From assembly GCF_000265405.1 (NCBI RefSeq), contig NC_018010.1, positions 1,968,501 through 2,032,500 of the forward strand: 64,000 bases of DNA. Direction: 5' to 3'. The position numbers and the translations under genes are program-made. Position 1 is the stretch's first letter, and every line of letters begins with the position of its first letter. Of this stretch, positions 1 through 64,000 are shown piece after piece. The DNA comes from Belliella baltica DSM 15883 (GTDB lineage Bacteria; Bacteroidota; Bacteroidia; Cytophagales; Cyclobacteriaceae). The notes beneath the pieces were generated by a model. That model was given only the letters and a program-made list of their open reading frames with translations. It had not been told where the DNA came from and ran no database searches.

Positions 1-630
1 TTTTTCTTATTGTATGGGTTGATTTTTTATACGAATCCAGCTTATCAAACGGAGGAAGGATTTAGCCACATGTTTATTTTTGTGGGGACATTTATCACAA
101 GTATATTCATGTTACAATATGGTCAGATGTTTCTGAGTTGGAATTCAGCTAATTTTGACTTTTTCTTGAAAAAGCGAGGAGGAGTGGAGGCTTTGGTTAA
201 AGGGAAATATTTGCTTTTCGTATTGACTTCTGCAATTTCCTTTATCGCATCTGTTCCTTATGTTTATTTTGGCTGGGATATTTTACTGATTCACATTTGT
301 ACTTTCCTCTTCAATATGGGAATCGTGATTCATTTGGTTATTTATTTTTCCCTATGGAAGCCTAAGCCTATGGATCTCAACAAAGGAGCCATGTTTAACT
401 ATGAAGGTGTGGGCATCGCTCAGTTCCTAATGATGCTTCCGATTTTCCTTGGACCTTATGCAGTCTATTTCCCTTTTGCATTGCTGATCAATCAGTATGC
501 AGGATTAGCAGCTTTGGCGATAGCAGGACTGATTGGGATAGTCGCATCGCCTTACTTGTCTTCACTTCCGGTGAAGAAGATTTTGAAAAATAGATATGAA
601 ATTTCATCCGCTTTTAGACAAGAGATATGA
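1..630 (+). CDS. DUF5687 family membrane protein (ABC permease), C-terminal part
   Basis: The reading frame is open from the first base of the window, so this is the C-terminal 209 or so codons of a longer gene whose start lies upstream. The product has about six hydrophobic membrane segments (for example around FIFVGTFITSIFMLQYG and IAQFLMMLPIFLGPYAVYF). It resembles the DUF5687 proteins of Bacteroidota, which are usually about 490 residues and sit beside an ABC ATPase. Its stop codon overlaps the start of the following ATPase gene by 4 bases (ATGA), so the two are translationally coupled. It most likely forms the inner-membrane half of an ABC exporter. The substrate is unknown. The family call rests on recognition and on the neighbour. 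Confidence 0.72.
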   Translation, partial: FFLLYGLIFYTNPAYQTEEGFSHMFIFVGTFITSIFMLQYGQMFLSWNSANFDFFLKKRGGVEALVKGKYLLFVLTSAISFIASVPYVYFGWDILLIHICTFLFNMGIVIHLVIYFSLWKPKPMDLNKGAMFNYEGVGIAQFLMMLPIFLGPYAVYFPFALLINQYAGLAALAIAGLIGIVASPYLSSLPVKKILKNRYEISSAFRQEI

Positions 631-1322
631 TTCAAATACAAAACCTTAGAAAACAATATAAAGATGCTGTCGTGCTTGATGTGGCGTCTCTCGAAATCCC
701 AAAAGCAGAATGTTTTGGATTGGTAGGAAATAATGGAGCAGGAAAAACAACTTTATTTCGGATAATTCTTGACTTGGTGCGTGCTACGTCCGGAAATGTA
801 ATGATTGACGGAGAGGACGTGAGTAAATCAGAGGAGTGGAAGTCTAAAGTTGGGGCTTATCTGGACGAACACATGCTTTTGGCCTATTTGACTGCAGACG
901 AGTATTTCGAAACCCTAAGAAAAATCTACAGTTTATCTGAAGAGGATTTGGCACTTCATCTTGCCAAGTTTGACGAATTGTTCAACGATGAAATCAGAGG
1001 TAAAAAGAAGTATTTGAGAGACTTGTCGAAAGGAAATATAAAGAAAGTTGGTGTTGCAGCAGCCTTGATGGGTAATCCTCAGGTAGTGATGCTTGATGAA
1101 CCTTTTGAAAATCTGGATCCAAGTTCTCAAAATAGACTGAAGAAATTGATTTTACAGGAAAAAGAACATTCACAAATCACATTTTTGATTTCCAGTCATG
1201 ATCTGAATCATGTTACCGAAATCTGTGATAGAATCGTTTTACTTGAAAAAGGCAAGATAGTCAAAGACATGAATGACAAGTCCTTGATGGTAGCCGAATT
1301 GAATGAATATTTCGGAACCTAA
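627..1322 (+). CDS. ABC transporter ATP-binding protein
   Basis: A 231-residue ABC ATPase. It has a Walker A motif GNNGAGKTT at residues 34-42, a signature-like LSKGNIKKV near residue 133 and a Walker B stretch VVMLDEPFENLDP near residue 152, followed by an H-loop region (LISSHDLNHVTE). The gene starts inside the end of the upstream permease gene (4-base overlap). The complex would use ATP to drive export or another membrane-coupled task at the inner membrane. The signature is LSKGN rather than LSGGQ, a variant common in CcmA/DrrA-like exporters. The substrate cannot be told from sequence. Transcription probably ends at the hairpin just downstream. Confidence 0.93.
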   Translation: MIQIQNLRKQYKDAVVLDVASLEIPKAECFGLVGNNGAGKTTLFRIILDLVRATSGNVMIDGEDVSKSEEWKSKVGAYLDEHMLLAYLTADEYFETLRKIYSLSEEDLALHLAKFDELFNDEIRGKKKYLRDLSKGNIKKVGVAAALMGNPQVVMLDEPFENLDPSSQNRLKKLILQEKEHSQITFLISSHDLNHVTEICDRIVLLEKGKIVKDMNDKSLMVAELNEYFGT

Positions 1323-1338
1323 AAAAATCTTTTAGTAC

Positions 1339-1393
1339 AAAAAAACTCCCCAAACACCTTAAAATCTTATTTAGGGCGATTGGGGAGTTTTTT
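1339..1393. terminator. Bidirectional intrinsic terminator between the ABC gene and tmRNA
   Basis: An A-run followed by CTCCCCAA (1346-1353) pairs with TTGGGGAG (1380-1387), which is followed by six T. The loop of about 26 nt is long. The A-rich left flank gives a T tract on the other strand, so it can serve both the ABC operon (plus) and the tmRNA (minus), which converge here. Confidence 0.75.
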
Positions 1394-1394
1394 G

Positions 1395-1800
1395 TGGAGC
1401 TGGCGAGATTCGAACTCGCGTCCAGATAGGGAAACACCGTACCGTCTACATGTTTAGTCACCTGTTGGGTTTTCGATGATATGCTGCTGGATGACACACC
1501 TACATATCACTTATCTACTAGATTTTCGCATCTGCGTAGTAGCATCACAGATACTAGTCCTAACATTTCGACACCTCAGAATCAACCCCGAAAGGACGTA
1601 GGGTTGCGAGATGTGGCCGGGGAATCTCTATCGAGGCTCAACCCTTTAAGCGTTATCTATTTCCCGTGAGGGATAGATTAGGCAGCCATGGCGTAATTAG
1701 ATTCGCCAATTATGGTTTGTATGAATTATTCACAGACGTACATACTCCACCTGACATGCGAGCCCGATCCTTACACCTACTGTCAAAACCGGTCAGCCCC
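1395..1800 (-). ncRNA. ssrA: Transfer-messenger RNA (tmRNA)
   Basis: On the minus strand the RNA begins GGGGCTGACC (at 1800) and ends in a tRNA-like T arm with TTCGAATC and the acceptor end CAGCTCC plus A (1395). GGGGCUG pairs with CAGCUCC to form the 7-bp acceptor stem with one G-U pair. The CCA end is not encoded. The tag reading frame is GGC GAA TCT AAT TAC GCC ATG GCT GCC TAA (about 1710-1681), giving GESNYAMAA, a typical proteolysis tag with a small hydrophobic end. It rescues ribosomes stalled on broken mRNAs together with SmpB. Length of about 406 nt is normal for one-piece tmRNA. The boundaries come from the acceptor stem and are well supported. Confidence 0.95.
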
Positions 1801-2159
1801 ATTGTTTCCAAATAGGAGGACAAATATAAGGGAAATAAAGTTCCTTCTGTGGTTTCAAGGTTGGGAATGTTGAAAAGTTTTAAGGTTTGGGATGGTAGCT
1901 GTTTTAAATTATAGATTCCAAAATTGTAAAATTTTTAGAATCTATGATTTTTTGGTTCAGACTTGATCTGCTGATGTCGCCTATTTCCAAGTCTTGATTC
2001 TTTTAACTTGGGCTTAAATTTTTTTTGTCATCCTTCGTAATCCTATGGAGCAGGCTTTCACCCCTTGAATTTCATCCTTACTAGAGACTATTGTCTCCAA
2101 AACTTGCTTTAGCAATCAAAATTCAAAAACTTTGTAATCCATCAAAAACAATAATCGTT
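1801..2159. other. Intergenic region between tmRNA and the DUF481 gene
   Basis: Apart from the tmRNA promoter, it holds a small inverted repeat, ATAGATTC (1911-1918) with GAATCTAT (1938-1945) followed by GATTTTTT, which could be a weak terminator on the plus strand, although no plus-strand gene lies directly upstream. No convincing coding sequence was seen. Confidence 0.5.
1821..1828 (-). promoter_or_regulatory. Minus 7 element of the tmRNA promoter
   Basis: On the minus strand this reads TATATTTG, a full match to the Bacteroidota -7 consensus TAnnTTTG, about 20 nt before the mature 5' end of tmRNA. No TTG was found at the ideal 19-21 nt spacing, so only the -7 element is claimed. Confidence 0.55.
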
Positions 2160-2949
2160 TTGAAGAAACATTTCTTTTTACTCTTATTTCTAGTCCCCTT
2201 ATTCGCAGAAGGTCAAATTCTCAATATCGAAAGATCCAGACTCGAAAAAGATACTACTAAAGTTTTTTTTGTTTAAAGCAGTTGCAGGACTGAATGCTTA
2301 CAACCGAAGTGCAGCAGCGGATGACCCCGTAAATTTGTTTGGGTATAATTTAGATGTAAATGCGCTTTACTATCCAGGAGAGCATGGATACATGTTTATT
2401 TCTAAATTTGATTATCTCAAAATTAACGATTCAGATTTCCTTAATTTTGGGATGATTCATGGAAGAGTAAATTTTTTGAGAGAAAGAAAGGTGAACTATG
2501 AAACTTTTATTCAATATTCCTATGATAACTTTAGAGGTCTCTATCCAAGGTGGATTGCAGGTGGATCCGTAAGACATAATTTTATAAAATCAGAAAAATT
2601 CTCTTTTCTATTTGGAGTAGGTGGAATGTATGAGTTTGAGAAATGGCAAATTCCAAATGAAGATCAATTTGTAGAAGTAAGCTTTCTCAAGAGCTCAAAT
2701 TATATTTCTTTGAGGGCTACACTTAATGAATTCGTCGATTTTAATATGGTGAATTATTATCAGGTAGGCTATGACAAAAGTATTTCAGGGTTTAGGCATA
2801 GGGTTAGTAATTCTACCATTCTCAATACTAAATTGACAGAGAAATTCTCTCTAACCAATACATTTGAAATCTCTTATGAAGACAAACCTATTGTACCAAT
2901 TACCAAGATGATCTATGCTTTTAAAACAGGTTTGTCTATAAACTTTTAA
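2160..2949 (+). pseudogene. DUF481-like outer-membrane beta-barrel, interrupted by a frameshift at a T8 run
   Basis: The signal peptide and mature N-terminus (start TTG at 2160, LKKHFFLLLFLVPLFAEGQ, then ILNIERSRLEKDTTKVF) lie in one frame. The remaining 226 codons (FKAVAGLNAYNRSAAADD and onward, ending TGLSINF) lie in the +1 frame. The switch is at eight consecutive T (2263-2270): with seven T the two halves read through as TKVFLFKAVAG. The second part has alternating amphipathic strands and an aromatic C-terminal end typical of outer-membrane barrels, and it resembles DUF481 (YdiY-like) proteins. A genuine frameshift mutation, a sequencing error in the homopolymer, or slippage expression are all possible. 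Function unknown beyond the outer-membrane location. Confidence 0.7.
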
Positions 2950-3108
2950 TGAGCTGTGGTTGAATTTCCAATAGAACAGGATCTAAGATTTTAAGATGAA
3001 TTCAGAACAAAAATTATTTTAACACAGAATCAGACTTTTGACAAAAATTATTCCTTGATTTTCACTTTCACCAAAGGCTAGTTTCTAATAATTTTATATC
3101 TTGCAGAG

Positions 3109-4254
3109 ATGGAAAATTTCGTTGTTTCAGCTAGAAAATATAGACCTTCCAATTTTAAAAGTGTCGTGGGCCAAAGCCATATCACGACGACTTTGAAAAA
3201 TGCGATAAAAAACAATCACCTTGCTCAGGCATTTTTATTCTGTGGTCCAAGAGGAGTGGGGAAAACTACTTGTGCTCGGATTTTAGCTAAAACCATCAAC
3301 TGTGAAAATTTAACAGCGGATTTTGAGGCTTGTAATGAATGTAGCTCTTGCAAGGCTTTTGTAAATAATGCTTCATTTAATGTTCACGAACTAGATGCGG
3401 CTTCTAACAACTCAGTAGAAGATATAAGGAACCTTGTCGAGCAAGTACGCTACGCACCGCAACAAGGTCAGTATAAAGTCTATATCATAGATGAAGTTCA
3501 CATGCTTTCTAATCAAGCCTTCAATGCTTTTTTGAAGACTTTGGAAGAGCCTCCGAAGTATGCGATTTTTATTCTAGCGACTACCGAAAAGCATAAGATT
3601 ATCCCTACAATTCTGTCACGTTGTCAAATATTTGATTTCAATAGAATTCAAATAAAGGATATTGCTGAGCACTTAACTTATATATCTTCAGAAGAGAAAA
3701 TCGAATATGAAGAAGAAGCATTAAGACTTATCGCGACCAAAGCTGATGGAGCTTTGAGAGATGCACTTTCAATTTTTGATTTGATAGTCACGTATTCTGC
3801 AGGAAATAAACTCACCTATCAAGAGACTATTTCGAATTTACATATTCTTGATTATGATTATTATTTCAAGGTTGTGGATGCGCTTTTGGAAGAAAGTATC
3901 GGTCAGGCGCTCCTAATATTTGATGAAATTCTAAAAAAGGGGTTTGATGGAAATAACTTTATCGTTGGTTTAAATGAGCATTTAAGAGATTTGATGGTCT
4001 GTAAGGATGAGTCTACTGTTAGCCTCCTGCAAGTGTCTGACAATACCAAAGAAAGATATTTGAATCAATCAAAAAGTGCTTCTTTATCTTTTCTATTATC
4101 AGCGATGAACCTTTGTAATCAGTGTGATATTCACTACAAAGCTTCCAAAAATCAGAGGCTTCATGTTGAATTGGCATTGATGAAAATGGCAAAATTGAAT
4201 CAGGCGATTTCCTTAGCAGCATTGGCTCTAGAGGATTCAAAAAAAAAAGCCTAG
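3109..4254 (+). CDS. dnaX: DNA polymerase III gamma-like subunit (zero-frame product of dnaX)
   Basis: This is the AAA+ clamp-loader ATPase of the replicase. Residues 1-380 show Walker A GPRGVGKTT (46-54), the four-cysteine zinc module (CENLTADFEACNECSSC), Walker B YIIDEVHML, and ILSRCQIFDF with the SRC motif (arginine finger). The zero frame ends abruptly: GAT TCA AAA AAA AAA GCC TAG, just after a run of ten A. That leaves a 381-residue protein corresponding to the gamma or short form, which lacks the polymerase- and helicase-binding tail. The tail is encoded in the -1 frame directly downstream. The gene follows a 160-bp gap after the DUF481 barrel and converges with a DUF3078 gene. ATPase identity is certain; the two-product arrangement is inferred. 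Confidence 0.95.
   Translation: MENFVVSARKYRPSNFKSVVGQSHITTTLKNAIKNNHLAQAFLFCGPRGVGKTTCARILAKTINCENLTADFEACNECSSCKAFVNNASFNVHELDAASNNSVEDIRNLVEQVRYAPQQGQYKVYIIDEVHMLSNQAFNAFLKTLEEPPKYAIFILATTEKHKIIPTILSRCQIFDFNRIQIKDIAEHLTYISSEEKIEYEEEALRLIATKADGALRDALSIFDLIVTYSAGNKLTYQETISNLHILDYDYYFKVVDALLEESIGQALLIFDEILKKGFDGNNFIVGLNEHLRDLMVCKDESTVSLLQVSDNTKERYLNQSKSASLSFLLSAMNLCNQCDIHYKASKNQRLHVELALMKMAKLNQAISLAALALEDSKKKA
4239..4248 (+). promoter_or_regulatory. dnaX: A10 slippage site in dnaX
   Basis: Ten consecutive A immediately before GCC TAG. Re-reading one base here (a -1 shift, or an extra A added to the mRNA) moves the ribosome from the short gamma-like frame into an open frame running to 4826. 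dnaX genes of Escherichia coli (ribosomal -1 shift at A AAA AAG) and Thermus thermophilus (transcriptional slippage on an A run) use such sites to make tau and gamma. No strong stem-loop was noticed just downstream, which fits polymerase slippage better than stimulated ribosomal frameshifting. An assembly error in the A count is the main alternative. Confidence 0.7.
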
Positions 4255-4826
4255 CAACTCAGTCTGATTCATCGAGTGTTACCCCCACACTTTTTAAAGA
4301 AGCGAGTCCATACGAAGCTAAAAAGTCTCCCGTACAAAAGACGATCTCTATTCCTTCTTCAATTCAACAGGCAAAAAGCAATCTAGAAGCAAAGCCTAAT
4401 CCTCCAACTGAGCAAAAGGAAAAAATAGAGGTCAAAGAAGAAGTGAATCAATTGGCTGAGCTTTTTGATGAAGATAAATTCAAAAATGTTTTGTTTGATA
4501 TGGTTGAGGAGTACAAATCTAACCATAAAAATCTCGAAGTAACCGTACTCAAGCAACCCTACAAGCTAGAAGGAGAGCATATTACTTTTTTGTTGAATGG
4601 AGAAATTCAAGAAGATATTTTCAATAAAAATAGACCTGAGGTGCTCAATACGCTTCGAAGAAAATTGAACAATTACAATATCAAGATAGATGCGGAAATT
4701 CAGGAAAATGCAGTTCCGGAAGGAAAAAAGCTTTATACCTCCTCAGATAAACTTAATTATCTTTTAGAAAAACATGGGGCATTGAGGGAATTGCAGAAAA
4801 AATTTGGCCTTGAAACAGACTTTTAA
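4248..4826 (+). CDS. dnaX: dnaX tau-specific C-terminal extension (-1 frame)
   Basis: The -1 frame is open without a stop from the A10 run to TAA at 4824-4826. From position 4248 it reads AGC CTA GCA ACT CAG and onward, encoding first a Lys/Glu/Pro/Ser-rich linker of about 65 residues and then a folded region (VNQLAELFDEDKFKNVLFDM to LQKKFGLETDF) like the C-terminal domain of tau proteins. Joined to the upstream frame, the protein would be about 570 residues, a usual length for DnaX. It would carry polymerase alpha- and helicase-binding functions. There is no independent good start at the beginning of this stretch, so expression most likely depends on slippage. Alternatively the A run has been miscounted and the gene is a single frame. 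Confidence 0.75.
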   Translation, partial: SLATQSDSSSVTPTLFKEASPYEAKKSPVQKTISIPSSIQQAKSNLEAKPNPPTEQKEKIEVKEEVNQLAELFDEDKFKNVLFDMVEEYKSNHKNLEVTVLKQPYKLEGEHITFLLNGEIQEDIFNKNRPEVLNTLRRKLNNYNIKIDAEIQENAVPEGKKLYTSSDKLNYLLEKHGALRELQKKFGLETDF

Positions 4827-5812
4827 AATTCTAATCCTATTCCAAAATTGATCAAATTCTGCAATTGAATAGCAGGGCCAGGTGGTTTGTCAGATCGAGT
4901 GATCAATACACTTTCATCGTAAATTAATATCGTCTCAATTCGAGTAGTGATAAATTTGTTGACTTTCATGCTAATGACGGAGTTGAAGTTAACCACCATA
5001 TTTCCTAAATTTTCATAATTGGAGAAGAGATTCAAATCTGCTTTCCAACGAATGTTTTCCAAAATTTGGATGTCTGTAGAAGAAGTAAGTGACATGCCTG
5101 CCTCAGCGCGAACGACTTCACCCGGAATGACTCCAAAAGCTCCTGCTCGACTCAGAGAATCGTCCATGACAACTGTAAAACGACCGGTAAATGGTGATCC
5201 TATAATGGATACTTTATCGTCATTTTTGAATTCTCTTTTGTAATTCAAACCAGTGGAAGACTGAATATATGCTGGAGCCAAAAGGTCAGAGATTCTATTT
5301 CGAGAGTCACGTTCTGCCCCTCCAGGTCGGAAGTAACGATACCCTGCTAGCAGTTGTGTTCGAGCATCTATTTGAGTTGATAGATACCATCTTTCAGATA
5401 ATTCACGCCCGTATTTGCTTAAGAAAATAAAGTTGTCATTGGTCTTCCTTGTCGCAAAGCGCCTATCGCTCTGTCTGTTAAATCCGAAGTTAATAGTCAA
5501 CTTACTGTCCCAGATTTTTTTATCTTTTTTATAATTAGCGAACAGATTTAATCCCGTATTCAAAGCCATATTACTTGCTCCACCCGCAGACCAATTTGTC
5601 AAACTTACTTGCTGAATGCTCAAGTTGAAGTTTCCGCCTTTTTTCCAATAGACTGGCTCTTCAGGTCTAAGAATAATGACTGAATCTCCAAGCATAATGA
5701 TCGTTTCTCCATTGATGATCAAAGTGTCAGCAAGTTGAGTTTGGTCTTGGGCACGACTTTGATAAACAAATGCCACCAAAAGAAATAATAGGAGGAAAAG
5801 CCTCTTGATCAT
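4823..5812 (-). CDS. DUF3078 domain-containing outer-membrane protein
   Basis: A 329-residue protein with an N-terminal signal peptide (MIKRLFLLLFLLVAFVYQSRAQ). The mature part contains the QVSLTNWSAGGASNMALNTG pattern of DUF3078 proteins, with repeated amphipathic strands and an aromatic end (LINFGIGLEF) that suggest a beta-barrel in the outer membrane. The family is widespread in Bacteroidota and its function is unknown. The gene converges with dnaX, their ends overlapping by 4 bases, and follows the LysM transglycosylase gene on the same strand with a 29-nt gap, so it may be the last gene of that operon. Confidence 0.82.
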   Translation of the reverse strand: MIKRLFLLLFLLVAFVYQSRAQDQTQLADTLIINGETIIMLGDSVIILRPEEPVYWKKGGNFNLSIQQVSLTNWSAGGASNMALNTGLNLFANYKKDKKIWDSKLTINFGFNRQSDRRFATRKTNDNFIFLSKYGRELSERWYLSTQIDARTQLLAGYRYFRPGGAERDSRNRISDLLAPAYIQSSTGLNYKREFKNDDKVSIIGSPFTGRFTVVMDDSLSRAGAFGVIPGEVVRAEAGMSLTSSTDIQILENIRWKADLNLFSNYENLGNMVVNFNSVISMKVNKFITTRIETILIYDESVLITRSDKPPGPAIQLQNLINFGIGLEF

Positions 5813-5841
5813 AATTCAAATATAAGTGGAGCTTTTGATTT

Positions 5842-7443
5842 TTAAGGTTTGAAAATGATCAATTTTTGCCCAAGCTGGATATTATCACTTGAGAGATTGT
5901 TCCATCTTTTAATTTCCTCTATCTTGACGCCATACTTTTGACTTATTCTGAAAAGGTTTTCGCCTTGAGATACAGTGTGGCTGATCCTTGTGGGACTTGC
6001 TTGTTGAGTTGGCTTAGTTTGTTCAACAGGCCTAGTTATTGGCTGACTTGTTTGAGTAGGAGCGGACTGCGCCTGCGGAATTGGAGCAGGTTGCCTTTGC
6101 TGATTTACAGGAAGTACTTTGATTTCTTCCCCTCTTTTCCTATGTTCTTGTAGATTGAGAACCATTCCTACTTGCAGGCTTTTGTCATTTCTGATTCTAT
6201 TTTTAGCTTTCAATGAAGAAAGTTTGATTCCATATTTTTGAGAAATTGACCAAAGTGTTTCTCCTTGTTGGACAATGTGGATTTCTGCATCTGCACTCCC
6301 TTTTTTTGGTGCGGTATAATAATATTGACCTGCTTCAATAGGATCTTTTTTATCCAAATCATTTATTCTCCTGAATTTACCCGAACGCATGCCGATTTGA
6401 TCAGTGAAGTTGTCTTGTGAAGTGCTTGTAGCAGCTTGAACTGCTTCTATATCATTGACCAAAATCTGATCTGTCTGTGTGGACTTAGCAGTATTGCCTG
6501 TGACCTTTGGATATGAATTGGCTTGTGCTTGACTGTATCTCGTGGTTTGATAAGTCGTAGCAGAGTTATCTGTTTTAGTACTCGTCTTTGCAACAGCAGG
6601 TCTGGCTTGTGGAATTCCACTTTTCACATAAACAATAGAATAGGTTTTATCACCTGGGATTTGACCATTGCTTGTCCATTTATTGTATGCTTTTAACTCT
6701 GCTTCAGGGACACCAATTCTGGCTGCAACTGCTTTCAGTGTAGTCGGGCCTTGGACTGAAATTTCTTCCAGATAACCCGTATTCGATACCAGTCTTCCTA
6801 TTTGCCCTTCGAAAGCAATTTTGTGTGCGAGAAATTTCTTGAAATACCAATGTGTATTTCTATCAAGCTCAACAACCTTTTTACCGTTATACTGGGTGCC
6901 AAAATATGATTTAGCACCACCCAAACCCATCTGGTATGCGACTAATCCGCACATCCAATTGTCAAACTGACTGTTGTTTTTCTTCAAATATCTTGCTGCA
7001 CCTTGAGTGGAGGATACTATATTTTTCCTTTCGTCAATCTGATTGTCAACTCGCAAAAAAACCTCTTCGGCAGTTCCTTTTTTGAACTGCCAAAAGCCAA
7101 CTGCATTAGAAGTAGAGACTGCATCTGAAATAAGACTGCTTTCTTGAATGACTAAATATTTTAAATCAAGTGGGACTCCAATTGCTTGAAGCTCTCTCTC
7201 AATGATAGGCATGTATAGGTTGACCCTGTCAAGTTTTATCTTGAAATACGTTTGATTTCTGTGTAAAGCATCTACATCCAGTTGGATTTCTCTTCTTGCT
7301 TGTTCGTTAAGTTTAAGTGTCAAGTCTGCAAAAATAATTTCTCTTGGAACTTGTGGGATTTGCCCAAAACCTTGGTTAAAAACCAAAGTGAAAAGTGCAA
7401 TGAATAGACTTTTTGAAATGATACTTAAAAAACGTGATTTCAT
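5842..7443 (-). CDS. Membrane-bound lytic murein transglycosylase D-like protein with LysM repeats
   Basis: A 533-residue exported protein. After a signal peptide (to about residue 27) comes an SLT-type lytic transglycosylase domain with the catalytic glutamate E101 in VIQESSLISD, the AVGFWQFKKGTA motif and AYQMGLGG. A degenerate LysM-like segment lies near residues 240-275. Two clear LysM domains follow: IHIVQQGETLWSISQKYG near residue 393 and SHTVSQGENLFRISQKYG at the C-terminus, separated by a Gln/Pro/Thr-rich linker. It would cleave peptidoglycan glycan strands in the periplasm. Its start overlaps the end of the O-methyltransferase gene upstream (4 bases), indicating an operon of M16 peptidase, methyltransferase, transglycosylase and DUF3078 protein. 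Confidence 0.93.
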   Translation of the reverse strand: MKSRFLSIISKSLFIALFTLVFNQGFGQIPQVPREIIFADLTLKLNEQARREIQLDVDALHRNQTYFKIKLDRVNLYMPIIERELQAIGVPLDLKYLVIQESSLISDAVSTSNAVGFWQFKKGTAEEVFLRVDNQIDERKNIVSSTQGAARYLKKNNSQFDNWMCGLVAYQMGLGGAKSYFGTQYNGKKVVELDRNTHWYFKKFLAHKIAFEGQIGRLVSNTGYLEEISVQGPTTLKAVAARIGVPEAELKAYNKWTSNGQIPGDKTYSIVYVKSGIPQARPAVAKTSTKTDNSATTYQTTRYSQAQANSYPKVTGNTAKSTQTDQILVNDIEAVQAATSTSQDNFTDQIGMRSGKFRRINDLDKKDPIEAGQYYYTAPKKGSADAEIHIVQQGETLWSISQKYGIKLSSLKAKNRIRNDKSLQVGMVLNLQEHRKRGEEIKVLPVNQQRQPAPIPQAQSAPTQTSQPITRPVEQTKPTQQASPTRISHTVSQGENLFRISQKYGVKIEEIKRWNNLSSDNIQLGQKLIIFKP

Positions 7444-8084
7444 AATTTTCTTGCTAGCATAATACCATCCCGAATGGGTAGCAATACATTTTCTACTCTT
7501 GGGTCTTCTTGTACGATTTTGTTATACTCTAATAAGACTTTGGTGTCTTTATCGATTTTTTTTCCTTCTTCTATGAGAATTTTACCTGACCACAATACAT
7601 TGTCAGCCATGATAATTCCTCCAGGATTCATTCTGTCGATTATCAAATTATAGTAGTTGATGTAATTGGCTTTGTCCGCATCGATAAAAACCATATCGAA
7701 ATTACCCCCCAATGTTGGGATGATGTCCAATGCATTTCCCAATCTATAATCAATCTGATCTGCCAAGCCTGATTTTTGAAAAAAGCCTTTGACCATTGGT
7801 GCAATCTCGTCATTGATGTCCAAAGTGATCAATTTCCCATTTTTACTTAAACCGCGAGCCATACAAATCCCCGAATAACCAGTATAGGTTCCTATTTCTA
7901 AAATCACCTTGGGATTGTGCATCTTGACCAATAATTCCAGAAATTTTCCCTGCAAATGCCCAGAAAGCATTCTTGGCATCATTACTTTGGTATGGGTTTC
8001 TCTGGTGATGTGCAGAAGCAATTCATCCTCTTCCGAAGTGTGATTTTCACAATAGGCCAATAATTCAGGAGCGATAAATTCCAT
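7440..8084 (-). CDS. O-methyltransferase, class I SAM-dependent (YrrM/COMT family)
   Basis: A 214-residue cytosolic methyltransferase with the SAM-binding motif ILEIGTYTGYSGICMARGL near residue 60, the acidic GKLITLDIND strand end, and the metal- and substrate-region FDMVFIDADKANYINYY and MADNVLWSGKI characteristic of the catechol or caffeoyl-CoA O-methyltransferase family. Bacterial members act on small molecules or, in one group, on tRNA (TrmR), so the substrate is left open. The gene lies one base after the M16 peptidase gene and overlaps the next gene by 4 bases. Confidence 0.9.
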   Translation of the reverse strand: MEFIAPELLAYCENHTSEEDELLLHITRETHTKVMMPRMLSGHLQGKFLELLVKMHNPKVILEIGTYTGYSGICMARGLSKNGKLITLDINDEIAPMVKGFFQKSGLADQIDYRLGNALDIIPTLGGNFDMVFIDADKANYINYYNLIIDRMNPGGIIMADNVLWSGKILIEEGKKIDKDTKVLLEYNKIVQEDPRVENVLLPIRDGIMLARKL

Positions 8085-8085
8085 T

Positions 8086-9315
8086 TTATTTGGGTAAATA
8101 GGTTAGAAAACTCAATTGATCAGGTGCAAATACTTCGTTTGCTATTTCTTGAAGTTCTTCAGAAGTAGTTTCACGAATCATCCCAAAGATACTGTCAAGC
8201 GAATCAATTCTGCCTTTATCCAGAAGATTTTTACCGAAAACTAACATCAAAGCAGCATAGTTTTCTTCTGCCATCGCCATTTGACCTATCGCTTGTTCTT
8301 TGGCCATATGAAGCTGCATGGTTCCTAGCTTTTGAGTTCGAAGTTTTTCCATTTCTTTGAGTACAAGCTTGCTTGCCCGTTTCACCGTATTTTCTTCCGT
8401 TCCGAAAAATATTCCTAAGAAGCCTGTGTCTGAATAAGTTTGAAAAGAAGATTCCACGGCATATACATAGCCATGCTTTTCTCTTAATGAAAGATTGAGT
8501 CTTGAGTTCATACTCGGCCCACCAAGAATATTGTTCAATAGATAAAGCTTAAATCTTTTTGGGTCGTAGATAGAATAGGCAGGTTTCCCAATAGCACAAT
8601 GAGCTTGACTGATATCTTTTTCTATCACTTTTGTCTTTGGGACATATTGCGAATAGCCACTTCTGATGTATAGACTCCTTTTTGCAGGGATAGCTGAAAG
8701 AAATCCCTCGACTTGGTTTAGCACTTTCTTGAAACTGATATTTCCGACCACAGAAAAAACAATATTTGTCGTGTCCATTCTGCTGGAAATAAAATCAAAG
8801 AAGTCCTGCTGACTGAATTTTCCTACCGTTTCCTCCGTCCCAAGGATGTTACGACCCAAAGCATGCCCTTCAAAAACCAATTCATCAAATTCATCTTGAA
8901 TGGCATCTTCTGGAGAATCCCGATACATCGCCATTTCTTCTAAGATAACTTGCCTTTCTTTTTCGATTTGTTTTTCTGGAAATGTACTGTTGAAGGTAAT
9001 GTCACAAAGTAACTCAGCAGCTTTATTGAAATGTTCTTTTAGAATACTGGCGTAAAAGCATACTTTCTCTTTCGTGGTGTAGGCATTGAGTTCACCGCCT
9101 AGCGATTCCAAACGGTTGATAATATGGAAGGCTTTGCGCTTTTTGGTACCTTTAAAGGCCATGTGCTCCCAAAAGTGAACAAGTCCCTCTTGTTCTTTCG
9201 ACTCGTCCCTACTTCCAATATTCAATATAAATCCCGAATGAACCATCCTCGTGTGAGGCACTTCCATGTGAATGATTCTGATTCCGTTTGATAGTTCTTT
9301 GAGGTTGTATTGCAT
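8086..9315 (-). CDS. M16 family zinc metallopeptidase (insulinase-like)
   Basis: From the ATG at 9315 the protein is 409 residues and begins MQYNLKELSNGIRIIHMEVP, the usual start of M16 peptidases. A longer in-frame start at 9375 would put the promoter inside the gene and is disfavoured. The inverted zinc motif HxxEH is present as HFWEH at residues 47-51, with the downstream glutamate in the EEMAMYRDSPEDAIQDEF region. The second half contains the RxxY-like region (SLREKHGYVYAVESSFQTYSD) of the inactive partner domain. It lacks a signal peptide, so it probably degrades peptides in the cytosol, like the processing-protease-type M16B proteins. It is the first gene of a four-gene operon. Confidence 0.93.
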   Translation of the reverse strand: MQYNLKELSNGIRIIHMEVPHTRMVHSGFILNIGSRDESKEQEGLVHFWEHMAFKGTKKRKAFHIINRLESLGGELNAYTTKEKVCFYASILKEHFNKAAELLCDITFNSTFPEKQIEKERQVILEEMAMYRDSPEDAIQDEFDELVFEGHALGRNILGTEETVGKFSQQDFFDFISSRMDTTNIVFSVVGNISFKKVLNQVEGFLSAIPAKRSLYIRSGYSQYVPKTKVIEKDISQAHCAIGKPAYSIYDPKRFKLYLLNNILGGPSMNSRLNLSLREKHGYVYAVESSFQTYSDTGFLGIFFGTEENTVKRASKLVLKEMEKLRTQKLGTMQLHMAKEQAIGQMAMAEENYAALMLVFGKNLLDKGRIDSLDSIFGMIRETTSEELQEIANEVFAPDQLSFLTYLPK

Positions 9316-9340
9316 TTGTAATGATTTCGCAATTAATGTA

Positions 9341-9348
9341 CAAAAATA
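9341..9348 (-). promoter_or_regulatory. Minus 7 element for the M16 peptidase operon
   Basis: On the minus strand this reads TATTTTTG, matching TAnnTTTG, 25 nt upstream of the chosen ATG at 9315. A TTG lies 24 nt further upstream, slightly beyond the usual 19-21 nt spacing. It supports choosing the downstream start codon. Confidence 0.5.
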
Positions 9349-9411
9349 TAATAGTTTTAATGGTTTTCGGTTCAATTTTAGTGTAATTCCAAGTTTTAAG
9401 CCTTAGAAAAT

Positions 9412-9419
9412 TATATTTG
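9412..9419 (+). promoter_or_regulatory. Minus 7 element for the aminopeptidase P gene
   Basis: TATATTTG, a full match to TAnnTTTG, ends 29 nt before the ATG at 9449. It lies back to back with the minus-strand M16 promoter, so this 130-bp gap is a divergent promoter region. The upstream half at the expected distance is TTT rather than TTG. Confidence 0.5.
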
Positions 9420-9448
9420 TAAATAGAAAGTAAAAAATAAGAGACAAT

Positions 9449-10741
9449 ATGAAATATAACCCACTTCCAAAAGAGCTTTATATCAAAAACCGCAAGAAGT
9501 TGACCGAGAAATTGCCAGCGAAATCTGTAGCTGTTTTTCATTCGAATGACATCATGCCAACCAATGCTGACGGGACAATGCGGTTCAGGCAGAATAATGA
9601 TATTTTTTACCTGAGTGGAATTGATCAGGAAGAGTCCATTTTGATCCTTTGTCCTGATTTTCCCAATCCTGATATGCGGGAAGTACTTTTTTTAAGAGAG
9701 ACAAACGAACATATAGCCATCTGGGAAGGGCACAAATACACCAAAGACGAAGCACTTGAAGCATCAGGAATTCAAAATATTCAATGGCTAGCCAATTTTG
9801 ATCAGGTGCTCAATACCTTGATGTCGCTGAGCGAAAATGTATTCCTCAATACCAACGAACACCTGCGAGCAGATGTACAGGTAGAGAGTAGAGATTCAAG
9901 GTTTATCAAAACTTGCAAAGAGAGATTTCCGCTTCATACCTATCATCGCGTAGCACCTTTGATGCATCAATTGAGGGCAGTAAAGGAGCAGGAGGAAATC
10001 AATCAGATGCAAATCGCCTGTGACATTACTGAAAAAGGCTTTAGAAGAATCCTCTCTTTTGTGAAGCCGGGTGTTACAGAATATGAAATCGAGGCGGAAT
10101 TTATCCATGAATTTATCCGAAATAGAAGTAAAGGTTTTGCTTACGAACCCATCATCGCTTCTGGTGCAAATGCCTGTGTGTTGCATTACATCGAAAACAA
10201 AGAAATATGCAAGGATGGTGATTTGATCCTCTTCGACGTGGGAGCGGAATATGGAAATTACAATGCTGATATGTCAAGGACGATCCCTGTCAATGGCAGA
10301 TTCACCAAAAGGCAGCGAGCTGTTTATGATTCTGTCTTGCGTGTACAAAGTGCAGCTATGGATATCTTAAGGCCTGGTGTGAATATTCAGGATTACCACA
10401 AAGAAGTTGGATTGATTATGCAGTCTGAGTTGGTTAGTTTGGGCTTGATCGACCAGACAGATATCAAAAACCAAGATCCAAAATGGCCTGCTTACAAAAA
10501 ATACTTTATGCACGGCACTTCTCACCATTTAGGATTAGATGTTCATGATGTAGGAACGATGTACGAAGCGATAACTCCAGGGATGGTTTTCACTGTAGAA
10601 CCAGGGATTTACATTCAAGAAGAAGGTTTGGGGATTAGATTAGAAAACAATATCGTCATCCAAGACAACGGCTACTTCGACCTGATGCGCAATATCCCGA
10701 TAGAAGCAGAGGAGATTGAGGAACTGATGAATAAAGGATAA
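9449..10741 (+). CDS. pepP: Xaa-Pro aminopeptidase (aminopeptidase P family, M24)
   Basis: A 430-residue cytosolic enzyme that removes N-terminal residues preceding proline. The N-terminal AMP_N domain (to about residue 170) contains FRQNNDIFYLSGIDQEESIL. The M24 pita-bread domain follows, with the dinuclear metal ligands visible in order: LILFDVGAEYGNYNADMSRT (two Asp), HGTSHHLGLDVHD (His), VFTVEPGIYI (Glu) and IRLENNIVI (Glu). Length and motif order are normal. It is transcribed divergently from the M16 peptidase, so the two peptidases share a promoter region. Confidence 0.95.
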   Translation: MKYNPLPKELYIKNRKKLTEKLPAKSVAVFHSNDIMPTNADGTMRFRQNNDIFYLSGIDQEESILILCPDFPNPDMREVLFLRETNEHIAIWEGHKYTKDEALEASGIQNIQWLANFDQVLNTLMSLSENVFLNTNEHLRADVQVESRDSRFIKTCKERFPLHTYHRVAPLMHQLRAVKEQEEINQMQIACDITEKGFRRILSFVKPGVTEYEIEAEFIHEFIRNRSKGFAYEPIIASGANACVLHYIENKEICKDGDLILFDVGAEYGNYNADMSRTIPVNGRFTKRQRAVYDSVLRVQSAAMDILRPGVNIQDYHKEVGLIMQSELVSLGLIDQTDIKNQDPKWPAYKKYFMHGTSHHLGLDVHDVGTMYEAITPGMVFTVEPGIYIQEEGLGIRLENNIVIQDNGYFDLMRNIPIEAEEIEELMNKG

Positions 10742-11335
10742 AGGATAAAGAGCTTGTCCGCCGTGGCGGAATGAATTCAGAAGGGTGAAGGATGAAATGC
10801 TTGCACAAAGATGCATAGAAGTAAAAGTGCGCTGAGTTTTGTTTTTAGCTGGAGGATGCAATGAAGCGAGAGGCAAGACAAAAGATACAAGAATCAAGAT
10901 ATAAGAAAATAGAAGCTTGAGACGAGATGTTAGAAGTAATTTTTAACAGCTACGAAGTAGTTTAACTTTGAAGCCCTGGGTTCCAACCTGGGGATTGAAG
11001 TTGATGAGTAGTATAACAACCTCAAAGCGCTTGTCCCGAGTACCGCTATCGGTACGGGAGGTTGAACTTTGTAATGTTAGAATCAAAAGGCACAGTAAAC
11101 AAGTAATGCTTGTTCATTGTGCTTATTTTATTTTTAGACTAAAAATTTTTTCAAAAATACAAGCTCAATAAAATCATATATAAAAGAATGATTTTAGATT
11201 ATAAAACCTGATTTTATGCAATGAATACTTTTTAATTAGGATTTTCCGTTATTAATTATTTCAAAAAATATTTGCAACTAATTTTATTTTCATCTATCAT
11301 TGGAAATATTAAATTCTTAACTATAAAATATTTTT
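10742..11335. other. Intergenic region with short palindromes and the upstream copy of a duplicated leader
   Basis: The first part holds short hairpins such as TCCGCCGTGGCGGA (10757-10770) and an imperfect hairpin around CCCGAGTACCG and CGGTACGGG (about 11036-11058). From about 11057 to 11335 the sequence is clearly homologous to 12873-13155, the leader of the second lipoprotein gene. Landmarks are GGAGGTTGAACTTTG, the AAAATCATATATAAA stretch and AACCTGATTTTATGC. No coding sequence was found. Confidence 0.7.
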
Positions 11336-11737
11336 ATGAAAAAGTATCTATCTATCCTATTTTTAGGTTTAGTAGCTATTAGTTCTTGTCAAGAAAATGG
11401 ACAAGAAGAATTAAAAGAGGGTCTTGAAACAATGCTCAAAGATCAAGATCCAGTTGCTTATGAAAATAAGCTTAAAGAATTAACCCTATTTATGGGGGAG
11501 GTATTTAAAGATCCTGATGCAATTAGGGAGTTATTTGATTTGGCTAAAGCGGACGAATATGAAGAAGACATATCTTACAGCTTAAAAACGTTATTGGAAA
11601 CAAATCAAAATCCAAATACTAGACAGAATTCCGCAATTGTAAGTGCATTTTATAAAAATGCAGAAAATCATCGCGTTACTCAGGGAGAGGATTTTAATGA
11701 ACAAGATTTCATTGATTTTATCAATGAAAATAACATT
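11057..11737 (+). repeat. Tandem segmental duplication, copy 1 (leader and 5' part of lipoprotein gene)
   Basis: Corresponds to 12873-13569. The coding part (11336-11737) is almost identical to 13156-13569 for the first 330 or so bases, apart from the TATC count, whereas the leader is more diverged and the downstream barrel genes far more so. Confidence 0.85.
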
Positions 11738-11803
11738 GATGGTGAGGAGTACCCAGTTATCACACAGGATGTAGCCCAGTTTGCTTTGAGAATTAGACAA
11801 TAA
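11336..11803 (+). CDS. Short paralogue of the duplicated lipoprotein (internal deletion)
   Basis: A 155-residue predicted lipoprotein: MKKYLSILFLGLVAISSC gives a lipobox with the acylated cysteine at residue 18. Residues 1-134 nearly match the N-terminal 138 residues of the gene at 13156, then the sequence jumps at NENNI to DGEEYPVITQDVAQFALRIRQ, which corresponds to the very end of the longer protein (EGDTYPVIRQNVAEFILRTRH). About 300 internal residues are therefore missing, in frame. The signal sequence contains three TATC units (11345-11356). It is followed directly (stop and start adjacent) by a beta-barrel gene, suggesting a surface lipoprotein and barrel pair. Function unknown. Confidence 0.8.
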   Translation: MKKYLSILFLGLVAISSCQENGQEELKEGLETMLKDQDPVAYENKLKELTLFMGEVFKDPDAIRELFDLAKADEYEEDISYSLKTLLETNQNPNTRQNSAIVSAFYKNAENHRVTQGEDFNEQDFIDFINENNIDGEEYPVITQDVAQFALRIRQ

Positions 11804-12411
11804 TGAATATGAAAATAACAGTATTGGTAGTTTGTGCTTTCCTAATTATTGGATTGGCTAAAGCACAAGACCTTCAAAAAAACAGCTTTGAGATTTCAAC
11901 TTTTAGAAATGCAAGCAATGATGGACAAATTCCTGTAAGTAGTATGCTTAATTATGGGATTAGTTTTAATTATGATCGGTATTTTTTTAAAAGATGGAAT
12001 GTAGGAGCAGGATTGGGTTTCGGGGACTTTAATGGAAAAGGTTATAATGGTGCTTTTGAGGAATTCTATGAATTTAAAAGTAATAGAAACTACACCCAAT
12101 ACCATATTAGAGTGGGATTTGAACCAATTCAAACGAAAAGGTTTATATTAGGTGTCCAGGCTGAATTCCAAAGGTTTTCATATAATGCAATTATCGATAG
12201 ATGGTCTGGAGGACCGGGCCAACCGGGAGATGATCCTCGTCGTGTTACATTAGGAAGGGCACATGTGTCAGGCGGATTCTTCGGGCCATATGGAATTTTT
12301 AACTTTTCCGAGCGTTTCTTTTTGCGCGGAAATTACTTAATTGGCATTCCAGAATTGAATTATGATTGGTGGAGTACTAATATGTCGCTAGGAGTTGGCT
12401 ACAGGTTTTAG
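11803..12411 (+). CDS. Outer-membrane beta-barrel protein (paralogue 1)
   Basis: A 202-residue protein with a signal peptide (MNMKITVLVVCAFLIIGLAKAQ) and an eight-strand-sized barrel pattern ending in the aromatic MSLGVGYRF. It is clearly related to the product at 14521: both begin the mature part with KKN(S/R)FEI(S/N)TF, share WNVGAGLGFGDF or LNLGVAYGFGEF, and share F(E/D)xIQT(K/E)RF(I/V)LG(V/I)QAE. It starts at the last base of the upstream lipoprotein gene, so the two are co-translated. Probably an outer-membrane anchor or pore partner of the lipoprotein. No specific function is recognised. Confidence 0.78.
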   Translation: MNMKITVLVVCAFLIIGLAKAQDLQKNSFEISTFRNASNDGQIPVSSMLNYGISFNYDRYFFKRWNVGAGLGFGDFNGKGYNGAFEEFYEFKSNRNYTQYHIRVGFEPIQTKRFILGVQAEFQRFSYNAIIDRWSGGPGQPGDDPRRVTLGRAHVSGGFFGPYGIFNFSERFFLRGNYLIGIPELNYDWWSTNMSLGVGYRF

Positions 12412-13155
12412 TGGTCAAAATTGAATAGACAATTTGATTTTGAATCATCTCAATTTCTAAACTTTCAATGCCTTCAATCGATTTCGATTGAGGGCATTTT
12501 CTTTATAGGATTTCAATTAATACTTTCCCTTCTTAACTGATGGACTTCTTGAAATTAGCCAAGTTTGGATTCTTTCTGAAAGTTTAACATTTGGAAATAG
12601 TATAGATTGGGGATTTATTAGTTCAGTTTTGCTTAATTAACTAACCTTAGATTGGAGGATTAAATAATGAATTTACTCTATGAAAATTCAATCTTTGTTC
12701 CTGGGTTTTTGAGAAATTCTATTGGGTTATCATTTGTTTGGTATAAATACAACTAGGTATTTTGATTGAACATTTCTTTAAGAAGTAATATGGATTTTCA
12801 ATGGACAGAGCGTGGAGGATAAAAGCTTGTTTCAAAAGAAATCCACTACGAAGTGCCTGTCCCAAGAATCAAGGAGGTTGAACTTTGTAATTTTAGAATC
12901 TAAAAGCACAGTAAACTAGTAAAGCTTCTCCACTGTGCTTATTTCATTTGTAGACTAAAAATTTTTCAAAAACACAACCTCAATAAAATCATATATAAAT
13001 GAATGATTTTAGACTATAAAACCTGATTTTATGCGATGAATACTTTTTAATTAGAATTTTTCCGTTGTTAAATATTTCAAATATTATTTGGAACTAATGT
13101 TATTTTCAATTAATCTTGATGACGAATAAATTAATTAACAAAAAAGTACACTTTT
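12412..13155. other. Intergenic region between the two duplicated gene pairs
   Basis: It contains the terminator at 12467-12504, then about 350 bp without recognisable features. From about 12873 to 13155 there is a second copy of the leader found at 11057-11335, at roughly 80 percent identity by eye. No coding sequence was found in it. Confidence 0.65.
12467..12504 (+). terminator. Intrinsic terminator after the first lipoprotein-barrel pair
   Basis: AATGCCTTCAATCG (12467-12480) pairs with CGATTGAGGGCATT (12485-12498) around a 4-nt ATTT loop with one G-U pair, followed by TTCTTT. A strong hairpin about 55 bases after the stop codon. Confidence 0.85.
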
Positions 13156-13569
13156 ATGAAAAAGTATCTATCTATCTATCTATCTATCCTATTTTTAGGT
13201 TTAGTAGCTATTAGTTCTTGTCAAGAAAATGGACAAGAAGAATTAAAAGAGGGTCTTGAAACAATGCTCAAAGATCAAGATCCAGTTGCTTATGAAAATA
13301 AGCTTAAAGAATTAACCCTATTTATGGGGGAGGTATTTAAAGATCCTGATGCAATTAGAGAGTTATTTGATTTGGCTAAAGCGGACGAATATGAAGAAGA
13401 CATATCTTACAGCTTAAAAACGTTATTGGAAACAAATCAAAATCCAAATACGAGACAGAATTCCGCAATTGTAAGTGCATTTTATAAAAATGCAGAAAAT
13501 CATCGTGTTGCTCAGGAAGAGAATTTTGATGAACAAGATTTGATTGATTTTATCAATGAAAATAACATT
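12873..13569 (+). repeat. Tandem segmental duplication, copy 2
   Basis: Direct repeat of 11057-11737, about 1.8 kb downstream. It differs mainly by three additional TATC units in the signal-peptide region and by scattered changes in the leader and after about codon 110. Confidence 0.85.
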
Positions 13570-14517
13570 AGCATGTTGGCTCCATATATGATCGGTTATT
13601 TTGAACCAGAATCAATTACTGAACTTACAGTTTCTTGGTGGACAGAAGAAATGGAGTTAGAAGGTTTGGCTAAAGATCCAGATTGGAAGGGCGAAACCCC
13701 GGGTGTTAAGTTAAACATAAATGATGATGGTAATTTTATTCAATTTAGAAAATCAGGTGTAAATTATTTTACCAATGAAATGGTATATGCTAATGATGAA
13801 TATGCTATGGATAATCCTACAGTAGTATTTGGAAGTTTTGAAGATGATGCTATCCTTGATCCAGGAGATGAATGGTACGGGGGAGGGGGTAGTACTACTC
13901 CACCACCAACAGCACAATCTGTAAAAATACAATGTTCTGATCTTGTTGAAGGGTCCCGATATACCTTGAGTATGCCTGATTGGAGATTGATTCAAAGTGT
14001 CAGAAGTTGGCCAAATAACAATTTTGTTCATTTGTGGCTTGTTTATGGAGAGATTTCTGGATTCAATCCTTCAGGTCAACCAAACTTAAATGATAACATC
14101 ACAAAACCTCTTACTGGTTATAAAATACTAAGAAGGCATGCAAATGAAGGAAGATGGCAGCCTGGTCCAGTTTTAACTTCTCAGTTACCAGACGAATCAG
14201 TAAATTTTTATTTAATTTGGGCAGTAGAGCGTCCATCCACACGTTTTAGTATTTCAGGAGATTTGAAAATAAGCAAAGATGGACTTACTATACCAATAAA
14301 AGAGTTTACCATATCCAAAGAACTAAGATTATTAGGGAATCCAAATTCAGATTCATATATGAATTTCAATAAATGCTTTGTTCTTGATGATAATTATAAT
14401 ATTCAGGGAGATGCCTTTGATAATAGTGGAAGTTTGATAACTAGAACTGTTGAAGGTGATACATATCCTGTAATTCGTCAAAATGTTGCAGAATTTATTT
14501 TAAGAACAAGACATTAA
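13156..14517 (+). CDS. Long paralogue of the duplicated lipoprotein
   Basis: A 453-residue predicted lipoprotein whose signal peptide MKKYLSIYLSILFLGLVAISSC has its lipobox cysteine at residue 22. The signal is lengthened by four residues relative to the paralogue because the TATC tract has six units. The N-terminal region (to about 138) is acidic and helical. A second region with many aromatic residues runs to about residue 240, followed by a flexible linker (YGGGGSTTPPPTAQ) and a C-terminal region of about 200 residues ending EGDTYPVIRQNVAEFILRTRH. It is not a family I recognise. The linker suggests two surface domains. It is followed 3 bases later by a beta-barrel gene, repeating the arrangement of the first pair. 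Confidence 0.82.
   Translation: MKKYLSIYLSILFLGLVAISSCQENGQEELKEGLETMLKDQDPVAYENKLKELTLFMGEVFKDPDAIRELFDLAKADEYEEDISYSLKTLLETNQNPNTRQNSAIVSAFYKNAENHRVAQEENFDEQDLIDFINENNISMLAPYMIGYFEPESITELTVSWWTEEMELEGLAKDPDWKGETPGVKLNINDDGNFIQFRKSGVNYFTNEMVYANDEYAMDNPTVVFGSFEDDAILDPGDEWYGGGGSTTPPPTAQSVKIQCSDLVEGSRYTLSMPDWRLIQSVRSWPNNNFVHLWLVYGEISGFNPSGQPNLNDNITKPLTGYKILRRHANEGRWQPGPVLTSQLPDESVNFYLIWAVERPSTRFSISGDLKISKDGLTIPIKEFTISKELRLLGNPNSDSYMNFNKCFVLDDNYNIQGDAFDNSGSLITRTVEGDTYPVIRQNVAEFILRTRH
13165..13188 (+). repeat. TATC tetranucleotide repeat, six units, in the signal peptide
   Basis: Six perfect tandem TATC units at codons 4-11 of the lipoprotein gene. The paralogue has three units at 11345-11356. 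Because a unit is four bases, gain or loss of one unit shifts the frame; only changes of three units preserve it, and the two copies differ by exactly three. Confidence 0.9.
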
Positions 14518-14520
14518 ATT

Positions 14521-15135
14521 ATGAAGTATTTAGTTTTTTTTCTGTTTGTCTTTCTTCTTTTTCAAGAGGTTTCATTTGCACAAGATGTGAAAAAAAACCG
14601 TTTTGAAATTAACACCTTTCAAAATAGAGGGGCAAATACAATTGGTCCAGAATCAGTAAAGGCAACAGGAATCAATATCGGATATACAAGATATGTTTTA
14701 AACAGACTCAACTTGGGAGTTGCTTATGGTTTCGGTGAATTCTACGGCAGAGGTTCCGATCTTCTAGAGCGTTTTGACGATTTCAATGATTTAGAAAGAG
14801 ACTATCGCCAATTTCAAATTAAACTTGGATACGATGTTATTCAAACTGAAAGATTTGTTTTGGGTATTCAAGCTGAATACCTACGAAATTATCGTAATGG
14901 AGTCGATGAAATACTTACTTCATGGGATCGAGATGAACAAGGAAATAAAGTTAATTTTCAAGAAAGTATAGGTTTTAGCCGAAGTGCCACTCCTAGTTTT
15001 TATACTGGAGCATATTTGATGACTAAGTTGCATAATCAAATTTATTTAAAAGGTGACGCATCCTATGGAGTTCCAAGTATGAATTTTGATTACCAATTAT
15101 TTCAATTTTCATTTGGACTAACCTATCAATTTTAA
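14521..15135 (+). CDS. Outer-membrane beta-barrel protein (paralogue 2)
   Basis: A 204-residue protein with signal peptide MKYLVFFLFVFLLFQEVSFAQ and a barrel-like alternation ending FSFGLTYQF. It is the diverged counterpart of the product at 11803 (shared KKNRFEINTFQN start, FGEFYGRG, and YDVIQTERFVLGIQAEY). It starts 3 bases after the long lipoprotein gene and is followed by a terminator, so lipoprotein and barrel form a two-gene operon. Likely location is the outer membrane; function unknown. Confidence 0.78.
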   Translation: MKYLVFFLFVFLLFQEVSFAQDVKKNRFEINTFQNRGANTIGPESVKATGINIGYTRYVLNRLNLGVAYGFGEFYGRGSDLLERFDDFNDLERDYRQFQIKLGYDVIQTERFVLGIQAEYLRNYRNGVDEILTSWDRDEQGNKVNFQESIGFSRSATPSFYTGAYLMTKLHNQIYLKGDASYGVPSMNFDYQLFQFSFGLTYQF

Positions 15136-15149
15136 TTAAAAAGTACCTG

Positions 15150-15183
15150 AAAGCTCTCTGGATTTATTTCTAGGGAGCTTTTT
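15150..15183 (+). terminator. Intrinsic terminator after the second lipoprotein-barrel pair
   Basis: AAAGCTCTCT (15150-15159) pairs with AGGGAGCTTT (15172-15181) with one G-U pair, and the hairpin runs into T bases. It separates the pair from the next barrel gene. Confidence 0.75.
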
Positions 15184-15213
15184 AAATTAAATGTGTCATT
15201 AAAATTTGAGTAA

Positions 15214-15825
15214 ATGAAAAGAGTATTAATTGTTTTTGCATTTTTATGTGTATCAGTTTCCAGTGCTATAGCCCAAGAAAGTAAAGATAAAGAACTGATC
15301 TACAGAATAGGGGCAGGGCCTGCGATTGAAGGAAGTTGGGGTTTTTGGGCTGTTAATTTCATGAATGAATTGAGCTATTATGCCACGCCTAGATTTTCAA
15401 TCAATCCTTCTTTGACTTATTTCGCATCTGTTGCAGATTTTGACCTTGGTGGTGGTTATTGGGAATCAAGAATGAATGGTGAAAACACGGAAACATTTGT
15501 TTCAAGCTTTTTCACCGATGTCAGGTTCCAATATGATGTGATTAAGACGAGTAAGGATTTTAGAATCGGGCTTGGCTTTGGTCCATCATTTCAGTACGGA
15601 GGAGATGGAGTACATGGTGGCTGGGTTTTGAATGAATTCGGAGAATATGATAGTGTTTGGCTGGTAGAAAGGTTTGCTAGGTTAGGCTATGTGACACAAG
15701 TGACCTTCGACTGGCAAGGAAAAAATATCAATCGAAGAAATACCCTAGGAGTAAGCATGTCTTCTTTTGAAGGTTATTGGCCCTATTATTTGATGGTGAA
15801 TTATAGGCTTGGGTTTAAGTTATGA
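15214..15825 (+). CDS. Outer-membrane beta-barrel protein
   Basis: A 203-residue exported protein: signal peptide MKRVLIVFAFLCVSVSSAIAQ, then repeated amphipathic strands rich in Tyr, Phe and Gly (for example FRIGLGFGPSFQYGGDG) and an end LMVNYRLGFKL typical of Bacteroidota small barrels. It is not closely similar to the two preceding barrels, although it may share their general fold. It lies after a terminator and thus probably has its own promoter. No function recognised. Confidence 0.7.
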   Translation: MKRVLIVFAFLCVSVSSAIAQESKDKELIYRIGAGPAIEGSWGFWAVNFMNELSYYATPRFSINPSLTYFASVADFDLGGGYWESRMNGENTETFVSSFFTDVRFQYDVIKTSKDFRIGLGFGPSFQYGGDGVHGGWVLNEFGEYDSVWLVERFARLGYVTQVTFDWQGKNINRRNTLGVSMSSFEGYWPYYLMVNYRLGFKL

Positions 15826-15873
15826 TAAAGTCTGAAATGGAGTATGATGCTATTGTTTTGGGAGTATAGTTTG

Positions 15874-16088
15874 TTAGACCTGTCAGGTTTTCAAAACCTG
15901 ACAGGTCTAACTTTTACGAAGATTTTCAGTTTTTAACGATTACATCAATCTCGATTTCAACTTTTCCTTTGATCCCAAAGGGATCACTTGTCTATAGCAT
16001 CGAACATGCCACGAAGAGTACGACCTCAACGGGGTCGAATTGCTCGTCTTAGTTCTTTTCTATAAACATATGACCTCTACGAGGTCTT
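15874..16088 (+). repeat. Composite palindromic repeat, copy 1
   Basis: About 215 bp containing four palindromes in order: a 37-bp perfect inverted repeat (15874-15910, core CCTGTCAGG), GATCCC/GGGATC (about 15971-15985), a CGACC/GGGGTCG hairpin (about 16022-16038) and GACCTC/GAGGTC (16072-16086). The same arrangement in the same order and orientation recurs at 18446-18656. The first palindrome looks like a short repeat common between genes in many Bacteroidota genomes (from general knowledge). No coding potential. Confidence 0.8.
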
Positions 16089-16113
16089 TTTTAGGATTTA
16101 AAATGAGTAAATA

Positions 16114-16121
16114 AGCATAAT
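16114..16121. repeat. Target-site duplication of the IS66 element (left)
   Basis: AGCATAAT, identical to 17705-17712 on the other side of the element. Confidence 0.9.
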
Positions 16122-17704
16122 GTAACTACTCAGGTTGTAAATTAGCTATATGATTTAGATTTTCTAAGATATTTCCCGAACGTTTGATCAGGGTATCCAC
16201 GACGGATCTTATAACACAGAAGTTTTCAGCTCCATTGTTGGATTTGAACTGTCCTGATATTTTTTGTTTCACCTTGATGTTGCGTATGGCTCTTTCAGAG
16301 GCATTGTTATCCGGTGGTACTTTTTGGTGATAGAGAAAAGTAAAAAGTGACTTTCTGTATTTCAGGAGTCTTTTTTGTAGGGATACTGCTTCTTTATGTT
16401 TTGACTCTACAGGTTGGGCGAGTAGGTTATCCATCTTCTCTTCAATGGAAGCAATACTCCTGCTATTCTCTGGATCTGGTAGTTTTTTGAGTTTTCTCTT
16501 CAGTGAGATAGCTTCCCTGAACAGGGCCCTAAGGCTGTCAGCCCATTTAGATTTATAGCGTTCAACAATGTAGTTGAGCTCCCTAAGCAGATGTGCACAA
16601 CAGAGCTGGTGCAGGTTTTCCGAATAGTTGAAGTATGCCCTCCATGCATCGTGGCACAATACTGCCTTTCCGAACCCATCGGGAAAATGTGTATTCATCG
16701 CCTTAAGTCCACGTGATTCAGATATAGCTAACAGGGTGAGTTCCTCGGTCTGATAAGTCCAGACCCACTGTTTGTTTCCATCCACTTTAGCCCCAGTCTC
16801 GTCAGCTCCTATCACAGGACTTTTAGAGACTGCCGTCTTTATCTTTGCATATATTGGTGCAGACTTGCGGGCAAACCTACCGATAATGTTATCGATACTC
16901 CCCTCGCTGAGATTAATACCGAAGCAGTCCCTGAGAAGTTCTTTCATCCTTCTATAGGGAACATACTGTCTGGCATGCAGATAACCGACAATGGTTTCAA
17001 CACCGCTCCCGTACTGTATGGGGGCATTGATATTGTCAGGGAATGACCCACTGATCTTTTCTCCACAGGAACAGTTTTTGGAAAAGATTCTATGCTCGGT
17101 ACATACCACTTTAATCACAGGAAGATCCAGGACCTGTCTTTTGGAGGACAGTTCTGCTGGAACCGCCGACAGATCACCACCACAGCAGGTACAGAATAAA
17201 GGGATGTGGTTTTCTATTATGTCCGGGGAGGATGTCATTTCAAGGGTATGGCCTTTGTGTCCAGGCTGACCGCCGGTTTTGCGCCCTGTATCCTGACGGA
17301 GACTCTGATTTTTTTTGGGGCGGTTCTCGTCTTTTGAAGGGGGAACCGAGCTGTTGCGGCTGTTTTTGGGATTACGGTAACGGGCAAGCTCATTTTCCAA
17401 ATCGGATACCCTAGATTTTAAAGACTTGACCTGCTCCATAAGCTGGAGGTTCATCTTGATCAGTTCCTGAATAAGCGTATCCCTGTGGTCCAATATACTA
17501 TAGAAATGTTTCCTGAATATCAGCACATAATCCCATGAATACCAATAATCCACGCTGTTTTTCCCCACAAAAAAATGTGGATAAACCAACTTTAAAGCTG
17601 ATTTTCGTACATTCACATACAAATACGCATCAATACACCACAGAGGGCAACAAGACTCCAAATACTTGAATATTGGTCAGTAAATAATGTACCTGAGTAG
17701 TTAC
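16122..17704 (-). mobile_element. IS66 family insertion sequence, complete, single-gene type
   Basis: The element is 1583 bp. Its left end GTAACTACTCAGGT (16122-16135) and right end ACCTGAGTAGTTAC (17691-17704) are perfect 14-bp inverted repeats starting with GTAA, as in IS66. It is flanked by an 8-bp direct repeat AGCATAAT (16114-16121 and 17705-17712), the target duplication length of the family. It encodes only the TnpC-like transposase and no TnpA or TnpB, as in the ISBst12-type branch. The intact ends, duplication and gene indicate a recent insertion. It landed between a composite repeat and a higBA pair. Confidence 0.93.
16126..17661 (-). CDS. IS66 family transposase (TnpC type)
   Basis: Up to 511 codons. 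After an N-terminal coiled coil (LMEQVKSLKSRVSDLENELARYR), which commonly begins near residue 70, there is a Lys/Arg/Ser-rich stretch (NSSVPPSKDENRPKKN) and GGQPGHKGH, then a zinc-binding part (CTCCGGDL, CSCGEKI), and the DDE catalytic core with VIGADETGAKVDG (first Asp), AVLCHDAWRAYF (second Asp) and PPDNNASERAIRNIKVKQKISG (Glu with the ERAIR motif). It catalyses cut-and-paste or copy transposition of the element. The first 60 or so codons near the IS end look atypical, so the real start may be an internal codon near the coiled coil, around 17451. Confidence 0.94.
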   Translation of the reverse strand: MESCCPLWCIDAYLYVNVRKSALKLVYPHFFVGKNSVDYWYSWDYVLIFRKHFYSILDHRDTLIQELIKMNLQLMEQVKSLKSRVSDLENELARYRNPKNSRNSSVPPSKDENRPKKNQSLRQDTGRKTGGQPGHKGHTLEMTSSPDIIENHIPLFCTCCGGDLSAVPAELSSKRQVLDLPVIKVVCTEHRIFSKNCSCGEKISGSFPDNINAPIQYGSGVETIVGYLHARQYVPYRRMKELLRDCFGINLSEGSIDNIIGRFARKSAPIYAKIKTAVSKSPVIGADETGAKVDGNKQWVWTYQTEELTLLAISESRGLKAMNTHFPDGFGKAVLCHDAWRAYFNYSENLHQLCCAHLLRELNYIVERYKSKWADSLRALFREAISLKRKLKKLPDPENSRSIASIEEKMDNLLAQPVESKHKEAVSLQKRLLKYRKSLFTFLYHQKVPPDNNASERAIRNIKVKQKISGQFKSNNGAENFCVIRSVVDTLIKRSGNILENLNHIANLQPE

Positions 17705-17712
17705 AGCATAAT
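17705..17712. repeat. Target-site duplication of the IS66 element (right)
   Basis: AGCATAAT, the partner of 16114-16121. The duplicated bases now lie about 65 bp before the higB start, near where a -33 promoter element would sit relative to the TAACTTTG at 17732-17739. Confidence 0.9.
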
Positions 17713-17777
17713 AAATTAATTACATATTTCGTAACTTTGTTTTGTAATATAGAATAATTTATTCTTATAAAAATTTA

Positions 17778-18074
17778 ATGAGGATCGTTACTCATAAACG
17801 AATACAGGAATTTGTAAAAAAGCATGCTGATGCTGAATTGCCATTGCGATTTAGGTATTCTACTACAAGTAAGAAAGAATGGAACTCTCTAAATGATATC
17901 AAAAAAGATTTCAATTCGGTTGATTATGTAGGGAATCATCGTTTTGTTTTCAGTATCAAGGGGAACAATTATCGGCTGATTGCTATAATTTCATTCAATG
18001 CCAAAAAGGTTTATATCCGATTCATTGGTACACACGCAGAATATGATGAAATACAGGATATTCAAAATATTTAA
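17778..18074 (+). CDS. higB: HigB family type II toxin (mRNA interferase)
   Basis: A 98-residue protein of the HigB_toxin type: MRIVTHKRIQEFVKKHADAE, then W in KKEWNSLNDIKKDF, NRFVFSIKGN-like NHRFVFSIKGNNYRLIAII and the end YIRFIGTHAEYDEI. These are the hallmarks of the family, which cleaves mRNA on the ribosome. It is followed after 3 bases by the HTH antitoxin gene, the inverted toxin-first order typical of higBA. A TAACTTTG -7 element lies at 17732-17739, but no TTG is present at the right distance, possibly because the IS66 insertion sits there. It is enclosed by the two composite repeats. Confidence 0.93.
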   Translation: MRIVTHKRIQEFVKKHADAELPLRFRYSTTSKKEWNSLNDIKKDFNSVDYVGNHRFVFSIKGNNYRLIAIISFNAKKVYIRFIGTHAEYDEIQDIQNI

Positions 18075-18077
18075 AAC

Positions 18078-18437
18078 ATGATTAAATCCGAAAAAGAATA
18101 TCAAGCAATCTTAAATAGGGTAGAAGAGTTACTTTCCAATCCTGAAAATATAGAAAACTCAGAATCCAAAAGTTACATTGAATTGAACTTGCTTTCTGAT
18201 TTAGTAGCAGATTATGAAGAGAAATACTATCCCATTCCAACCCCAACTTTGTCAGAAGCTATAAGGCTGCGCATGCAAGAAAGAGGCTTAACACAAAAAT
18301 CTCTCTCTGAATATCTTGGGGTAAGTACCTCAAGAATCAGTGAGTACTTAAATGGAAAAAGTGAGCCTACGCTTAAAATCGCCAGAGAAATTAGTAAAAA
18401 ATTAGATATCGAAGCTTCTATCGTTTTGGGAGTTTAG
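18078..18437 (+). CDS. higA: HigA family antitoxin with XRE-type helix-turn-helix
   Basis: A 119-residue protein. The N-terminal half (KEYQAILNRVEELLSN to ADYEEKYYPIPTPTLSEAI) is the toxin-binding part seen in HigA partners of HigB_toxin proteins. The C-terminal half is an HTH: RMQERGLTQKSLSEYLGVSTSRISEYLNGKSEPTLKIAREISKKL. It neutralises HigB and represses the operon. The gene follows higB with a 3-base gap. Confidence 0.93.
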   Translation: MIKSEKEYQAILNRVEELLSNPENIENSESKSYIELNLLSDLVADYEEKYYPIPTPTLSEAIRLRMQERGLTQKSLSEYLGVSTSRISEYLNGKSEPTLKIAREISKKLDIEASIVLGV

Positions 18438-18445
18438 GATTGAAA

Positions 18446-18656
18446 AGACCTATCAGGTTTTCAAAACCTGACAGGTCTAGATATTACAAAGATTTTCTTT
18501 TCTCTAGGATCAAATCAATCTTGATGCCCACCTCTTCCTTGATCCCAAAGGGATCACACGTCTATAACATCGATCAGCCAATCAAAGGTACGACCCCGAC
18601 GGGGTCGAATAGCTCGTCTTAGTTCTTTTCTATAAACATTCGACCTATACGAGGTC
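18446..18656 (+). repeat. Composite palindromic repeat, copy 2
   Basis: Direct repeat of 15874-16088, with the same four palindromes (a 33-bp palindrome at 18446-18478 with one mismatch, GATCCC/GGGATC, CGACCCC/GGGGTCG and GACCT/AGGTC) and long identical blocks such as AGCTCGTCTTAGTTCTTTTC or its near match. It begins 9 bases after the higA stop. A 60-codon open frame over it is not considered a gene. Confidence 0.8.
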
Positions 18657-18728
18657 AAACTTTCTGACCTGAAATCCAATTTTAATATATTCATCCACCT
18701 TGATTACAAAGCAAGGAAATGGTAAAAC

Positions 18729-18763
18729 AAAAAAAGCTGACCCTGCAAAGGGTCAGCTTTTTT
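18729..18763. terminator. Terminator of the ribosomal protein operon (bidirectional)
   Basis: AAAAAAAGCTGACCC (18729-18743) and GGGTCAGCTTTTTT (18750-18763) form a 14-bp perfect stem with a 6-nt loop, with A and T tracts on both sides. It ends tsf transcription on the minus strand. Confidence 0.9.
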
Positions 18764-18803
18764 GTCTTAAGTCTTGTGTCTTAAGTCTTATTTCTAAAAA
18801 GAA

Positions 18804-19634
18804 TTATCCTATAGAAATTCTCTTAAAAGCAGCTACAGTCATTCCTTTGCTTACGCTATCCAGGTACTGAGCGATAGTTTGGCTGCTATCTTTCACGAAT
18901 TGCTGGCTCAACAAAGTGTTTTCTTTGTAGAACTTGTTCAGTTTACCTAAAGCGATTTTTTCAAGCATTTCTTCAGGCTTACCTTCTTGTCTTGCTTGGT
19001 CTTTACCCACTTCGATTTCTCTTTCTACTGTAGTAGCATCCACACCGTCTTTATCAACAGCTACTGGGTTCATAGCAGCAATTTGCATTGCTACATCTTT
19101 TCCAGCTTCTTCAACGTCTGCACCGCTAGTGCTTGTTAAAGCTACCAATACACCCAATTTACCATTGGAGTGAATATAAGGAACAACAGCTTCACCAGTT
19201 ACGATTTCATAATGGGAAATTTCGATTTTCTCACCAATCTTTCCAGTCATTTCAATGATTTTCTCAGCAGTAGTGATGTTTTCGAATGGCAATGCCAAGA
19301 TTTGCTCTACTGAAGTAGCATTGTTTGATGTAGCAAGGTCAAGAAGTGTATTTGCGAAAGCAGAAAACTCTTCATTTTTAGCCACAAAATCAGTTTCACA
19401 AGTCAATGAAAGTAAAGTTCCAGTTTTACCGTCAGCACTTACGTGCGTTACGATAGTACCTTCTTTAGTCTCTCTATCAGCTCTAGAAGCAGATACTTTT
19501 TGTCCTTTTTTTCTAAGGATATCAATAGCTTTTTCGAAATCTCCTTCAGCTTCAGTAAGGGCTTTTTTACAGTCCATCATACCGGCTCCAGTCATTTGTC
19601 TTAATTTATTTACTTCTTGTGCAGTAATAGCCAT
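18804..19634 (-). CDS. tsf: Translation elongation factor Ts
   Basis: A 276-residue guanine nucleotide exchange factor for EF-Tu. The N-terminal UBA-like domain (VNKLRQMTGAGMMDCKKALTEAEGDFEKAIDILRKKG) and the conserved TDFVAKNEEF segment that contacts EF-Tu are present, followed by a two-part core. Last gene of the rplM-rpsI-rpsB-tsf cluster on the minus strand. The 164-nt gap from rpsB contains a hairpin that may attenuate its transcription. Confidence 0.98.
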   Translation of the reverse strand: MAITAQEVNKLRQMTGAGMMDCKKALTEAEGDFEKAIDILRKKGQKVSASRADRETKEGTIVTHVSADGKTGTLLSLTCETDFVAKNEEFSAFANTLLDLATSNNATSVEQILALPFENITTAEKIIEMTGKIGEKIEISHYEIVTGEAVVPYIHSNGKLGVLVALTSTSGADVEEAGKDVAMQIAAMNPVAVDKDGVDATTVEREIEVGKDQARQEGKPEEMLEKIALGKLNKFYKENTLLSQQFVKDSSQTIAQYLDSVSKGMTVAAFKRISIG

Positions 19635-19729
19635 TTTTTAGTCAATTTATTAGATTAAACTTTTTCTATATTTTTTCAAGCCTTGTCAGTCTGCCAAGAC
19701 GGATAGACAGGGTTATGTAATCAAGTAGT

Positions 19730-19770
19730 AAAACAAAAAATTGAACATAGGGGTAAACCTGATGTTCAAT
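19730..19770 (-). terminator. Hairpin with T-rich tail between rpsB and tsf
   Basis: On the minus strand ATTGAACAT (19770-19762) pairs with ATGTTCAAT (19748-19740) and is followed by TTTTTGTTTT. It has the form of an intrinsic terminator or attenuator within the operon, so tsf may be expressed at a different level from the ribosomal protein genes or use its own promoter. Confidence 0.65.
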
Positions 19771-19798
19771 CTTTTGTAATTTATTTCAAAGTAGTGGA

Positions 19799-20560
19799 TT
19801 ACTCTTTTGTCTCAGCGTCCACAGCTTTTTTTGCTTCCTCCTCTTCAGTGAGTTTAGCATCTTCTTTATCTCTCTTTCTTTCAGAAAGTCCTTCTTCGAT
19901 AGCTGCGCCAAACGCTTTTACGAGCAAAGAGATTGATTTGAATGCATCATCATTGGATGGGATAGGGAAATCTACCTCGTTCGGGTTAGAGTTCGTATCT
20001 ACCAATGCGAAAACAGGGATACCAAGCTTCTGTGCTTCGGCTATAGCGATGTGCTCTCTTTTGATGTCTACTACGAACAAAGCAGCAGGAAGTCTAGTCA
20101 GGTCAGCAATACCGCCCAATACAGATTCCAACTTTTCTCTTTGTCTTGTGACCATTAGACGTTCTTTCTTCGCTAAGTTCAGATAAGCTTCTTCTTTCAT
20201 CAACTTGTCGATGGAAGACATTTTCTTCAAAGATTTTCTGATTGTGGCGAAGTTAGTCAACATACCACCTAACCATCTTTCGGTTACGTAAGGCATGTTA
20301 AGTCTTCGAGCTTCATCGGCTACTAAGTCTTTCGCTTGCTTTTTAGTAGCTACGAACATGACTTTTTTACCTGAGCGTACGATCTGCTTGATTGCGTTGG
20401 ATGCTTCGTCTAGGCAAACAAGCGTTTTGTTAAGGTCGATGATATGGATTCCGTTCTTCTCCATGAAGATATACGGAGCCATTCTCGGATCCCACTTTCT
20501 AGTTAAGTGTCCAAAATGAACACCAGCATCCAGTAAGTCTTTATATTCTATTTGTGCCAT
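19799..20560 (-). CDS. rpsB: 30S ribosomal protein S2
   Basis: A 253-residue S2 protein: starts [32 protein letters not shown], contains [30 protein letters not shown] and [24 protein letters not shown]. It has an acidic and basic C-terminal tail ([20 protein letters not shown]) somewhat longer than in E. coli. It binds the head of the small subunit. Gene order with rpsI and tsf is conserved in Bacteroidota. Confidence 0.98.
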
Positions 20561-20605
20561 TAATAAATAATATAGTTTCGATATAAAATGTAAAGAATCT
20601 TCCGA

Positions 20606-20992
20606 TTAACGTTTCGAGAACTGGAATTTTCTTCTTGCTTTTCTACGTCCTGGCTTCTTACGTTCTACCATTCTGGAATCACGTGTTAAGAAACCTTCTT
20701 TTTTCAATGTACCTCTATGCTCTTCGTTGATTTCACAAAGTGCTCTAGCGATTGCCATTCTAGCTGCTTCTGCTTGACCTTTGATTCCACCACCGTCTAC
20801 ATTGATTGTGATATCATAAGTACCATCTACACCAACGAGGGCAAGAGGTTGCTTAACCACGATCTGATGCAAATCAAATGGGAAATAAGTTTCGATCGTT
20901 CTGTTGTTTACAGAGATCTCACCTTTTCCTGGTTTCATGTAGATTCTAGCAACAGATGTCTTTCTTCTACCGATTGTGTTGATAATTTCCAT
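20606..20992 (-). CDS. rpsI: 30S ribosomal protein S9
   Basis: A 128-residue S9 protein with the usual IGRRKTSVARIYMKPGKGEISVN start, GGGIKGQAEAARMAIARAL and the basic C-terminus RDSRMVERKKPGRRKARRKFQFSKR whose last residues reach the tRNA sites. It lies 12 bases after rplM, the classical rplM-rpsI pair. Confidence 0.98.
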   Translation of the reverse strand: MEIINTIGRRKTSVARIYMKPGKGEISVNNRTIETYFPFDLHQIVVKQPLALVGVDGTYDITINVDGGGIKGQAEAARMAIARALCEINEEHRGTLKKEGFLTRDSRMVERKKPGRRKARRKFQFSKR

Positions 20993-21004
20993 AGACTGCT
21001 TTGA

Positions 21005-21448
21005 TTAGAATTTGTGTTCTTTTGGTTGTTGTGCAGCATGAGGATGTTCTGGTCCTTCATACACGAATAAGTTTCTGTACAACTGTCTTCCAAGTCTGTT
21101 TTTAGGAAGCATACCTCTTACGGCTTTCTCTACCAAGATTGGTGCAGATTTTTGCATCAATAATTTTGGGGTAGAGATGCGCTGACCTCCAGGGTATCCA
21201 GTGTGACGAACATATACTTTATCGTTCCACTTTTTACCAGTCAATCTAACCTTGTCTGCATTGATGACAATCACATTGTCTCCGCAGTCTACGTGAGGGG
21301 TATAAGATGTCTTATGCTTACCTCTCAAGATTTTCGCTACCTCACTTGCGAATCTACCTAACACTGCAGCCTGGGCATCCACTACGATCCAGTTTTTTTC
21401 TGCAGTTGCGACATTCGCTGATACGGTCTTATAGCTTAATGTATCCAC
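21005..21448 (-). CDS. rplM: 50S ribosomal protein L13
   Basis: A 147-residue L13 protein: SYKTVSANVATAEKNWIVVDAQAAVLGRFASEVAKILRGKHKTSYTPHVDCGDNVIVINADKVRLTGKKW is a full match to the family core, and VRGMLPKNRLGRQLYRNLFVYEGPEHPH is the C-terminal signature. First gene of the operon. A consensus promoter lies about 60 bases upstream. Confidence 0.98.
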   Translation of the reverse strand: MDTLSYKTVSANVATAEKNWIVVDAQAAVLGRFASEVAKILRGKHKTSYTPHVDCGDNVIVINADKVRLTGKKWNDKVYVRHTGYPGGQRISTPKLLMQKSAPILVEKAVRGMLPKNRLGRQLYRNLFVYEGPEHPHAAQQPKEHKF

Positions 21449-21504
21449 TGTGTAAATGTTTAATTATGAGCTTGTTAAATATATTTCACCCTCAAAAAGG
21501 GACA

Positions 21505-21535
21505 CAAAGATAGAAGTAATTTCTTTTTAATGCAA
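21505..21535 (-). promoter_or_regulatory. Promoter of the rplM-rpsI-rpsB-tsf operon
   Basis: On the minus strand: TTG (21535-21533), 20 nt, TATCTTTG (21512-21505). This is an exact fit to the Bacteroidota consensus TTG-N19-21-TAnnTTTG. The predicted leader is about 50 nt and contains a small CCC/GGG hairpin. Confidence 0.8.
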
Positions 21536-21651
21536 AAGAAAGAACATTATTGCCCACATTTTCACGGCTTTAGTATAGATTTTTATGATGTAAATGTATT
21601 TCTTTCAAATCTAGCCAATTTCCGCTTCAAATGAAGTCAGCGTATTTACTC

Positions 21652-22362
21652 CTACTTATTTTTCTCCAATTGCTTGACTAAGACGTCAAAATCTTTCGGA
21701 TATGGAGCAATGACCTCTATGCTTTCTCCTTTCACTCCTGTGAAATTCAAGGCGTAGGCATGTAGCGATACACGTTGCATAATAGGTTGCTCCTCTGTGT
21801 TTTTCTTGAGGTTGAATCGCCTTTTGAGTTCTGATAGGTAAAGGGGCTTTCCTCCGTATGTTTCATCTCCACAAATTGGGGACTTCAAGTAAGCCAGGTG
21901 AACCCTGATTTGATGAAGTCTTCCGGTGACCGGTTTGCATTCTATTAAGGAATGCTTGAAATAGGTCTTCACTGTTTTGAAATACGTCTGTGCCGGCTTA
22001 CCATCTTTGCTGACTTTGGCGATTCCCTTATTGTTGGCGAGTAGATTTTTGTCCACCAAGACATCTTTGTAATCATGGATGCCTTCTACTACTGCATGAT
22101 AGATTTTATCAACTTTCCTGTCTTCAAACTGAATGGCGATATTTCGGTAGGCCGCAGGATGCTTGGCTATTGCCAGGCAACCGGAAGTCTCCTTGTCCAG
22201 ACGATGACACACCTGGGCATCAGGGGTGTATCCTTTGGCCAAGTCCAGAATATTCTGGGCCTCATGCCGGTCATCCAATGTCGATAAATATGGAAGCTTA
22301 TTGATCACGAGGTAATCCTCATTTTCAAACAGAATAAGATCTTTAAAATCAATTTTCTTCAT
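21652..22362 (-). CDS. RluA family 23S rRNA or tRNA pseudouridine synthase
   Basis: A 236-residue enzyme. The catalytic Asp is in VCHRLDKETSGCLAIAK, the RluA signature, and the C-terminal GRLHQIRVHLAYLKSPICGDETYGG motif is intact. The N-terminus starts directly with the catalytic domain and lacks an S4 domain, as in the shorter members. It converts a uridine in structured RNA to pseudouridine; the exact target cannot be told. It lies alone on the minus strand between the ribosomal operon and a repeat-rich gap. Confidence 0.93.
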   Translation of the reverse strand: MKKIDFKDLILFENEDYLVINKLPYLSTLDDRHEAQNILDLAKGYTPDAQVCHRLDKETSGCLAIAKHPAAYRNIAIQFEDRKVDKIYHAVVEGIHDYKDVLVDKNLLANNKGIAKVSKDGKPAQTYFKTVKTYFKHSLIECKPVTGRLHQIRVHLAYLKSPICGDETYGGKPLYLSELKRRFNLKKNTEEQPIMQRVSLHAYALNFTGVKGESIEVIAPYPKDFDVLVKQLEKNK

Positions 22363-22740
22363 GCAGCTTCATTTCCCAATAAGGGCGCAAAAGTATGGAA
22401 ATAAATCAAGTAGAAGAAATTTTAACAAAAGAATATTTTGGAGGTGCTTGGAAAAAACTCCGTAGGAGTGACCGGCGTCTTAACCATGGGTTTCAACCCA
22501 TGGTAAAAGATGGTAGCTGATGAGTTGAGTGCCGTAGGTACGACCGATCTTATAGAATTATCTACTATCGTCCATCCCTATGGGACTTTTGGGGGAGGTT
22601 TTTTGTTTTTTTTCGAAGGCTTAAGCCTAAGGTTAATATTTCGTCCTTGCCGATGGCACTTTTGATTTGAAAATCTCTTTTTCCTTTATCCTTGACATTT
22701 CCTCTTTTATTTTACCTTTGGGAAAGGAAAAATCTAACGA
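22363..22740. other. Intergenic region with short perfect palindromes
   Basis: It contains ACTCC-GTA-GGAGT (22457-22469) and a 22-bp palindrome whose arms are ACCATGGGTT and AACCCATGGT (22483-22504), in sequence of higher GC than the surroundings. These look like interspersed palindromic repeats of the genome. The promoter of the HipA-like gene is at its right end. No gene seen. Confidence 0.6.
22692..22720 (+). promoter_or_regulatory. Promoter of the HipA-like kinase/DUF3037 operon
   Basis: TTG (22692-22694), 18 nt, TACCTTTG (22713-22720), then 20 nt to the ATG. The -7 element is a full match; spacing is one base short of the usual range. Confidence 0.6.
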
Positions 22741-23544
22741 ATGAACAATCAAACACCAAATTCCAAACTTCGAACTGTCAATGTCATGCGCTATGTCATG
22801 CCGCTTCGAGAAGGGGGGTCTTTGCCTGCTTTGGCAGATGCGGATGATGGATTTAGCTATGTGTTGAAGTTTCGAGGAGCGGGTCAGCGTGAAAAAGCAT
22901 TGATCGCTGAGTTGCTTGGAGGTGAAATCGCAAGATTACTTGGCTTCAAAGTTCCTGAATTGGTATTCGCTAATTTGGATGAAGCTTTTGGGAGGTCAGA
23001 AGGTGATGAGGAAATTCAGGATTTGCTCAAGGGAAGTCAGGGATTGAATCTCGCACTACATTTTTTATCCAAGGCTTTGACTTTTGATCCTGGTGCTACA
23101 TTAGTAGATCCGCTATTGGCTTCCAAGATTGTTTGGCTAGATGCATACATCACAAATGTGGATAGAACTTTCCGAAATACGAATATGCTAATTTGGAACA
23201 GAGAACTTTGGCTGATCGATCATGGGGCTTCTTTCCTTTTCCATCATTCTTGGGACAATTGGCAAAAACATGCAGAAGGTCCATTTCCTACGATCAAAAC
23301 ACACGTCTTACTTCCTTATGCAAGCGAATTGGAAGTAGTTGATCTTGAATTTAAGAAAACCCTAACTCGCGCTGTTATTCGAACCATCGTTGACTTGATT
23401 CCTGATGAATGGATCTTGGCATCTAGAGATGTGGAAGATGCAGAAGAAGGAAGGGCGATCTATGAATCATTTTTAATAAAGAGATTAGAATTTTCAGGAG
23501 TATTTATAAAAGAAGCCGAAGATGCAAGGAAAGCACTTATATGA
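22741..23544 (+). CDS. HipA-like protein kinase (HipA_2 type)
   Basis: A 267-residue protein with the simplified kinase layout of the small HipA-like family: a glycine-rich region (LREGGSLPALADADDGFSYV) leading to a candidate ATP-binding lysine (K43 in YVLKFRG), GGEIARLLGFKVPELV, a catalytic-loop-like WLDAYITNVDRTFRNTNML (D134, N139, D141, N146 or N148) and a metal-binding WLIDHGASF (D160). Classical HipA toxins phosphorylate glutamyl-tRNA synthetase, but this family is much shorter and its target is unknown. Its last 23 bases overlap the start of a DUF3037 gene in another frame, and no HipB-like HTH gene is adjacent. Confidence 0.85.
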   Translation: MNNQTPNSKLRTVNVMRYVMPLREGGSLPALADADDGFSYVLKFRGAGQREKALIAELLGGEIARLLGFKVPELVFANLDEAFGRSEGDEEIQDLLKGSQGLNLALHFLSKALTFDPGATLVDPLLASKIVWLDAYITNVDRTFRNTNMLIWNRELWLIDHGASFLFHHSWDNWQKHAEGPFPTIKTHVLLPYASELEVVDLEFKKTLTRAVIRTIVDLIPDEWILASRDVEDAEEGRAIYESFLIKRLEFSGVFIKEAEDARKALI

Positions 23545-23905
23545 ATATGCCATTCTGCGAGTTGTGCCCAGGGTAGAGCGCGAGGAATTTATCAATGTGG
23601 GTGTATTGCTCTGCTCCAAGAAGGAAAATTTCTTGAAATGCAAAGTTAGTTTGGATATTACTAAACTCAAAGCTTTGGATTCCGAGGCTGATGCACAGCT
23701 ATTTGAGAATTATCTCGATTCCTTAGATCAAATTTGTCAAGGTAAAGCAAATGGGAGCCCCATCTCACAGCAAGATGCGCCTTCAAGATTCCGCTGGCTG
23801 ACAGCCAATCGCAGTTCTATGATTCAAACATCCCGACCACATGGCGGTTTTTCGGATAATTTAGACGCGACCTTGGAGGAGCTATTTCAGCTATTTGTTC
23901 AGTAG
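23522..23905 (+). CDS. DUF3037 domain-containing protein
   Basis: A 127-residue protein that begins YEYAILRVVPRVEREEFINVGVLLCSKKENFLKC, the recognisable core of DUF3037. The family has no assigned function. It overlaps the end of the HipA-like kinase gene by 23 bases, so the pair is almost certainly translated from one message. Co-occurrence with HipA-like kinases points to a functional partner, perhaps a regulator, target or antitoxin; this is inference. It converges with an exonuclease-family gene 4 bases away. Confidence 0.85.
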   Translation: MQGKHLYEYAILRVVPRVEREEFINVGVLLCSKKENFLKCKVSLDITKLKALDSEADAQLFENYLDSLDQICQGKANGSPISQQDAPSRFRWLTANRSSMIQTSRPHGGFSDNLDATLEELFQLFVQ

Positions 23906-23909
23906 TTTA

Positions 23910-24752
23910 TTAATTTCCAGAAAAAGAAACCTCGATCATCACAGGAAAATGATCGGAAGGGTATTTCAGTCCATAATTGTCAGTCAAAATACCATATCTA
24001 AGGACTTGGATTCCTTGATTCACAAAAACATAATCGATAATTCTTTCAGGTTTTTTATCCCAGCTGTATCCATTGAATGTTCCTATAGCTCCGTAAGGAG
24101 TATTTTGGCTTAAATTTTTGCTGTCTTTGAAATCGCTTTTCACGATAATTTCATAAGCTTTATTGTCATTCTCCACATTGAAATCACCCATCAAAATCAC
24201 AGGGGTGTTTTCAGTATTGATGGATTTGATTTTTTCTAAAATCAATTTACTACTTTCCTCTCTTGCTTTTTGGCCAACATGGTCATAGTGGATATTGAAA
24301 ACATAAAATTTCTGACCATTTTTATCCTCAAAATTTCCATAAGTACAAATCCGATTGAGTGCTGCATCCCAACCTTTTGAGGCCACATCAGGAGTCGGTG
24401 AGAGCCAAAAGGTATTGCTTTCTATTAAGGTAAATTTTTTGGAATTGTAAAAAATTGCAGAAAACTCACCTTTGATTCCATCTTCTTCTCTACTTTGGCC
24501 AATATAGGGGAAATTCAAATTTTCGCTGATTTCATCTAATTGATGTTTCATCCCTTCTTGAGTTCCTATAAGATCCATTTTGTGAAACTGCATCAAATTG
24601 ATCAAGTGACTTGACCGATCCTTCCAGAGATTTTCTAAGTCATTACGGTCATCAAATTTTATGTTATAAGTTGCGAATTGATAACTTTGTCCTAAAGCGA
24701 CTTCATTTATGAATAAGATAATAAAGAAGAGATAGATGAGTTTTATGTTCAT
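23910..24752 (-). CDS. Endonuclease/exonuclease/phosphatase family protein, exported
   Basis: A 280-residue protein with a signal peptide (MNIKLIYLFFIILFINEVALGQS) and the EEP fold motifs: FATYNIKFDD near the N-terminus, DLIGTQEG (metal-binding Glu), VFNIHYDHVG, ILMGDFNVENDN and the final SDHFPVMIEV. These enzymes hydrolyse phosphodiester bonds in nucleic acids, sugars or lipids in the periplasm or outside; the substrate is not predictable. Single gene on the minus strand. Confidence 0.92.
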   Translation of the reverse strand: MNIKLIYLFFIILFINEVALGQSYQFATYNIKFDDRNDLENLWKDRSSHLINLMQFHKMDLIGTQEGMKHQLDEISENLNFPYIGQSREEDGIKGEFSAIFYNSKKFTLIESNTFWLSPTPDVASKGWDAALNRICTYGNFEDKNGQKFYVFNIHYDHVGQKAREESSKLILEKIKSINTENTPVILMGDFNVENDNKAYEIIVKSDFKDSKNLSQNTPYGAIGTFNGYSWDKKPERIIDYVFVNQGIQVLRYGILTDNYGLKYPSDHFPVMIEVSFSGN

Positions 24753-24832
24753 TTTCTTTTGATTTAAAAGTAAATGTTAGGTTTTGTTAAAGTCATGAAA
24801 TTAAAAATAAAAACAATAAATACTACCTAAAT

Positions 24833-25729
24833 ATGATTATTGATCCTAGTAATGTTTCCTCAGCTGACTTTCAGGCTTATCTTCAAGGTACTGTGGCTCC
24901 AAGGCCTATCGCTTTTGCAAGCACAGTAGATAAAAATGGGAAAGTCAACCTCAGTCCATTTAGCTACTTCAATGTTTTTAGTACGAACCCTCCGATTTTG
25001 GTTTTTTCACCATCCCGAAGGGTAAGGGACAATACCACAAAGCATACTCTTGAAAATGTACACGAAGTCAAAGAAGTGGTTATCAATATCGTAGATTTTT
25101 CTCTTGTTGAACAGATGTCGCTTTCAAGCACTGAATATGATAAAGGCGTCAATGAATTTGTGAAAGCAGGGTTGACTCCTGAGAAATCTTTGAAAGTTTC
25201 TCCTCCTAGAGTGAAGGAATCTCCAGCAGCCTTTGAATGTATTGTAAAAGACATCATTTCACTTGGTGAAGAAGGAGGTGCGGGGAATTTGATTATTTGT
25301 GAAGTGATTATGGCACATATTTCTGATTCAATCTTAGATGAAAATGGCCAAATTAGTCCTTACAAGTTAGATGCAGTCTCGAGAATGGGAGGGAATTGGT
25401 ATTGCAGAGCCAATGGAGAAGCACTTTTTGAGATTCCAAAGCCAATTAGAAACAAGGGGATCGGGGTTGATCAAATTCCAAGTGTCATTCAAAACAGTGT
25501 AGTGCTTACTGGAAATAATCTGGGTAGATTGGGCAATATTGAAAAAATCCCTTCAAAAGATGAGGTTTTGGAATATGGGGATAGACCTGAAATCGTGGAG
25601 ATGAAAATTAGATTTCAAAATGATCAAGAAAGCCTTTCCTTTCATTTACATGAACATGCAAAAATACTCTTAGAAGAAGGGAATGTGGAAGATGCATGGA
25701 AAGTCTTGTTGCAGTTTCCAACATCTTAA
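24833..25729 (+). CDS. Flavin reductase family protein (FMN-binding)
   Basis: A 298-residue protein. Residues 1-200 have the FMN-binding split-barrel features: VAPRPIAFASTVDKNGKVNLSPFSYFNVFSTNPPILVFSPSRR and VINIVDFSLVEQMS. The C-terminal 100 residues extend beyond the basic domain, as in related Bacteroidota proteins. It probably binds FMN and reduces a flavin or a small substrate with NAD(P)H. Stand-alone gene followed by a strong terminator. Confidence 0.87.
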   Translation: MIIDPSNVSSADFQAYLQGTVAPRPIAFASTVDKNGKVNLSPFSYFNVFSTNPPILVFSPSRRVRDNTTKHTLENVHEVKEVVINIVDFSLVEQMSLSSTEYDKGVNEFVKAGLTPEKSLKVSPPRVKESPAAFECIVKDIISLGEEGGAGNLIICEVIMAHISDSILDENGQISPYKLDAVSRMGGNWYCRANGEALFEIPKPIRNKGIGVDQIPSVIQNSVVLTGNNLGRLGNIEKIPSKDEVLEYGDRPEIVEMKIRFQNDQESLSFHLHEHAKILLEEGNVEDAWKVLLQFPTS

Positions 25730-25737
25730 ATTAGCCT

Positions 25738-25777
25738 AAAACATAGAAAGAGAGCCGAGGCTCTCTTTCTATGTTTT
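25738..25777. terminator. Strong bidirectional terminator
   Basis: A 19-bp perfect stem (25738-25756 with 25759-25777, core GAGAGCC/GGCTCTC) with a 2-nt loop and A/T tracts on both sides. It separates the converging flavin reductase and sppA genes. Confidence 0.92.
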
Positions 25778-25796
25778 AGTATTACTTTGTTGATGT

Positions 25797-27557
25797 CTAT
25801 TCGATAATCAAATCATAAGGCATTCTTAGCATCATTCCTTCGTATTTCTTGATATTTTCAAGTTCGTTGTAAACTGGGTAAAAAGAACCTAGTTTCGATT
25901 TCATGTATCTCGTCTGAACATCATTGGTAAGGTCAGCCATCAATTTTTCAAACCAAGGCTTTACTTGTGGATAATATGCAACTTTATAATCTTCTTCTAC
26001 GCCAGCTTTGATAGCTGCGATCTCAATAGCGTCTTCTAGTCCACCTAAGACATCAACAAGTCCATTTTCTTTTCCTTGAATTCCTGACCAAACTCTTCCT
26101 GATGCTACTTCAAGTACTTCTTCTTTGGTCATGTTTCTACCATCAGCCACCCTGGAGATGAAAGTATCATAGCCATCTTCAATATTATTTTGGAATATGG
26201 ATTTTTCAAGATCTGTCAGTTGTCTTGTGAAACTCAAGAAATCAGATAACTCACCAGTTTTTACGACATCTGTTGTAAGGCCTAATTTGTTTTTCATCAA
26301 TCCTTCTGCATTGAACCACAATCCGAAGATCCCGATAGAACCTGTGATCGTGTTTGGTTGTGCAACAATCGTATCAGCAGGAGCAGAGATGTAATACCCG
26401 CCTGAAGCTGCATATTCTCCCATTGACGCGATGATTGGTTTTTCTTTTTTCGCTTCTTCAAGTGCTCTCCACATTACTTCTGAGGCCAATGCAGATCCTC
26501 CAGGAGAATTCACACGTACCACAATTGCTTTGACACTTTCGTCATTTTTTGCTCTGTTGACTTCCTTGACAAAGGACTCTGATGCAATCACACCCTCAGC
26601 AGTGCCACTGACAATTTCGCCTTGTGCGATGATGACAGCGATTTTGTTTTTTGAAAGAATGTTTTTTGTTTTTGCGTCTTTGTTGATAGTTGTGACATTG
26701 ATTGTGTTGATGTCGTCGTCTTCATCTAGACCAAGTTTCTCTCTAAGTAAATCTTTTACTTGGTCCTCGTACCAAAGTCCATCTACCAAGTTTAAGTCCA
26801 CTGCATCGCTATTTTTACGAACGAGCATTTGGCTGTTGATTTCTTTTGCTTTTTCTAAATCTATCGATCTGCTCTCAGCCACTTTTGCAACCGCAAAATC
26901 ATTCAAATCATTGAGAAATACGGAGGTCTGAAGTCTGTTTTCATCACTCATTTTATCTAGTAAAAATGGCTCAACAGCACTTTTGAACTCTCCAACTCTG
27001 AAAACAACAGGTTCGATTTCTAATTTTTCAAAAAGACCTTTAAAGAAAATAATTTCAGATGCAATGCCATTGAATTCCATGCCACCTAGTGGGTTCATAT
27101 AAACCTCGTCTGCAGCTGAACTCAAAAAGTATCCACCTTCAGTATAAATCTCGCTGTAAGCAACAATGAATTTCCCGGACTCTTTGAAGCTTATTAATTC
27201 CTCTCTAAGCTCGTGAAGCATTGCTTGACCAGCAGAGACCATTCCTGCTTGGAGATAAATTCCTTTCACGTTTTCATTTTTGGCAGCCTCTTGAATGGCT
27301 TTTTTCAAGTTGACAAGTCCCACACTTGCAATACCCCCAAAACCAGGTAGAGAATTGAGATCTATTTGATCTTCACTAGTGCGTTCTACTAAAGCTCTTC
27401 CTTCAAGATTTAGAACCAAAACGGTGTTTTCTTTGATTTTGACCTCACCTTCTGATGAAGCCGCAATGGCGATGATTCCTGCCAAAATAAAAAAACTGAT
27501 GACAGAAAACACCAATAGTCCTACGATTACAGCTAATACATTTCCTAGAAATTTCAT
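25797..27557 (-). CDS. sppA: Signal peptide peptidase SppA, 67-kDa type
   Basis: A 586-residue membrane protease with one N-terminal transmembrane segment (LAVIVGLLVFSVISFFILAGIIAI) and two tandem S49 domains. The C-terminal domain has the nucleophile serine in VRVNSPGGSALASEVMW and ASMGEYAASGGYYISAPAD. The N-terminal domain (to about 270) supplies the catalytic lysine in this family. It degrades cleaved signal peptides in the membrane. Full length for the class. It is transcribed alone, divergent from folK. Confidence 0.96.
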   Translation of the reverse strand: MKFLGNVLAVIVGLLVFSVISFFILAGIIAIAASSEGEVKIKENTVLVLNLEGRALVERTSEDQIDLNSLPGFGGIASVGLVNLKKAIQEAAKNENVKGIYLQAGMVSAGQAMLHELREELISFKESGKFIVAYSEIYTEGGYFLSSAADEVYMNPLGGMEFNGIASEIIFFKGLFEKLEIEPVVFRVGEFKSAVEPFLLDKMSDENRLQTSVFLNDLNDFAVAKVAESRSIDLEKAKEINSQMLVRKNSDAVDLNLVDGLWYEDQVKDLLREKLGLDEDDDINTINVTTINKDAKTKNILSKNKIAVIIAQGEIVSGTAEGVIASESFVKEVNRAKNDESVKAIVVRVNSPGGSALASEVMWRALEEAKKEKPIIASMGEYAASGGYYISAPADTIVAQPNTITGSIGIFGLWFNAEGLMKNKLGLTTDVVKTGELSDFLSFTRQLTDLEKSIFQNNIEDGYDTFISRVADGRNMTKEEVLEVASGRVWSGIQGKENGLVDVLGGLEDAIEIAAIKAGVEEDYKVAYYPQVKPWFEKLMADLTNDVQTRYMKSKLGSFYPVYNELENIKKYEGMMLRMPYDLIIE

Positions 27558-27630
27558 ATTTATTTTAAATTAAGTTCCTAAAATAGCGCTTTTTTCTTTA
27601 TTGTTATATTCTGAAATAGAGAAAAGGATA

Positions 27631-28122
27631 ATGCGACAGATTATTTTGATAATTGGCGGCAATATAGGTGATAGGTTGAGTTTAATCACACAGGCAAAGC
27701 AACTTTTAGAAGAGAAAATAGGAAAAGTTAGCTTAATTTCTTCTTTATACGAGACAGAAGCCTGGGGCGGAAACTCAAAAGGGAATTATCTCAACCAAAT
27801 TTTAGTCTTAGAATCTCCTTTAGCAGCTGATGAGGTGTTAGATAAAGCTTTACAAATTGAAAAAGTGCTAGGTCGTCAGCGGGATATAAAGTGGGGAAAT
27901 AGGACTATGGATATTGATATTCTTTATTATGGCGACGAAATAATAGATTCCCCCAACCTAAAAATCCCTCATCCATACCTTCACTTAAGAAGGTTTGTTC
28001 TTGAGCCACTTGCTGAAGTTGTTCCTAACTTGGTACATCCAATTTTGAATTTGACTTCAACAGAACTCTTACAAAATTGTCAGGATGATTCAATTGTAAA
28101 AGTAATAGGAGAAAAGCCCTGA
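27631..28122 (+). CDS. folK: 2-amino-4-hydroxy-6-hydroxymethyldihydropteridine pyrophosphokinase
   Basis: A 163-residue HPPK enzyme of folate synthesis, transferring pyrophosphate from ATP to hydroxymethyl-dihydropterin. The start at 27631 (MRQIILIIGGNIGDRLSLI) fits the family. An upstream in-frame TTG at 27601 would add ten unlikely residues. Motifs: YETEAWGGNSKGNYLNQ, LGRQRDIKWGNRTMDIDIL with the metal-binding Asp pair, and IPHPYLHLRRFVLEPLAEV. Its stop codon lies within the terminator hairpin. Confidence 0.96.
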   Translation: MRQIILIIGGNIGDRLSLITQAKQLLEEKIGKVSLISSLYETEAWGGNSKGNYLNQILVLESPLAADEVLDKALQIEKVLGRQRDIKWGNRTMDIDILYYGDEIIDSPNLKIPHPYLHLRRFVLEPLAEVVPNLVHPILNLTSTELLQNCQDDSIVKVIGEKP

Positions 28123-28135
28123 TTGAGGGCTTTTT
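28112..28135. terminator. Terminator between folK and fabD (bidirectional)
   Basis: AAAAGCCCT (28112-28120) pairs with AGGGCTTTT (28126-28134) around GATTG. The folK stop codon is inside the hairpin, and fabD ends on the other side. Confidence 0.85.
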
Positions 28136-28138
28136 CTA

Positions 28139-29014
28139 TTAGATACTTGATACTTCTGAGTCTTTATGGATTTTTTTCACTAAGCCCTGAAGGACTTTTC
28201 CCGGTCCACATTCTATAAATTCAGATGCACCATCTTCTACCATTTGTCGTACAGATTGCGTCCATTTTACAGGAGCAGTAAGCTGTGCAATAAGATTTTT
28301 CTTGATTTCAGTGACATCGGAGATTCCAGTAGTGCTCACATTTTGGTAAACAGGACAGGATGGAGGGTTGAAGGTTGTGCTTTCAATTGCTGATTGTAAT
28401 TTCTCACGTGCAGGTTCCATCAGAGGTGAGTGAAATGCACCTCCGACAGGCAAAGGTAAAGCTCTCTTGGCTCCGGCTTCTTTCATTTTTTCACAGGCGA
28501 TTTCGATTCCTTTATTTGATCCAGATATCACCAGTTGTCCTGGACAATTGTAGTTCGCAGCAACAACTATTTCTTCCTTGATAGACTCACAGATTTCTTC
28601 TACTACCTGATCTTCTAATCCTAAAATAGCAGCCATGCCAGAAGGATTGATTTCACAAGCTTCCTGCATAGCCAAAGCTCTTTGATAGACTAGTTTTAAG
28701 GCATCTTCAAAAGCCAAAGTACCGTTTGCCACTAAGGCTGAAAACTCACCAAGTGAATGACCTGCTACCATATTTGGCTTGAAATTGTCTGAAGTTTTGG
28801 CTAAAATAACTGAATGTAGAAATATAGCGGGTTGAGTAACTTTCGTTTGTTTTAGTTCTTCATCGGTGCCAGAAAACATAATGTCTGTAATTCTAAATCC
28901 TAAGATTTCATTGGCTTTTTCAAAAAGCTCCTTGGCTAATTCATTGCTATCGTAAAGTTCTTTTCCCATTCCTGGGAATTGGGCGCCTTGGCCTGGAAAA
29001 ACGTATGCTTTCAT
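28139..29014 (-). CDS. fabD: Malonyl-CoA:ACP transacylase
   Basis: A 291-residue enzyme that loads malonate onto acyl carrier protein for fatty acid synthesis. It has the GQGAQFPGMGKELY oxyanion-hole start, the nucleophile serine in GHSLGEF (S87), QRALAMQEA, and the catalytic histidine region GGAFHSPLMEPA. Length is normal. A TATATTTG -7 element on the minus strand (29048-29055) overlaps the upstream terminator and could be its promoter. Confidence 0.97.
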   Translation of the reverse strand: MKAYVFPGQGAQFPGMGKELYDSNELAKELFEKANEILGFRITDIMFSGTDEELKQTKVTQPAIFLHSVILAKTSDNFKPNMVAGHSLGEFSALVANGTLAFEDALKLVYQRALAMQEACEINPSGMAAILGLEDQVVEEICESIKEEIVVAANYNCPGQLVISGSNKGIEIACEKMKEAGAKRALPLPVGGAFHSPLMEPAREKLQSAIESTTFNPPSCPVYQNVSTTGISDVTEIKKNLIAQLTAPVKWTQSVRQMVEDGASEFIECGPGKVLQGLVKKIHKDSEVSSI

Positions 29015-29053
29015 GCTTTTGGGGTTTAGCTATTTTTATTTTACTCACAAATA

Positions 29054-29087
29054 TATTAAAAAAAGAAGCCCTTCTGAGGCTTCTTTT
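29054..29087 (-). terminator. Terminator of the carbonic anhydrase gene
   Basis: AAAAGAAGCC (29061-29070) and GGCTTCTTTT (29078-29087) form a perfect 10-bp stem; on the minus strand it is followed by a run of seven T. Confidence 0.85.
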
Positions 29088-29107
29088 AAGGTTTATCCTA
29101 TAAAATT

Positions 29108-29734
29108 CTAGTCTTCAAAAAAAGTAACTTCCCCGCTGTCTACATTGTAAACACCACCAACGAGCTTGACTTTTCCTTCATTTATATAGTTTATAATTAT
29201 GTCGCTTCTTTCTTTGATTTCCTCCATAGCATAATGAACATTCAGTTCCGTTACATTATTTACAAATGTTTCGTTTGATCCAGATCGATTCTCTTTTGTG
29301 GATCTTTCTTTATCAATAGCGGGCTTAATCTTATGCAATAATGCTGTGATATTCCCATCCCTAACATGATTACATGCACTCGTGATTGCCCCGCATTTTG
29401 AATGTCCTAAAACGACAATCAGTTTGGATCCTGCATATTTGACGGCGTATTCCATGCTGCCAAGTATGTCTTCATTTACAACGTTTCCTGCAACTCTAGC
29501 ACTAAATACATCGCCTAATCCTTGATCAAAAATCAATTCTACCGAAGTCCTCGAATCAATACAACTTAATACGATTGCAAATGGGAACTGACCGTCAGAG
29601 GTTTCATTGACTTGGTTCAATAAATTTCTATTTGCCCTAAGGTTATTTATAAACCTTTGATTCCCTTCTTTTAGGTAGTCTAATGCTTCTTGTGGAGTGA
29701 TTTCAGACTGGGATTTTTTTGTATGTGTTCTCAT
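29108..29734 (-). CDS. Beta-class carbonic anhydrase
   Basis: A 208-residue cytosolic enzyme interconverting carbon dioxide and bicarbonate. The zinc ligands are visible as C58, H111 and C114 (SCIDSRTS and VVLGHSKCGAI), with the Asp60/Arg62 dyad, and the GDVFSARVAGNVV motif is intact. No signal peptide. It is a monocistronic gene with its own terminator. Confidence 0.96.
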   Translation of the reverse strand: MRTHTKKSQSEITPQEALDYLKEGNQRFINNLRANRNLLNQVNETSDGQFPFAIVLSCIDSRTSVELIFDQGLGDVFSARVAGNVVNEDILGSMEYAVKYAGSKLIVVLGHSKCGAITSACNHVRDGNITALLHKIKPAIDKERSTKENRSGSNETFVNNVTELNVHYAMEEIKERSDIIINYINEGKVKLVGGVYNVDSGEVTFFED

Positions 29735-29828
29735 AGTGCGTTCATTACTTTGCTATCCCAAAGAATTTTTGTAGATAGTGGAGGTTTTTTTCAAAATATT
29801 GGATAGTTATGCTCGGGCTTTATTGTTT

Positions 29829-30236
29829 TTAGATAAACTTCTTTTTTTCATCACTTGTAGGAAGTCGACAAGTTTCTTTTTTTCCAAACCATTTATATCT
29901 GTTTCTTCCTATCCAGTCATAGATGTTATCTCTAAACGCTTCTGGTAATAGAATTCCAATATAGAAAATTTGCCAAACACCTCCTAGGTCTTTTGCTATT
30001 CTTAGAGCTGCTGAACTTTTGTAAAAAACCTGATCTCCTTGTATAAGAACTAGAGAATCTAGATAATTTTCATCAATTGTATAATCTTTTAAAATCTCTT
30101 TGACTTCAGAATCTTGAAGCGCTCCTACTTTGAACTTATCTCGTTTATCTTTTCTAATAATGAAATCTACAGCTTGATTGCATAGATTACAGACACCATC
30201 AAAAAGGACTAGATTGTAGTCGTCTTGAATTCTCAT
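29829..30236 (-). CDS. DCC family thiol-disulfide oxidoreductase-like protein (DUF393)
   Basis: A 135-residue protein with the family signature LVLFDGVCNLCNQAVDFIIRKDKRDKFKVGALQD, a thioredoxin-like CxxC, and the C-terminal WIGRNRYKWFGKKETCRLP. Function in vivo is poorly known. It starts inside the stop codon of the large T9SS protein gene (ATGA overlap), an unusual partner, so it may simply be co-transcribed. Confidence 0.9.
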   Translation of the reverse strand: MRIQDDYNLVLFDGVCNLCNQAVDFIIRKDKRDKFKVGALQDSEVKEILKDYTIDENYLDSLVLIQGDQVFYKSSAALRIAKDLGGVWQIFYIGILLPEAFRDNIYDWIGRNRYKWFGKKETCRLPTSDEKKKFI

Positions 30237-33010
30237 CGAATAATCTGTATGGTTCCTTTTAGCTTTTGTTCCTGAAGCTCAGGAGCAAAGGCGTCAAACC
30301 TGACTACAGCATTGTAGAAATAAGTGCCAGCAGGTAGTTCGTTTCCATTTTTGTCAGTTCCATCCCATCTAATGAAAATGTCATTTTCATTTGCTGTCAA
30401 GCTATTGTAGCTAAAGACCTCGACGCCCCATCTGTTGACAATAAAAATCTCAACTCCCTCTACAAATCTAGGGCATTTTGAGAATGGATTGTCAAATGCC
30501 ATAAATGTATCATTTGCCCCATCACCATTTGGTGTAAAGGCATTTGGCAATTCATAATATGGACAATTATCTACACAAACGATATTGCTAGGCTCACTTT
30601 CGTTTCCAGATCTATCAACTGCAGTGATGTAGTAGCACCCTTTGTAAGTTGGTAGGTTAGTAATTCTCGCGTTGCTGTTTATAGCAGAGTAAGTTTCTAT
30701 TAAAGTAAACTCACCTTCTTCACCATCTTCACTGAAGTAAAGTCTATAGCTACTCAGTTCATCGTCACATTCACCAGTAAAGTCTCCTTCCCAGCTCAAA
30801 TCATGAACAAAAGAATTGAAACCGCAAGATTTATCTGATAAAAATTCAGCACATTCAGGCCCTTCAAATGTCAAGATTGGTGGGCAAGGCAACCTATTAT
30901 CATCAGGTCTTGCACAAATAATCTGACTCTTATTTTCTAGAGGGTAAGTGAGTAAATCTACATTATAAGAACCTTTGGTCACTACATAATAACAGTATTC
31001 AATTTCTCTTTGTAAAGGAACACCATTATGGCTTCCATCATCAAAATATGTGAAGCCTGAAGTGGTAACATCTACCTCTGCAATCAATGTGAAGTTATCT
31101 GCATCTTGAGCAGCAGGATCGGTTCTATTTCTGTAAACTTCATGGGTAAATTCTGATACTGAATTGTTCCAAGGTACATTAAATTCCCAATTTAACTCTA
31201 TGGCTTCATTTATTATTACAGGCTCTAACCTGACTGAGGAAGCCATACTTGAGCTATCAATTGTCGTATTGCCCTCTTTAAGAATTACCCTATAGTTATA
31301 GACGAGATTTTCTGTGTTTAAATTTGTATCTGTAAATAAAGTGTCTGAAGTAGTTAATATGGATTCCCTATCTTGATTACCCATAAAACCAACACTTCGA
31401 ATGAGTTCATAGGTAAAAGGTCCTGGGAATTGTTCGGAATCAATATCGTATGGAGGAGTCCACTTAATAAAGATTTGACCTGTTTCTGAATCGGTTTCTT
31501 CTATACTCACATTTGTGATTAATGGAACATCTACGTCGATTGTTACACAAATTTCCTCCGAAACAATGCTCTCACCTAATCTTGGAGAAGGAAATGCTGC
31601 CACTAATCTGTAACAATATGTATTTCCAGGAGAAAGTCCATTCAAATCATTATTATCCAAGAAATTGAAAGTACTCATGTCAGTAGTTCCTACTAATTCA
31701 TAGCCAGCTCTGATTCCCGTTTCACATGAATCAGGCTCATAAGGATCACTATTCAATCTTCTCCAAACTTGCATGGTCTCTGCGGAATTTCCACAAGAAT
31801 ATGGATCCCAATTGATCTCTACAGATCTACCTTGCTGCTGCTCAAGGCTATTTATCACTGGGGGAGGGGCAATTACTTTAATATTCCAAGTTCTGATGTC
31901 AACCAAAGCTGGTCCTGAACTAGGCTGATCCGTAATTCGAACCCTTACTTGATATTCTCTCTCTCTAATATGGCTGCATACTGTTTGCCAGTTAAAATTG
32001 ACAATTCCAGGACTGTCTTGAAATACTGACTCTGGACTGTAAGAAGCTGGTGAAGAAGTGATTTCTATAGGGTCTCCAAAGACTTCTATCTTTATAGGAT
32101 CTCCATCAGGATCACTCCCTTGTATAATTTCTTCGATATTAGTGCCTGCTATCACGCAAAGATCATCTGGCAGTAAGAGTTCAGGTCTTTGATTATTGGT
32201 GTTTTCAATGATAATCTGCATATCACGTACCACGTAACCTATCAATCTAAATTCGCCATCAATTTTTCTATATTCTTCTATTCTAAAGGCAACATTGTAT
32301 TGACCTGCGATTCCAGGTGCGTCCCAAATCAAGTCTCCAGTCAAAGGGTCAAGCGTCAAAAAAGGTGGTGTTCCTCCATCTTCTCTATTGAAACTAAACT
32401 CTGAACTATCAGGGTCTCTGTAGTTATTTACTGCTCTTTGAAAATCCTGTTTTGGAACATCCAAACTGTAAGCTAAGCTATCACCATCTGGGTCATAAGC
32501 CCCGGGATTATGGATGTATCTGATATTCACACCACCATTATCTACAGGTGGGATAGTCAATACAGGGGAGTTGTTTACCCCTAAAAATGGGTCAATTCGG
32601 ATCATCGTTTCCACATAAAATGGAGTGTCCACAGAATTGTCCATATTTAAAGTATTGTCATTTCTGTTGAATTCTTTGAATCTGATGGTGTATTCACCTG
32701 GCCCTTGAAAAGTATACGTTACCACAAAAGTATTTTTCTCTATTTGATTACCCAATGGTTCTACAAGAACAATATCACTTTCTGTGTTGAGTGTAACTTC
32801 TCTACCATCCCCAAAATTGATAGTTCCTGGGCCAAAAATTACATTTGATCTTGTGTCAGTGTATCCGACAACTGTAATTCTGTAGGTTAATGCTTGAGTT
32901 GAAACTCTTTCGGCGATGATTTCACCAGCTCTAATGTGCGTAGCAGAGACTTTACTCAAGCTAGCTATCAAAATAGAAATGGTAAATAAAAGTAAATATC
33001 TGATTTTCAT
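30233..33010 (-). CDS. Large T9SS-exported surface protein with type B C-terminal sorting domain
   Basis: From the ATG at 33010 (MKIRYLLLFTISILIASLSKVSA, a signal peptide) the protein has 925 residues; an upstream ATG six codons earlier is less likely. The N-terminal part has beta-sandwich repeats with PKD- or cadherin-like features (FGDGREVTL, NPGAYDPDGDSLAYSLD, PLTGDLIWDAPGIAGQYNVAF). The middle contains several fibronectin type III-like repeats (INWDPYSCGNSAETMQVWRR, IKWTPPYD). The C-terminus LPNAFTPNGDGANDTF to LPAGTYFYNAVVRF is the gliding-motility-associated type B sorting domain. It is carried to the cell surface by the type IX secretion system. Ligand unknown. Confidence 0.93.
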   Translation of the reverse strand: MKIRYLLLFTISILIASLSKVSATHIRAGEIIAERVSTQALTYRITVVGYTDTRSNVIFGPGTINFGDGREVTLNTESDIVLVEPLGNQIEKNTFVVTYTFQGPGEYTIRFKEFNRNDNTLNMDNSVDTPFYVETMIRIDPFLGVNNSPVLTIPPVDNGGVNIRYIHNPGAYDPDGDSLAYSLDVPKQDFQRAVNNYRDPDSSEFSFNREDGGTPPFLTLDPLTGDLIWDAPGIAGQYNVAFRIEEYRKIDGEFRLIGYVVRDMQIIIENTNNQRPELLLPDDLCVIAGTNIEEIIQGSDPDGDPIKIEVFGDPIEITSSPASYSPESVFQDSPGIVNFNWQTVCSHIREREYQVRVRITDQPSSGPALVDIRTWNIKVIAPPPVINSLEQQQGRSVEINWDPYSCGNSAETMQVWRRLNSDPYEPDSCETGIRAGYELVGTTDMSTFNFLDNNDLNGLSPGNTYCYRLVAAFPSPRLGESIVSEEICVTIDVDVPLITNVSIEETDSETGQIFIKWTPPYDIDSEQFPGPFTYELIRSVGFMGNQDRESILTTSDTLFTDTNLNTENLVYNYRVILKEGNTTIDSSSMASSVRLEPVIINEAIELNWEFNVPWNNSVSEFTHEVYRNRTDPAAQDADNFTLIAEVDVTTSGFTYFDDGSHNGVPLQREIEYCYYVVTKGSYNVDLLTYPLENKSQIICARPDDNRLPCPPILTFEGPECAEFLSDKSCGFNSFVHDLSWEGDFTGECDDELSSYRLYFSEDGEEGEFTLIETYSAINSNARITNLPTYKGCYYITAVDRSGNESEPSNIVCVDNCPYYELPNAFTPNGDGANDTFMAFDNPFSKCPRFVEGVEIFIVNRWGVEVFSYNSLTANENDIFIRWDGTDKNGNELPAGTYFYNAVVRFDAFAPELQEQKLKGTIQIIR

Positions 33011-33194
33011 GGACGTCTGACTTAACAATTACAAGATATACGAAAATAACTAAACCTTGGTGAATTTATTATCATTTATTCAAACAATAAAATTACTCAC
33101 TTGGTTAGGAATACAAGAAAAAACATGCAAATCTATCCATGTTGAGGTAGTTATTTAGAACCTTTTAAAATAAGTTTAAACCCTAAAGCTTTGA

Positions 33195-33225
33195 TTGTTT
33201 GCTAAGGTTTACAAATGTAAATTTG
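33195..33225 (+). promoter_or_regulatory. Promoter of the sdhCAB operon
   Basis: TTG (33195-33197), 20 nt, TAAATTTG (33218-33225): an exact match to the Bacteroidota consensus, about 46 nt before the sdhC start. Confidence 0.75.
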
Positions 33226-33271
33226 GCTTCCAAAGTACAATCTGTAAACAATCTACATTTAACAAAAAAAT

Positions 33272-33952
33272 ATGAGTTGGGTATCTAAGACCTTAAGTAG
33301 CACACTGGGCCAAAAATTATTAATGGCTCTCACTGGATTATTTCTAATTCTGTTCTTGGTAGTACACTTAGCAGGTAATCTTCAGTTATTAATTCCTGAT
33401 GGAGGCGAAGCTTTTAATAAGTATGCGGCCACCATGGCAAGTAATCCTTTTATTAAGGTAGTTTCTATTGGGAACTTCGTCTTTATCCTGCTTCATGTAG
33501 TGTATGCGATTTTATTGTCTAGACACAACAAAAAATCAAGACCTGTACAATATGCGAAAGTGAAAGGATCTACAAATAGCACTTGGGCATCTAGGAACAT
33601 GGGAATCTTAGGTACCATCCTTCTGATTTTCCTTTTAGTTCATTTGAGAGGGTTTTATTATGAAGTGAAATTTGGAAGTTTACCAACAGCTGTTTACGAT
33701 GGGGTAGAATACAAAAATGTGTTTGCAATCGTGTCAGCGTCATACAGCAATATCCTATATGTTGCATTCTATGTGTTGAGTATGGGCTTTTTAGCATTCC
33801 ATTTGTCTCACGGATTTGCGAGTGCCTTTCAGACTTTAGGATTAAATCACGTCAAATATTCTCCGCTGATTAGAAAAGTCGGTTTAGGATTTTCGATTTT
33901 GATACCCGCATTATTTGCGTTGATACCCTTGGTAATGTTTTTTCAAAACTAG
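33272..33952 (+). CDS. sdhC: Succinate dehydrogenase cytochrome b subunit
   Basis: A 226-residue membrane protein with about five transmembrane helices (LMALTGLFLILFLVVHLAGNL, VVSIGNFVFILLHVVYAILLS, NMGILGTILLIFLLVHLRGFY, ILYVAFYVLSMGFLAFHLSHGFASA, GLGFSILIPALFALIPLVMFF). Histidines in several helices can ligate two hemes, as in the single-subunit anchors of Bacillus SdhC and Wolinella FrdC. It anchors SdhAB and passes electrons to or from menaquinone. First gene of sdhCAB. Confidence 0.95.
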   Translation: MSWVSKTLSSTLGQKLLMALTGLFLILFLVVHLAGNLQLLIPDGGEAFNKYAATMASNPFIKVVSIGNFVFILLHVVYAILLSRHNKKSRPVQYAKVKGSTNSTWASRNMGILGTILLIFLLVHLRGFYYEVKFGSLPTAVYDGVEYKNVFAIVSASYSNILYVAFYVLSMGFLAFHLSHGFASAFQTLGLNHVKYSPLIRKVGLGFSILIPALFALIPLVMFFQN

Positions 33953-34001
33953 TTGCCAATAAAACTGTTAATTGATTAATGAAATTAAAATCAACAAATC
34001 G

Positions 34002-35936
34002 ATGATACTTGATTCAAAAATACCTGAAGGGCCATTAGCAGAGAAATGGACCAACCATAAATTTAATATCAAGTTGGTGAATCCTGCCAACAAAAGAAAA
34101 TACGATGTCATTGTAGTGGGTACTGGTCTAGCTGGTGCCTCGGCTGCTGCATCACTTGCTGAATTAGGATATAATGTGAAAGCATTTTGTTTTCAAGACA
34201 GCCCAAGACGTGCACACTCTATAGCAGCACAAGGAGGGATTAATGCAGCAAAAAATTATCAAAATGACGGTGATTCTGTCTACAGGTTGTTTTATGATAC
34301 GATCAAAGGTGGAGATTATAGAGCAAGAGAGGGGAATGTTTACCGTCTTGCCCAAGTTTCGGTAAATATCATTGATCAATGCGTAGCTCAAGGTGTTCCA
34401 TTCGCAAGGGAATATGGTGGTTTGTTAGCCAACAGATCTTTTGGAGGAGCTCAGGTGTCTAGGACTTTTTATGCAAAAGGTCAAACTGGTCAGCAACTTT
34501 TACTTGGTGCATATTCAGCATTGAGCAGACAGGTAGCCAATGGGAAAGTGAAGCTTTACCCTAGAACTGAGATGATGGATGTAGTGATGGTAGATGGCAA
34601 GGCAAGAGGAATTGTCACAAGAAATCTTGTCACTGGAGCGATCGAATCACATAGTGCACATGCTGTTTTACTTTGTACTGGAGGTTATGGAAACGTCTTC
34701 TTCCTTTCTACCAATGCCATGGGGTCAAACGTAACCGCGGCTTGGAGAGCGCATAAAAAAGGAGCATACTTTGCTAACCCTTCCTTCACGCAAATTCACC
34801 CAACATGTATACCTGTTTCTGGAGACCATCAGTCTAAGTTGACTTTGATGTCCGAATCCTTGAGAAATGATGGTAGAGTTTGGGTTCCTGCTACGGTAGA
34901 GACTGCAGAGAAATTAAGAAAAGGTCAAATCAAAGTAAATGACATTAAAGAGGAAGACAGAGATTACTATTTAGAAAGAAAGTATCCATCTTTTGGTAAC
35001 TTAGTTCCTCGAGATGTAGCTTCAAGAAATGCCAAGTATGTATGTGATGAAGGTCGTGGCGTAAACGAAACTGGTGAAGCTGTGTTCTTGGATTTCAGAG
35101 ATGCGATTAAAAGAGATGGTGAAGATATCATCAAAGCGAAATATGGTAACTTGTTTGACATGTATCAGCAAATCACTGGGGATAATCCATATCAAGTTCC
35201 AATGATGATTTACCCCGCAGTCCATTACACAATGGGAGGACTATGGGTAGATTATAATTTGATGACGACAATACCTGGGCTTTATGCTTTAGGAGAAGCA
35301 AACTTCTCAGATCATGGTGCAAATAGATTAGGTGCTTCTGCCTTGATGCAAGGTCTAGCGGATGGTTATTTCGTGATTCCTTACACAATCGGTGATTATT
35401 TAGCTCAAAATTCTAACGAAAGAATACCAACTGACCACCCCGAGTTTAAGAAAGCCGAGGTTGAGGTAAGTGAAAGGCTTCAAAAATTACTCAATATTAA
35501 AGGTGAGAAGACCGTTGATTTTTTCCACAAAAAGTTAGGTAAAATCATGTGGGATTATTGTGGAATGGCTAGAACTGAAGAAGGGTTGACCAAAGCAAAA
35601 GCGATGATCAAAGAATTGAAAAAAGAATTCTGGTCTAATGTCAATGTCTTAGGAGCAAATGAAGAATTGAACCAATCTTTGGAAAAGGCTAACCGAGTTG
35701 CTGACTTCTTAGAATTGGGAGAATTGATGGTAGATGATGCCTTGAGTAGAAATGAATCTTGTGGAGGTCATTTCAGAGAGGAATATCAGACACCAGAAGG
35801 TGAAGCATTGAGAGATGACGAAAACTTTGCTTTTGTTTCTGCATGGAAATTCTTGGGCGAAGGACAAGAAGAAGAGTTGAACAAAGAACCTCTAGTTTTC
35901 GAAAATGTGAAATTGACCCAAAGAAGTTACAAGTAA
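34002..35936 (+). CDS. sdhA: Succinate dehydrogenase/fumarate reductase flavoprotein subunit
   Basis: A 644-residue subunit when started at the ATG at 34002 ([23 protein letters not shown]); a TTG 30 bases upstream is the only longer option. It contains the FAD-binding [23 protein letters not shown], the [17 protein letters not shown] region with the histidine that covalently binds FAD, the active-site [31 protein letters not shown] region and [20 protein letters not shown]. It oxidises succinate to fumarate at the cytoplasmic side. It lies 49 bases after sdhC. Confidence 0.97.
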
Positions 35937-35963
35937 TTTAAAAGCATTAAAAGCATTAAAGTT

Positions 35964-36713
35964 ATGAATTTAACCTTAAAAGTCTGGAGACAGAAAAATA
36001 ACGCCGATCAAGGTGGATTTAAAGAATATAAAATATCTGACATTTCTGAAGACATGTCTTTCCTAGAAATGCTCGATGTATTGAACGAAGGTCTTTCATC
36101 CAAAGGTGAAGATCCTGTTCATTTCGATCATGACTGTAGAGAAGGGATTTGTGGAATGTGTTCCTTATATATTGATGGTAAGCCACATGGGCCCCAGCAG
36201 ACTACAACATGTCAACTGCACATGAGATCTTTCAGTGATGGAGATGTGATCACAATTGAACCTTGGAGAGCAAAAGCCTTCCCAGTTTTGAAGGATTTGG
36301 TGGTAGATAGATCCTCTTTTGATAGAATTATTCAAGCTGGAGGATATGTTTCAGTAAACACTGGAGGAGTACCTGATGCAAACGAAATCCCAATCCCAAA
36401 ATCAATAGCAGATTTAGCAATGGACGCAGCGCAGTGTATCGGCTGTGGTGCTTGTGTAGCTGCTTGCAAGAATGCATCTGCAATGCTTTTTACTTCTGCT
36501 AAAATTTCTCAATTGGCTTTGTTGCCTCAAGGGCAAGTAGAAAGAAAAGTGAGAGCCGAGAAAATGGTTGCTCAAATGGATGCTGAAGGATTCGGAGCAT
36601 GTACCAATACAGGTGCTTGCGAAGCAGAATGTCCTAAAGGAATCAGCATCACAAATATCGCGAGAATGAATAGAGAATACTTCTCAGCAGTAGTGAGCAG
36701 TGATTCAATCTAA
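35964..36713 (+). CDS. sdhB: Succinate dehydrogenase iron-sulfur subunit
   Basis: A 249-residue protein with a plant-type 2Fe-2S cluster motif ([16 protein letters not shown] and TTTCQLHM) and two C-terminal cluster motifs ([14 protein letters not shown] and [15 protein letters not shown]). It relays electrons from SdhA to the membrane subunit. It lies 27 bases after sdhA and is followed by a strong terminator, so the operon is sdhCAB. Confidence 0.97.
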
Positions 36714-36732
36714 AAATTAAAAAGAATTGATT

Positions 36733-36763
36733 AAAAGAGCCGGGTCAACCGGCTCTTTTTTTT
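36733..36763 (+). terminator. Terminator of sdhCAB
   Basis: AAAAGAGCCGG (36733-36743) pairs with CCGGCTCTTTT (36749-36759) around GTCAA, followed by four more T. Confidence 0.92.
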
Positions 36764-37207
36764 AAAGTACTACATTGGATCTATTTTATCTGATTTCTAA
36801 TAAATAAGTATCAATTTTGTTGAAGTAGGGTGTGTCATTTAGTTTTTGAAGTGAGATATAGGTTTTTGTTGATTTGAAAGAGATATGAAATGTATCTTTA
36901 AGCTGATCATATTGTAGTCAGTTAGATGTTACTATCTGAATTTGAAGTTTCAATATTCTTATAATCTTTAGATTAGATGAACAGGTACTTTTTGCCTAGT
37001 TCATTTATAAGTATATTTAATGATCAATTAAAATGTATATCCGCATTCACACTGGTAGCCACTTATAGTATTGTATATCTTTCATTCCAATCAGCTGCGG
37101 TCTGTCGGAGATATTTCGCATACATATAATATTCACATACTGGTGTCATTGAGGAAAATCATATCAATTAATTTAAATTATTTGTAAACCAAGAAGAAAG
37201 GAAACAG
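36764..37207. other. Intergenic region before the symporter gene
   Basis: About 440 bp of AT-rich sequence. No open frame with coding character, no clear hairpin and no full consensus promoter were found. A leader for the downstream symporter gene is possible but not shown. Confidence 0.45.
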
Positions 37208-38632
37208 ATGCATTACATTGACCTAGGCATATTTGTCGGGTACATGTTGATTATGCTAGGAGTAGGATACTATTTCATGCATAAAAATAAAAATCAAGAT
37301 GATTATTACGTAGGAGGAAGAGATATTGGTAGTTGGCATATTGGACTTTCTGTTGTTGCGACTGATGTAGGTGGAGGTTTTTCTGTGGGACTTGGAGGTC
37401 TAGGCTTTGTAATGGGTCTCTCAGGAAGCTGGATGCTTTTCACAGGTTTGCTAGGAGCATGGCTTGCTGCAGTTTTTTTGATACCTAGAGTCAAACAAGA
37501 TAGTGCTTTCGCAAATTTTTATACCTTTCCACAAATTTTCAAATATCTTTTTGATAGAAATGTGGGAATTGTAGCCGCTGTCATTTGTTTGATCGGCTAT
37601 TTAGGCTTTACATCTTCACAACTACTTGCAGGAGCAAAATTGGCATCAGGTACTTTTGAGGAACTTGGTATCAACCAAGCTCTTTGGATTATGGGGGCAA
37701 TTGCAGTTATCTACACTGTTCTTGGAGGGCTAAAGGCTGTAATTTACACTGATACTGTACAATGGATAATCTTGATGTTGGGGTTTATATTTATCGGTTT
37801 ACCCGTGGCATATATTCATGTAGGAGGATGGGAGGTTATAAGAGGGACATTACCGGAAGAGTTTTTCTCTTTGACCAATTTAAGATGGCAAGATTTTGCA
37901 AACTGGGGAATTACCATTTTGCCGATATGGTTTATTGGGATGACCTTGTATCAAAGAATTTTTGCGAGTAGAGATACGGCCTCTGCCAAAAAAGCTTGGT
38001 TTATCGCTGGCTTATTCGAGTGGCCAATTATGGCCTTTATGGGAGTTTCTTTAGGTCTCTTATCACGAGTTGCTTTTGAACAGGATTTATTGATCTTCGA
38101 TTTAGAAACTCTTGATCCAGAAATGGGACTGCCAATTTTGCTAAGAACCATTTTGCCTTCAGGTCTTCTAGGCTTAATGATGGCAGCTTATTTTTCAGCG
38201 GTTTTGTCCACAGCAGATTCTTGTCTAATGGCTGCATCGGGAAATTTGAGTACTGATATTTTTGGAAAATGGCTCAATAAAAAATCTGAAAAAACTCAAA
38301 TAAGATATTCTCAGCTTTTCACCCTCTTGCTTGGTGCCATTGCCTTGATTGTCGCATTGCAAATGACAAATGTATTAGAACTAATGTTGTACTCTTATGC
38401 ATTTATGGTTTCAGGGTTATTGATCCCAGTTTTGTTTGGACTTTTTACAAAAATGCATGATCCAACTGCCGCAATGTCCGCAATGCTTATAGGTGGTTCT
38501 ACTACAGGAAGTTTAAGTTTACTGGATTTAGCCCTTCCTTTAGATCTGGATCCAAATTTTTTCGGTGTTTTTGCCTCTTTAGCAACGTTTTTGCTTGTTG
38601 TTAACCTTAGAAAAAGAAAATTTCAAAATTAA
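37208..38632 (+). CDS. Sodium:solute symporter family protein
   Basis: A 474-residue membrane protein with about 13 hydrophobic segments. The family's early motif YYVGGRDIGSWHIGLSVVATDVGGGFSVGLGGLGF is followed by the AVIYTDTVQWIILMLGF helix and AAYFSAVLSTADSCLMAASGNLSTDIFGKW, the SSS signature with the sodium-binding Ser/Asp region. It imports an unknown solute (sugar, amino acid, proline or similar) with sodium. It lies just ahead of a GNAT gene and a PLP racemase-like gene. Confidence 0.93.
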   Translation: MHYIDLGIFVGYMLIMLGVGYYFMHKNKNQDDYYVGGRDIGSWHIGLSVVATDVGGGFSVGLGGLGFVMGLSGSWMLFTGLLGAWLAAVFLIPRVKQDSAFANFYTFPQIFKYLFDRNVGIVAAVICLIGYLGFTSSQLLAGAKLASGTFEELGINQALWIMGAIAVIYTVLGGLKAVIYTDTVQWIILMLGFIFIGLPVAYIHVGGWEVIRGTLPEEFFSLTNLRWQDFANWGITILPIWFIGMTLYQRIFASRDTASAKKAWFIAGLFEWPIMAFMGVSLGLLSRVAFEQDLLIFDLETLDPEMGLPILLRTILPSGLLGLMMAAYFSAVLSTADSCLMAASGNLSTDIFGKWLNKKSEKTQIRYSQLFTLLLGAIALIVALQMTNVLELMLYSYAFMVSGLLIPVLFGLFTKMHDPTAAMSAMLIGGSTTGSLSLLDLALPLDLDPNFFGVFASLATFLLVVNLRKRKFQN

Positions 38633-38642
38633 ATTACAGAAA

Positions 38643-39083
38643 ATGCTCAAAATAGAAACACTTTCCGCAATTGATCACGCGACATATTTGCAAAAAAAAG
38701 AAATTGCAGATTTCTTATTTACTCATCTCGAACAGTACGGTGATCCTCATGCAGACATCATGAAGTGCCTAGATTATGCCTTAGACCAAGCGGTGGACAA
38801 AGGAGGATTTACAGTAATGGCTCGAGATAATGATAAAATCGTAGGGGCTGTTGTGATGAATAGAACAGGTATGTCAGGTTATATTCCAGAAAATATCCTT
38901 GTTTATATTGCTGTGGATGCTTCACAAAGAGGTAAAGGTGTTGGAAAAAAATTAATGCAAACAGCAATCAAAATGGCAAATGGAAATATTGCTCTCCATG
39001 TTGAGCCTGATAATCCTGCAAAGAAGTTGTATGAAAGTCTCGGATTTACGAATAAATATCTCGAAATGAGATTAACCAAATAA
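38643..39083 (+). CDS. GNAT family N-acetyltransferase
   Basis: A 146-residue protein from the ATG at 38643 (MLKIETLSAIDHATYLQK); a longer frame from 38595 would overlap the symporter gene and is disfavoured. The acetyl-CoA-binding motif is VYIAVDASQRGKGVGKKLMQTAI, followed by VEPDNPAKKLYESLGF. It acetylates a small molecule or protein. The 7-base gap to the racemase-like gene suggests co-translation and a possible shared amino-acid substrate. Confidence 0.92.
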   Translation: MLKIETLSAIDHATYLQKKEIADFLFTHLEQYGDPHADIMKCLDYALDQAVDKGGFTVMARDNDKIVGAVVMNRTGMSGYIPENILVYIAVDASQRGKGVGKKLMQTAIKMANGNIALHVEPDNPAKKLYESLGFTNKYLEMRLTK

Positions 39084-39090
39084 TGAAACA

Positions 39091-40164
39091 ATGGCATTTT
39101 TAAATTTATACAGAGGAAAATTAAAACAGAACTTTGGATTTCTCAAAGAACTATTCGAGTCAAATGATATTTCCTGGGGTGTAGTCTCCAAACTCTTTTG
39201 CGGTAACAGAGCCTATTTGAAAGAATTAATAGACTTAGGAGTAAGAGAGATTCACGACTCTAGAATCAGCAATTTAGCGAAAGTCAAAGAAATCAATCCC
39301 GATGTGCAAACTGTGTATATCAAACCACCCTCCAAAAGAAATATGGAGAAGATGGTGAGGTATGCCGATGTTAGTCTCAATAGTGAATTGACTACAATCA
39401 AATGGATCAGTGAAGAAGCTGTCAAGCAAAAAAGAAAGCACAAAATCATCATCATGGTAGAAACAGGCGATCTTCGAGAAGGAGTGATGGGAGATCATTT
39501 AATTGATTTTTATGCTGCCATTTTTGAGCTTCCGAATATTGAGGTGATTGGGCTTGGGACAAACCTCAATTGCCTCAATGGAGTTATGCCTTCTTCAGAC
39601 AAATTGATACAGCTTTCGCTTTACAAGCAAATCATTGAATTGAAATTCAATAAAAAGATCCCTTGGGTCTCCGCAGGAACTTCTGTAACGATCCCCTTAA
39701 TGCTACATCAGCAATTACCAAAAGGAGTCAATCATTTTCGTGTCGGTGAGACACTTTACTTTGGTATTGACCTCTTTGAAGAAAAAGTTATCGATGGAAT
39801 GAATGGAGATGTGTTTGAATTATTTGCAGAAATTATCGAAATGCAAGAGAAGCCTTTATTACCATCAGGTTCTTTAGCCGCTAACCCTCAAGGAGAGGTA
39901 ATTGAAATTGATGAATCTTTGTATGGAAAATCTTCATTTAGAGCCATATTGGACATAGGTCTGCTCGATGTAGATCCTAAACATCTAATTCCTGAAGATG
40001 GAGAATTTGAAATTTTAGGAGCTAGTTCTGATATGATTATTCTTAACCTAGGAATAAATGCTAAAAAATATAAAGTAGGTGATCTCGTGAAATTCAACTT
40101 GAAATACATGGGAGCGTTAGGTATAATGAATTCTAGTTACGTGGATAAGAAAATTAGTGATTAA
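39091..40164 (+). CDS. PLP-dependent alanine/ornithine racemase-like protein
   Basis: A 357-residue enzyme with the N-terminal TIM-barrel of alanine-racemase type. The PLP lysine lies in WGVVSKLFCGN, followed by the pattern seen in ornithine racemase and YhfX-like proteins (IHDSRISNLAKVKEINP, KIIIMVETGDLREGVMGDHL, VIGLGTNLNCLNGVMPSSDKL, VSAGTSVTIPLML, HFRVGETLYFGID). It would interconvert L- and D-forms of an amino acid. Which one is not decidable from sequence; ornithine or alanine are the family precedents. It is the third gene of a symporter, acetyltransferase, racemase cluster. Confidence 0.85.
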   Translation: MAFLNLYRGKLKQNFGFLKELFESNDISWGVVSKLFCGNRAYLKELIDLGVREIHDSRISNLAKVKEINPDVQTVYIKPPSKRNMEKMVRYADVSLNSELTTIKWISEEAVKQKRKHKIIIMVETGDLREGVMGDHLIDFYAAIFELPNIEVIGLGTNLNCLNGVMPSSDKLIQLSLYKQIIELKFNKKIPWVSAGTSVTIPLMLHQQLPKGVNHFRVGETLYFGIDLFEEKVIDGMNGDVFELFAEIIEMQEKPLLPSGSLAANPQGEVIEIDESLYGKSSFRAILDIGLLDVDPKHLIPEDGEFEILGASSDMIILNLGINAKKYKVGDLVKFNLKYMGALGIMNSSYVDKKISD

Positions 40165-40266
40165 AAGACCATTTCATTTTATTTTGAAGACCTGAGGATT
40201 ATTTCTCAGGTATTTTTTTGGCATGATCTTCGTAATACTACTCATATAAACCAACTATTATTTACT

Positions 40267-40869
40267 ATGAAAAAATCCATTTTATTATTAGCAATTATTG
40301 CCTTGTTTTCATTCGATATTCAAGCGCAGAGTGTACAAAGAAGTGATGCCGCTGGTGGGTTCGGAATTAGAGGAGGTGTAAACTTTTTCAATTTCGGCGG
40401 ACAAGATGCTTCAAACAATGAATACACCAATAGAGCAGGTTTTCATGCAGGTATCTACTCTAATTTATTCTTAGGGTCGCGAATTGCTATAGAACCAGGG
40501 GTGTATTATTCTGTTAAGGGAACTCAAAATGATGATTTCGCAAACAGTAGGTCAGTATTGAATTACGTTGATGTGCCTTTATTGTTGAGGCTATACATCA
40601 CAGATGGTCTGAATATCTTTGGCGGACCTCAGGCTTCATTTCTAGTTTCTTCAAAATTTGAAGGAGAATTTTTTGGTACGACATACTCTTACGATACAGA
40701 GGCTATTACCAAAACAGACTTAGGATTTGTAGTCGGCTTAGGCTATAATCTGCCTAAAGGAGTCAATCTCCAAGGTAGTTATGATTTCGGGACTTCACCA
40801 GTTTTTAAAGATTCTGATGCTGCAATTTATAACAGGGGCTTTAAGGTGTCTTTAGGATATAGTTTCTAA
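40267..40869 (+). CDS. Porin family outer-membrane beta-barrel protein
   Basis: A 200-residue protein with signal peptide MKKSILLLAIIALFSFDIQAQ and the PorT/OmpW-like barrel pattern GFGIRGGVNFFNFGG, GFHAGIYSNLFLGSRIAIEPGVYYSVKGT, YVDVPLLLRLYITDGLNIFGGPQASFLVSSK and LGYNLPKGVNLQGSYDFG, ending GFKVSLGYSF. Likely an eight-stranded outer-membrane barrel. Function unknown. It has its own terminator. Confidence 0.85.
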   Translation: MKKSILLLAIIALFSFDIQAQSVQRSDAAGGFGIRGGVNFFNFGGQDASNNEYTNRAGFHAGIYSNLFLGSRIAIEPGVYYSVKGTQNDDFANSRSVLNYVDVPLLLRLYITDGLNIFGGPQASFLVSSKFEGEFFGTTYSYDTEAITKTDLGFVVGLGYNLPKGVNLQGSYDFGTSPVFKDSDAAIYNRGFKVSLGYSF

Positions 40870-40894
40870 TCACAATAAACACTAATATCCAGAA

Positions 40895-40926
40895 AGTTGC
40901 TTGATGAAAATCGAGCAGCTTTTTTT
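40895..40926. terminator. Terminator between the porin gene and ruvC
   Basis: AGTTGCTTGAT (40895-40905) pairs with ATCGAGCAGCT (40910-40920), allowing G-U pairs, followed by six T. The ruvC stop codon lies at its edge. Confidence 0.78.
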
Positions 40927-41506
40927 ATTTGAGACCTTTTACCCGATCTGGATTTTCTTCAAGAAATGACTTCCAACCGGCATTTCTCCCCCTCGTTTGG
41001 ATTCTTCCATCGTGAAAATGATGGCAAAGTGCAACAGCTAAAGCATCAGTCGCATCTAAAAGCTTTGGAATTTCTTTAATTTGTAATAATGTTTTGATCA
41101 TTTCAGCAACTTGCTCTTTGGATGCATTACCATTGCCTGTGACAGATTGTTTCACTTTTTTAGGAGAATACTCTGTAATAGGAATTTCTCTTGCCAATGC
41201 TGCTGCCATGGCAACACCTTGCGCCCTGCCAAGCTTGAGCATGGATTGAATATTTTCTCCATAAAAAGGAGCTTCTAAGGCAACCGTATCAGGATGAAAC
41301 TCTTCTATGATTCCAGTCACACGCTCAAAAATCTTTTTCAACTTCAACTCATGAGAAGCGTATTTCTTCAGATGGATTACTCCAAACTGCAACAAGGAAT
41401 ACTTCTTTCCAGTTATCAGAATCAATCCATAGCCCATTACATTAGTACCAGGATCGATACCTAATATGATTTTTTCCTTTCCCTCTTTTTTCTCTTCTTT
41501 ACTCAT
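40925..41506 (-). CDS. ruvC: Crossover junction endodeoxyribonuclease RuvC
   Basis: A 193-residue Holliday junction resolvase. Acidic active-site residues are visible: D18 in IILGIDPGTNVMGYG, E in VALEAPFYGENIQS, and the pair in LLDATDALAVALCHH. The Lys/Arg-rich middle (YSPKKVKQSVTGNGNASKEQV) is typical. It resolves recombination intermediates with RuvAB. Transcribed divergently from a GT2 gene 21 bases away. Confidence 0.97.
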   Translation of the reverse strand: MSKEEKKEGKEKIILGIDPGTNVMGYGLILITGKKYSLLQFGVIHLKKYASHELKLKKIFERVTGIIEEFHPDTVALEAPFYGENIQSMLKLGRAQGVAMAAALAREIPITEYSPKKVKQSVTGNGNASKEQVAEMIKTLLQIKEIPKLLDATDALAVALCHHFHDGRIQTRGRNAGWKSFLEENPDRVKGLK

Positions 41507-41527
41507 CGATGCAATTTAATTGAATTC

Positions 41528-42634
41528 ATGCTTATATTTTACCTGATTATCGGGATTGTTTATGCTTTTCTCCTACGAACTCTTGCCAATTCGTGGGAAA
41601 ATGGTAACGAAAATGATGAGTTATCTTTTTCAAATGAAGCAGTTACGATTCTCATTCCTTTCAGAAATGAGGCAGAAAACCTCCCGAAAATTTTTAAGTC
41701 TATTGAGCAATTGAATCACCCTGAACTTTGCATACTTTGGATCAATGATCATTCAGAAGATTCTTCTGTTAGTGATTTAAATAAGCTAATTCATTCTGAA
41801 AATTTAAGATTTAATCATAAGCTCATACAAAGTGAACAAAAAGGTAAAAAGTCGGCTCTTGAAACGGGAGTGAAATATGCAGAATCTGAGTTTATTATTA
41901 CTACTGATGCAGACTGTGAACATCCTTCGGAATGGATTAATTCCTTAATTTCTCGTTTTGAAAACCCCTCTATTCAAATGGTAGCAGGACCTGTGATGAC
42001 AAAAGAAAACGAGAACTTTTTTCAAAGATTTCAACAAATTGAATGGGCTAGTATTCTTCTTGTAACGCAGTACGCAATCGCAAATAAAAATCCACTGATG
42101 TGTAGCGGAGCGAATCTGTGTTATAGAAAACAAGCTTTTCAAAAAGTAAATGGTTATCAAGGAAATATAAATATTCTGTCGGGAGATGATGAATTTCTGT
42201 TGAAAAAAATTGTTCATGAATTTGGAGCTGAAGCTATTAATTATGCAACTCATAAAGAAGCTTTGATCTTTACAAATGCTTCCAAAAACTGGACTGAATT
42301 ATTTTCCCAGAGAGTGCGATGGGCATCGAAATACAAATCGCATAGCAGGTATCACTTTCTGTCTGCTTTGCTTCCTGCCTTTCTTCAACTATTTTGGATT
42401 TTAAGCATCGTCTTACCCATTTCGTATGGATTTGAAGGTTTGATCTTCTTTTTGCTAACTTGGTTATTGAAGATCATTATTGAGTATGCTTCGCTAAGCA
42501 AAATCACAAAGAAGTATAGTCTCAAATTAAACTCTCTTAATTTTTGCTATACGAGTTTGATCCATCCATACTATGTTTTGAGAACAGCTATTGGGGCGGT
42601 TTTTGGCAGGTATAGGTGGAAGGGAAGAAGCTGA
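41528..42634 (+). CDS. Glycosyltransferase family 2, membrane-associated
   Basis: A 368-residue protein with an N-terminal membrane segment, a GT-A core (VTILIPFRNEAENLPKIFKSIEQLNHPELCILWINDHSEDSS; DXD-like TTDADCEHPSEW), a Q/RxxRW-type motif as FSQRVRWASKYKSH, and two or three C-terminal transmembrane helices (LLPAFLQLFWILSIVLP, GLIFFLLTWLLKIII). It polymerises or transfers a sugar at the inner membrane. It is paralogous in layout to the GT2 at 44833, which has the same RxxRW-like QRKRWMYGAM. Confidence 0.9.
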   Translation: MLIFYLIIGIVYAFLLRTLANSWENGNENDELSFSNEAVTILIPFRNEAENLPKIFKSIEQLNHPELCILWINDHSEDSSVSDLNKLIHSENLRFNHKLIQSEQKGKKSALETGVKYAESEFIITTDADCEHPSEWINSLISRFENPSIQMVAGPVMTKENENFFQRFQQIEWASILLVTQYAIANKNPLMCSGANLCYRKQAFQKVNGYQGNINILSGDDEFLLKKIVHEFGAEAINYATHKEALIFTNASKNWTELFSQRVRWASKYKSHSRYHFLSALLPAFLQLFWILSIVLPISYGFEGLIFFLLTWLLKIIIEYASLSKITKKYSLKLNSLNFCYTSLIHPYYVLRTAIGAVFGRYRWKGRS

Positions 42635-42732
42635 TGATAGATGATTAGCTCAATTTATTCTTGTTTAAATATTCTTAAAGCCTATTTTGATAGCTTGAAA
42701 AATCATAATTTAGCTAATAATTTTATAATACC

Positions 42733-42984
42733 ATGACGAATGACGAGTTTGATCTGCTGGATGAATTATACTTTGTTCAACATTACAGTTATTTAAAAGA
42801 TACTTTAGGCTGGGAGGACGATCAGCTTTTGGTTACATTGCAATCTCTTTTTGAGAAACAATTTATCAAATGCTTGTATGAGCCAGATGAGGAAGTTTTT
42901 GATGAAATAGATCTTAAAGCAAAAGCGAAAGATCTTTACTATTTGGCATCAAAAAAAGGCTTAATGAATCACAATGCTTTATAA
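42733..42984 (+). CDS. Small acidic protein of unknown function
   Basis: An 83-residue, mostly helical acidic protein (MTNDEFDLLDELYFVQHYSYLKDTLGWEDDQLLVTLQSL). No signal peptide or membrane segment. Its end overlaps the start of the GAF-SpoIIE phosphatase gene by 11 bases, so the two are likely co-translated. The gene might encode a partner of the phosphatase, for example a regulator. I do not recognise the family. Confidence 0.72.
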   Translation: MTNDEFDLLDELYFVQHYSYLKDTLGWEDDQLLVTLQSLFEKQFIKCLYEPDEEVFDEIDLKAKAKDLYYLASKKGLMNHNAL

Positions 42985-44203
42985 TTCAGAATTGACTACA
43001 GAAACCGTAAAATATCAAAGAAAAGAACTCGAACTGAAGGCTTTGTTGGAGATCACTCAAGCGATCAATGAAAATAAAACATCTTCGGTTCTTTTGAACA
43101 TATTTAAATTTACCTGCCTGGTACATTTGAATATCCGTTCTCTTTTGCTTTATGTAGTAGATCAAAATGGATACAAACAAAATATAGCTCACGGAATCAA
43201 ATCTCCCATTCCAGACATCATTCCTGTAGATAAGGTAAAAGATGATATAATTAGCGGAGAACTGAATATAGAGGTTGAAGAAGGTTATTCCTTCAATGAA
43301 TTAGAAACCTACCTTCCTGTATATCATAAAGATAAAATGCTGGCCATCTTGTTTTTGAAAAAGAAAGATGACACCGGTGAATTAGACTTGGATTTTACTC
43401 AAGCATTGACCAATATATTGGTAGTAGCACTAGAGAATAAGCGATTTGCAAGAAGACAATTAGAGCAAGAGAGGTTGAAAAAAGAAGTGGAAATTGCCTC
43501 AAATGTTCAGAGAATGCTTTTTCCTTCAAATCTTCCTCAAAATGGAAAGCTGAAAGCGAAGGTGACCTATATTCCACATTCCACAGTTGGTGGAGATTAT
43601 TACGATTTAATCCAAAAATCGGAGGATGAAGTATTTTTTTGTATCGCAGATGTGTCTGGTAAAGGAATGCCTGCAGCTTTATTAATGTCAAATTTTCAAG
43701 CAGCCTTAAGAACCTTGTTAAGAAGTTCTTCAGATCTTCAAATGATTGTCGAACAATTGAACTATACCATTTTTGAAAATACTGGTGGAGAGAAATTCAT
43801 TACTTTCTTTCTTGGATATTACAATTTCAAAAACAGGGAGCTCAAATACGTCAATGCAGGTCACAATCCTCCTGTATTATGCTGGGAAGGCGAGAGAAGA
43901 AGCGAAGTTCTAGGAGCAGGGACAACTATCCTAGGAGCATTTGAGCATCTGCCATTTTTAGAAATTGGCGAGCGATCGCATTTGAAAAATTTCAATATTC
44001 ACCTTTATACGGATGGATTAACTGAAAATTTCAATGATCATAATGAAGAATATGGTGATGAACGCTTTGAAAAATATATAAAGACAAACTTATGCGTTGA
44101 CCCAGAGGTTTTTCATGAAGCTTTTTTTAAAGAGTTGGAAGCTTTTTCTAATGGAGTAGAGAGAATGGATGATATTACCTTGTTAAGCCTAAGATTTGCC
44201 TAG
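42974..44203 (+). CDS. PP2C-type SpoIIE/RsbU family serine phosphatase with GAF domain
   Basis: A 409-residue protein. Residues 20-150 have a GAF-like sensor (LLEITQAINENKTSSVLLNIFKFTCLVHLNIRSLLLYVV). A short coiled coil (NKRFARRQLEQERLKKEVEIASNVQRMLFPSNLP) leads to the PP2C catalytic domain, with metal-binding Asp residues in VGGDYYDLIQ and FCIADVSGKGMPAALLMS, NAGHNPPVLCW and LYTDGLTENFN. It dephosphorylates proteins, typically anti-sigma antagonist partners in partner-switching. The overlap with a small acidic protein and the downstream deacetylase suggest that it controls an envelope function. Confidence 0.93.
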   Translation: MLYNSELTTETVKYQRKELELKALLEITQAINENKTSSVLLNIFKFTCLVHLNIRSLLLYVVDQNGYKQNIAHGIKSPIPDIIPVDKVKDDIISGELNIEVEEGYSFNELETYLPVYHKDKMLAILFLKKKDDTGELDLDFTQALTNILVVALENKRFARRQLEQERLKKEVEIASNVQRMLFPSNLPQNGKLKAKVTYIPHSTVGGDYYDLIQKSEDEVFFCIADVSGKGMPAALLMSNFQAALRTLLRSSSDLQMIVEQLNYTIFENTGGEKFITFFLGYYNFKNRELKYVNAGHNPPVLCWEGERRSEVLGAGTTILGAFEHLPFLEIGERSHLKNFNIHLYTDGLTENFNDHNEEYGDERFEKYIKTNLCVDPEVFHEAFFKELEAFSNGVERMDDITLLSLRFA

Positions 44204-44206
44204 CTT

Positions 44207-44836
44207 ATGGTTATTCATCATGTTCCTACCTTTATCCCAAGACTATTCAAGCATTTTACATGGCATAAGGATAGGTCAGAAAAGAAAGTTTACCTTACTT
44301 TTGATGATGGGCCAGTTCCAGGCGTGACTGACTTTGTATTGAATGAGTTAGAGCGCTTTGAGATGAAAGCGACTTTTTTTATGGTTGGTGATAATGTCAA
44401 GAAAAATCCTGAATTAGCAAAAGCGGTAAGAGACAGAGGCCATGCAATCGGTAATCATACATTTCATCATGTAAATGGCTACAAAACTCCTGATCAGCTT
44501 TATTTGAAAGAAGTAGCAGATTGTCAGTCTATTTTGGAAGAGGTTTTGGAAGTGAAGACAAATGTATTCAGACCACCTTATGGAAGGATAACCAAAAGCC
44601 AATACAATTCACTAAAGTCTCAACATGAAATCATCATGTGGGATGTGCTTTCTGGAGATTATGACTTAAGACAAACTTCTGAAAAATGTCTCCATAAATC
44701 TATCAAGTACACACAAAATGGATCGGTAATTGTTTTTCATGATCAAATCAAAACAGAAAGAGTTATCAAAGAAGTTTTACCTTCATATTTACAATTTGTC
44801 CATAAATCTGGTTTCGAGACAGCCACTCTTATATGA
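44207..44836 (+). CDS. Polysaccharide deacetylase (NodB homology domain)
   Basis: A 209-residue protein with the NodB motifs in order: LTFDDGPVPGVTDFVL (catalytic Asp and metal Asp), GHAIGNHTFHHV (metal His pair HxxxH), RPPYGRITKSQY, WDVLSGDYD and SVIVFHDQ. It would remove acetyl groups from N-acetylglucosamine-containing glycans. No obvious signal peptide; it might act in the cytosol or at the membrane. It starts 3 bases after the phosphatase and overlaps the next GT2 by 4 bases. Confidence 0.93.
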   Translation: MVIHHVPTFIPRLFKHFTWHKDRSEKKVYLTFDDGPVPGVTDFVLNELERFEMKATFFMVGDNVKKNPELAKAVRDRGHAIGNHTFHHVNGYKTPDQLYLKEVADCQSILEEVLEVKTNVFRPPYGRITKSQYNSLKSQHEIIMWDVLSGDYDLRQTSEKCLHKSIKYTQNGSVIVFHDQIKTERVIKEVLPSYLQFVHKSGFETATLI

Positions 44837-45936
44837 TAGCGATTGAATTGATTGGTGTAATGTTGCTTTTGTCCCAAAATTTATTTCTGGTAGTCTTTTT
44901 ACGGACTAATTTTAGAAATTTTTCTAAATTAAAAATCAAAAAATTCCCTGAGATTTCAATTTTGATCAGCGCTAGAAATGAAGCGCACAATCTTCCAGTC
45001 TGCCTTGAAGCATTAGCCAAACTGGATTATCCAAAAGATAAACTTCAAATCCTCTTGGCAAATGACAACAGCGATGATGAGACAGCGCACATACTTCAAT
45101 CATGGACATCTTCTTATGCATTTGCAGATTATTTTGAGGTTAGAGAAAATCTAGGTAAAAAAAAGATCAATGGAAAGGCCAATGCTTTGGCGCAAATGGC
45201 AGAAAAAGCCACAGGAGAGTTTTTACTTTTTACCGATGCTGATTGTATCGTTCCTCCTTCTTGGGCAAAAGAGATGACTGCCGCTGCTCTTCATTCTAAA
45301 GTTGGTTTCGTGACTGGAGTCACTTCAATTAAAATAGAGGGTTTGTTTTCCCGCATGCAAGACTTAGATTGGATTTTTACTTTGGGAATGGTCAAAATTG
45401 TGTCTGATTTAGGGGTTCCTGTAACTTCGATGGGGAATAACATGTTGATTACCAGAGAGGCCTATGATGCTGTTGGGGGTTTTGAGGGGATTGATTTTTC
45501 ATTGACTGAAGATTTTGAAATTGCCAGAGCAATTCAAAAGAAGAATTTTACGGGTAACCATCAATTTGGATCCCGAAATCTGATTCTTACAAATGCTCAG
45601 CCTTCTTGGGGAAGCCTTTGGGAGCAAAGAAAAAGATGGATGTATGGGGCGATGAAATTGCCTTTTTTTATTAAATTATTGTTGGCCTTACAAGCACTTT
45701 TTTTGCCTCTCGTTTTATTGTTGATTTTCAATTACGGTTGGTTAGGCTGGATCTTTTGGGCAACTAAGATGACATTACAGTCTTATTTTATTTATTACCT
45801 AAAAAAGAAAATTGATCAAAAAATCAATCCTATTTATTTTCTGATTTTTGAAATATATTATTTATTCACTGCTTGGACGACTATACTTTATTATTTTTGG
45901 CCTTCCAAGACAAGTTGGAAAGGAAGAAAATACTAA
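44833..45936 (+). CDS. Glycosyltransferase family 2, membrane-associated (second)
   Basis: A 367-residue protein beginning with a transmembrane helix (MIAIELIGVMLLLSQNLFLVVFLR), then a GT-A domain (ISILISARNEAHNLPVCLEALAKLDYPKDKLQILLANDNSDDETA; LLFTDADCIVPPSW; GGFEGIDFSLTEDFEIA; QRKRWMYGAM) and C-terminal membrane helices. The layout is that of processive beta-glycosyltransferases such as the PgaC type. Paired with a NodB deacetylase, it may make and modify a surface polysaccharide, although the substrate is not shown. Its stop is followed by about 230 bp of non-coding DNA. Confidence 0.9.
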   Translation: MIAIELIGVMLLLSQNLFLVVFLRTNFRNFSKLKIKKFPEISILISARNEAHNLPVCLEALAKLDYPKDKLQILLANDNSDDETAHILQSWTSSYAFADYFEVRENLGKKKINGKANALAQMAEKATGEFLLFTDADCIVPPSWAKEMTAAALHSKVGFVTGVTSIKIEGLFSRMQDLDWIFTLGMVKIVSDLGVPVTSMGNNMLITREAYDAVGGFEGIDFSLTEDFEIARAIQKKNFTGNHQFGSRNLILTNAQPSWGSLWEQRKRWMYGAMKLPFFIKLLLALQALFLPLVLLLIFNYGWLGWIFWATKMTLQSYFIYYLKKKIDQKINPIYFLIFEIYYLFTAWTTILYYFWPSKTSWKGRKY

Positions 45937-46170
45937 GCTTCACTGCGGCGGGTTGAAAAATTTGGGAGTTGCTTGAGCCTTTTGATTTAAATGCTTATCA
46001 CCTTCCGAAAAGTCAAAAATCTAAGTTCTAAAATCAAAAAGAGATATCTCACATTCGTTCGATATGACAATTAAACCGCAAAAGATATCTTTGTGCTCTT
46101 TGGGTATCCTTGGTGTCAAGAGTGGTTTCTCAAAAATCAAAAATTAAAAATATAAAATCTACAATAACAG

Positions 46171-46959
46171 ATGCTTTACCCTTTCTCAGATACCCACGCA
46201 CATATTTATTCATCCAAGTACGATTCTGATCGAGAAGAGGTGATTCGTGAGACCTTTGAGGCTGGAGTAGAAAAAATTTATATGCCTAATGTGGATATAA
46301 ATACTATTGATGGCATGTTGGAAGTAGAGCTTAAGTATCCGAAAAACTGCCTTCCAATGATGGGACTACATCCTTGTGATGTTACCAAGGATTTTGAAAA
46401 ATCACTTTATGTAATGGAAGATTGGATTAATAAAAGAGATTTTGCAGGAATTGGTGAGACTGGCTTAGATTTATATTGGGACAAAACCTTTTTTGAGCAG
46501 CAAAAAGAAGCTCTTCGCATTCAAGTTCAATGGGCAAAAGATAAAAAATGGCCTATAATTCTCCATTGTAGAGATTCCATGGATGAGACGATTGAGATCA
46601 TTAAAGAAATGCGGGGAGAGGATCTCCGAGGAATTTTTCATTGCTTTACAGGTTCAATTGCGCAAGGCAAGCAAATAACCGAAATGGGGTTTTTGCTTGG
46701 CATAGGGGGAGTATCGACCTACAAAAATGGTGGGTTGGATAAAGTTTTACCTGAAATTGGTTTGGAGCATTTGGTGCTTGAGACTGATGGTCCTTATCTT
46801 GCTCCTATTCCACATCGTGGAAAAAGAAACTCTCCGGCTTATATTCCTATTATTGCTCAGCGAGTAGCTGATATATTTGAGACGAGCATGGAGGAAGTTT
46901 CTCACATTACCCAAAATAACACAAAACTTATTTTCCATAATTTCCACCATGAATTATAA
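46171..46959 (+). CDS. TatD family metal-dependent hydrolase (DNase)
   Basis: A 262-residue TIM-barrel hydrolase with metal ligands in FSDTHAHIYSSKYD (HxH), FAGIGETGLDLYWD (Glu), WPIILHCRDSMDETIEII, GIFHCFTGSIAQG and VLETDGPYLAPIPHRGKRNSPAY. TatD-type proteins are 3' to 5' exonucleases or deacylases. Its last 11 bases overlap the asparaginase start, in a different frame. Confidence 0.95.
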   Translation: MLYPFSDTHAHIYSSKYDSDREEVIRETFEAGVEKIYMPNVDINTIDGMLEVELKYPKNCLPMMGLHPCDVTKDFEKSLYVMEDWINKRDFAGIGETGLDLYWDKTFFEQQKEALRIQVQWAKDKKWPIILHCRDSMDETIEIIKEMRGEDLRGIFHCFTGSIAQGKQITEMGFLLGIGGVSTYKNGGLDKVLPEIGLEHLVLETDGPYLAPIPHRGKRNSPAYIPIIAQRVADIFETSMEEVSHITQNNTKLIFHNFHHEL

Positions 46960-48028
46960 GATCGTAAGATTAAATACTGCCGCCAAAAGTGAAATCACTT
47001 CCTCTGTTTTGATCATCTATACAGGTGGGACACTCGGGATGGCTTATGACGATAGTGGAGCGTTGGTTCCTTTCAATTTTGGCCAAATTCTCGACAAAAT
47101 CCCAACAATGACCAGTATGAATGCTGCCATTACTGTGATTTCATTCCCCGAACCTATTGACTCTTCCAATGTGAATATGAGCCATTGGGTGGATATGGCA
47201 TATATCATTTATGAAAATTATGATAGCTATGATGGTTTTGTAGTCCTACACGGAACTGATACTATGGCTTATTCTGCTTCTATGCTGAGCTATATGCTCA
47301 AAGGACTCAGTAAACCGGTTATATTTACAGGAGCTCAATTGCCCATTTCAGCGATGCGCTCTGATGCAAGGGAGAACTTAATGACTTCTCTTGAAATCGC
47401 TATGGCCAAAGCTAATGGAAAGCCAATTGTACCAGAGGTATGTATTTTTTTTAATCACATGCTCTTGCGTGGAAATAGATCTAAGAAAGTTCAAAGTGTC
47501 CATTTTGATGCTTTTGAGTCTGAAAATTATCCTCCATTGGCGGAATCGGGTATTATCATTGATTACAATTATGCCTCGATCAAGCCATTTGAAGAAGGGA
47601 AAAAATTGAAATACTTCAATCGTCTAGACAATAGAGTGATGGTCTTAAAGCTCTTTCCAGGAATCACCCAAAAAATCATAGATAGCTGCTTTGAAATTGA
47701 GGGATTGCGAGGAGTAGTTTTGGAAACCTACGGCTCTGGCAATAGCCCAAGTGAAGAATGGTTTATCCAATCAATGGAAAAAGCAGTGAAAAAGGGGTTG
47801 ATTATTCTCAATGTTTCACAATGTAATGGCGGAAGAGTAATCCAAGGTCGATACGAGACAAGCAAAGATATGAAGCGGATTGGGGTATTGAGTGGGGGAG
47901 ATATTACCACCGAAGCAGCAATTACCAAGATGATGTTTTTGCTTGCCAACGAAAGCAGCGACGCAGAAATTAGACGAAAGTTGATAACTCCTATAGCGGG
48001 TGAGATGTCTCTTACAGCACAGAACTAA
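46949..48028 (+). CDS. ansA: Type I L-asparaginase
   Basis: A 359-residue enzyme from the ATG at 46949 (MNYKIVRLNTAAKSEI); a longer in-frame start inside TatD is rejected. The catalytic threonines are visible in LIIYTGGTLGM and VLHGTDTMAYSASML. Further motifs are FTGAQLPISAMRSDARENL and GVVLETYGSGNSPS. It hydrolyses asparagine to aspartate in the cytosol (no signal peptide). Overlap with tatD makes co-translation likely. Confidence 0.95.
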   Translation: MNYKIVRLNTAAKSEITSSVLIIYTGGTLGMAYDDSGALVPFNFGQILDKIPTMTSMNAAITVISFPEPIDSSNVNMSHWVDMAYIIYENYDSYDGFVVLHGTDTMAYSASMLSYMLKGLSKPVIFTGAQLPISAMRSDARENLMTSLEIAMAKANGKPIVPEVCIFFNHMLLRGNRSKKVQSVHFDAFESENYPPLAESGIIIDYNYASIKPFEEGKKLKYFNRLDNRVMVLKLFPGITQKIIDSCFEIEGLRGVVLETYGSGNSPSEEWFIQSMEKAVKKGLIILNVSQCNGGRVIQGRYETSKDMKRIGVLSGGDITTEAAITKMMFLLANESSDAEIRRKLITPIAGEMSLTAQN

Positions 48029-48210
48029 TCAGATTCCTGTAAACGGCACAACACAGAAAAAGTAGACTTTCACTTATCTTATTCGCATACAGTTACTTTG
48101 AGGAAATGTGAGGTTCAGGAAGAAGATATAATTCGGGAAAAGTAGGATAAAGTTTGTTTAGGCTAAGTTTTATAATTTTCTTTGCAGTCCGATTCACATT
48201 AAGACCAATT

Positions 48211-48297
48211 AGAGAGGTGTCCGAGTGGTTGAAGGAGCACGCCTGGAAAGCGTGTATACCCGTGAGGGTATCGAGGGTTCGAATCCCTTCCTCTCTG
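48211..48297 (+). tRNA. tRNA-Ser (GGA)
   Basis: Type II tRNA of 87 nt. The acceptor stem AGAGAGG pairs with CCTCTCT, discriminator base G. The anticodon loop CTGGAAA lies between CACGC and GCGTG, giving anticodon GGA. The long variable arm TACCCGTGAGGGTA and the T arm GGGTTCGAATCCC are intact. CCA is not encoded. A terminator follows. Confidence 0.96.
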
Positions 48298-48303
48298 CAA
48301 AAT

Positions 48304-48345
48304 AAAATCCTAACTTACTGATTTATTGTGAGTTAGGATTTTTTT
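48304..48345 (+). terminator. Terminator downstream of tRNA-Ser
   Basis: AAAATCCTAACT (48304-48315) pairs with AGTTAGGATTTT (48331-48342) and continues into a T run. Confidence 0.88.
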
Positions 48346-48375
48346 ATTTTTGATTAGGGTAGATTTGAGGGAAGG

Positions 48376-48507
48376 ATTTAACGTGCCGCGGCTTGGAGAC
48401 GGTGGGCATTCGGAACCGTTCTCTTCCAGCCTACTCCTAACTTCTTTAAGGTACTAAACTTTCTATTTACACGGAACCGCCCGCTGTCTTCCAAGGTGAT
48501 GTTAGAG
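48376..48507 (+). other. attC-like structured site (first)
   Basis: A long imperfect inverted repeat with the layout of an integron attC site. ATTTAAC (48376-48382, matches RYYYAAC) is at one end and GTTAGAG (48501-48507, GTTRRR plus a mismatched last base) at the other. Between them are arms CTTGGAGACGGTGGGC (48392-48407) and GCCCGCTGTCTTCCAAG (48479-48495), which pair except for G-U or mismatched positions and a one-base bulge. Unpaired spacers of about 9 and 5 nt lie between boxes and arms. The assignment is inferred from structure; no integrase gene is present in the window. Confidence 0.5.
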
Positions 48508-48528
48508 TGCGTTATTCCTTTCGAATGC

Positions 48529-48828
48529 TCACAGGAATGTTAACCCAATTCTTTTATTCAATCCTTGTTCGAAAATCCGGATCAAAGTTGACAACTGAAT
48601 ATTTCCTTTACCATTTTCAATCTTTGAGATATAACTTTTCTTTGTTCCTGCTTTTTCTGCCAATTGTTCTTGAGTCAGATTTGCTTCCTTCCTCGCTTCT
48701 TTTAGCATTTCGCTGATGATGAACATCTGAGCATTTTCTTCATACTTATTTCTGCTTTCACTTCCAATTTTTCCGTGCTCAAGTTCAATCAGTTCATCGA
48801 ATGTTTTGACTTTGCTATAATCCTTCAT
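48529..48828 (-). CDS. higA: HigA-type antitoxin with XRE helix-turn-helix
   Basis: A 99-residue protein. The C-terminal part is an XRE HTH: MLKEARKEANLTQEQLAEKAGTKKSYISKIENGKGNIQLSTLIRIFEQG. The N-terminal part (VKTFDELIELEHGKIGSESRNKYEENAQ) is the segment that contacts the toxin. It starts 4 bases after the toxin gene, toxin-first order as in higBA. It would repress the operator found in the toxin promoter. Confidence 0.93.
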   Translation of the reverse strand: MKDYSKVKTFDELIELEHGKIGSESRNKYEENAQMFIISEMLKEARKEANLTQEQLAEKAGTKKSYISKIENGKGNIQLSTLIRIFEQGLNKRIGLTFL

Positions 48829-48832
48829 GATC

Positions 48833-49168
48833 TTATTTCTTTGTTTGAAAATATTCCTTCATTAACCTTTCTGCTTTCTCCAATTCATTCTTCGGAGTCT
48901 TTTGGGTCTTTTTTTGAAAACCGTTGAACAGAACCACCAGCCTTCCTTCATCAAAGCAGCAAAAGATCCTGAAAATATTTGATTGAAACTCAACTCTTAT
49001 TTCATATAACCCCTCAGTTCCTTCAAGATGCTTGAGAAACTTTTCCGGTACCCTTTCCACTTGCTTGATCAGTTCAAATACATATTGGATCTTACTTTTA
49101 ACCTTATCATCCTGGCTTTGGTAAAATTCAATAAAGTGGTTTTCATAAAAAATGATCTTCCTTACCAT
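48833..49168 (-). CDS. higB: HigB-type toxin of the RelE/Gp49 superfamily
   Basis: A 111-residue protein from the ATG at 49168 (MVRKIIFYENHFIEFYQSQ); a GTG at 49174 would lie in the promoter -7 element. Family features are KIQYVFELIKQVERVPEKFLKHLEGTEGLYEIRVEFQSNIFRIFCCFDEGRLVVLFNGFQKKTQKTP, typical of phage-derived Gp49-like or RelE toxins that cut mRNA. The promoter predicts transcription starting at or very near the ATG (leaderless). The pair lies between two attC-like sites, in reverse orientation to them. Confidence 0.93.
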   Translation of the reverse strand: MVRKIIFYENHFIEFYQSQDDKVKSKIQYVFELIKQVERVPEKFLKHLEGTEGLYEIRVEFQSNIFRIFCCFDEGRLVVLFNGFQKKTQKTPKNELEKAERLMKEYFQTKK

Positions 49169-49173
49169 ATTCA

Positions 49174-49204
49174 CAAAGTTATCTCAAAAGATAACATTTT
49201 CCAA
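49174..49204 (-). promoter_or_regulatory. Promoter of the second higBA operon
   Basis: On the minus strand TTG (49204-49202), 20 nt, TAACTTTG (49181-49174): an exact consensus match. Its -7 element ends 5 bases before the ATG at 49168. Confidence 0.8.
49178..49195. promoter_or_regulatory. Candidate HigA operator (palindrome)
   Basis: GTTATCT (49178-49184), CAAA, AGATAAC (49189-49195): a perfect 7-bp inverted repeat with a 4-base spacer, lying within the promoter and overlapping its -7 element. Position and symmetry fit repression by a dimeric HTH antitoxin. Binding is inferred. Confidence 0.6.
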
Positions 49205-49229
49205 AAATGCAGCGGTTTCTTTTAATGCA

Positions 49230-49320
49230 CTCTAACGTAAAGTGTTTTAGACGCAATCTACCTAAAAAAATAACTATAATAAATAGTTCTATCAAGATTG
49301 CGATTAAAACATAGTTGGAC
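49230..49320 (+). other. attC-like structured site (second)
   Basis: CTCTAAC (49230-49236) and GTTGGAC (49314-49320, a full GTTRRRY match) flank arms GTTTTAGACGCAATC (49244-49258) and GATTGCGATTAAAAC (49296-49310), which pair over 15 positions with one A-A mismatch and one G-U. An inner hairpin AACTAT/ATAGTT lies in the loop. GCACTCTAAC at 49227-49236 is the exact complement of GTTAGAGTGC at 48501-48510, the relation expected between the two ends of a single integron gene cassette. Structural inference only. Confidence 0.5.
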
Positions 49321-49526
49321 TAAGCCGTGCTACCTCTATGGGTATTTATATGCTTTTGTTTTGGTTTATTTTGATCAGTTATGCTTTTTCTCTTGAGGTG
49401 AGACTATTTTTTTGGTCTATTCTTTTGCTTTTTCTCTTTGAATCGGGCATATCTTTCCCAATAACATACTTTTCTGTTTTTGTTTTTACTTCAGTTTTTC
49501 AAAGAACTTCAATCTACCAATTTTAT

Positions 49527-50603
49527 TTAAGGAGCTTCTCCTTTCTCTTCTCGGATACCAAATACCATCTTCCCCGATTTGCAACATGGACATTTGAACA
49601 TTTCATCTCCAAAGATCTCTCTCAATACTTCATATGTACTCAAGCCCTGATAAAATGAAATCAACCTGGGTTTTTTTAAAAGCCGAAAGCATTCATCCAT
49701 TTTTGTAGCGCTATTAGTAGAAGCCATTATGCCATAATATCTGATTTTGTAAAAACCTGAGGGAAGGATATGTTGCATAAACCTTCTGACAAACTCAGCA
49801 CAGTCAAGTGTCAGTGTCTTGCTTTTGTTGTCACGGTAATCCTTCCACTGAAACCTGACCGTATGCCCATCAGTAGCCAAAATCCTGCTATTGCTTATGG
49901 CTACCCTGTGAGTATATCTTCCAAGATAGGAAACCACTTGGTTGGCTCCCTTGAACGTTTTCTTGACATAGACATTCCATGGCTTTTCATAAGCTTTGCT
50001 TTTTATGGATTTTATATCACCATACAATACATCTTGACTTTTCGGTATCTTCAACTCCTTTGACTGTATCGCTCCAATAAGTCTTTCCATAAACACTCCC
50101 CTGAAAATTGCAGACAGCGCTTTGATCGGTACAAAGAACTTTTTGTTAGCATGTATCCACTGCATCCCGTCACTGTCAATATCGGATGGTTTTAGACTAA
50201 TCACCTCCCCAAGCCTGAGGCCTGATCCATACGCAAGAGCTATGAGACAGTAATGCTTCCTATTCCGAATACTATTAAGAATTTGAGATATTTCCTCTTT
50301 GGAAAAAACAGTAGGAAGAATTTTAGGACGTCTTGGACGCTTGATCTTCACAGGATCCCACTCTCTACCCAAAACATCTTTAAAAAGTATCTTGAAACCA
50401 CTGATAGTCTGATTTACCGAGGATGCCGAAAGTTTATCTTGTTCGATTCTGGTGAATAAATAATGCTTTAACTCGGCTATACTGATCAGGTCAGGGCTTT
50501 TTCCAAAGTACTTGGAAACTATTGAAACAAGACCAATGTAAGTCTTGATACTTCTTGGAGAGTAATGCCGATAAGACATCTCTTCAAACATCCTTTGACG
50601 CAA
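49527..50603 (-). pseudogene. Chimeric remnant: tyrosine recombinase N-terminus fused in frame to IS91-type transposase C-terminus
   Basis: A 358-codon frame. Residues 1-146 are a tyrosine recombinase: SAM-like core-binding domain (MFEEMSYRHYSPRSIKTYIGLVSIVSKYF) and the beginning of the catalytic domain through ALAYGSGLRLGEVISLKPSDID with the first catalytic Arg (R130). The HxxR and Tyr parts are absent. From about residue 148 it is the C-terminal half of an IS91/IS801 transposase (HANKKFFVPIKALSAIFRGVFM, VVSYLGRYTHRVAISNSRI with the Y226/Y230 pair, HILPSGFYKIRYYGIMAS, a final CPCC). The HUH metal site is missing. Elements with adjacent integrase and IS91-like genes occur in Bacteroidota; an in-frame deletion joining the two is the simplest explanation. 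Probably non-functional. Confidence 0.8.
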
Positions 50604-51405
50604 ACTTTTTTTCCATGATGAAATAAATTAAAGATTTAACATGGTATAAATTTACGATAAACATCAAAAAATCAACCACTTGAAGGTAAGCTAAAAACTA
50701 CCGACGAAGGAGGTTTGGTTCAACAGGGTATTTTTGATCAAATTTGAGAGTAATTGAACAGAAAAGTAATTTTCTTTTCCCTTAAAGCTAAAAACTTCTG
50801 GGGAAAGATGAGTTTAGATCTTGATTCAATTTTTGAAATTGTTAGAGAATTGATTAAAAAACTCGTGAAGTGTGGAACTTAGATTCAAAATTCATCTTTA
50901 ACCAAAGTGAAGGCTAATAATGATTTAGCCCGCTTCGAGGCTACCACCGCTAAATCCGTGGTCATCCATTTAACCTTTCACCTTTAACCTTTTTCCTTTA
51001 TCATTGTGTTTCCTCAGTAACCCCCTCGACATTCGAAATTCAACGTTCAACATTCATCATTTTTTTTACCCTTCATTCATTCAATCTCCTCCTTTTAATC
51101 CATTTCCTCGGCAATCCTCGGCAATCCTCGGTGCCTTCTCTGTGCCGCTCTGTGTAATAAAAGAACTTTCTTTACCTCAATTCCAAATATCAACTATTAT
51201 ACTTCGAAGTCTTCGTGTCAATCCATATCGCTTCAGCGCCAGAAATATAAACCCCCTCTAAATCAAATTTCAATTCATCAGTTCCTAACCCTCGTTCAAT
51301 TAGTAGTCATCCTTTAACCTTCCCCCTATTTACACAGCCATATCTCCTTAGTGCTTAGCTAGTCTCTAAGTAGATATTAATCATACGATTACCCTAAATA
51401 AACAA

Positions 51406-51449
51406 GTATTAACTCCGTATTAAGTCCGTATCAACGCCATATCAAACAT
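51406..51449 (+). repeat. Four degenerate 11-bp tandem repeats
   Basis: GTATTAACTCC, GTATTAAGTCC, GTATCAACGCC, ATATCAAACAT lie head to tail. The period is close to one helical turn, so all units face the same side of the DNA. About 430 bp before the exbB promoter. Confidence 0.65.
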
Positions 51450-51873
51450 ATTTTAGATTAGATATCAATTAGACATAAAGCCACTTAAGAAGAGTAATTG
51501 GGGTCTATTCTATTAGATGCTATCTATTTACCATTCGGATTTGCTCCCTAACAAAAAACATTAAGCACAATAAAGATTATTCTTACCAACTAAGTTTAAA
51601 TTCTTTTTAATAACATTGACTTTCTAAATAATAATTAGTTAAATTTGAGGAGATGAAAAAATCTTTTCTGAGTATTTAGATGGTTGAAAAATTATAGTTG
51701 GTCAAAAGAATACTAGGCAATACCAACACCAATAACAGAAATAATCCACTTACTTTAGTTTATTCCCTTTCACATAAATTGTCTAATTACTTCATATTGG
51801 ATAATTTAGCTTGCGAAGCGATTCTAAAAATGATTAGAGTAATTATTTTCTTAAAAAAATATGAAGCAATCCC

Positions 51874-51905
51874 TTGCATTTTGAATTGAAAAAATGATAA
51901 CTTTA
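51874..51905 (+). promoter_or_regulatory. Candidate promoter of the exbB operon
   Basis: TTG (51874-51876), 21 nt, TAACTTTA (51898-51905): consensus except for the last base of the -7 element. A leader of about 60 nt follows. Confidence 0.55.
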
Positions 51906-51968
51906 AAATCTAAATATTAAAATTAGAAACCGTTTAACCTTTATTTAAAGTCTATTAAAATCTACATT

Positions 51969-52769
51969 ATGAAAAAGTTAATCGCTTTATTCATGCTATC
52001 CGGAATCCTTTTATCTCCGGTTATCTCGAAAGCACAAGACGCAGACCAAGATTCTGCAGCAGTTGGAACTGAAGTCGTTGAAGCAGAAGAAGTTGCTCCG
52101 GCCATCGTCGATGATGAAATTATCGAGGAAGAAAAAGGATTTCACCAAGTTATCAAAGAGAAATTTATTGAAGGTGATCCAACTTACATGACTCCAGTAT
52201 TGATCTGTTTGATCTTAGGTCTTGCTGTTGCTTTAGAAAGAATTGTTACTTTGAATCTTTCTACTACAAACACTAAAAAATTGTTAGCTAAAGTAGAAGA
52301 AGCTTTAGAACAAGGTGGTATTGAAGCTGCTAAAGATGTAACGAAAAGCACTAAAGGTCCTGTAGCATCTATTTTCACTCAAGGTTTGATGAGATATTCT
52401 GAAGGTATCGAGATGGTTGAAAAATCAATCATTGCTTACGGTTCAGTAGAAATGGGTAGATTGGAAAAAGGTCTTGTTTGGATCTCTTTGTTTATCTCTC
52501 TAGCTCCAATGCTTGGTTTCATGGGTACTGTTATCGGTATGATTGGTGCATTTGACTCAATCGAAGCTGCAGGTGATATCTCTCCTTCATTGGTAGCAGG
52601 TGGTATTAAAATCGCCCTTTTGACTACAGTAGCTGGTTTGATCGTTGCGATTATCCTTCAGTTATTCTACAATTACTGTGTTGCAAAGATCGATTCTTTG
52701 GTTAACGACATGGAGGATGCTTCTATCTCTTTGGTAGATATCCTAGTGAGGCATAAATTGACTAAGTAA
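51969..52769 (+). CDS. exbB: MotA/TolQ/ExbB proton channel family protein
   Basis: A 266-residue inner-membrane protein with an N-terminal signal-like segment (MKKLIALFMLSGILLSPVISKAQ), an acidic periplasmic stretch, and three transmembrane helices (MTPVLICLILGLAVALERIV, LVWISLFISLAPMLGFMGTVIGMIGAF, IALLTTVAGLIVAIILQLFY) in the ExbB layout with the conserved GLGFMGTV-like APMLGFMGTVIGM. Together with ExbD it converts proton-motive force into movement or TonB energisation. First gene of a four-gene operon. Confidence 0.94.
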   Translation: MKKLIALFMLSGILLSPVISKAQDADQDSAAVGTEVVEAEEVAPAIVDDEIIEEEKGFHQVIKEKFIEGDPTYMTPVLICLILGLAVALERIVTLNLSTTNTKKLLAKVEEALEQGGIEAAKDVTKSTKGPVASIFTQGLMRYSEGIEMVEKSIIAYGSVEMGRLEKGLVWISLFISLAPMLGFMGTVIGMIGAFDSIEAAGDISPSLVAGGIKIALLTTVAGLIVAIILQLFYNYCVAKIDSLVNDMEDASISLVDILVRHKLTK

Positions 52770-52828
52770 TTACTGGTTGATTATTAGTGTCAACTATTAA
52801 TTATTTATAACATAAGCAATAAATCAAT

Positions 52829-53158
52829 ATGGATTCTATAGATATTTTCTTAACACTATCCTACGTTTTGATTGCAATTGGTGTTGTTGTGGCTGTCTTA
52901 ATGCCACTAATCAAATCACTTGACAATCCAAAAAGCTTGTTGAAAACAGGTGTGGGTGTAGTAGGATTGGTAGTATTGATATTTATATCATATTCCCTTT
53001 CTGATGGAGAGGTTACTGCAAAATTTGCAGCAGAACCTTATAGCATGACCACTACATCTACCAAATTTGTTGGTGCAATTCTAGCATCTACTTATTTTCT
53101 TGCAATCTTAGCAATAGTAGGTATAGTGATAACAGAACTCAATAAGGCAATAAAATAA
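52829..53158 (+). CDS. Small three-helix membrane protein of an exb operon
   Basis: A 109-residue protein with three hydrophobic segments (LSYVLIAIGVVVAVLMPLI, VGVVGLVVLIFISYSL, VGAILASTYFLAILAIVGIVITEL). It is not a classical ExbB or ExbD. It is placed between exbB and exbD and ends on the first base of exbD, so it is probably a component or assembly factor of the same complex. Similar proteins occur in Bacteroidota exb operons as hypothetical proteins. Confidence 0.78.
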   Translation: MDSIDIFLTLSYVLIAIGVVVAVLMPLIKSLDNPKSLLKTGVGVVGLVVLIFISYSLSDGEVTAKFAAEPYSMTTTSTKFVGAILASTYFLAILAIVGIVITELNKAIK

Positions 53159-53799
53159 TGGCAAGGAACAAAAATAGAACAAGTCAAGAGGTAAATGCAG
53201 GTTCTATGGCAGATATTGCCTTCCTGTTACTTATCTTCTTCCTTGTTACCACTACGATTGCTTCTGACAAGGGTATCTTGAATATCCTTCCGCCTAAGCA
53301 AGACCCGAACATTCCACCACCTGAAGTACCTCTCAATGAGAGAAACATTTTCAAAATATTGGTCAACTCAAATGATCAATTGCTTGTGGAAGGTGAGTAC
53401 CTAGATAATACAGATGCATTATCTGAAGATATTAAAGCTTTTATCTTGAATTTTGGAGCACCAACTCCAGAGGCGATGGAGCTTTTCAATAGCTTGCCTC
53501 AGTCATTAAAAGCTCAGGCTAACAGAGATGCAACTTCTTCAGATCATCCTATGTCAGGTGGTGCTGTAGTTTCTATCAAATCAGATAGAGGTACATCATA
53601 TGATAAGTATCTGGAAGTATTAGATCAGGTGAAGAGAGCTTACTTCGAAATATATGCTGAGAGAGTAGGGATTACAGCTGAACAGTACAGAGCACTCTCT
53701 GGTAAGACAGCTGCCGAAAAAGAACTTCAGGATCGTGGTAAAGAAGGAATTCCAATGGCTATATCAATAGCGGAACCAGATAAAACAGGAGGAAATTAA
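53158..53799 (+). CDS. exbD: ExbD/TolR biopolymer transport protein (first)
   Basis: A 213-residue protein with the single N-terminal helix (SMADIAFLLLIFFLVTTTIASDKGI) containing the conserved proton-carrying Asp in MADIAFLLL, then a periplasmic domain (NIFKILVNSNDQLLVEGEYLDN). It is longer than usual, with an insertion around the middle (LSEDIKAFILNFGAPTPEAMELFNSLPQSLKAQANRDA). It shares its first base with the end of the preceding gene. Part of the ExbB-ExbD motor. Confidence 0.92.
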   Translation: MARNKNRTSQEVNAGSMADIAFLLLIFFLVTTTIASDKGILNILPPKQDPNIPPPEVPLNERNIFKILVNSNDQLLVEGEYLDNTDALSEDIKAFILNFGAPTPEAMELFNSLPQSLKAQANRDATSSDHPMSGGAVVSIKSDRGTSYDKYLEVLDQVKRAYFEIYAERVGITAEQYRALSGKTAAEKELQDRGKEGIPMAISIAEPDKTGGN

Positions 53800-53800
53800 T

Positions 53801-54262
53801 ATGTCTAAGTTTAAGAAAAAGAATAAGGTTAAGGAAAATATTCCTACCTCAGCTTTGCCTGATATCATTTTCATGCTTCTTTTCTTCTTCATGGTTACCA
53901 CTGTTTTGAGAGAAAATGATATGCTTGTAGAACAAAAAATTCCTCAAGCTACTCAATTACAGAAACTGGAAAAGAAAACTTTGATCTCTTATCTTTATGT
54001 CGGTAAGCCTAAGAATACAGCATTGTATGGTACAGAGCCACGAATTCAAGCAAATGATGCTTTAATTAACACTTCTGATATCATTCTTTGGGTCAATCAA
54101 GAAAAAGACAAGTTGTCAGAAGCAGAAAGAGATATGATTACAATCTCTTTGAAAGCTGATAGAGATGTTAAAATGGGACCAATTTCAGATATTCAATTTG
54201 AATTGAGAGAAGTTGATGCAAGAAGAGTACTTTATGCATCTGTTGGTAAAATTCAAAATTAG
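53801..54262 (+). CDS. exbD: ExbD/TolR biopolymer transport protein (second)
   Basis: A 153-residue protein with a short cytosolic Lys-rich start, the helix TSALPDIIFMLLFFFMVTTVLREND with the conserved Asp, and a periplasmic domain. It starts 1 base after the first exbD. Two different ExbD proteins with one ExbB are typical for Bacteroidota, where they may energise TonB-dependent import. A terminator follows. Confidence 0.92.
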   Translation: MSKFKKKNKVKENIPTSALPDIIFMLLFFFMVTTVLRENDMLVEQKIPQATQLQKLEKKTLISYLYVGKPKNTALYGTEPRIQANDALINTSDIILWVNQEKDKLSEAERDMITISLKADRDVKMGPISDIQFELREVDARRVLYASVGKIQN

Positions 54263-54281
54263 TTTTGGTGAAATTAATTTT

Positions 54282-54312
54282 AAAGCCACTCCTTCGGGAG
54301 TGGTTTTTTTTT
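54282..54312 (+). terminator. Terminator of the exb operon
   Basis: CCACTCC (54286-54292) pairs with GGAGTGG (54297-54303) around TTCG, followed by nine or ten T. Confidence 0.9.
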
Positions 54313-54364
54313 GTTCTGATATGTAAGATTATATGTGTTAATTTCTGAAATTATTATCTCCAAT

Positions 54365-55666
54365 ATGAATAAAAGGAAAATCCAAAATGCTTGGGCAATG
54401 TATGACTGGGCTAATTCAGTATATAGCCTTGTCATTACCTCCACTATTTTCCCAATTTATTTCAATAGTGTTACCAAAACAGAGGAACGTGGAGATCTTG
54501 TTAGCTTCTTTGGAGTAGAAGTAGTCAATACTGTCCTTTATTCTTATTCAATTTCTTTTTCTTTCTTAATTATTGCTTTGATTTCCCCTTTATTATCTGG
54601 AATAGCAGATTCAGGTGGAAAGAAATTGGTGTTTATGAAGTTCTTTGCTTATCTGGGTTCTTCGGCTTGTGTGGGTTTATTCTTTTTTGATGGAGATAAT
54701 CTTGAATTTGGAATTATTTGTGCAGTCTTGGCAAGTATAGGTTATGCGGGAAGTATTGTTTTTTATAATGCCTACTTACCTGAAATCGCCACTGAAGATG
54801 AATTTGATTTTCTGAGTGCCAAAGGTTTTTCTCTTGGATATATTGGTAGTGTAATTCTGCTAATTGTCAATTTGGCTATGATAGAATTGCCGGAAACCTT
54901 TGGTCTTGCTGATGGAGGAGAAGCTGCAAGATGGTCTTTTTTGATCACTGGCATCTGGTGGGCTGGTTTTTCTCAAATTACTTTCCGACTTCTTCCAAAT
55001 AACCCGTATAAGAAAAAGTTGAGTAAAGAAATCCTTTTGGCAGGTTATAAGGAAATTAGAAATGTCTTCTATAAAGTCAAAAAATCAACTGTAATGAATA
55101 GGTTCTTGGCAGCTTTTTTATTTTATAGCATGGGTGTGCAGACTGTTATGTACTTAGCCGCAACTTTTGGAGACAAAGAGCTTGGACTACCAGGCGATAA
55201 ACTGATTATCACAATCTTAATTATTCAAATAGTTGCTATAGTTGGAAGTTACCTTTTTGCTTTTATTTCGAAATTATATGGTAACAAAGCTTCTTTAGTT
55301 GTTATGGTTTTTGTTTGGGTATTTATTTGTGCTGGAGCGTACTTTGTTCAGACTGCCAATCAATTTTTTGCTTTGGCATTTGTTGTCGGGATGGTAATGG
55401 GAGGAATACAATCACTATCAAGATCTACCTATTCAAAGTTGATTCCTTCTGATACCACAGATCATGCTTCTTATTTTAGTTTCTTTGATGTAACAGAGAA
55501 AATAGCTATCGTTTTAGGAACATTCTCGTATGGATTTATTGAACAATTAACAGGAAATATGAGAAATAGCTCCTTAGCACTTGGTTTATTTTTCTTTGTT
55601 GGCCTAGGGTTTTTAATTTTATTAAAAATACCAAGACGTGATTTAGAAAAACCAGCGCTGACTTAA
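54365..55666 (+). CDS. MFS transporter, UMF1/Atg22-like family
   Basis: A 433-residue membrane protein from the ATG at 54365 (MNKRKIQNAWAMYDWANSVYSLVITSTIFPIYF); an in-frame start at 54335 is less likely. The AMYDWANS motif and FYNAYLPEIATEDEFDFLSAKGFSLGYIGS are the signature of the UMF1 family. Twelve helices are apparent. Substrate is probably amino acids or other small metabolites (family knowledge). The next gene begins 1 base after its stop. Confidence 0.9.
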   Translation: MNKRKIQNAWAMYDWANSVYSLVITSTIFPIYFNSVTKTEERGDLVSFFGVEVVNTVLYSYSISFSFLIIALISPLLSGIADSGGKKLVFMKFFAYLGSSACVGLFFFDGDNLEFGIICAVLASIGYAGSIVFYNAYLPEIATEDEFDFLSAKGFSLGYIGSVILLIVNLAMIELPETFGLADGGEAARWSFLITGIWWAGFSQITFRLLPNNPYKKKLSKEILLAGYKEIRNVFYKVKKSTVMNRFLAAFLFYSMGVQTVMYLAATFGDKELGLPGDKLIITILIIQIVAIVGSYLFAFISKLYGNKASLVVMVFVWVFICAGAYFVQTANQFFALAFVVGMVMGGIQSLSRSTYSKLIPSDTTDHASYFSFFDVTEKIAIVLGTFSYGFIEQLTGNMRNSSLALGLFFFVGLGFLILLKIPRRDLEKPALT

Positions 55667-55667
55667 T

Positions 55668-57143
55668 ATGTTTCCAATCATTCAAGGCAATCAAATTCAA
55701 AAAATAGATGTAGCATATTGCTCAGCTGAAGGAATAAGTTCATTAGAATTGATGGAAAGGGCTGCAAAATCGTTTGTGGACTGGTTAATTCCGCAGATGC
55801 AAAATAGCAAAGGTCGATTTTATGTTTTTTCCGGACCTGGAAATAATGGAGGGGATGGAGTCGCAATAGCCAGATTACTCAAATATTTGAATCATTCTGT
55901 TCACTTGATCTATATAAAAGATGTAGATCAATGCTCCAATGATTTTCAAAGGAATTTTGAAAGATTGCCTGAAGGAGTAGAAATTTGCAGATTTGATTTA
56001 TGGAATGGAAAAATTGAACCTGATTCCATAATAATTGATGCCATTTTTGGGGTTGGGATCAATAGGCCTTTAGAGGGAACTTACCTGAGGGTAATTCAAA
56101 CACTAAATAAACAGGTTGGGCTTAAAATCTCGATTGATATCCCATCAGGACTTCCTGCTGATCAAGCTTCATTTGGTGAAGTATTCAAAGCAGACCATAC
56201 GGCTACTTTTCAATTTCCTAAGTTGAGTCTATTATTTCCAGAACATGCGCTAGTTACCGGAGAACATCATGTTTTGGATATAGGAATGTCAGACTCTTTT
56301 CTTAATAAGTTTGAAAATGGAAATTTCTATTTGAAACAAAATGATATCCTAGGCCTTCATCGTACTTTTCATCGCTTTAGCCACAAAGGAAATTTTGGTA
56401 AAGTTTTATTTTTGGGTAGTGAGCAAGGTAAATTTGGGGCTATTAATTTATCTGGGTACGCTTCATTGAGGACAGGGTCAGGCTTAGTACATTTGGCTCC
56501 TCAAATAGAAAATACTTTTGCCTTCAATACCCTTGTTCCTGAGTTGATGCTTTATCAAGATTCTTCTAAATCGAGTCTCTATCAGTTTGATGCCATTGGC
56601 ATTGGTCCAGGCTGGGGAATGGGTGTTGAAAAGGACTATTTCAAATCTATTTTTGTAAGATTCAAAAGGCCCATGGTGATTGATGCTGATGGGCTGAACT
56701 TATTAGCAAAATATCCAGAGTTGAAGAAAGAAATTCCTGAGAATAGTATTTTGACGCCCCATTTAAAAGAATTTGAAAGATTGGTTGGTGAATCTGCTAA
56801 TCATCTTGAACGAATTGAGAAAGCAAGTTCCTTAGCGAAAGAATTTAAAGTAATTGTAATTTTAAAGGGTGCACATAGCTTGATTGCTTTGCCTGATGGA
56901 AGGAGAATATTCAATTCTTCGGGAAATCAATATATGGCTACAGCTGGCTCAGGAGATGTCTTGACTGGGATGCTTACTTCATTTTTGGGACAGGGTTATC
57001 TCCCAGAGCATGCTGCTATTTGTGGAGTATTTCATCATGGATTGGCAGGCGAGATTGCTTCAAAGAGTAAACGAAGAGGAATGACTGCCTCGGATATCAT
57101 AGAAGCTATCCCTGATACTTTTATAAAATTGAACCTGCTTTAA
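55668..57143 (+). CDS. nnr: Bifunctional NAD(P)HX epimerase/dehydratase
   Basis: A 491-residue two-domain repair enzyme. The N-terminal YjeF_N domain (to about 210) has FYVFSGPGNNGGDGVAIARLL and IIDAIFGVGINRPLEGTY. The C-terminal ADP-dependent dehydratase (from about 225) has IGIGPGWGMGVEKDY, MVIDADGLNLLAKYPE, ILTPHLKEFERL and GSGDVLTGMLTSFLGQG. It repairs hydrated NADH and NADPH in the cytosol. Located 1 base after the UMF1 transporter gene. Confidence 0.95.
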   Translation: MFPIIQGNQIQKIDVAYCSAEGISSLELMERAAKSFVDWLIPQMQNSKGRFYVFSGPGNNGGDGVAIARLLKYLNHSVHLIYIKDVDQCSNDFQRNFERLPEGVEICRFDLWNGKIEPDSIIIDAIFGVGINRPLEGTYLRVIQTLNKQVGLKISIDIPSGLPADQASFGEVFKADHTATFQFPKLSLLFPEHALVTGEHHVLDIGMSDSFLNKFENGNFYLKQNDILGLHRTFHRFSHKGNFGKVLFLGSEQGKFGAINLSGYASLRTGSGLVHLAPQIENTFAFNTLVPELMLYQDSSKSSLYQFDAIGIGPGWGMGVEKDYFKSIFVRFKRPMVIDADGLNLLAKYPELKKEIPENSILTPHLKEFERLVGESANHLERIEKASSLAKEFKVIVILKGAHSLIALPDGRRIFNSSGNQYMATAGSGDVLTGMLTSFLGQGYLPEHAAICGVFHHGLAGEIASKSKRRGMTASDIIEAIPDTFIKLNLL

Positions 57144-57193
57144 GAACTTATTCTATTTTGAGAGGGTTTACTTTCCATATTTTGGAAGGTATA

Positions 57194-58441
57194 ATGAAGA
57201 ACGAGAAACTTTTGCTGTGGATTTTAGCAGCAATCAATTTTACACATATTGTAGATTTCATGATATTGATGCCGCTTGGGCCTCAGTTGATGAGAATATT
57301 TGAAATTAGTCCAAGAGAATTTGGACTTTTGGTTTCTTCTTACACTTTTGCAGCTGGACTGAGTAGCTTTTTGGGCGCTTTTGTTTTAGATAAATATGAC
57401 CGCCGATCAATCATGATGTGGGTTTTTCTAGGCTTCTTTCTTGGAACTCTGGCCTGTGCATTTTCTCCAAATTACCCAATCTTACTCTTGGCAAGAATCA
57501 TTTCTGGACTATTTGGAGGATTAACTTCAGCATTGATTTTAGCGATAATTGGAGATGTTGTACCAGATGGTAGAAGAGGAAGAGCCATGGGCTTAGTCAT
57601 GGCCGCATTCTCTGTGGCATCCGTATTTGGTGTTCCATTTGGTTTGTTTATTGCCAGTTTATCAAATTGGCATGCACCTTTTCTTTTTCTTGCTAGTATT
57701 TCCGCAGTTATTTTTTGGATGATTTATAAATATGTACCTTCTATCACAGCGCATATTGTTGCAAAACATGATAAACCATCACCAATTCAAGTTATCAGAA
57801 GAGTGACTAGCAATAGGAATCAAATGCGAGGGATTACACTGACTGTAATGATGATGTTAGGTCAGTTTATGATCATTCCTTTTTTGAGTCCTTATATGGT
57901 AGCAAATGTAGGTTTTACGGATATGGAGCTTACTTATATCTATATGGCTGGTGGCGCATTTACTATTTTCACATCTCCGTGGGTAGGGAGAATGACGGAT
58001 AAATATGGGAAAGTAAAGATTTTCTCGATTTTCATGACGCTGAATGTTATTCCGATCGCTGTGATTACGCATTTGGGAGCAACTCCAATCCCTTACGTAC
58101 TTTTAATTTCAACCATGTTTTTTGTAACATCAAATGGAAGAATGGTTCCAGCTTCTGCTTTGATTACAGGAACCGCTAGGTCAGAAAATAGAGGTAGCTT
58201 CCTAAGTTTTAACTCCGCAGTTCAACAATTATCCGCAGGATTAGCTTCCTTTGTCGCAGGTTTGATCTTGGCTGAGAACATCAACGGAGAATTGGTCAAT
58301 TATAATATTGTCGGTTATATCGCCATAGTTTTCAGCTTATTGACTTTACCCTTGATTAGAAGGATTAAAGTAGTAGATACAGAAGCAATAGTGTCTGTCG
58401 CAGAAAGCGAAACCAATAAAATTAAGCTGACTCAAAAATAA
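57194..58441 (+). CDS. MFS transporter (drug/H+ antiporter-like)
   Basis: A 415-residue protein from the ATG at 57194 (MKNEKLLLWILAAINFTHIVDFMILMPLGPQLM); a start at 57158 is possible but less likely. The MFS loop 2-3 motif is seen as GAFVLDKYDRRSIMM, with twelve helices and GRMTDKYGKVKIF in the second half. Substrate unknown; the layout resembles AraJ/bcr-type exporters. The stop codon overlaps the terminator. Confidence 0.9.
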   Translation: MKNEKLLLWILAAINFTHIVDFMILMPLGPQLMRIFEISPREFGLLVSSYTFAAGLSSFLGAFVLDKYDRRSIMMWVFLGFFLGTLACAFSPNYPILLLARIISGLFGGLTSALILAIIGDVVPDGRRGRAMGLVMAAFSVASVFGVPFGLFIASLSNWHAPFLFLASISAVIFWMIYKYVPSITAHIVAKHDKPSPIQVIRRVTSNRNQMRGITLTVMMMLGQFMIIPFLSPYMVANVGFTDMELTYIYMAGGAFTIFTSPWVGRMTDKYGKVKIFSIFMTLNVIPIAVITHLGATPIPYVLLISTMFFVTSNGRMVPASALITGTARSENRGSFLSFNSAVQQLSAGLASFVAGLILAENINGELVNYNIVGYIAIVFSLLTLPLIRRIKVVDTEAIVSVAESETNKIKLTQK

Positions 58442-58478
58442 TAAAGTCTGAGGTTTTCGCCTCAGACTTTATTTTTAT
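58440..58478. terminator. Terminator after the MFS gene
   Basis: AATAAAGTCTGAGG (58440-58453) pairs perfectly with CCTCAGACTTTATT (58460-58473) around a 6-nt loop, followed by T bases. Confidence 0.93.
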
Positions 58479-58752
58479 TAATTAAAACACTTGCTCATTA
58501 GGAGGATATCAAATTCTCACATTGAACACTTTTTGCCATACTAATAACTGATCGACTAATCAACTGATAATGATTATTTGCATAATTGTAATTATTTAAA
58601 AAGATTTCCGCCTACATTCCACTAGCCACTTAAAATAATGTAAATACTATATTAGAGGCTGATTGTCAACAGTCGACCGTCGAATGTTGACAATCAGCAT
58701 GATTATTATTGATAAATATGCATTGTAGAATTATAGCAGATATCACATTTTA
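58442..58752. other. Intergenic region between the MFS gene and asnS
   Basis: Contains the terminator, then about 180 bp of AT-rich sequence, then a perfect 14-bp inverted repeat (58658-58698). No gene was seen. Confidence 0.55.
58658..58698. repeat. Perfect 14-bp inverted repeat downstream of asnS
   Basis: GCTGATTGTCAACA (58658-58671) and TGTTGACAATCAGC (58685-58698) with a 13-base centre that itself contains GTCGAC. There is no T run on either side, so it is not an ordinary terminator. Confidence 0.8.
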
Positions 58753-60204
58753 TTAGAACTCCGCACTTCCAGGTGTTCTCGGGAATGCAATCACATCTCT
58801 GATATTTCCCATGCCTGTCACGAACTGAACAAGTCTTTCAAATCCAAGACCAAATCCTGCATGTGGAGTAGCACCAAATCTGCGGGTATCTAAATACCAC
58901 CACATTTCATCTTGTGGAATGTTCATTTCCTCCATTCTTGCTGTAAGGTTTTCTAATCTTTCTTCTCGCTGTGAGCCCCCGACAATTTCTCCAATTCCTG
59001 GGAAAAGGATATCCATGGCAGCAACAGTCTTTCCATCTTCATTGAGTCTCATGTAGAAGGATTTGATTTCTTTTGGATAATTAGTGAGGATAACTGGCTT
59101 TTTGAAATGCTTTTCAACCAAGAATCTTTCATGCTCAGACTGCAAATCGGCACCCCACTCCTCAATCAAGTACTGGAATTTTTTCTTCTTGTTGGGGTTG
59201 GAGTTTCTGAGAATATCGATTGCCTCTGTATAAGTTAATCGCTCAAATTTATTCTCAGTTACAAATCTCAGCCTCTCCATCAGACCTAATTCACTTCTTT
59301 GATCTGCTTTTTTGCTCTGCTCTTCCTCTGCCGCTCTCTTATCTAAAAAGGCTAAATCATCCTGACAATGTTCTAAAGCATAACGAATCACATACTGAAG
59401 AAAATCTTCAGCAAGATCTTGGTTGTCTTCAGCATCGTAAAATGCCATTTCCGGTTCAATCATCCAAAATTCAGCAAGATGTCTTGTTGTGTTGGAGTTT
59501 TCAGCACGGAAGGTTGGACCAAAAGTGTAAATTTCAGCCAAAGCCATCGCTGCCAATTCTCCTTCGAGTTGACCTGATACAGTTAGGTTAGCCTCTCTTT
59601 CAAAGAAATCTTTTTTATAATTAATACTACCATCTTCGTTGAGAGGAGGGTTTTTCAGATCAAGCGTTGTTACCTTGAAAGTTTCTCCTGCTCCTTCAGC
59701 ATCAGATGCTGTGATGATGGGTGTATGGATATAAAAAAAACCTCTATCATTGAAATATTTATGGACAGCATAAGCCAAAGTATGCCTTACTCTGAATACA
59801 GCACCAAAAGTATTGGTTCGCATCCTCAAGTGAGCGATTTCTCTCAAAAACTCAAGTGAATGTTTCTTAGGTTGTAAAGGATATTTTTCAGGATCTGCCT
59901 CTCCAAGGATCTCAATAAAAGAGGCTGAAATTTCAGAACTTTGTCCTGCACCTTGAGAAGCGACGATTTGCCCAGTGATTTTGATACAGGTTCCTGTTGT
60001 GATTTTCTTTAATATATCTTCTTCAATAATAGTCGGATCAGCTACTACTTGATAATTGTTGATGGTGGAACCGTCATTTAAAGCAACGAACGATACATTC
60101 TTATTACTTCTTTTAGTTCTTACCCAACCCATCAAGGTCACTTCTTGACCTACAAAATCGCTTTCTAGTAGTGATTTGATTTTTATTCTTTTGTTGAATG
60201 CCAT
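58753..60204 (-). CDS. asnS: Asparaginyl-tRNA synthetase
   Basis: A 483-residue class IIb enzyme from the ATG at 60204 ([45 protein letters not shown]); the longer frame upstream to 60333 is not typical. The OB-fold anticodon domain is followed by the class II core: motif 2 region [25 protein letters not shown] and motif 3 [22 protein letters not shown]. The [12 protein letters not shown] loop is also present. It charges tRNA-Asn. It is transcribed divergently from rpoN. Confidence 0.97.
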
Positions 60205-60393
60205 GACTTTCTTTGTTAAATCCAGTTCTTGTGCCCTTCCCAATTTTTGAGGATTAACAAGTGGAATGCAAAAAAACGATATAATAAGCTTTTTATCAAA
60301 AATTTGATCTAATTTCCTAAATTTGAAAACCAAAAAGATTTAAAGTCTCTAAAAGGGCTGATTAATTTTTATCACAATTCGTCATTATTCTAT

Positions 60394-61848
60394 ATGCAAA
60401 AACTTAATTTAAGTCAGGTTCTTTCCCAAAAGCTGTCTCCTCAGCAGATTCAGTTTATCAAATTACTCCAAGTGCCAACAGCCGAGTTGGATGCAAGAGT
60501 AGAAGAGGAGCTTGAGATTAATCCTGCATTGGAGGAAGGCCGGGATGAAGAGGAGAAAAATCCAGAAGAAGAGTTTCCTGAGAATTTCGATGAAGACATG
60601 GGTTCCAGAGAAGGGGATGTCAATATCGATGATTATCTCAATGAAGATTATGGCGGTTACAAAATGCAGGGAGATGGAAATTACTCCCCTGATGACGAAG
60701 ATAGAGAAATTCCCATTTCTGGTGGCGTCTCTCTTCATGAGCAATTGATAGCTCAATTGAGTTACCTAAAGCTTGATGAAACGCAGCAGCTTATTGGAAG
60801 ACAATTGATTGGAAGTATTGAGAATGATGGGTATATAAGAAGGGATTTGGAGTCAATCATCAATGATTTGGCTTTTGGCCAAAATGTAGAATCTGATCTG
60901 GATGAAGTAGAGGAAATTTTAAGGAAAATCCAAAACTTTGATCCTCCAGGAATAGCGGCTCGAAACCTTCAGGAGTGTTTGTTAATTCAATTAGAAAGAA
61001 AAGAGCATCCAGATGATCCTCATGTTCAGAATGCAGTAAGGATTATAAATGACTGCTTTGAAGAATTTACCAAGAAGCACTATACCAAAATTCAAAAAAA
61101 GCTCAATATTGAAGATGATGAATTGAAAGAGGCTGTTCATTTGATTACTCGTCTCAACCCTAAGCCAGGAGGGATTTCTGATGGAATGGTCAAAACTCAA
61201 TATATCATTCCTGACTTTATCTTGTCAAATGTCAATGGAAAGTTTGAAATCTCTCTTAATTCTAAAAATGCACCAGAACTCCGAGTGAGTAAATCTTATT
61301 CAGAGATGTTTGAGGCGTATGACAAAAGTGATAAGAAGGATAAGAAACTTAAAGAGACGGTTACCTTTGTCAAGCAAAAACTAGATGCTGCTAAATGGTT
61401 TATTGATGCCATCAAACAAAGACAACATACTCTACTCAAGACGATGCAGTCTATTTTGGATTATCAAGAGGAGTTTTTTCAAGAGGGAGACGAAACCAAA
61501 TTGAAACCGATGATCTTAAAAGATATCGCCGATCGAATAGAAATGGATATTTCTACAGTGTCGCGGGTTGCTAATAGTAAAGCCATTCAAACAGAATTTG
61601 GGATTTATCCTTTGAAATACTTCTTTTCAGAAGGTATTGCCACGGATTCTGGAGAAGATGTAAGTAACAAAGAAGTGAAAAGTGTGTTACAAACATTGGT
61701 AGATGGTGAAAATAAGAGAAAACCATTATCCGACGATAAACTCGTGAAACTATTGAATGATAAAGGGTATAATATCGCTAGGAGAACAGTTGCTAAATAC
61801 AGAGAGCAGTTGCAGATCCCTGTTGCTAGATTAAGGAAAGAGTTGTAA
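60394..61848 (+). CDS. rpoN: RNA polymerase sigma-54 factor
   Basis: A 484-residue sigma factor. Region I at the start is Gln/Leu-rich (LSQVLSQKLSPQQIQFIKLLQVPTAELDARVEEELEINPAL) and binds activators. An acidic region II follows, then the core-binding region III, a helix-turn-helix (LKDIADRIEMDISTVSRVANSKAIQTEFGIYPLKYFFSE) and the RpoN box NIARRTVAKYREQLQIP. It directs transcription of genes that need AAA+ enhancer-binding proteins. Its stop codon is immediately followed by the GTG of the next gene. Confidence 0.97.
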   Translation: MQKLNLSQVLSQKLSPQQIQFIKLLQVPTAELDARVEEELEINPALEEGRDEEEKNPEEEFPENFDEDMGSREGDVNIDDYLNEDYGGYKMQGDGNYSPDDEDREIPISGGVSLHEQLIAQLSYLKLDETQQLIGRQLIGSIENDGYIRRDLESIINDLAFGQNVESDLDEVEEILRKIQNFDPPGIAARNLQECLLIQLERKEHPDDPHVQNAVRIINDCFEEFTKKHYTKIQKKLNIEDDELKEAVHLITRLNPKPGGISDGMVKTQYIIPDFILSNVNGKFEISLNSKNAPELRVSKSYSEMFEAYDKSDKKDKKLKETVTFVKQKLDAAKWFIDAIKQRQHTLLKTMQSILDYQEEFFQEGDETKLKPMILKDIADRIEMDISTVSRVANSKAIQTEFGIYPLKYFFSEGIATDSGEDVSNKEVKSVLQTLVDGENKRKPLSDDKLVKLLNDKGYNIARRTVAKYREQLQIPVARLRKEL

Positions 61849-62469
61849 GTGTATAAGAGATTTTCAGAATTAATATCGCTGGTATTTCAACCCTTGTTGA
61901 TGCCGTCCCTTATTTTTGCATTTTTGCTTTTCGGTCTCCCAGATTCTGTGATGTTGAAAAGCGGAAATCAAGGTTTGGTGTTTTTCGTAATTGTTGCCAA
62001 TACATTTATTATCCCTTTAGGAATATTAATGACAATGCGATTTACTAAGGTCATCCCGTCTCTTCGAATGGAGGATCGAAGAGAACGGATTTTTCCTTTT
62101 TCCATAATCAGTTTGCTTTACATGATTACGGCTTATTCCTTTTATATAAAAGATTGGATTGACTATAAGTTGATCTTTGCACTTTTTATAATTACGATTT
62201 GTTTGATTTTATTGACTGCAATTAGTTTTTTTTGGAAAATCAGCGCACACATGATAGGAGTGGGAGGTTTGTTAGGGATAATCTTAGCCTACAGTATGAA
62301 TATCCAAAATCATAATTTCTTGTATTATACGCTTGCAGCAATTTTGTTGTCAGGTGTCATTGGTACATCAAGACTTCACCTTAATGCACACACAGCACTT
62401 GAAGTTCTTGCTGGCTTTTTATTGGGATTTGGAGTTTGCTTTGGTTCCAGTTTGATGATTTGGGCATAA
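61849..62469 (+). CDS. PAP2-superfamily-like membrane protein
   Basis: A 206-residue membrane protein with about six helices, starting with GTG directly after the rpoN stop codon. It has the layout of PAP2-type phosphatases (FWKISAHMIGVGGLLG and GTSRLHLNAHTALEVLAGFLLGFG), but the catalytic final Asp of SRxxxxxHxxxD appears as Glu (HTALEVLAG), and the KxxxxxxRP motif is not evident. It may bind or dephosphorylate lipids or be a degenerate member. Likely co-transcribed with rpoN. Confidence 0.75.
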   Translation: MYKRFSELISLVFQPLLMPSLIFAFLLFGLPDSVMLKSGNQGLVFFVIVANTFIIPLGILMTMRFTKVIPSLRMEDRRERIFPFSIISLLYMITAYSFYIKDWIDYKLIFALFIITICLILLTAISFFWKISAHMIGVGGLLGIILAYSMNIQNHNFLYYTLAAILLSGVIGTSRLHLNAHTALEVLAGFLLGFGVCFGSSLMIWA

Positions 62470-62496
62470 AAAAACCGACGCGAAGTCGGTTTTTTT
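62468..62496 (+). terminator. Terminator of rpoN operon
   Basis: Seven A, CCGAC (62475-62479), GCGAA, GTCGG (62485-62489), seven T. The A and T tracts extend the stem to 12 bp. Confidence 0.92.
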
Positions 62497-62639
62497 AATT
62501 TCTTTATTACCAGTACTTAATCATATTTTAATTTTCAATTTCTTTAGAGATACTGATTTTTGATCGGTTAATAAATCATCAGTGGTAAATCAATTGCCTG
62601 ATTTGTCTATAAGTATCTGTTTGCTGAGAATTAATTTTC

Positions 62640-63377
62640 TTAAAACAAAGCCACTGAAATACCAAAATTAAACTGGGTCGCTTGCGTTGCAAAAGGCCCT
62701 TTGTCTTTTTGGAATACTTGGTTCAAGCCATAATATCCCCAAATATTAAAGCCTGGAAAACCTAAGCGGGAATAAACACCATATCTAATTGGCGAGACCC
62801 CAAAATTTTGTCTGTCTTTTACTTTTCTTTCTAAACCTTCACTATCTTTATAAGCGACTTTTGTTTGTGAATTAAGTAAAAATCCCACTTTACCACCGAT
62901 GGCTACTTTCATACTTTTCTGATAGTTACTCCTCTTGAAATGATATCGGATTTCTAAAGGAATATCAAAATATGTCATTGATACATTATTAGTATTGATG
63001 ACAATATCATCCCCATAGACTTCTCTAATATCTAATAATTGGCTTGATTCAGGTCCTATTGCAGGATTGTTGAAGAGTGTTCTGTCTTCAGTAAAAGCAA
63101 GTTTGTCGGTGCCAATCCCAATACCTGGGTTAAATGTAAAGCCAGAGCCCTCTCCGAATAAATTGATCGGAGCTTGATAATAGACATTGAAAGTTCTAGA
63201 AGGAAAAAAACGAGTTGATAAATCATCAGGTTTATTGTTCAATGTATTGAAACCAAAATCCACAAGAAGGTCACCTTTTACATCAGGTCTTCCACCTATT
63301 GGTGTTTTGGTTCGTTCTTGTGCAGATACACTGAAAGTAATTAATCCTACTATGAATAATAAAGTTAGTCGTTTCAT
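62640..63377 (-). CDS. Outer-membrane beta-barrel protein, porin family
   Basis: A 245-residue protein with signal peptide MKRLTLLFIVGLITFSVSAQ and a barrel pattern (GDLLVDFGFNTLNNKP, FTFNPGIGIGTDKLAF, YFDIPLEIRYHFKR, KVAIGGKVGFLLNSQTKVAYKD) ending ATQFNFGISVALF with a terminal Phe. It resembles outer-membrane proteins of the PorT-like barrel group in Bacteroidota. Function unknown. Confidence 0.83.
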   Translation of the reverse strand: MKRLTLLFIVGLITFSVSAQERTKTPIGGRPDVKGDLLVDFGFNTLNNKPDDLSTRFFPSRTFNVYYQAPINLFGEGSGFTFNPGIGIGTDKLAFTEDRTLFNNPAIGPESSQLLDIREVYGDDIVINTNNVSMTYFDIPLEIRYHFKRSNYQKSMKVAIGGKVGFLLNSQTKVAYKDSEGLERKVKDRQNFGVSPIRYGVYSRLGFPGFNIWGYYGLNQVFQKDKGPFATQATQFNFGISVALF

Positions 63378-63512
63378 GAAAGAGATAATTGTATTAAAAT
63401 TGATCGGCTAAATTATGAAAACCTCAGCGATTTATATTCCTTTTTATCTTAATTATTCTTAATTGCTAAAGTTAGAGGTCTGATTATTTTCAAAAAACCT
63501 CAGAGTTTCTGT

Positions 63513-63542
63513 TTGTATATATAAAAATCATATCTACCTTTG
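63513..63542 (+). promoter_or_regulatory. Promoter of tRNA-Arg
   Basis: TTG (63513-63515), 19 nt, TACCTTTG (63535-63542), exact consensus. The mature tRNA begins 12 bases later. Confidence 0.8.
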
Positions 63543-63553
63543 CAATCCCAAAT

Positions 63554-63627
63554 GGCTTCGTAGCTCAACTGAATAGAGCACCTGATTACGGCTCAGGAGG
63601 TTTCAGGTTTGAATCCTGACGAGGTCA
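63554..63627 (+). tRNA. tRNA-Arg (ACG)
   Basis: Acceptor stem GGCTTCG with CGAGGTC (two G-U pairs), discriminator A. D arm TAGCTCAACTGAATAGAGCA, anticodon stem CCTGA/TCAGG with loop TTACGGC giving anticodon ACG, and T arm with GTTTGAATC. CCA is not encoded. The A34 would be edited to inosine by TadA (family knowledge). Confidence 0.95.
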
Positions 63628-64000
63628 CTATTTAATCCTTTAAAAGTATCGGATTTCCCAATAAAGCAATAAGATTTTTAACAGGAGTTTGGTGATACCA
63701 ATCAATTTTCGCAATTGTCCCCCCTGTTAGACGTTTGTTCCTATCCCCTACATCTGTTTTAGAAAGTTAGCGCTTTGCCTACAAGCAATATAAATCTGGA
63801 CAAATCTGTAGAGAGTTTAAGATTGAAGGTTATTTATATTCTTTCTCAACCTTTTCAAAAAAATAATCCGAACAGCATACTCGTTCATATCCTAAGTAGT
63901 TGATTTCGGATGTTTTTCCTGACTGTTAAAAGTCGAAGCTATTTGAGTATAATATCTGAAGATTCTTCACAATAAATATAGTGCTCTAAATTGAAGGTGC
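63628..64000. other. Region after tRNA-Arg to the window end
   Basis: 373 bases with no coding frame, hairpin or repeat that I could support. Possibly the upstream part of a gene or element lying beyond the window. Confidence 0.4.

Follow-up and report, generated by a model that had tools for sequence, protein, structure and literature searches.

In the chromosome of Belliella baltica DSM 15883, a higBA-type toxin-antitoxin gene pair lies between two structured sites, which raises the question of whether the pair is a gene cassette of an integron and, if so, which recombinase would have moved it. The first-pass annotation of the window, that is, the whole 64-kb stretch of DNA that was analysed (G000:C1:1968501-2032500), had read higBA as the content of an integron-type gene cassette whose platform is absent from the window. 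Our analysis supported this reading. No complete platform-type recombinase was present within the 64-kb window, and comparison with related genomes indicated that higBA is very probably one cassette of an integron-like system of Bacteroidia, parked in the chromosome away from its platform.

Read on the minus strand, the locus consists of an upstream unit, a hairpin site, higB, higA and a predicted 124-nt attC, followed by a tRNA-Ser gene on the plus strand. Indeed, the pair that had been noted between the boxes is a toxin-antitoxin pair on the minus strand, with both proteins over the Pfam cut-off: the gene of a RelE/ParE-type, higB-like toxin comes first (48833..49174, 113 aa; Gp49, PF05973, 83.6 bits, cut-off 23.9, E 1e-23) and that of a higA-like HTH antitoxin second (48529..48828, 99 aa; HTH_3, PF01381, 60.1 bits, cut-off 23, E 2.1e-16). 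None of the NCBIfam models matched the two proteins above its own cut-off, and PADLOC returned only partial or generic matches for them. The left site lies 3' of higA on the minus strand (48503-48380), with AAC at 48503-48501 and GTT at 48382-48380, and the tRNA-Ser(gga) gene (48211..48298, plus strand, ARAGORN), whose flank is conserved, adjoins the distal end of the array. The right-hand site is an 83-nt hairpin, GTCCAAC...GTTAGAG (49234..49316, minus strand), which belongs to a repeat family, and is part of a cassette-like upstream unit between two GTT junctions (49237..50724, minus strand, reading from 50724 to 49237).

The earlier pairing of GTTAGAGTGC (48501-48510) with GCACTCTAAC (49227-49236) as complementary ends was borne out. 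In the minus-strand reading, GTTAGAGTGC is the start box of the cassette (49227..49236) and complementary to the R'' box GCACTCTAAC at the end of the cassette body (48501..48510), and in a repeat finder the complementarity extended over 14 nt, with 93% agreement between the arms 48501-48514 and 49223-49236. BLAST against the loci of relatives further showed that the conserved unit comprises the higBA body together with the whole or the inner part of the left site; its right-hand limit falls at 49230-49238 in six loci from six other genomes, across which the higBA body is 89-99% identical. Downstream of higBA, the same family-1 site follows in 7/7 copies, whereas the sequence upstream differs: the short right-hand site in the window, another attC in L015, a family-1 attC in L019, L013 and L021, and unrelated sequence with a degenerate cassette start in L018 and L026. 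Because the left site is constant and the upstream sequence variable, the left site travels with higBA; and since the right-hand box limits the conserved unit, within which the left site is contained, the cassette in its integrated form (48383..49236) is read on the minus strand from 49236 to 48383. By this comparison, the higBA cassette carries its attC 3' of its genes on the strand on which they are read, as in ordinary integrons. Two points of the first-pass annotation thereby need correction: it had placed the genes in reverse orientation within other cassette limits, and it had taken both sites as the flanks of one cassette, whereas the left site is the attC of the cassette itself and the right site belongs to the neighbouring unit.

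Five of the seven higBA copies start with GTT (GTTAGAGTGC twice, GTTAGAGGAC once and GTTGTGGTGC twice) and the other two have degenerate starts. At the window locus, crossover is predicted within or next to the GTT/AAC triplets (49234-49236 and 48380-48382). By eye, the copy in L018 starts directly behind sequence unlike attC (~5880-5950) and without an Rfam match, and this copy is possibly an insertion at a non-attC genomic site. Upstream of the G002 copy, Rfam returned nothing at E ≤ 0.1. A stabilising effect on the array is ascribed to toxin-antitoxin cassettes in superintegrons, and higBA may, by analogy, have such a role here.

In relatives, the other content expected between the same junctions was found, in Belliella aquatica, but a clean empty site was not found. 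The B. aquatica locus has the same flanks as the window locus, with the tRNA-Ser side kept up to ...GTTAAAT and the other side ending in ...AAAATACCCT directly before GTT. Between these flanks lie ~2.2 kb of other genes, ending in an attC match (L215 5586-5705, 75.7 bits), and the junction on the exbB side is part of a repeated palindrome, TACCCTGTTATGGGTA. In G007, the tRNA-side flank is kept to about AAC and the sequence is different thereafter.

The left site folds and is a member of a ~125-bp repeat family, whose matches are limited by AAC...GTT. Cassettes of this kind were chained by the score of start box against end box together with the site arms in 70 recombinase loci, namely those with at least 500 nt downstream among the 80 named loci plus the window genome. 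At least one cassette was chained in 35/70 loci, and 58 of the 73 chained attC sites were 122-127 nt long. From 53 unique attC sites (118-130 nt, box run of at least 5), 39 were aligned; the 14 left out came from L100, L105, L106, L114 and L116 (mostly divergent types) and, one each, from L097 and L147. The alignment contains an 18-pair stem with changes on both sides in 17/18 pairs, a pattern of compensatory change by which the attC stem is kept.

A covariance model, R1, was built from the 39 attC sites, none of which came from the window locus and two from the own genome's platform. In the 64 kb, R1 gave a single match at E ≤ 1, at 48510-48373 on the minus strand (74.4 bits, E 1.8e-15). The covariance-model check proposed with the first-pass annotation thus came out in favour of an attC at the left site; at the right-hand site, which had also been read as attC, R1 found no match at E ≤ 1. 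Since 4/39 training sites share the window site's own sequence subfamily, the window match is not by structure alone. R1 also matched the sites around the higBA copies, partially in L018. Rfam gave no attC-like match at either window site (E ≤ 5). On one classical betaproteobacterial plasmid integron region, R1 found no match at E ≤ 1 and the arm detector returned too many chance matches.

Among the 53 attC sites, the right arm is longer than the left in 52, and of the 50 cassettes having an ORF of at least 50 aa, 44 have their longest ORF on the strand of the attC. The classical R' box has the consensus GTTRRRY; here, position 4 is a purine in 52/53 sites and position 5 in 21/53, a departure from that consensus. 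In only 37/53 sites does the bottom strand fold more stably than the top strand. One unpaired stem position is A in 39/39 sites (T on the bottom strand), opposite C (35) or G (4), which makes it a mismatch, or a G-T wobble on the bottom strand, with no bulge; in the consensus of the 39 sites, no bulged extrahelical bases were found, only mismatches. For classical attC, passages of PMC2727003 describe extrahelical bases on the R''-L'' arm as setting strand choice.

For the right-hand site, the evidence is divided. Its family has 18 matches in 8/59 genomes, one of which covers only the higBA cassette end. The upstream unit that it closes starts with GTTGAACCAAACC, which is complementary to the end box GGCTTAGTCCAAC at 10/13 positions, and has a 99.8% copy elsewhere in the genome, between an R1 attC match (L055 9661-9859, 43.9 bits) and a unit starting with GTT. 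We assign the right-hand site to the neighbouring unit, but do not regard it as a secure attC. For this site only, we put the chance at about one half that it is no attC and represents instead the terminus of an element, IS91-like or other, that inserts at the GTT junctions of cassettes. Such an end would fit the R'' box TCCAAC, which is the same in 11/11 aligned copies and does not vary with the cassette, the hairpin with only 2/15 pairs covarying, the lack of an R1 match and a matching start box seen in no more than three cases (the window, L055 and, less closely, L060). Against it, a GTT follows, with boxes that differ, in 12 of the 17 listed copies, the nearly identical unit copy sits between an R1 attC match and a GTT start, and an IS91 ORF occurs only in L055 and L060 among the 13 family loci searched (with only ~160 nt upstream covered in L056, L057 and L058). 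On the last count, the IS91-end reading is rejected as an account of every copy of the right-hand family.

The upstream unit encodes a 358-aa chimeric ORF (49527..50603, minus strand), which fuses an N-terminal tyrosine recombinase part with the C-terminal portion of an IS91-family Y2 transposase (Pfam SAM_4, partial Phage_integrase and Y2_Tnp; NCBIfam IS91, 200 bits). A second copy of this ORF lies at L055 9972-11048 (G000:C1, ~3.19 Mb), with a protein 99.7% identical, and in L060, from a relative, a Y2 transposase split into two frames and without the recombinase part occupies the same spot. In addition, an intergenic repeat of ~65-120 nt was observed at 50722-50843 in the window, where the upstream unit interrupts it at the central GTT. 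Copies occur in G001:C24, G004:C69, G003:C30 and G006:C84 and at G000:C1:2263379 and 2276459, and five fetched copies end in a palindrome like TACCCTGTTATGGGTA. Behind the intergenic repeat in L216, an attI-like sequence was seen.

A candidate platform for the higBA cassette is encoded in the own genome. A gene for a 455-aa tyrosine recombinase at G000:C1:1070650-1072014, ~0.95 Mb from the window locus, is followed 98 nt after its stop codon by a GTT, from which two cassettes chain. This is likely a platform whose array is co-directional with the recombinase gene. Comparison of close pairs of loci showed how abruptly similarity ends at the GTT. Between B. aquatica and the own platform, the gene is identical over its last 300 nt and the stretch from stop codon to GTT agrees at 103/104 positions, whereas the next 100 nt agree at 64/113; between Cognataquiflexum rubidum and C. 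nitidum, the values are 106/106 for attI and 67/116 for the next 100 nt. Two MAGs have identical attI (212/212) followed by 100 nt of unrelated sequence (54/120), and four more pairs, with less similar attI, likewise diverge at GTT. These data indicate that the same putative attI can carry different first cassettes.

Further, a GTT 74-243 nt past the stop codon with a box matching the end of an attC-bearing cassette was found in 29/69 named recombinase loci with enough downstream sequence. As controls, upstream windows gave 1/49 and Xer-like recombinases of relatives 1/20 (p 1.3e-7 and 0.0011, respectively), the latter being a set of 300-336 aa recombinases not profiled one by one. No such attI match was found in the other 40/69 loci, many of which have contigs that end soon. 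R1 at E ≤ 0.01 matched attC in 44/80 recombinase loci, training sites included, and gave no match in 36/80, again with many contigs ending soon. With training sites included, 108/117 R1 matches share the strand of the recombinase gene, and 40/80 loci have matches downstream of it; in the 20 Xer-like loci, R1 gave 0 matches. The placement of cassette ends at GTT and of attI behind the recombinase gene rests on these comparisons of loci. In three loci, L151 and L153 (Winogradskyella) and L154 (Proteiniphilum), attC was observed on the opposite strand and 5' of a related recombinase, which is the classical divergent layout.

The 455-aa recombinase contains SAM-like and phage integrase domains according to Pfam, and scored 216.9 bits with the integron integrase model (cut-off 265) and 216.1 bits with XerA; PADLOC gave no match for it. 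Among solved structures, its closest relative is V. cholerae IntI4 (2a3v), of which residues 181-244 face only 26 residues here. The spacing between GKGxKDR and HTLRH is 52-64 residues in 61/61 platform-type recombinases and 99-101 in 14/14 IntI proteins: the IntI-specific insertion (the patch) is absent from these recombinases. In a quick, unrooted tree with long branches, the four IntI rows form one group (SH-aLRT 99).

The recombinase also carries an N-terminal region of ~165 residues, modelled as two beta-beta-alpha-beta-beta-alpha repeats (mean pLDDT 83.9). A HARP match to this region was obtained in 21/40 proteins at E ≤ 0.05 (best 5.6e-6), and the own-genome protein P0001 scored 17.9 bits with HARP (PF07443), below the curated cut-off of 25. 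A fold search with just the N-terminal model found nothing at E ≤ 0.001; XPB was matched with a probability of up to 0.99 (E 0.05-0.3) and the HARP domain of SMARCAL1 (4o66) with 34% identity (E 0.23), and secretin and FACT chains ranked above both. Whole-protein fold searches were filled by recombinase-domain matches. The modelled N-terminal region is thus weakly HARP-like, which offers a lead.

Taken together, the sequence comparisons are most likely explained by a cassette system whose driving recombinase family lacks the IntI-specific insertion. The recombinase would recognise the folded bottom strand of attC, which is the plus strand of the window, and cut it at the GTT end. Cassettes would be excised as circles, which would be inserted between the G and the TT of the attI behind the recombinase gene or, as at the window locus, at other GTT sites, and recombination would proceed without the IntI-specific insertion. 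More speculatively, the HARP/XPB-like N-terminal region might take over the recognition of the folded single strand. Because such a driver lacks the IntI insertion, the usual search for IntI would probably miss the integron. Beyond the window locus, we lean slightly towards a widespread integron lineage proper to Bacteroidia, in which folded attC is handled without the insertion, via one or two modules like HARP or the XPB damage-recognition domain (DRD), and which was missed by insertion-based surveys.

The similar sites expected elsewhere were abundant. R1 at E ≤ 0.001 matched 51/59 relatives and 23 sites in the own genome, and at E ≤ 1e-6 it matched 150/198 Bacteroidia genomes, from 101/121 genera. 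P0001-like recombinases were found at E ≤ 1e-60 in 98/395 genomes of the phylum; the attC and recombinase searches used different genome samples, so that co-occurrence is not derivable from these counts. Many attC-bearing genomes may have lost the recombinase or use a more distant one.

Alternatively, the window locus might be an ordinary CALIN, its cassettes gathered by a classical patch-bearing IntI that has since been lost, with the patch-less recombinases as bystanders. Patch-bearing IntI does occur in the phylum, scoring over the cut-off in 105/395 genomes. However, only one of these 105 (G095) is labelled as the same class, a count that stands beside a class total within the 395 that is not given, and among the 59 relatives only G032 has an IntI over the curated cut-off (G032:C13:43538-44470, 303 bits), yet attC is present in 51/59. 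Moreover, attI lies directly behind the patch-less gene and not behind Xer-like genes. We consider such an origin unlikely. Patch-bearing IntI is common in genomes assigned to other classes of the phylum. Still less probable is movement of the cassettes by XerC/XerD instead of a dedicated recombinase. The near-equal scores of the recombinase on the XerA and integron models would allow it, but the 20 Xer-like loci are without attC, an attI match was found in one of them, and it is the dedicated recombinase behind which the arrays lie, on the same strand.

As a control against palindromic repeats, neighbouring sites were paired after a blind hairpin detector was applied to 80 loci. A site's start box matched the end box of the site that follows it at 6-7 of 7 positions in 74/495 pairs, compared with 4/495 for reversed pairing, 4/495 for random pairs and 8/778 for the two boxes of one site (Fisher 3.5e-19). 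Most of the 495 pairs were unmatched because the detector threshold also admits chance hairpins, as indicated by a shuffled-sequence comparison. The pattern is the trace expected from circular cassettes and not from plain palindromes. Dispersed REP/MITE-like palindromic repeats flanking genes by chance would explain why the sites are palindromic, multi-copy and sequence-conserved within a subfamily, but this reading is rejected by the box test and can hardly hold, given that boxes match across cassette ends and not within a site, identical attI precedes unrelated first units and the attC strand has the longest ORF in 44/50 cassettes.

The proposed Bacteroidia system, driven by a recombinase without the insertion, shares with sedentary chromosomal integrons such as the Vibrio cholerae superintegron the 3' attC, the complementary cassette ends, the GTT junctions, an attI beside the integrase and a folded attC with compensatory changes. 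In contrast to these, its recombinase is without the IntI insertion of ~40 residues but has an additional region at the N-terminus, its attI is 3' of the gene, its array is mostly co-directional and its R' box is not GTTRRRY. Integrons with the integrase co-directional to the array are found in Treponema and others; the co-directional layout is shared with these, but their integrases have the insertion. As in a CALIN, the window locus has one or more cassettes and no integrase nearby; unlike a CALIN, it has only one secure attC in the window and lies in a genome with a likely platform. The N-terminal region resembles the HARP domain of SMARCAL1 and the XPB damage-recognition domain by weak profile and fold similarity, with the own-genome protein below the curated cut-off for HARP.

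In the literature, the "integron-like" tyrosine recombinase subgroup outlined in parts of PMC8138268 is close to IntI in sequence, as are the recombinases found here, which may belong to it. In those parts, the IntI insertion is called essential for integron function, whereas here insertion-less recombinases are tied to attI and attC arrays. A survey described in passages of PMC2426708 selected integrases by the IntI insertion. The text of PMC9024848 (IntegronFinder 2.0), in the sections concerned, states that the extra domain distinguishes IntI from other integrases and that Bacteroidetes integrons are few, with complete ones rare: an earlier survey had only In0 elements, and one was then found in Salinibacter ruber. 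Bacteroidota are listed among integron-bearing phyla in passages of PMC8618304 and PMC9668308 that give no detail. The open-licence PMC literature yielded no account of integron platforms without the patch from Bacteroidota, which is a weak absence.

Judged by comparison, the Bacteroidia system appears to work like an integron while departing from the IntI insertion and GTTRRRY criteria. If the recombinase works without the insertion, the rule by which integrons are defined and found would be too narrow. If this holds true, a large reservoir of cassette genes would have gone unread, and the origin of the use of folded single-stranded DNA by tyrosine recombinases would become directly testable.
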